Assembly: GCA_947594085.1 (NCBI GenBank)
Contig: CANQEB010000025.1
Span: forward strand, 1 to 16,174
Length of the DNA stretch: 16,174 nucleotides
Origin: an uncultured Lachnospiraceae bacterium
GTDB taxonomy: Bacteria; Bacillota; Clostridia; Lachnospirales; Lachnospiraceae
Direction of reading: 5' to 3'
Shown here: piece after piece, positions 1-16,174 of the stretch
Layout: each line of letters begins with the position of its first letter
How positions within the stretch are numbered: position 1 is the first letter of the stretch
Program-made: the position numbers and the translations under genes
The notes under the pieces: generated by a model
The model's input: the letters and a program-made list of their open reading frames with translations, nothing else
The model's database searches: none
What the model was told of the DNA's origin: nothing

Positions 1-65
1 GAATTGTGATAGGCGATTGCATCGAGATAGAAAACGAGTCTAGGTTTGCGGTCAGACCGTACCAT
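1..65 (-). CDS. possible start of a downstream operon gene, cut by the window edge
   Basis: A minus-strand reading frame opens with ATG at 65-63 and stays open to the left edge, giving 21 residues that begin MVRSDRKPRLVFYLD. It starts 37 nt after the permease stop codon, where a next operon gene would be expected. The visible residues do not look like the start of an ABC ATPase, which would be the usual neighbour; a basic stretch followed by a beta-strand-like segment would fit the N-terminus of a glycosyltransferase, but 21 residues cannot decide this. I see no good ribosome binding site ahead of it, and the frame is closed by a stop just upstream, so this start is the only one in frame. Real gene or chance cannot be settled from the window. 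Confidence 0.35.
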   Translation of the reverse strand, partial: MVRSDRKPRLVFYLDAIAYHN

Positions 66-102
66 GCGTTGTTCGTATGGGTTTTATGAATTAAACGCGA
101 AT

Positions 103-915
103 TTACAACACATCCGCGAAGTGCACTCTGAGCCGCCGAAATACCCACGTCCCGAGCAGGAACGCCCCAATCGTGAAACCCCAGAAGTAGAGCGTCCACA
201 GCGGTCGCTCCCAGAACCATTTCTTGTAGATGAATGCGTCGCGGTAGCCCGCGACGATATAGTAAACCGGATTTAACTTGAGAATCTTCAGGATTATCGG
301 ATGCTCCGCCAACATGGTATCCGCAATCCACATGATCGGCGTCATCCAGATACCGACCTGCAGCGCGATATTGATAATCTGAGCGAGATCCCTGAAAAAT
401 ACGACAACCGCACTCGTAGCGTAGCACAATCCGAGCGTCAGCAAGAAAAGTCCCGCTGTATAATAAAAAAGCTGGAGATAGTACAGATCTGGAAAATGTC
501 CATAGAAACAGTACAAAAGTGCAATAAAAAATACAAAAAACAAATGGACAAACAGCGCTGAGATCATTTTCACAATCGGGAGTACGCTGATATTGAACAC
601 CACTTTCTTGACCAGGTAGCTGTACTCGATCAATGTGTTGGTGCCTCCATTCAGCGCATCCTGGAAAAAGAACCAAGGCACAATGCCTGCCACCAGATAT
701 AGCACAAACGGCACCGGGAGCGCACCCTGATCCGCCCGAAAGCCCACCTGGAATACAAACCAATACACCAGCACCGTCACAATTGGCTGAATGAATGCCC
801 AGATGATTCCCAGGTAAGAGCCTGCAAACTTTTTTCGGAAGTCATTTTTTGCCAGTTTGTAAATCATTCTCCGACTCTGATAGATCTGCACCGGCAATGA
901 GTTCTCTTTCTTCAT
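103..915 (-). CDS. polysaccharide ABC transporter permease, Wzm/TagG type (ABC2 family)
   Basis: A 270-residue integral membrane protein of the ABC-2 family that exports lipid-linked polysaccharides (O-antigen, teichoic acid or capsule-like chains) across the cytoplasmic membrane with a separate ATPase. The N-terminus is an amphipathic basic segment (MIYKLAKNDFRKKFAGSYLG), typical of TagG/Wzm permeases. About six hydrophobic segments follow, with the family-like FFRDLAQI and TPIMW stretches in the second half and an LNPVYYIV..YRD region near the C-terminus. I chose ATG at 915 over the TTG at 921 because the AGGGAG ribosome site lies 8 nt from the ATG but only 2 nt from the TTG. It starts 15 nt after rmlC ends, so it belongs to the rml operon; its cargo is therefore probably a rhamnose-containing glycan. 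The partner ATPase is not in the window. Confidence 0.9.
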   Translation of the reverse strand: MKKENSLPVQIYQSRRMIYKLAKNDFRKKFAGSYLGIIWAFIQPIVTVLVYWFVFQVGFRADQGALPVPFVLYLVAGIVPWFFFQDALNGGTNTLIEYSYLVKKVVFNISVLPIVKMISALFVHLFFVFFIALLYCFYGHFPDLYYLQLFYYTAGLFLLTLGLCYATSAVVVFFRDLAQIINIALQVGIWMTPIMWIADTMLAEHPIILKILKLNPVYYIVAGYRDAFIYKKWFWERPLWTLYFWGFTIGAFLLGTWVFRRLRVHFADVL

Positions 916-930
916 ACACAAAGCTCCCTG

Positions 931-1509
931 TCAGGACTTTTCTCCCTGTATTCCATGCTCTTTCATATGCGCACGCAAGCTGCCCCAGTTTTTGTCCTGT
1001 TCCTTCATAATCAGCTCCATTCCATCCGGAATCGGCCACTTAACCCCAATGTCCGGATCATCATAGCGGATGCCGCCTTCATCGTTTGGATGATAGAAGT
1101 CCGTACACTTGTAGGTAAATTCTGCATAATCAGAGAGCACAAGGAACCCGTGCGCAAAATTCTTTGGAATGAAGAACTGCTTTTTGTTCTCTGCGGACAG
1201 GAGTACTCCATGCCACTGTCCATAGGTTTTCGAACCCTTGCGAAGATCCACAGCAACATCAAACACCTCTCCCGAAACGACCCGCACGAGCTTGTCCTGC
1301 GGATAGTTGATCTGGAAATGCAACCCACGCAACACGCCCTTTCTGGACGCAGACTGGTTGTCTTGCACAAAAACCTGATCGATCCCGGCCTCCTTGAAAT
1401 CATTGTAGTTGTAGGTCTCCATAAAGTAACCTCTGTCATCTCCAAACACTGCCGGAGTGATGATTTTCAAGCCCTCAATCGCGCATGTTTCCACTGTTAT
1501 CTTGCCCAT
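931..1509 (-). CDS. rmlC: dTDP-4-dehydrorhamnose 3,5-epimerase
   Basis: Cytosolic cupin-fold epimerase that converts dTDP-4-keto-6-deoxy-D-glucose to dTDP-4-keto-L-rhamnose, the third step of dTDP-L-rhamnose synthesis. The 192-residue protein is of normal length. The family signature DDRGYF is at residues 24-29, the catalytic-base motif RGLHFQ at 61-66 (His64), and the AHGF motif at 119-122. Tyr133 in the FTYKC segment corresponds to the catalytic tyrosine. A ribosome site (AAGGAA) lies 9 nt before the ATG. It sits 137 nt after rmlA and 15 nt before the ABC permease, continuing the same minus-strand operon. The fourth enzyme, RmlD, is not seen and must be encoded elsewhere if rhamnose is the final product. 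Function is near certain. Confidence 0.97.
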   Translation of the reverse strand: MGKITVETCAIEGLKIITPAVFGDDRGYFMETYNYNDFKEAGIDQVFVQDNQSASRKGVLRGLHFQINYPQDKLVRVVSGEVFDVAVDLRKGSKTYGQWHGVLLSAENKKQFFIPKNFAHGFLVLSDYAEFTYKCTDFYHPNDEGGIRYDDPDIGVKWPIPDGMELIMKEQDKNWGSLRAHMKEHGIQGEKS

Positions 1510-1531
1510 ATTCTCTGATTCCTTTCCTCAT

Positions 1532-1609
1532 TTATCGGATCCTGTCTTTCATCCACAGCTTTTCATCGATTCCGCCCTTTATGTTTCCGGCTCCATTTCC
1601 TAAACTCAT
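1532..1609 (-). CDS. possible 25-residue small ORF between rmlA and rmlC
   Basis: In the 137-nt gap between rmlA and rmlC the minus strand has an ATG at 1609 followed by 25 codons, beginning MSLGNGAGNIKGG, and a TAA at 1534-1532. An AGAGGA sequence lies 5 nt before the ATG, which is a reasonable ribosome site. The predicted peptide is glycine-rich and then charged, with no membrane segment or recognised motif. It could be a real small protein, a leader that couples translation into rmlC, or a remnant of a lost gene. With only 25 codons an open frame is easily reached by chance, so I rate it low. Confidence 0.2.
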   Translation of the reverse strand: MSLGNGAGNIKGGIDEKLWMKDRIR

Positions 1610-1646
1610 CTATGTCCTCTGGCTCTATCGCGCGGCTCCTTTTTGA

Positions 1647-2516
1647 TCAAAGGCCGTCCGCAACCTCGATCATATATTTCCCATAAGCAGTCTTCAGAAG
1701 CGGCTGTGCCAGCGCGATCAGCTGCTCCTTGTTGATAAAGCCTCTCTTGTACGCAATTTCCTCGATGCAGGAAATGTATAATCCTTGCCGTTTTTGGAAC
1801 GCCGCCACGAAGTCAGATGCATCCAGCAGAGAATCATGACTGCCCGTGTCGAGCCATGCAAAGCCGCGCCCCATTGTCTCCACGTGAAGCTGTCCGCGGC
1901 GCAGGTATTCCATATTCACACTTGTGATCTCAATCTCTCCGCGCGCCGAGGGTTTGACATTTTTCGCGATATCCACGACACTGTTGTCATAAAAGTACAG
2001 TCCCGGCACCGCGTAGTTAGACTTTGGATGCTCAGGTTTCTCCTCGATGGAGATGGCCTTTCCCTCCTCGTCGAACTCGACGACACCGTACTCTCGCGGA
2101 TCACGCACATAGTAGCCGAAGATCGTCGCGCCCTTCTCCCGGGAAGCCACGTCCAGAAGTAGCTTCGAGAAGCTCTGCCCGTAGAAGATATTGTCTCCGA
2201 GCACAAGCGCCACGCGGTCGCTCCCGATAAACTCTTCGCCGATCAGGAAAGCATCCGCCAGTCCGCGCGGAGTCTCCTGTATTGCATAGGATAGCTTCAG
2301 CCCCAGCTGTTCTCCCGTCCCCAAAAGCTCCTGAAAAACAGGTAGATCCCTCGGTGTCGAAATAATCAGAATCTCACGGATGCCAGCCAGCATCAGTGTC
2401 GACAGCGGATAGTAGATCATCGGCTTGTCGTAGACCGGAAGGATCTGTTTGGATACCGCCTTCGTCAGCGGGTAAAGCCTCGTGCCGGCACCGCCGGCCA
2501 GTATGATTCCCTTCAT
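1647..2516 (-). CDS. rmlA: glucose-1-phosphate thymidylyltransferase
   Basis: Cytosolic nucleotidyltransferase that makes dTDP-glucose from glucose-1-phosphate and dTTP, the first committed step to dTDP-rhamnose. The 289-residue length is usual for the short RmlA type. The nucleotide-binding signature [11 protein letters not shown] is at residues 8-18, followed by [12 protein letters not shown] at 22-33. The metal-binding [10 protein letters not shown] is at 104-113 (Asp108). SIEEKP is at 156-161, and the second metal-site region [11 protein letters not shown] is at 221-231. AAGGAG lies 6 nt before the ATG. It follows rmlB by 90 nt in the same orientation; the leader between them contains a short CAGAC/GTCTG inverted repeat but no terminator-like T run. 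Nothing is missing or broken. Confidence 0.98.
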
Positions 2517-2606
2517 CGTATACTCCTTATCGATTCACGTACAGACTCCCGTCTGAAATTTTTCTTATCACGCTTTCGGCAGTCTGCCTTTTCTGCTCCG
2601 GACATT

Positions 2607-3686
2607 TTATTTCTGATACATTTCTTCGTAATATTTCTGGTAATCCCCACTCGTCACGTTCTTCATCCACTCCTCGTTCTCAAAGAACCAGCGGATCGTC
2701 TTGCGGATGCCTTCCTCAAACATCGTCTCCGGCTCCCAGCCGACCTCGGCGCGGATCTTGTCCGGAGCGATCGCATAGCGGCGGTCATGCCCCTTGCGGT
2801 CCGCCACGTAAGTGATCAGCTTCTCGCTCACCAGAGCTTTTCGTGGATCGTCCGGCGGAAGCATCTCCTGCAGCGTGTCGAGAATGATATGTATGATCTG
2901 GATATTCTGCTTCTCGTTGTGTCCGCCGATGTTGTATGTCTCGAACAAGCGGCCCTTCTCCTGCACCATATCAATGCCCTTCGCGTGGTCTTCCACGTAC
3001 AGCCAGTCGCGCACATTCTTGCCGTCTCCGTAGACCGGGAGCTCCTTCCCGTGCAACGCATTGTTGATGATCAGCGGGATCAGCTTCTCCGGGAACTGAT
3101 ACGGGCCGTAGTTGTTGCTGCAATTCGTGATGTTCGCCGGGAAATGATAAGTGTCCATGTAGGCCTTCACCAGCATGTCCGAAGACGCCTTGCTCGCCGA
3201 GTACGGGCTGTGCGGAGCATAGGGTGTCGTTTCATAGAAGTACTCGCCCTCCTTCTCCAGCGAACCGTATACTTCATCTGTCGAGACGTGCAGGAACTTC
3301 TTGTCCGGCTTAAACGTACCGTCCGGCAGCTCCCAGGCCGCCTTCGCCGCGTTCAGCATCACGAGCGTGCCCAGCACGTTTGTTTTCACAAAGACCTCCG
3401 GATCACGAATGCTGCGATCCACATGGCTCTCCGCCGCGAAATGCACGACACGGTCGATATCGTTCTCCTCAAAGATCTTATTGATTGCTGCAGAGTCGCA
3501 GATGTCCGCGCGGATAAACGTATAGTTCTCCCTGTTCTCGATATCCTTCAAATTCTCAAGATTGCCCGCATAGGTCAGCTTATCCACGTTAATGATGCGG
3601 ATGCTGTCACCGTATTTGCGGAACATATAGTGAATGTAATTAGAGCCGATAAAGCCGGCCCCGCCTGTGACGAGGTAGGTTCTCAT
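2607..3686 (-). CDS. rmlB: dTDP-glucose 4,6-dehydratase
   Basis: NAD-dependent extended short-chain dehydratase that converts dTDP-glucose to dTDP-4-keto-6-deoxyglucose, the second step of dTDP-rhamnose synthesis and a branch point to other deoxysugars. The 359-residue protein starts with the Rossmann motif TGGAGFIG at 7-14. The catalytic triad region STDEVYG spans 135-141 (Thr136, Asp137, Glu138) and the YSASK motif gives Tyr162 and Lys166. The substrate-binding NNYGPYQFPEKLIP segment is intact. GGAGG lies 6 nt before the ATG. It is the first gene of the rml operon, preceded by a clear sigma-A promoter and a leader of about 35 nt. Genes run rmlB, rmlA, rmlC here, with rmlD absent. Confidence 0.98.
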   Translation of the reverse strand: MRTYLVTGGAGFIGSNYIHYMFRKYGDSIRIINVDKLTYAGNLENLKDIENRENYTFIRADICDSAAINKIFEENDIDRVVHFAAESHVDRSIRDPEVFVKTNVLGTLVMLNAAKAAWELPDGTFKPDKKFLHVSTDEVYGSLEKEGEYFYETTPYAPHSPYSASKASSDMLVKAYMDTYHFPANITNCSNNYGPYQFPEKLIPLIINNALHGKELPVYGDGKNVRDWLYVEDHAKGIDMVQEKGRLFETYNIGGHNEKQNIQIIHIILDTLQEMLPPDDPRKALVSEKLITYVADRKGHDRRYAIAPDKIRAEVGWEPETMFEEGIRKTIRWFFENEEWMKNVTSGDYQKYYEEMYQK

Positions 3687-3727
3687 GATTTTCCTCCATA
3701 ATTGTCAATTTTAAAAGCCTGTTGTTT

Positions 3728-3756
3728 AGTATAACATTAATTTCAAGGGAGTGCAA
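3728..3756 (-). promoter_or_regulatory. sigma-A promoter of the rml operon
   Basis: On the minus strand, TTGCAC (3756-3751) and TATACT (3733-3728) are separated by exactly 17 nt. This gives a start near 3721 and a leader of about 35 nt before rmlB. The region around it is AT-rich compared with the genes on either side. Confidence 0.75.
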
Positions 3757-3760
3757 GCAG

Positions 3761-3801
3761 ACGGTTTTCGCCATGCATGCCACGGTTTCGTCATGCATGC
3801 C
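3761..3801 (-). repeat. two tandem 20-21 nt repeats with CATGCATG cores upstream of the rml promoter
   Basis: Two head-to-tail copies on the plus strand, 3761-3781 and 3782-3801, share the pattern ACGGTTT(T)CG, one variable base, then CATGCATGCC. The 8-bp palindromes CATGCATG at 3772-3779 and 3792-3799 are exactly 20 bp apart, about two helical turns. The array ends 4 nt before the -35 box, where an activator or an upstream-binding regulator would sit. I do not recognise the motif. It lies in the 176-nt gap between the deacetylase gene and rmlB, in which I see no gene and no clear terminator. Confidence 0.6.
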
Positions 3802-3862
3802 ACCCTTGCAGGACTAGCTTCGCGTCGCAGACCGCTTTCTTCGAAAGTTATCCGTTGCCAAA

Positions 3863-5311
3863 TCACATCTCCGGTACAGGGGTAGGTCTGGCACTATCCC
3901 AGACACTGCCGACATCAAATAAATCACTCACCATATCCGGGTTGTAGTACATCCGATAACCGTCGAGATTGCGGCGGCCCTGTCGCATAAACGTATCGCC
4001 AAACTGTACCCAGTATTGTGAAGAGTCGACATTGCAGAAAATATTGAATCCCTGCTCTTTCAGGTAAGTGAAATATTCATTGTCGCCTGTGTACGGCTGC
4101 CAGTCTCCGATATCTGCCCCAAACGCAAAAATGATGACATCGGTGTCCCCGACAACACTTGCCACATTGTCGAGCCAGCGCTGTGTATCCTGCATTACCT
4201 TGTCAATCCCAGCTTCCGTCGGCGAGATATGTCCCCAGGTGTGGCTCGCAAACTCCCAGCCGTCCGCTTTCATCGCCTCTGCGACCGCGCGCGCCTGATC
4301 GACCTCCTTCTGCCATGCCGCCTCATCGAAGTCCGGATGCGCGTCGAAAAATTTCTGCTGATACTTCGTAACGCGGGAAGCCTCCTTCGTGCGATAGACC
4401 TCGTCTGTCCGATATCCTAATACGCCCTCATAACCGGTCAAGGCAATGATGCCCTTGTGTCCGCGATAGGAGAAATCCGGATGTTCGTCCACAAACGTGT
4501 CAATCCACGGCACCATGTCGTAGTCTCCGACCGAGATACTGCCGTCGTCCTCCACATACGTGTTCTTGACATCCCCGTTCTCATCGATGATCAACTTCTG
4601 CGCGAAGCCGTCACCGTCCATATAATGATAATAGCTCACATCGTCCTGAGAGAGCACAAACGGTGTCTTGCCGGGCGGAAGCATAATCTCTCCGCGCGAC
4701 ACGGTTCCATCGCTATTCACCGTGCACATATCATGCAGGCTTACCATCACGTAGCCTTTTGCGTACATGGACTCCATAATGCCGGCAAACTCGCTCAGCG
4801 TCGTCATGACCTGGTTGTAGCCGCCTTCATCCTCGTCACCGTCAAACGCCTTTGACGTATCCTTGATCAATGTATGGAAAAACACATGCGTAATCTGATC
4901 CAGCGGATAGGCTACACAGCTCTCCTTCATCGTCCGGTAGCCCGCCACTGCATTCTGCAGCGCCTGACTGCTCGTGTAGCTCTCTGCAGCCGTCAAATAC
5001 GCGATTGCCCGGTCATAATCATACTGAGAAGCCATATAATCCGCCACCGCAATCATATCCTTTTCACTCAGGCCGGAGCTCCCCTGGCCATTCTGGCTCT
5101 GTCCATTGCGCGCAGCGAGAATCTCTTCCGCAAGCGTTTGAGGTTTCTTTCTGTTTTTCCCGCTCAGCTCTGGAATCAACACATCTTTGATCAGAACTAC
5201 CGCAAGAGCGATAACAATAAGCACAAGGAGCGAAATAATGCATTTAATTATTAGTTCGTTCTTCCTTCTCCTGCTCTGCCTGCGCAGCAGTTTTAAATCC
5301 CGTTCATCCAT
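3863..5311 (-). CDS. membrane-anchored polysaccharide deacetylase-like protein (divergent CE4/NodB fold)
   Basis: Predicted 482-residue cell-surface protein. A basic N-terminus (RRQSRRRKNE) precedes one membrane segment at about 21-43, so the bulk should lie outside the membrane. A helical, acidic linker follows, then a NodB-like domain. Two CE4 metal-site elements are visible: QDD at 222-224 and the HTWGH motif at 357-361 (His357, His361). The element after them reads FAFGADIGDW at 395-404, without the arginine-proline seen in typical CE4 motif 3. About 130 residues separate motifs 1 and 2, longer than in small NodB domains. I preferred ATG at 5311 (GAGGGG just upstream) to the GTG at 5332, whose own ribosome site is weak. 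It begins 34 nt after the small membrane protein gene and is likely cotranscribed. Substrate unknown; peptidoglycan or an exopolysaccharide is plausible. Confidence 0.85.
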   Translation of the reverse strand: MDERDLKLLRRQSRRRKNELIIKCIISLLVLIVIALAVVLIKDVLIPELSGKNRKKPQTLAEEILAARNGQSQNGQGSSGLSEKDMIAVADYMASQYDYDRAIAYLTAAESYTSSQALQNAVAGYRTMKESCVAYPLDQITHVFFHTLIKDTSKAFDGDEDEGGYNQVMTTLSEFAGIMESMYAKGYVMVSLHDMCTVNSDGTVSRGEIMLPPGKTPFVLSQDDVSYYHYMDGDGFAQKLIIDENGDVKNTYVEDDGSISVGDYDMVPWIDTFVDEHPDFSYRGHKGIIALTGYEGVLGYRTDEVYRTKEASRVTKYQQKFFDAHPDFDEAAWQKEVDQARAVAEAMKADGWEFASHTWGHISPTEAGIDKVMQDTQRWLDNVASVVGDTDVIIFAFGADIGDWQPYTGDNEYFTYLKEQGFNIFCNVDSSQYWVQFGDTFMRQGRRNLDGYRMYYNPDMVSDLFDVGSVWDSARPTPVPEM

Positions 5312-5345
5312 AGTCCCCTCATTTCCCCTCACATTGCTTCTTGCA

Positions 5346-5669
5346 TCAAATAGATACTTCTTCTATACATGCAGTCTGCTGCTCAGCCATGCGCTCATTT
5401 CGTGTCTTCATCGTCCCGTATCCAAAGCCAACTTCATAGACCAAAGCCACAATCAGAATCAGAATCAAAATCCCGAGCACAAATTCCAGACTTCGCATTT
5501 TCATAATGTTATCTTGCTCGCGCTTTCGTTTTGCAGATGGAATCAGCCGCTCCTGTATCACGCTTTTGTTTGCGACCTGTCGTCTGTCCTCCATCTTCCT
5601 CGCCAGCTCACTCTTCTGACCATCATACACCTGTGGTCTTCCTGATCTTTTGTTCTCTCCTTCCATCAT
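5346..5669 (-). CDS. uncharacterised single-pass membrane protein
   Basis: I do not recognise this 107-residue protein. Residues 1-58 are hydrophilic and strongly basic (KRKREQ, ARKMEDRRQ), residues about 61-83 form one long hydrophobic helix (FVLGILILILIVALVYEVGF), and a short charged tail of about 24 residues ends in IEEVSI. By the positive-inside rule the basic N-terminal half should be cytoplasmic. The start ATG at 5669 (followed at once by a second ATG) has GGGAGA 5 nt upstream. It is the first gene of a two-gene unit with the deacetylase, which it precedes by 34 nt, and is driven by a near-consensus promoter. A role as a partner or membrane scaffold of the deacetylase is a guess based only on position. 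Confidence 0.65.
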   Translation of the reverse strand: MMEGENKRSGRPQVYDGQKSELARKMEDRRQVANKSVIQERLIPSAKRKREQDNIMKMRSLEFVLGILILILIVALVYEVGFGYGTMKTRNERMAEQQTACIEEVSI

Positions 5670-5738
5670 TTTTCTCTCCCAGCCATTTATTTATTCCTTC
5701 TATTGCCTTCGGCGATCCAACAAAATATTCTTAATAAC

Positions 5739-5767
5739 AGGATAGTGGATTGTCCACTTTTTGTCAA
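5739..5767 (-). promoter_or_regulatory. sigma-A promoter of the small membrane protein/deacetylase unit
   Basis: On the minus strand, a consensus TTGACA (5767-5762) is followed after exactly 17 nt by TATCCT (5744-5739). The predicted start lies near 5732, giving a leader of about 63 nt before the ATG at 5669. It points away from the plus-strand promoter near 5828-5856, so the two units are divergent. Confidence 0.75.
5744..5758. promoter_or_regulatory. perfect palindrome inside the promoter spacer, candidate operator
   Basis: AGTGGA-TTG-TCCACT is a perfect 6-bp inverted repeat with a 3-nt centre. It fills nearly the whole spacer between the -35 and -10 boxes of the minus-strand promoter. A dimeric repressor bound here would block RNA polymerase. 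I cannot match the motif to a known regulator. Confidence 0.5.
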
Positions 5768-5827
5768 TTCCTGCTTCCCACACATTTCCTTAAATAATTC
5801 ATAAGAAAAACGCCTGATAATTCAAAC

Positions 5828-5856
5828 TTTACTAATCCGACACGCAATGATATACT
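5828..5856 (+). promoter_or_regulatory. extended -10 promoter of the DUF4364 gene
   Basis: TATACT at 5851-5856 is preceded by TG at 5848-5849, forming an extended -10 element. A weaker TTTACT lies at 5828-5833 with 17-nt spacing. Transcription would start near 5863, about 30 nt before the ATG at 5894. Confidence 0.65.
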
Positions 5857-5893
5857 TTAAAAAGCGAGGAAGAAAGCAAAGGAGGTGTCCCGA

Positions 5894-6406
5894 ATGCCGG
5901 AACCTTTCACACTTTATAAATTAATCGTCCTCTATATGCTCCAGAAAGTCGACTTTCCGCTCACAAATTCCCAGATCTCGGAATTTGTTTTGGAGCGCGG
6001 TTACACCACTTATTTTACACTTCAGTCGGTGCTTTCCGAGTTGGCCGAAAATGACATGGTGCGCCAGGAGGTCATTCGCAATTGCTCCTATTACACACTG
6101 ACAGAGGCCGGAGAGGAGGCTTTGCGCTATTTCCAAAATCGCATTTCCCAGCCGATTCGCGATGATATCGATCAGTATCTGAGAGAAAATAAAATGCAGC
6201 TGCGCGACGAAGTTTCCATCGTTGCGGACTATTACAAAAACACCGCCGAAGAATACTCTGTACACTGCGTAGTAAAAGAGAAATATTCCAATCCGATCGA
6301 ACTGACTATCACGGTGCCAGACGAGGCACAGGCCAGAGTCGCATGCCGGAACTGGAAGCAGAAATGTCAGGAGATCTACGAATTTGTTATGAAAGAGCTG
6401 CTGTAA
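5894..6406 (+). CDS. DUF4364 family winged-helix protein, putative transcriptional regulator
   Basis: A 170-residue protein matching the DUF4364 family common in Clostridia. Residues about 5-75 form a winged-helix-like domain: LYKLIVLYMLQ, then a helix-turn-helix region around LTNSQISEFVLERGYTTYF, then a wing with YYTLTEAGEEAL. The C-terminal half (about 95-170) is an alpha/beta domain of unknown role, possibly for ligand binding or dimer formation. I chose ATG at 5894, 8 nt after GGAGG (5881-5885), rather than the GTG at 5887 region that overlaps this site. It is divergent from the membrane protein/deacetylase unit and lies upstream of fprA in the same direction, so it could regulate either neighbour; nothing in the sequence proves which. 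Confidence 0.85.
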   Translation: MPEPFTLYKLIVLYMLQKVDFPLTNSQISEFVLERGYTTYFTLQSVLSELAENDMVRQEVIRNCSYYTLTEAGEEALRYFQNRISQPIRDDIDQYLRENKMQLRDEVSIVADYYKNTAEEYSVHCVVKEKYSNPIELTITVPDEAQARVACRNWKQKCQEIYEFVMKELL

Positions 6407-6484
6407 GTACCGGAAACCGCATACACGACTCCCTACTTCGATATGCAAGCTAATTGAAGAATTGTTTCACACCTTGCTCATGCA

Positions 6485-6519
6485 AAAAATGTCTTTCCAA
6501 ATCTGTCAAAGACATTTTT
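6485..6519 (+). terminator. AT-rich hairpin with A/T flanks between DUF4364 gene and fprA
   Basis: AAAAATGTCTTT (6485-6496) and AAAGACATTTTT (6508-6519) are perfect inverted repeats of 12 bp around an 11-nt loop. The right arm ends in five T residues, and the left begins with As, as in a bidirectional terminator. The stem has only two G-C pairs, so termination would be weak. It lies 79 nt after the DUF4364 stop and 15 nt before the fprA ribosome site, so it could instead be an operator or a leader structure for fprA. I see no convincing separate promoter for fprA. Confidence 0.45.
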
Positions 6520-6545
6520 AATAAACTTAAACTCAGGAGGATCTT

Positions 6546-7712
6546 ATGAAAGACACATTTATTTCCGACTCCGTCGTCTACGTGGGCGTCGACGACAAGA
6601 CGATCGATCTGTTCGAAAGCCAGTACGTTGTACCGAACGGAGTCTCCTACAACTCTTATATCATCTTCGACGACAAAATCACTGTCATGGACACCGTGGA
6701 TAAGCGCGGTACGGAGGAATGGCTTGCCAACGTCAAGAAGGCGCTCGGCGATAAGAAGCCAGACTATCTCGTCATCCAGCATCTGGAGCCGGACCATGCA
6801 GGCAACGTGCAGACACTTGCAGAGCTGTTCCCGGACATGAAGCTCGTCGCTAACAAAAAGACGTTCCAGATGATGCCGCAGTTTTTCGACATGGAACTGC
6901 CCGAGAGCCGCACCGTCACAGTAGGCGAGGGCGAGACCCTCTCCCTCGGCAGCCACACATTGCAATTCTTCATGGCGCCAATGGTGCATTGGCCGGAGGT
7001 CATGGTGACCTATGAGCAGAGTGAGAAGATCCTGTTCTCGGCAGACGGCTTCGGCAAGTTCGGAGCGCTCGACACGGACGAAGACTGGACCTGTGAGGCG
7101 AGGCGCTACTATATGAACATTGTCGGCAAGTACGGCGCGCAGGTACAGGCGCTTCTGAAGAAGGCCGCGACGCTTGACATCGCGACGATCTGCCCGCTGC
7201 ACGGCCCGATCCTCAAGGAGGATCTCGGCTTCTACATTGGAAAATACCAGACCTGGAGCAGCTACGAGTCGGAGGATGACGGCGTGGTGATCGCCTGCGC
7301 GTCCATCCACGGCAACACCAGAAAGGCTGCGGACAAGCTCGCTGAGATTCTTGAGAAGAAGGGCGCGAAGAAGGTGTCGATCTTCGATCTGGCGCGCGAC
7401 GACATGGCCGAGGCGATCGAGGACTCCTACCGCTACGACAAGCTCGTGCTGATGGCTGCCTCCTATGACGCAGGCGTCTTCCCCTGCATGGAGGATTACC
7501 TGAATCACCTGCGCGCCAAGAATTTCCAGAAGCGCAAGATCGCCTATGTCCAGAACGGAAGCTGGGCGCCGAGCGCGGGCAAGACCATGAAGGCGATCGT
7601 CGCTCAGATGAAGGACATCACCGAGGTCGAGCCGATGGTCACGATTAAATCGACCCTGAAGCCGGAGAACATTCCGGAGCTCGAGGCACTCGCAGACGCG
7701 CTGCTCGGCTGA
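6546..7712 (+). CDS. fprA: A-type flavoprotein FprA (flavo-diiron O2/NO reductase)
   Basis: Cytosolic flavo-diiron protein that reduces O2 to water and/or NO to N2O, taking electrons through FMN from rubredoxin or F420-type donors; it protects anaerobes. The 388-residue protein has a metallo-beta-lactamase-like domain (about 1-245) with a complete diiron site: His79, Glu81, Asp83 and His84 in HLEPDH, His148 in VHWPE, Asp167 in SADGFG and His219 in PLHGP. A flavodoxin-like domain follows (about 246-388), with the FMN phosphate loop SIHGNTRKA at about 253-261 and the PSAGKTM loop near the end. There is no fused rubredoxin or flavin reductase domain. AGGAGG lies 5 nt before the ATG, and codon use strongly favours C-ending codons, which suggests high expression. 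It ends in its own terminator. Confidence 0.97.
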   Translation: MKDTFISDSVVYVGVDDKTIDLFESQYVVPNGVSYNSYIIFDDKITVMDTVDKRGTEEWLANVKKALGDKKPDYLVIQHLEPDHAGNVQTLAELFPDMKLVANKKTFQMMPQFFDMELPESRTVTVGEGETLSLGSHTLQFFMAPMVHWPEVMVTYEQSEKILFSADGFGKFGALDTDEDWTCEARRYYMNIVGKYGAQVQALLKKAATLDIATICPLHGPILKEDLGFYIGKYQTWSSYESEDDGVVIACASIHGNTRKAADKLAEILEKKGAKKVSIFDLARDDMAEAIEDSYRYDKLVLMAASYDAGVFPCMEDYLNHLRAKNFQKRKIAYVQNGSWAPSAGKTMKAIVAQMKDITEVEPMVTIKSTLKPENIPELEALADALLG

Positions 7713-7744
7713 GTCTCCTCTCACAGATCACAGAACATGAATAT

Positions 7745-7782
7745 CGCCGCGAGACAGTTCTTCTGTTTTGCGGCGGTTTTTT
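7745..7782 (+). terminator. intrinsic terminator after fprA
   Basis: CGCCGC (7745-7750) pairs with GCGGCG (7770-7775), continued inward by GAG/TTT wobble pairs and ACAG/CTGT around a TTCTT loop. Six T residues follow at 7777-7782. It begins 32 nt after the fprA stop. The next stretch, 7783-7877, shows nothing I can name. Confidence 0.88.
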
Positions 7783-7877
7783 GCAGGGACAGGATTGTTA
7801 CTGTTCAGACTAGACGAAGCATTTGCTGCTGAGACCGTAAGAAAGTGATTCAGTTTGGGATTCGCGCGCAGAGCGCA

Positions 7878-7909
7878 CAGAAGGCGGCACCGGGTAGTGC
7901 CGCCTTCTG
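7878..7909 (-). terminator. strong GC-rich hairpin downstream of the cell-wall hydrolase gene
   Basis: CAGAAGGCGGCAC and GTGCCGCCTTCTG form a perfect 13-bp stem with a 6-nt loop (CGGGTA). It lies 19 nt past the hydrolase stop codon, where a minus-strand terminator is expected. No T run follows on either strand, so it would be a non-canonical terminator or an RNA 3'-end stabiliser. Confidence 0.5.
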
Positions 7910-7928
7910 CATTCTGTAGATGAAACCA

Positions 7929-9467
7929 TTAATAGAACTGGTGGTCTCCTAATTTTGTACCTTTTCCGGAACCCGTGTTGAAGTAAAGGGCATCTCCGAC
8001 TGGGTTTTCTCCGCTGATGGCCGCTGCCGCCGCATCATAGCAGGCGCTGGGGACGCCGTTTGCCAATGCGCTCGCAAGTCCACCACTTGAAGCCGGTGTA
8101 AACTGGCCACTCTGATAAATGACCTCGCTGATCGAATTCGGGAATGACGGGCTGTTCACACGGTTCATAACGACCGCGCCTACCGCGACCATGCCATCAT
8201 AGCTCTGATTGCCCGCCTCACAGTAGATCAATGCCGCGAGCAGAGAAGTGTCATCCGTGCTTGTCGACGCTGCCTGAGAATCGTCCCCCATACTATCACT
8301 CGAATCGTCCTCCGTGGAATCGGAATAATCTTCTCCGCTTCCGTTCGAGCTTTCATCGGATGTCCCTGCAGTCTCTGTCGTCATCGGCGTCGCAATGTCC
8401 GCATTTACTGGATTCCACCATGCGTCGTAGAGAATTCCGGTGCCGGAATCGTAGTAGAGCCCAGTGTTTGCATCATAGTAGATACCTGTCTCCGCATCAT
8501 AATAACTCTCGCCGCCATCCGTCGTACTCGCAGAAGTCGTGTCCGTATAAGAATCATCCGTGTAGGTATCCGTATCGGCATCATCCGCAGCGCTTGTATC
8601 CGCATAGGAATCATCTGTGTATGCTACGTCTGTATAAGCATCGTCCGCAGCGCTTGTATCCGCATAGGAATCATCTGTGTATGCTATGTCTGTATAAGCA
8701 TCGTCCATGGAGCTCGTATCCGTGTATGTCTCGTCCGCATAAGCTGTGCCCATCGTGTCACTCGTGTACGCCGCATTATCCGTGTAAGAATCATCTGTGT
8801 ACGCTGCATCGTCCATGGACACATAAGACTCTCCGCTGTCACTGCTTTCCGTGTAGGATTCGTCCGTGGTCTCCTCGTCCAGGTATGCCTCATCCGTCGG
8901 AACTGCCGTGTCCAGCAGAAGCACTCTGGAGACATCCTCAGCCGAGACATAAGCTGTGCTGTCCGCTCCGTTCTGTACTTGCAGCCAATGTCCCTCGTCC
9001 TGAGTCAAGATAAAAGAGTCTCCATATGTAAGCGAGTCAAGCACCTCAGAGCCCCCATCTGCACCGGAGTACAGTTTGACATCACTCCAAGTGGTCGCAA
9101 CTCCCTCGACACCATAGTTCTCCGCAAGGCCCTTGGCATCCTCACCGTAGACTAAGTATTCATTCTTCACAAAACCGGTCAGCCCACCAGAATAGATTTC
9201 CGTCCATTCATCGCCCCGGTCGATCACCCATGCCGCACCTCCCTGATACAGGCAGCCGATAACCGGACTATTCTCATCGTCCGAGCTTCGCACATTGACG
9301 CCGGTGCTCACCGTATCGTCATTCGTAAGTGCGATCTCATCCCATGCAGCTTCCTGCTGATAGGGAAGAGCGATCGAACTTTCATGTGCCATCGCCGTGC
9401 CGCCAAGCATCATAGACATACCTATGACTGTCGCGGTGCCGATCGCACATCTCTTCCTTCCACTCAT
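7929..9467 (-). CDS. secreted cell-wall hydrolase: SH3-like domains, acidic Tyr/Asp repeats, SleB-type catalytic domain
   Basis: A 512-residue exported protein. A signal peptide ends in GGTAMA (about residue 27). Two SH3b-like domains follow at about 50-107 (NVRSSDDENSPV...GFVKNEYL) and 118-182, probably binding cell wall. Residues about 205-313 are low-complexity acidic repeats (AYTDDSYADTSA), then an aromatic block YYDAETGIYYDANTGLYYD and a Ser/Asp-rich stretch. The C-terminal domain (about 407-512) has the SleB/Hydrolase_2 pattern: LLAALIYCEAGNQSYDG with the likely catalytic Glu417, then VAVGAVVMNRV and FPNSISEVIYQSGQF. SleB-type enzymes cleave peptidoglycan as lytic transglycosylases; outside spores they act as general wall hydrolases. 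ATG at 9467 lies 9 nt from AGGAG, while the ATG at 9473 lies only 3 nt away, so I chose the former. Confidence 0.88.
   Translation of the reverse strand: MSGRKRCAIGTATVIGMSMMLGGTAMAHESSIALPYQQEAAWDEIALTNDDTVSTGVNVRSSDDENSPVIGCLYQGGAAWVIDRGDEWTEIYSGGLTGFVKNEYLVYGEDAKGLAENYGVEGVATTWSDVKLYSGADGGSEVLDSLTYGDSFILTQDEGHWLQVQNGADSTAYVSAEDVSRVLLLDTAVPTDEAYLDEETTDESYTESSDSGESYVSMDDAAYTDDSYTDNAAYTSDTMGTAYADETYTDTSSMDDAYTDIAYTDDSYADTSAADDAYTDVAYTDDSYADTSAADDADTDTYTDDSYTDTTSASTTDGGESYYDAETGIYYDANTGLYYDSGTGILYDAWWNPVNADIATPMTTETAGTSDESSNGSGEDYSDSTEDDSSDSMGDDSQAASTSTDDTSLLAALIYCEAGNQSYDGMVAVGAVVMNRVNSPSFPNSISEVIYQSGQFTPASSGGLASALANGVPSACYDAAAAAISGENPVGDALYFNTGSGKGTKLGDHQFY
8581..8700. repeat. two tandem 60-bp repeats inside the hydrolase gene
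   Basis: Positions 8581-8640 and 8641-8700 are direct repeats that differ at only two positions by eye. They encode two copies of a 20-residue unit with AYTD, AYTDDSYADTSA and D spacing. Degenerate copies continue on both sides (about 8530-8830). Being in frame, the array can gain or lose copies without breaking the protein. Confidence 0.9.
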
Positions 9468-9566
9468 AATCATTATCTCCTCTCATGTAAATAGGAAGCA
9501 TGCTTCAATATCTGCATTTCTTCGTACCAAATACGCAACACATTCCGTCTTCAGAAAATACGTTTT

Positions 9567-9602
9567 TGTTAAATTTGTTACGTAATTGTTAAGTAATGTT
9601 AC
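9567..9602 (+). promoter_or_regulatory. cluster of WalR (YycF)-like box half sites
   Basis: Four hexamers on the plus strand: TGTTAA (9567-9572), TGTTAC (9576-9581), TGTTAA (9587-9592) and TGTTAC (9597-9602). The middle pair is spaced by exactly 5 nt, matching the published Firmicutes WalR consensus TGTWAH-N5-TGTWAH; the outer spacings are 3 and 4 nt. WalR controls cell-wall hydrolase genes, which fits the gene downstream. The cluster lies at or just past the predicted transcription start, so repression is more likely than activation if that promoter is correct. Confidence 0.55.
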
Positions 9603-9608
9603 GAGTGT

Positions 9609-9637
9609 ATTTTAATATGTTTAATATATTTTGTCAA
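9609..9637 (-). promoter_or_regulatory. sigma-A promoter of the cell-wall hydrolase gene
   Basis: On the minus strand, a consensus TTGACA (9637-9632) is followed after 17 nt by TAAAAT (9614-9609). This gives a start near 9602 and an unusually long leader of about 135 nt before the hydrolase ATG. The surrounding 9474-9665 gap is AT-rich and has no gene or terminator I can identify. Confidence 0.65.
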
Positions 9638-9665
9638 GCCTTATCTGAAAGAAATCATTTTTTGC

Positions 9666-10424
9666 TCACAATTCCTTGAAATTGCGGGCCCCTCCGTCAA
9701 CCCGAAGGATCTGTCCACTGATATAAGACGCCTGTTCCGAGGCCAAATAGTATACCGCGTCCGCAATCTCCTCCGGCTCCGCAAAGCGTCTCAGACCGCC
9801 CGCACTTCCCTTGGCAGGTTTGTCCTCCCTTTGCTCCTTGAATATCTCCGCCATCTCTGTATTCACAAATCCAGGCGCGACCGCATTCACTCTTATCCCA
9901 TAAAGTGCTGCCTCATCTGCCAGAGTCCTCGTAAAAGCGGCTACCGCCGCCTTAGAAACCCCATAAGCGCACATTCCCCTGTTCAAATCCAGTCCGCCGA
10001 CAGAGGAAATATTGACAATACTTCCGGCCTTTTTTCGAAGCATAAGCTTCAGAACCCACTGAGTCAATTCCATCATCGCAAACAGATTGACATCAAACAC
10101 CTCCCGTATCGTCTGCATTTCCGTCAGTTGGAATAGATTCTGATGCATAATGCCAGCATTGTTGACCAGCACATCAATTTTTGCCTTGTTGCGAATCAGC
10201 TCCCGCATCTTCTCTTCCATCGCCGTCGAATCCGTCAAATCGAAGCACACCGACACGACATCTGTATCATACTCTACCCTGAGACGCGCAAGCTTCTCTT
10301 CAAACGCTTCCGTATGTTTTCTCGCATGCGCATACACACAGTATCCCTCACGCGCAAATTTCTCCAAAATCTTTTCGCCGATTCCCCTGTTACAGCCGGT
10401 AATAAGGGCCCACTTTTTCTCCAT
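9666..10424 (-). CDS. SDR family oxidoreductase, FabG-like
   Basis: A 252-residue classical short-chain dehydrogenase/reductase, cytosolic and NAD(P)H-dependent. The cofactor motif TGCNRGIG is at 9-16, NNAG at 88-91, the catalytic serine in NISS at about 141, and YGVSK gives Tyr154 and Lys158. The C-terminal SGQILRVDGG motif is typical of FabG-like 3-oxoacyl-ACP reductases. It starts 2 nt after the SGNH gene, with GGGAG 9 nt before the ATG, and is the last gene of the acyl-carrier operon. In that setting a role in reducing (or oxidising) an ACP-bound keto/hydroxy acyl group is plausible, but FabG-like SDRs act on many substrates, including sugars. I see no terminator between it and the hydrolase gene promoter. 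Confidence 0.92.
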   Translation of the reverse strand: MEKKWALITGCNRGIGEKILEKFAREGYCVYAHARKHTEAFEEKLARLRVEYDTDVVSVCFDLTDSTAMEEKMRELIRNKAKIDVLVNNAGIMHQNLFQLTEMQTIREVFDVNLFAMMELTQWVLKLMLRKKAGSIVNISSVGGLDLNRGMCAYGVSKAAVAAFTRTLADEAALYGIRVNAVAPGFVNTEMAEIFKEQREDKPAKGSAGGLRRFAEPEEIADAVYYLASEQASYISGQILRVDGGARNFKEL

Positions 10425-10426
10425 GT

Positions 10427-11506
10427 TCAGCTCTCCCTCTTCGTTTCCAACAGTTCAAGAATACCCGCCTTGACTTCGTCTGCCTCCTGCTTCCACACCT
10501 CATAGTCACGGTCCCACTGCGCATATTTCTCCTGTCCACGCTTATCCTCAAACGAATAATGCTCCATCAGATAATTTCCGACAAATTCCGTATACTTGTC
10601 TGCCCCGAAAACATTGACATGACTCCTGTCATAGAAATCTGTCTCGGGATCAAGCCCAATCTCTTCAAAATAATCGTTCGTATTCAGGAAATCATAACCA
10701 TATTTCTCGAGCACCTGCGAAATATAATTGTACATTTTCTTTTCTGCCCTCGTCTGGCAATATGCGTTGACGAGAAACAGCGGTTGCAGCCCTTCGTCCT
10801 TGCAGTAATCAAGCAGATCGTACAATATCTTATCCAGACGCTCCGACATCTGCACGCCCTTTTTAACCTTGGAAAAATCTTTATATCTGACTGGCGCTAC
10901 GTCTACATTCAGGCGAAACCCCTTCAGACTGTCATGGCTGGAATTCAGTCCAAACTTCAGAGACTGCAGATCCAGCAATCGGTACCATTCCGTGTGATAT
11001 TTGATGATATCAATATAATACGGAATTTTGTCATACTCATCCGGCACACACTCTTGAATCATCTGGAAGCGGTTCAGGGAATACTTAAAATTATCACACA
11101 CATTTCGCAGAGGTACATCGTGATCCATGCTCATGACACTCTTGTCCAGATAATAGCCTTCCTCCGCGGCGGCAAAGGGACGCAGGTCGATTACATACAG
11201 CTTGGGCGACTGTGTTTTCCGTATCTCCTTCAGGCAATACTTTAGCATCTGAGGCGGCATCGTCCCCGTGGCAAAGTCATAGGAGGTGAAGCCATACTTC
11301 TTCCATGCTTCAGGAGCTTCCCAGTACGCGAAGCAGGAGCTCGCCCCAACAAACACAACGTCCAGCGATTGATCCTCCTCGGCATAAAATCCACACAGAT
11401 TCTTGCGGCTCGCGCTTCCACTGTATGGCCGAAGAATATAGGAAACCACCACCAGCGCAACGAGAAAACCTGCCGAAAACAATACTGCCTTCCATAGATT
11501 TTTCAT
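10427..11506 (-). CDS. SGNH hydrolase-like membrane protein, partner of the MBOAT acyltransferase
   Basis: A 359-residue protein with one N-terminal membrane segment (about 6-25, LFSAGFLVALVVVSYIL) and an extracytoplasmic SGNH/GDSL-like domain. The VFVGASS motif at 51-57 is the block I position, with Ser56 as likely nucleophile, and DRSH at 293-296 supplies the Asp/His pair (Asp293, His296) in the pattern DxxH. This layout matches DltD and AlgJ/AlgX-type proteins that finish O-acylation of extracellular polymers using acyl groups moved by an MBOAT protein. It starts 2 nt after the MBOAT stop, and its ribosome site (GGAGG, 9 nt upstream) lies within the MBOAT end, so the two are translationally coupled. 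Assignment to the fold is good; the acceptor polymer is unknown. Confidence 0.83.
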   Translation of the reverse strand: MKNLWKAVLFSAGFLVALVVVSYILRPYSGSASRKNLCGFYAEEDQSLDVVFVGASSCFAYWEAPEAWKKYGFTSYDFATGTMPPQMLKYCLKEIRKTQSPKLYVIDLRPFAAAEEGYYLDKSVMSMDHDVPLRNVCDNFKYSLNRFQMIQECVPDEYDKIPYYIDIIKYHTEWYRLLDLQSLKFGLNSSHDSLKGFRLNVDVAPVRYKDFSKVKKGVQMSERLDKILYDLLDYCKDEGLQPLFLVNAYCQTRAEKKMYNYISQVLEKYGYDFLNTNDYFEEIGLDPETDFYDRSHVNVFGADKYTEFVGNYLMEHYSFEDKRGQEKYAQWDRDYEVWKQEADEVKAGILELLETKRES

Positions 11507-11508
11507 CG

Positions 11509-13059
11509 CTAAAATCCTCCGTATATGAACTGGGCAGCATCATACTCCGGCCCATACATTCCAAAAAGAATCACAAAGAACAAAAGGAAATAGAGAATCG
11601 CCCATCTCACCACGATATTGCGTGAGGCAAGCCACTCATAGACAGAATGTCCCTTGGCCTGGAACACAAACAAAACAGCTAAGACTGCCATTCCGAGCGT
11701 AACTGAAATTCCAGATTTCAAAAAATCATAAAAGTCCAGAGGCGCAAGAAATGTCCGCAGTTGTCCGATAAAAACTCCCGGCATAAAGCTGGCTGGCATC
11801 AGACAAGCCTTCACATAGTGCACTGCCCTTCCGACCGTAGACGCGCGAAAAAACAGAACACCGACGGCATATATGACCGCTGTTCTGGCGCTCTGAAAAC
11901 CGTGCCACCACTTTCCTTCAGAATCTATATGGAAAAACGCTTTCCATTTTTTGAACAAATTGTCCAGAAGCTGCCCTACAATGATCACAGCCCCGAACCA
12001 GATTCCTTCCGCGACAAAATGCCATGCTCCGCCATGCCAAAGTCCCATATAAAACCAGAGAATCATCATCGCCAGATACGTGGGTACGCTTTTTGAGACT
12101 TTCTTGCCCAGACTAGCCTTAAGGCTTTTCGTCATTTTCTTCCAGAGCTTTGAGCGAAGGATCGGATACATAATATAATCCTGAAGCCACTGCCCCAACG
12201 TGATATGCCACCGCTTCCAGAATTCCTGAATACTTCTCGAGTGAAACGGCCGATCAAAATTTTCAGGCAGATAGACGCCAAAACACTCCGAAGCGCCCAG
12301 AACAATATCCATACAACCCGAGAAATCCATGTAGAGCTGTATCACATAGACTGCAAGCCCAATGCAGAGGAATAAGCCGCTGTAGTTTGCGCTCTCATCA
12401 AATATATCGTTCGCATAAACCGCAATATTTTCTGCCACCACCAGTTTCTTTATCAAGCCAATCAAAATTCTCTGAAGGCCAAAGCAAACTCTCTGATACT
12501 CAAATTTGTGTGGCGCATACAGCTGATCCTCCAGCTGGTGATAGCGGCTGATTGGCCCGGAAATCATCTGTGGAAAATAGCATACAAACAGAGCCGTCTT
12601 CCATATACTCTTCTGTGGCTTCGACGTTCCCCAGTAGACATCGACAAGATAGCCGACCGCCTGAAGCGTGTAGAAACTAACTCCAAGAGACGCGACAAAA
12701 TTTACCATCTTTATGCTTTGTCCTCCCCCAAAGATTCCACAGACCATCTTTGCGCTGGAGAGAAAGAAATTCGAATATTTCAAAACTACCAAAGGGGCAA
12801 GCGCTACGATAAGACATACGATCAATACAGCCTTTGCCTTTCCGGAATTGCCTCGGATTCTGTCGATATAATTGCTGCCGGCCCATATCGCCGCCACTGT
12901 GAGAAATAAGTAGACCGCGGTCCACGGTGTTCCAGCCAGCGCATAAAACGAAAGGCTGATCGCAAGCAGCATCACCCACTGACATTTTCCGGGAATGATA
13001 TAGTAGACTGTCAGACTGACTGCCAAAAAAACAAAGAACCAAAAAGAAACCAAAGACAT
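11509..13059 (-). CDS. MBOAT family O-acyltransferase (DltB/AlgI type)
   Basis: A 516-residue polytopic membrane protein of the membrane-bound O-acyltransferase family. About eleven hydrophobic segments are visible. Family motifs are intact: QLYMDFSGCMDI at 241-252, EFWKRWHITLGQWLQDYIMYP at about 279-299 with His285, and GLWHGGAWHF at 339-348 with the catalytic His342. DltB/AlgI-type members take an activated acyl group in the cytoplasm, from an acyl carrier protein in the DltB case, and pass it across the membrane for attachment to a surface polymer. That fits the dedicated ACP gene two positions upstream and the SGNH gene directly downstream. It starts 13 nt after the MaoC gene. No D-alanyl ligase (dltA) is present, so the acyl group is probably not D-alanine. 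Confidence 0.94.
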   Translation of the reverse strand: MSLVSFWFFVFLAVSLTVYYIIPGKCQWVMLLAISLSFYALAGTPWTAVYLFLTVAAIWAGSNYIDRIRGNSGKAKAVLIVCLIVALAPLVVLKYSNFFLSSAKMVCGIFGGGQSIKMVNFVASLGVSFYTLQAVGYLVDVYWGTSKPQKSIWKTALFVCYFPQMISGPISRYHQLEDQLYAPHKFEYQRVCFGLQRILIGLIKKLVVAENIAVYANDIFDESANYSGLFLCIGLAVYVIQLYMDFSGCMDIVLGASECFGVYLPENFDRPFHSRSIQEFWKRWHITLGQWLQDYIMYPILRSKLWKKMTKSLKASLGKKVSKSVPTYLAMMILWFYMGLWHGGAWHFVAEGIWFGAVIIVGQLLDNLFKKWKAFFHIDSEGKWWHGFQSARTAVIYAVGVLFFRASTVGRAVHYVKACLMPASFMPGVFIGQLRTFLAPLDFYDFLKSGISVTLGMAVLAVLFVFQAKGHSVYEWLASRNIVVRWAILYFLLFFVILFGMYGPEYDAAQFIYGGF

Positions 13060-13072
13060 CGTTCTTTTCCTT

Positions 13073-13504
13073 TCATTTCTCTTCTGTCGCGCTCAAAAAG
13101 CCGACCCGCATCTCCCCGCGGCAGACCTTCTCATTGTTCTGATTTCTGATGACCACCTTCAGCGTGATCGTCCGAAATGTGTCGTTTTTCTTCTGAACCT
13201 TTCCGGTCACCGTGAGGTGATCCCCTGCGTATACCGGATGCGGAAACTCAGCCTCCACCGTATGGATCAGACTGTTCTCACCGGGAAGGTATGTTCCGGC
13301 CAAAGTCGAAAGAAGGGATGCCGTAAGCATCCCATATGTAACCCGCGTATGATAACCCATTCGGTTCGCAAAGTCCGCATCACGGTGTAGCGGATTCTCG
13401 TCTCCCGTGATTCGGTAAAAATACTCCATTTTATCCTCTGTAATATCGGTCTCGAAGCTCTCTTCCATCCCGACGGATAATTCTTCATACGTATAATGGT
13501 TCAT
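13073..13504 (-). CDS. MaoC-like (R)-specific hydratase/dehydratase
   Basis: A 143-residue single hot-dog-fold protein of the MaoC family, which interconverts (R)-3-hydroxyacyl and trans-2-enoyl thioesters on CoA or ACP. The hydratase motif GDENPLHRDADFA at 34-46 is complete, with catalytic Asp35 and His40, and the GxxTASL region (GMLTASLLS, 58-66) follows as usual. It overlaps the ACP gene by 4 nt (ATGA), and GAGGAG inside the ACP gene lies 5 nt before its ATG. That tight coupling suggests that the substrate is an acyl group on this ACP. With the SDR at the end of the operon it could form a reduce/dehydrate pair, yet no enoyl reductase or ketosynthase is visible. Confidence 0.92.
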   Translation of the reverse strand: MNHYTYEELSVGMEESFETDITEDKMEYFYRITGDENPLHRDADFANRMGYHTRVTYGMLTASLLSTLAGTYLPGENSLIHTVEAEFPHPVYAGDHLTVTGKVQKKNDTFRTITLKVVIRNQNNEKVCRGEMRVGFLSATEEK

Positions 13505-13740
13505 ATCTGCTCCTCGATAATGTCAAGCATCTCCCCTACGTTTTTCATGCCCAGAACATCTTTCATCGCAAATGTGAATCCGAACTCGTCCTCCACCTCA
13601 GAAATCAGTGTGATATGCGTCAGCGAATCCCAATCCTCGATATCCGCTGCTGTTGTCTCCTCCGTGACAACAATCGACTCATCATCGAACACATCCCAGA
13701 ATATCTCATTTACCTTCTTCAGAATTTCTTCTCTGCTCAT
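13501..13740 (-). CDS. free-standing acyl carrier protein
   Basis: A 79-residue acyl carrier protein, a small acidic four-helix carrier. The phosphopantetheine attachment motif DWDSLTHI places the modified serine at Ser39. The last helix (VGEMLDIIEEQI) is as expected. It needs a phosphopantetheinyl transferase, which is not in the window. AAGGAG lies 7 nt before the ATG. It begins 14 nt after the FkbH gene and overlaps the MaoC gene by 4 nt, so this is a pathway-specific carrier rather than the housekeeping AcpP, which normally sits with fatty acid synthesis genes. The DWDSL form and the neighbours point to a carrier loaded by FkbH with a glyceryl or similar short unit. Confidence 0.95.
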   Translation of the reverse strand: MSREEILKKVNEIFWDVFDDESIVVTEETTAADIEDWDSLTHITLISEVEDEFGFTFAMKDVLGMKNVGEMLDIIEEQI

Positions 13741-13754
13741 AGCTGTTCTCCTTC

Positions 13755-15488
13755 CTATTGTTCAGAACCTACAATGAACGTCCTGTTGCGGACAAACTGC
13801 TCCACATCTGCCTCAAAACGCCCTTCGCCCAAATTCCGAAAACCAAGCTTCTCATAAATGTCCTTTACCATAGCATTTTTGGGCGTTTGAATATATTCTC
13901 CGACTACTCTTTTATACCCTTCTTTCCTTGCTGTGTCAATCACTTTATTGATGATGAATTCTTCCATTCCACGCTTGAGAACACGGCAACTCATCAGCCA
14001 ATTGTACATAAAGAGCGTGTCAGAATCTGTCTTCTCCAGGATCACGACACTGATCAGACCGTGATCGCCAAAGTCGTCCCGCAAGGTGAAATAAAATGTG
14101 ATAAAGCGGTCATCCTCCGCCATGCGCTCGATTTCCGCCTCCGTACAGCGCACCGTCCGCAGATTGAACTGGTTTGAGCGCTGTGTCAGCTGCGCGATCC
14201 GCGGAAATTGGAATCGGTCAAACGGTTTCACCTCGGCCACCATATTTAGGCTCTGCAAGTACTCATCGTAGTTCTGGTACTGCTGCCTGCTGATCGTGCG
14301 CTTCGCCTCCGCCTGATACTGCTGTGTCCGGTCCTTGTCGGACTCGCTGCTTGACGCTGTTTCAAACAGATTCAAGGCGCGCAAATGGCTCAGATACTGT
14401 GCGGGATCCTCCGGCAGCTCCGGCACTGTAATATCTGGAATAGCACGTCGCACCTGCTCCCGCTCAAAAGGATTATCGTCAAGAAACACGATACTGTCCA
14501 TTCCGATGTTGAGCGTTTCCTGGATAAATCGGATGTTGGAAGCCTTGTCCTCCCAATTCGCCACGAACATCGAGAAATCATCGAGGCGCAGGACCATCTC
14601 AGGATGTTTCAGGAACGGCTCCTTCGCCGTATTTTCGTCATTCTTACTGCAAACCGCGAGCACAATTCCCCGGTTTTTCAATTCCTTAAGCCAGATTTGG
14701 AACTCTTCAAACGCGTGTCCAAGACCAAGCTCACCGATCTGGATCCCTTCCAGGCCATCGTCCCCGATCACGCCGCCCCAGAGCGTATTGTCCAAATCCG
14801 TAATGACACACTTGCGAATCGCCCCGGAGACTGCCTTCACGATATCTGTGACCTGCTTTGCCACCTCCGGCAGAACCGCAGTCGACAGTGGCATTTTAGC
14901 AATGTAATACAGCTTGTCGTCATACGCGATCTCCCTGCCGCATTGCAGTTGAATCCCATTCAGATCCATGAAAAAGACGTTTTTGATCTCCTGCGCCCCA
15001 TCCATGAGCAGGCAGTTCAACCGCTTCACCTGATAAAGGAAAGAAGCTTTTGTCTTCGCGGCATAGTTGCCATATATGCGGTCATCAAACTCAACAAACA
15101 AAAACTGAATAATGCTGCAGGATAGCTGCTGTCTGTTCACCAGATCCCAGTAGGAGCGTATCTTTTGATAGATTTTGTCCGCAAAGCCTGTCTTGTCTTC
15201 CGTCTCGGCAAACGTATGGTAAAGCTTCTCAGAGCACATATAGATCAGGGCAAACTGTGCCCCGAATTGGCAGAATTCGGAGCTTGGATCCAGAAGCTGG
15301 GCGTCGATCTGATTGTAATCCGCATCATAGATTTTGAATGCCATGTTCTCTTCGACCCCATAGCCCTGAATAGCTGTCGCAAGGTGCTGTGTTGCGCAGT
15401 CTCCCAAGACTGCCAACCGATACTCACGGCACCCTGTCATATCTGTCTTGCAGTTTTTTTTCAGCTTTGTAAATGTAATCCCGGTCAT
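13755..15488 (-). CDS. FkbH-like protein: HAD (subfamily IIIC) glyceryl transferase/phosphatase with GNAT-like C-terminus
   Basis: A 577-residue full-length FkbH homologue. Characterised FkbH proteins take D-1,3-bisphosphoglycerate, remove phosphate and load a glyceryl group onto an acyl carrier protein, for example for methoxymalonyl-ACP or tetronates. The N-terminal region (about 20-200) is SGNH-like with LGDCATQHL at 28-36; the serine position is cysteine (Cys31). The HAD domain has DLDNTLWGG at 231-239 (Asp231, Asp233), SKNDE at 281-285, Lys315 in WEDKASN and FLDDNPFEREQVR at 336-348. A GNAT-like domain (about 440-560) ends with a YEKLGF motif. I kept the ATG at 15488; an internal ATG 16 codons later has no better ribosome site. 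It lies 35 nt after the transketolase gene and 14 nt before the ACP gene. Confidence 0.94.
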   Translation of the reverse strand: MTGITFTKLKKNCKTDMTGCREYRLAVLGDCATQHLATAIQGYGVEENMAFKIYDADYNQIDAQLLDPSSEFCQFGAQFALIYMCSEKLYHTFAETEDKTGFADKIYQKIRSYWDLVNRQQLSCSIIQFLFVEFDDRIYGNYAAKTKASFLYQVKRLNCLLMDGAQEIKNVFFMDLNGIQLQCGREIAYDDKLYYIAKMPLSTAVLPEVAKQVTDIVKAVSGAIRKCVITDLDNTLWGGVIGDDGLEGIQIGELGLGHAFEEFQIWLKELKNRGIVLAVCSKNDENTAKEPFLKHPEMVLRLDDFSMFVANWEDKASNIRFIQETLNIGMDSIVFLDDNPFEREQVRRAIPDITVPELPEDPAQYLSHLRALNLFETASSSESDKDRTQQYQAEAKRTISRQQYQNYDEYLQSLNMVAEVKPFDRFQFPRIAQLTQRSNQFNLRTVRCTEAEIERMAEDDRFITFYFTLRDDFGDHGLISVVILEKTDSDTLFMYNWLMSCRVLKRGMEEFIINKVIDTARKEGYKRVVGEYIQTPKNAMVKDIYEKLGFRNLGEGRFEADVEQFVRNRTFIVGSEQ

Positions 15489-15523
15489 TTTCCAAACATC
15501 CTGTTCCCTTTTCTGGTTTCGCC

Positions 15524-16174
15524 TCAGGAATTATCTTCCCCAAGATAATCCATGATCTGGCGAGCGATTCCGCAGGCGTCCAAACCATTCGCCGCCTTCA
15601 CCTGGTCATGCGTGCCATATCCTTTCGCAAAGCAATTCTGAAGGCCGATCCGTCTAAGCCGAACCCCCGCGCCAACCTCAGAAAGTGCTTCCGCGATCGC
15701 ACTTCCCAGCCCACCAGTGACACTGTGCTCTTCCACAGAGAAAAGCACTGGATATCTCCTGGCAAGCGCAAGCACATTCTCTGTGTCAAACGGCACGATC
15801 GTCGGTACATTGACCACCGCCAAGTCTACTCCTTGCCCCGAGAGCAACTCCACAGCCGAAAGAACCTCCGATACGATACTTCCCGTCGCAAAAATACAGG
15901 CATCAGCACCCTCTCTGAGCACATACTGTTTTCCTGTCACAAACTCATAGTCATTCAAGTAGACATCCGGCTCGTTGTTCATTCCGATCTTGATGTACAC
16001 CGGTCCCTGGATCTCATACGCAGCCCAAATCGCCTTCTCCACCTCCCGCGGGCAGGCCGGCGAAAAAATCGTGAGGTTTGGCAGGCTCCGCAGCGCGCCC
16101 AAATCTTCCGTCGTGTGATGTGTCACGCCCAGCGTGCTCCAGGAAAGTCCCGCTCCCATGCCAACGATTTTCAC
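15524..16174 (-). CDS. transketolase C-terminal subunit (pyrimidine-binding and C-terminal domains), 5' end cut
   Basis: The last 216 residues of a split transketolase-like protein; the frame is still open at the window edge and the first methionine there is internal. Visible features are the WSTLGVTHHTTEDLGALRSLPN segment of the pyrimidine-binding domain, then FSPACPREV and GPVYIKIG, and a C-terminal domain with VEEHSVTGGLGSAIAE. Split transketolases transfer two-carbon ketol groups with thiamine diphosphate; they also serve secondary pathways, where a ketose-derived C2 unit ends up on a carrier protein. An N-terminal subunit should lie just outside the window. Its position 35 nt before the FkbH gene suggests that it feeds the same carrier-protein pathway, but supply of a sugar precursor is also possible. 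Confidence 0.93.
   Translation of the reverse strand: MKIVGMGAGLSWSTLGVTHHTTEDLGALRSLPNLTIFSPACPREVEKAIWAAYEIQGPVYIKIGMNNEPDVYLNDYEFVTGKQYVLREGADACIFATGSIVSEVLSAVELLSGQGVDLAVVNVPTIVPFDTENVLALARRYPVLFSVEEHSVTGGLGSAIAEALSEVGAGVRLRRIGLQNCFAKGYGTHDQVKAANGLDACGIARQIMDYLGEDNS

Follow-up and report, generated by a model that had tools for sequence, protein, structure and literature searches.

What might an acyl carrier protein and an FkbH-like protein be doing in the same row of genes as a transketolase on one side and a membrane acyltransferase on the other? The question is raised by the end of the window, i.e., the whole 16,174-nucleotide stretch of DNA analyzed here, which constitutes an entire contig (C25; GenBank accession number CANQEB010000025.1) of the genome of an uncultured Lachnospiraceae bacterium. 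According to the ORF listing, its minus strand carries seven ORFs, separated by gaps of 35, 14, −4, 13, 2, and 2 nt, exactly as an earlier note on this DNA had reported:

15524..16174, minus strand: 3′ part of the gene for the C-terminal subunit (TKC) of a split transketolase-like ThDP enzyme (PF02780/PF02779), cut by the window end
13755..15488, minus strand: FkbH-like HAD-IIIC protein, predicted glyceryl loader for the ACP (TIGR01686, 316 bits; FkbH_N, 211.6 bits)
13501..13740, minus strand: dedicated acyl carrier protein (ACP) with the DSL serine (PF00550, PP-binding)
13073..13504, minus strand: MaoC-type hydratase/dehydratase (PF01575)
11509..13059, minus strand: DltB-like MBOAT with the predicted C-terminal acyl-shuttle motif FIYGGF (DltB structures 8jem and 6bug; motif)
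10427..11506, minus strand: predicted SGNH acyltransferase with a probable N-terminal membrane anchor (S56 and H296 invariant, D290 nearly so; predicted fold)
9666..10424, minus strand: FabG-like short-chain dehydrogenase/reductase (SDR; TGxxxGxG, NNAG, and YxxxK present)

The family labels given in the earlier note hold in Pfam and NCBIfam, except for the SGNH gene, which had no match in either and was identified through its conservation and fold instead. The seven genes described there are in the window, TKC in part; the first gene of the operon lies elsewhere. Contig C274 of the same genome carries the gene for the N-terminal transketolase subunit (TKN; C274:2046-2894) and, after it, the TKC gene up to codon 118, and its end shares 77 exact bases with the operon-side end of the window. 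It follows from this overlap that the operon comprises eight genes, in the order TKN-TKC-FkbH-ACP-MaoC-MBOAT-SGNH-SDR. Ketosynthase and ligase genes were not seen among them. Upstream of TKN, C274 carries genes for a 324-aa and a 309-aa protein, read from sequence alone as a phosphofructokinase and an rRNA methylase-like protein, respectively.

With a probability of about two in three, this operon acylates the cell surface in the manner of Dlt, with FkbH in the position of DltA and a C3 acyl-ACP whose acyl group is tailored and then exported to a glycan. For this reading, the sequences establish the gene set and its synteny, the shuttle motif, the SGNH residues and fold, the linkage to the ACP, and the altered transketolase pocket; the substrates, the order of the steps, the product, and the acceptor are predicted.

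The order of the first seven genes, from TKN to SGNH, is identical in four further genomes, which makes the operon more than a chance arrangement. In two Lachnospiraceae MAGs (loci L112 and L113), all eight genes are found in the same order, the last being the SDR; their FkbH and MBOAT proteins are 79 to 80% and 63 to 64% identical, respectively, to those of the window. In a MAG named Verrucomicrobiota (L116) and in a Clostridia MAG (L127), the first seven genes are followed by an aldo/keto reductase (AKR) in place of the SDR (PF00248 in L116, assigned by resemblance in L127), with identities of 60 to 61% for FkbH and 42 to 43% for MBOAT. One of the five genomes with the conserved order is thus named as another phylum. 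The MBOATs of all five loci form a single supported clade (100/98), and the gene joints in four loci range from −32 to 110 nt. In genome G163, the gene set is reshuffled over two contig ends, with SGNH not in view: contig C30 (L092) has FkbH and then the start of TKN at the contig end, and contig C157 (L072), which likely adjoins it, starts inside TKN and continues with TKC-MaoC-ACP-SDR-MBOAT. Contig ends truncate two more loci, AKR-TKN-TKC-MaoC (L189) and MBOAT-SGNH-AKR-TKC-MaoC (L191, AKR assigned by resemblance), in which FkbH and ACP are not in view. Across the top-120 homologue lists from the protein database, coinciding sizes of the longest contig were found 11 times for FkbH and TKC, 9 times for SGNH and TKC, and 7 times for SGNH and FkbH (one of these seven being the window itself), compared to 0 to 2 times in each of 14 shifted controls. 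The earlier note's proposal of an operon devoted to one acyl-ACP, with a surface-transfer pair at its end, is therefore borne out as a gene set that is conserved together, in a fixed order in four other genomes and reshuffled in G163; the lack of synteny in relatives that the note named as a refutation was not what the genomes showed. Nevertheless, this transketolase-type operon is rare in the genomes sampled: among 391 genomes of its class, only the home genome was found at an E value of ≤1e-78, versus at least 1275 TKC homologues at ≤1e-75 in the protein database.

The FkbH-ACP-MBOAT combination, on the other hand, is common in the family. The window FkbH scores 316 bits against a TIGR01686 cut-off of 146.65 and contains the HAD motif DLDNTLWGG, found in 79 of 83 FkbH-like ORFs of more than 500 aa (repeats not removed). 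Such proteins are encoded, at E ≤ 1e-20, in 63 of 299 genomes of the same family, the home genome included. Their neighborhoods were surveyed in 51 fetched loci (out of 77 rows), 38 of which had flanks of 5 kb or more. On the same strand and no farther than 5 kb away, 35 of these 38 loci had an ACP, 24 an MBOAT, 13 an SGNH gene, 9 a VOC-family gene, and 8 MaoC, the last count being skewed upward because some FkbH loci had been fetched via their MaoC. Leaving out the seven full-flank loci fetched in that way, a recount by eye gave ACP in 28, MBOAT in 23, and SGNH in 12 of 31. Neighbor labels came from BLAST against our own query set, which misses remote SGNH or SDR genes. For other members of the FkbH family, formation of glyceryl-ACP has been proven in vitro. 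In polyketide pathways, FkbH with a stand-alone ACP is called a likely source of glyceryl-ACP (PMC7489565).

When the genome collection was scanned with the MaoC alignment A2, which is tighter than the overly diverse A1, the best 80 of 451 were kept as loci and 79 of them counted (L169 had no MaoC call). Six of these loci, L112, L113, L116, L127, L189, and L191, carry TKC within the stretch read. A culturable relative, Acetivibrio ethanolgignens (L167), combines FkbH, ACP, MaoC, SDR, MBOAT, and SGNH. Among the 79, FkbH was found on the same strand at 33 loci, the cassette SDR at 30, and MBOAT at 26, and an AAC(3)-like or DUF4910 gene at 34; MBOAT and AAC(3)/DUF4910 occurred together at none of the 79. 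Since the two never co-occur, we read them as alternative outlets for one kind of acyl-ACP, which would feed either a membrane exporter or a cytosolic acyltransferase.

In the operon under study, that outlet would be the membrane one. The MBOAT scores 172.6 bits against TIGR04091 (DltB), below the cut-off of 375, retains the conserved His motifs RWH and GLWHG in an alignment to DltB (8jem), and carries FIYGGF at its very C terminus. This hexapeptide fits FXYXXF, the acyl-shuttle motif of MBOAT-SGNH systems (PMC12148441). A C-terminal FxYxxF is present in 50 of the 59 distinct MBOATs encoded no more than 5 kb from FkbH or MaoC, and even a loose version of the motif is missing in 7 of the 59. 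Two motif-less MBOATs (L044 and L045) adjoin an ORF of 42 to 45 aa that ends in ILYQGF or VLYQSF; DltX of the Dlt system likewise ends in the shuttle motif. In the SGNH protein, S56 and H296 are invariant and D290 nearly so among 71 sequences, and the first two are the likely catalytic residues. Its structural model (pLDDT, 96.9) has an SGNH fold in structure comparison, with DltD, PatB, and many SGNH hydrolases tied in Z; Foldseek with the same model returned no match at E ≤ 0.001, and a profile search of the PDB sequences found no convincing relative, the best hit (E = 0.052) being a designed protein. Judging by these sequence features, MBOAT and SGNH are an acyl-shuttle pair. An ordinary acetyl-CoA-dependent MBOAT pair was considered and rejected in view of the linkage to ACP and FkbH. 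The home genome encodes six other MBOATs, four of them adjoining a gene with an SGNH match, with no FkbH or ACP around any of the six in the stretches read. A scan of viral contigs returned no MBOAT relatives.

The transketolase-like enzyme is the unexpected component. Wherever readable, the operon enzymes retain the equivalents of E411 and H473 in the C subunit and of H26, H66, and H261 in the N subunit, and they are altered at R358Q, H461G, D469L, R520M (I in L072), and H100E; the residue numbers and the sugar-phosphate- and donor-contact roles of the replaced positions presumably follow those in the E. coli and yeast transketolases. Among 119 C-subunit homologues (the best 120 of at least 1275, minus the fusion-length protein P0128), the R358 position is Q in 116 and a gap in 3, the H461 and D469 positions are G and L, respectively, in all 119, and at the R520 position 118 have M and the remaining one has L. 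The ordinary transketolases aligned beside them comprised three split enzymes of relatives and the solved ones; the differences at H461, D469, and R520 hold also against a solved split enzyme and the human transketolase. The S385 position is uninformative, as the three ordinary split enzymes vary there too. With respect to transketolase proper (EC 2.2.1.1), the catalytic Glu and His are thus present, the motifs of the home genome's own N subunit on C274 included, and the sugar-phosphate-binding Arg and His and the donor-contact His are absent. The operon protein probably still works as a ThDP enzyme but has lost the usual mode of sugar-phosphate binding; its activity is less certain in L116 and L127, whose N subunits have GNG in place of the cofactor motif GDG. 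A housekeeping transketolase was rejected on account of the altered pocket. This weakens the earlier note's statement that a C2 unit is supplied by the transketolase: with the sugar-phosphate-binding residues at the H461 and R520 positions replaced in 119 of 119 of these best matches, such a supply is unproven.

The following pathway can be proposed. FkbH, by analogy with its family, would make d-glyceryl-S-ACP from the glycolytic intermediate 1,3-bisphosphoglycerate, and the acyl group would be tailored on the ACP by MaoC, the transketolase-like enzyme, and the SDR (or aldo/keto reductase). In operons of the transketolase type, the course favored here is addition of a C2 piece and reduction of one carbonyl, which would result in a polyhydroxy-acyl group. 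The C2 piece could be added either to an aldehyde formed by C3 oxidation of glyceryl-ACP, that is, 2-hydroxy-3-oxopropionyl-ACP, or to pyruvyl-ACP, with the SDR or aldo/keto reductase acting on the product. The methoxymalonyl route offers a parallel, the first oxidation being proposed at C3 of glyceryl-ACP (PMC7489565). This sequence of C2 addition on the ACP and subsequent reduction is put forward tentatively, with the odds against it. Equally doubtful is its specific form, in which a transketolase-derived ThDP enzyme would form a C-C bond on a carrier-bound, glyceryl-derived acyl group, giving a C5, sugar acid-like group for Dlt-like export. Rif15 of rifamycin biosynthesis, likewise a two-subunit transketolase, sets a precedent for the use of an unusual acceptor: it acts on rifamycin S with donors that include sugar phosphates (PMC6002545). 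In either case, MBOAT would move the acyl group from the ACP to the Tyr of the C-terminal FIYGGF, this Tyr would pass it to the SGNH Ser, and SGNH would esterify an extracytoplasmic glycan encoded elsewhere. At loci without the transketolase, MaoC and the cassette SDR may turn glyceryl into lactyl via pyruvyl-ACP. Lactyl loading of the kind known from bryostatin is at most a lead here; the literature search found no paper supporting it.

Lactyl also figures in the first alternative, which is unlikely: the exported group would be simply glyceryl or lactyl, a C3 acyl without extension, and the transketolase-like enzyme would serve another purpose, e.g., in providing a sugar for the acceptor glycan. 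To arrive at lactyl, MaoC would dehydrate glyceryl-ACP to enolpyruvyl/pyruvyl-ACP and the SDR would reduce it. Consistent with such a product, MaoC with the cassette SDR is commoner than with the transketolase (30 versus 6 of the 79 MaoC loci from the best 80 of 451, counting TKC within the stretch read), FkbH-ACP-MBOAT without MaoC is also common, and the top other match in the family search with the window TKC (genome G016, L073) lies amid apparent sugar-nucleotide and radical-SAM genes. However, in the home genome and in four more the operon itself contains the transketolase pair, and the pair adjoins MaoC in G163, L189, and L191 (in the last, only TKC is in view).

It is improbable that the ACP bears instead a group of the 3-hydroxybutyryl type. 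In that scheme, hydration by MaoC or a reduction of the FabG type would produce the group from a common short-chain acyl thioester, and FkbH would play a secondary part. MaoC, whose D35, N37, and H40 are invariant in 19 aligned sequences, indeed has its best profile matches among 3-hydroxyacyl-thioester dehydratase and (R)-specific enoyl-CoA hydratases, the SDR is FabG-like, and 46 of the 79 MaoC loci (from the best 80 of 451) have no same-strand FkbH in the stretch read. Still, FkbH and ACP are present in all five complete transketolase-type operons, and neither a ketosynthase nor a ligase was seen among the operon genes. The window SDR is only 22 to 25% identical to the SDR that usually accompanies FkbH-ACP-MaoC; both MaoC and FabG-like SDRs also serve in ordinary acyl metabolism.

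The remaining alternative, a housekeeping transketolase and stray fatty-acid genes beside an ordinary O-acetylation MBOAT/SGNH pair with no joint pathway, draws on the six other MBOATs of the home genome, which lack an ACP match, but it is very improbable and largely refuted by the synteny over five genomes, one named as another phylum, with the remodeled transketolase and the short gene joints also against it.

The preferred reading, that of a Dlt-like operon, can be compared to several known systems. As in Dlt (DltABCDX), an MBOAT/SGNH pair is encoded beside a carrier protein, and dlt operons, too, lack polymer genes. In contrast to Dlt, FkbH replaces the loader DltA, the shuttle motif is fused to the MBOAT (L044 and L045 excepted) rather than placed on the DltX microprotein, and tailoring enzymes are added. 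Neither a strict dlt operon nor a polyketide cluster fits, as the earlier note held: the operon ORFs include no DltA d-alanine ligase, and no ketosynthase was seen. The best DltA match in the home genome, an assembly that is 71% complete, is on contig C65 and scores 302.7 bits, below the 559.85 cut-off. PatA/PatB-type O-acetyltransferases share with the operon the C-terminal hexapeptide FxYxxF on the MBOAT and an SGNH protein with a catalytic Ser; PatA uses acetyl-CoA and these systems are described as having no carrier protein, whereas the operon has an adjoining dedicated ACP and FkbH (PMC12148441). Glycerate-utilization modules likewise combine an FkbH-like protein with a stand-alone ACP; unlike these polyketide modules (PMC7489565), the operon is linked to membrane acyl transfer, and no PKS or FabH-like protein was seen in it. 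Rif15 resembles the operon enzyme in its two subunits and in the role, here proposed, outside central metabolism on an unusual acceptor, but it uses sugar-phosphate donors (PMC6002545), whereas the operon enzyme has its sugar-phosphate-binding residues replaced. The open-access literature searched contained no paper on an FkbH-fed MBOAT system, which is no proof of absence. The claim that no described system has exactly this gene set thus needs narrowing: its core, an MBOAT/SGNH acyl-shuttle pair, has precedent, beside a carrier as in Dlt, and FkbH-ACP-MBOAT by itself is common. The novelty would lie in a variant within the MBOAT/SGNH acyl-shuttle class, one in which FkbH and ACP replace DltA/DltC or acetyl-CoA.

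The operon includes neither a glycosyltransferase gene nor a polymer gene. Elsewhere, the window contig encodes a Wzm-like permease (56.8 bits, below the family cut-off) and proteins read from sequence as RmlC, RmlA, and RmlB, and in L112 the operon is followed by a GT2 gene. From these, it is reasonable to guess, though no more than that, that the acceptor is a surface glycan containing rhamnose or bearing side chains.

Should the proposed pathway be correct, Dlt would belong to a larger group of systems that supply an MBOAT/SGNH shuttle from a carrier protein and in which the loader can be swapped, FkbH for DltA. The altered transketolase presents a clear new enzyme target and, if the doubtful C2 addition does take place, would exemplify carrier-bound chain extension without a ketosynthase, serving surface decoration. 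Every step is open to in vitro testing, since the shuttle Tyr lies in a C-terminal motif, the ACP is a separate protein, and the tailoring enzymes are soluble. Members of the Lachnospiraceae would then bear many unrecognized hydroxy-acyl decorations on their surface glycans, and these could bear on their interactions with phages, hosts, and antimicrobials.

The gene sets of two of the FkbH-ACP loci resemble those of Dlt systems, down to a DltX-like microprotein that adjoins the short MBOAT gene; in both of them, FkbH replaces DltA:

L044:7427-7564, minus strand, DltX-like microprotein of 45 aa with the C-terminal sequence ILYQGF
L045:7315-7443, minus strand, DltX-like microprotein of 42 aa with the C-terminal sequence VLYQSF

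The home genome itself contains two further loci:

L205 (G000:C65:1-6612), an ACP-like ORF together with three ORFs whose matches to the DltA model fall short of its cut-off
Window 103-3686, minus strand, Wzm-like permease (match below the cut-off) and RmlC-, RmlA-, and RmlB-like genes (recognized by eye)

Judging by their sequences, the genes at 103-3686 might direct the formation of an ABC-exported, rhamnose-containing polysaccharide, encoded on the operon's own contig.

In the Verrucomicrobiota-labeled metagenomic assembly L116, the operon stretch (6291-14018) has a G+C fraction of ∼0.38 to 0.45, compared to 0.54 to 0.58 in the preceding 6 kb. This operon was either transferred into a Verrucomicrobiota lineage or lies on a chimeric contig. 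A gene resembling a transposase remnant comes after the operon stretch.

Two individual genes deserve mention:

L043:1269-3004, plus strand, FkbH of genome G097, split into two ORFs and therefore broken or frameshifted in the assembly
L073:9821-11562, minus strand, best other match (48 %) when the family was searched with the altered transketolase C subunit

In the alignment, the L073 protein has altered equivalents of H461, D469, and R520 and retains R358 and H100. Its gene neighbors resemble sugar-nucleotide and radical-SAM genes.

The same-strand neighbor survey placed a VOC/glyoxalase-family gene close to FkbH-ACP in 9 of the 38 full-flank loci (L035, L042, L049, L099, L101, L104, L105, L106, and L111), with the L101 gene matching PF13669 in Pfam. 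This protein may be an epimerase acting at the alpha carbon of the acyl-ACP.

Other loci, including L115, L133, and L150, combine ACP and MaoC with an AAC(3)-like acyltransferase and/or DUF4910, often followed by a Sir2-resembling gene. A same-strand MBOAT gene was found in none of these 34 loci within the stretch read (a subset of 79 MaoC loci from the best 80 of 451 matches). In such loci, acyl-ACP of the same kind may have a second outlet, this one in the cytosol.
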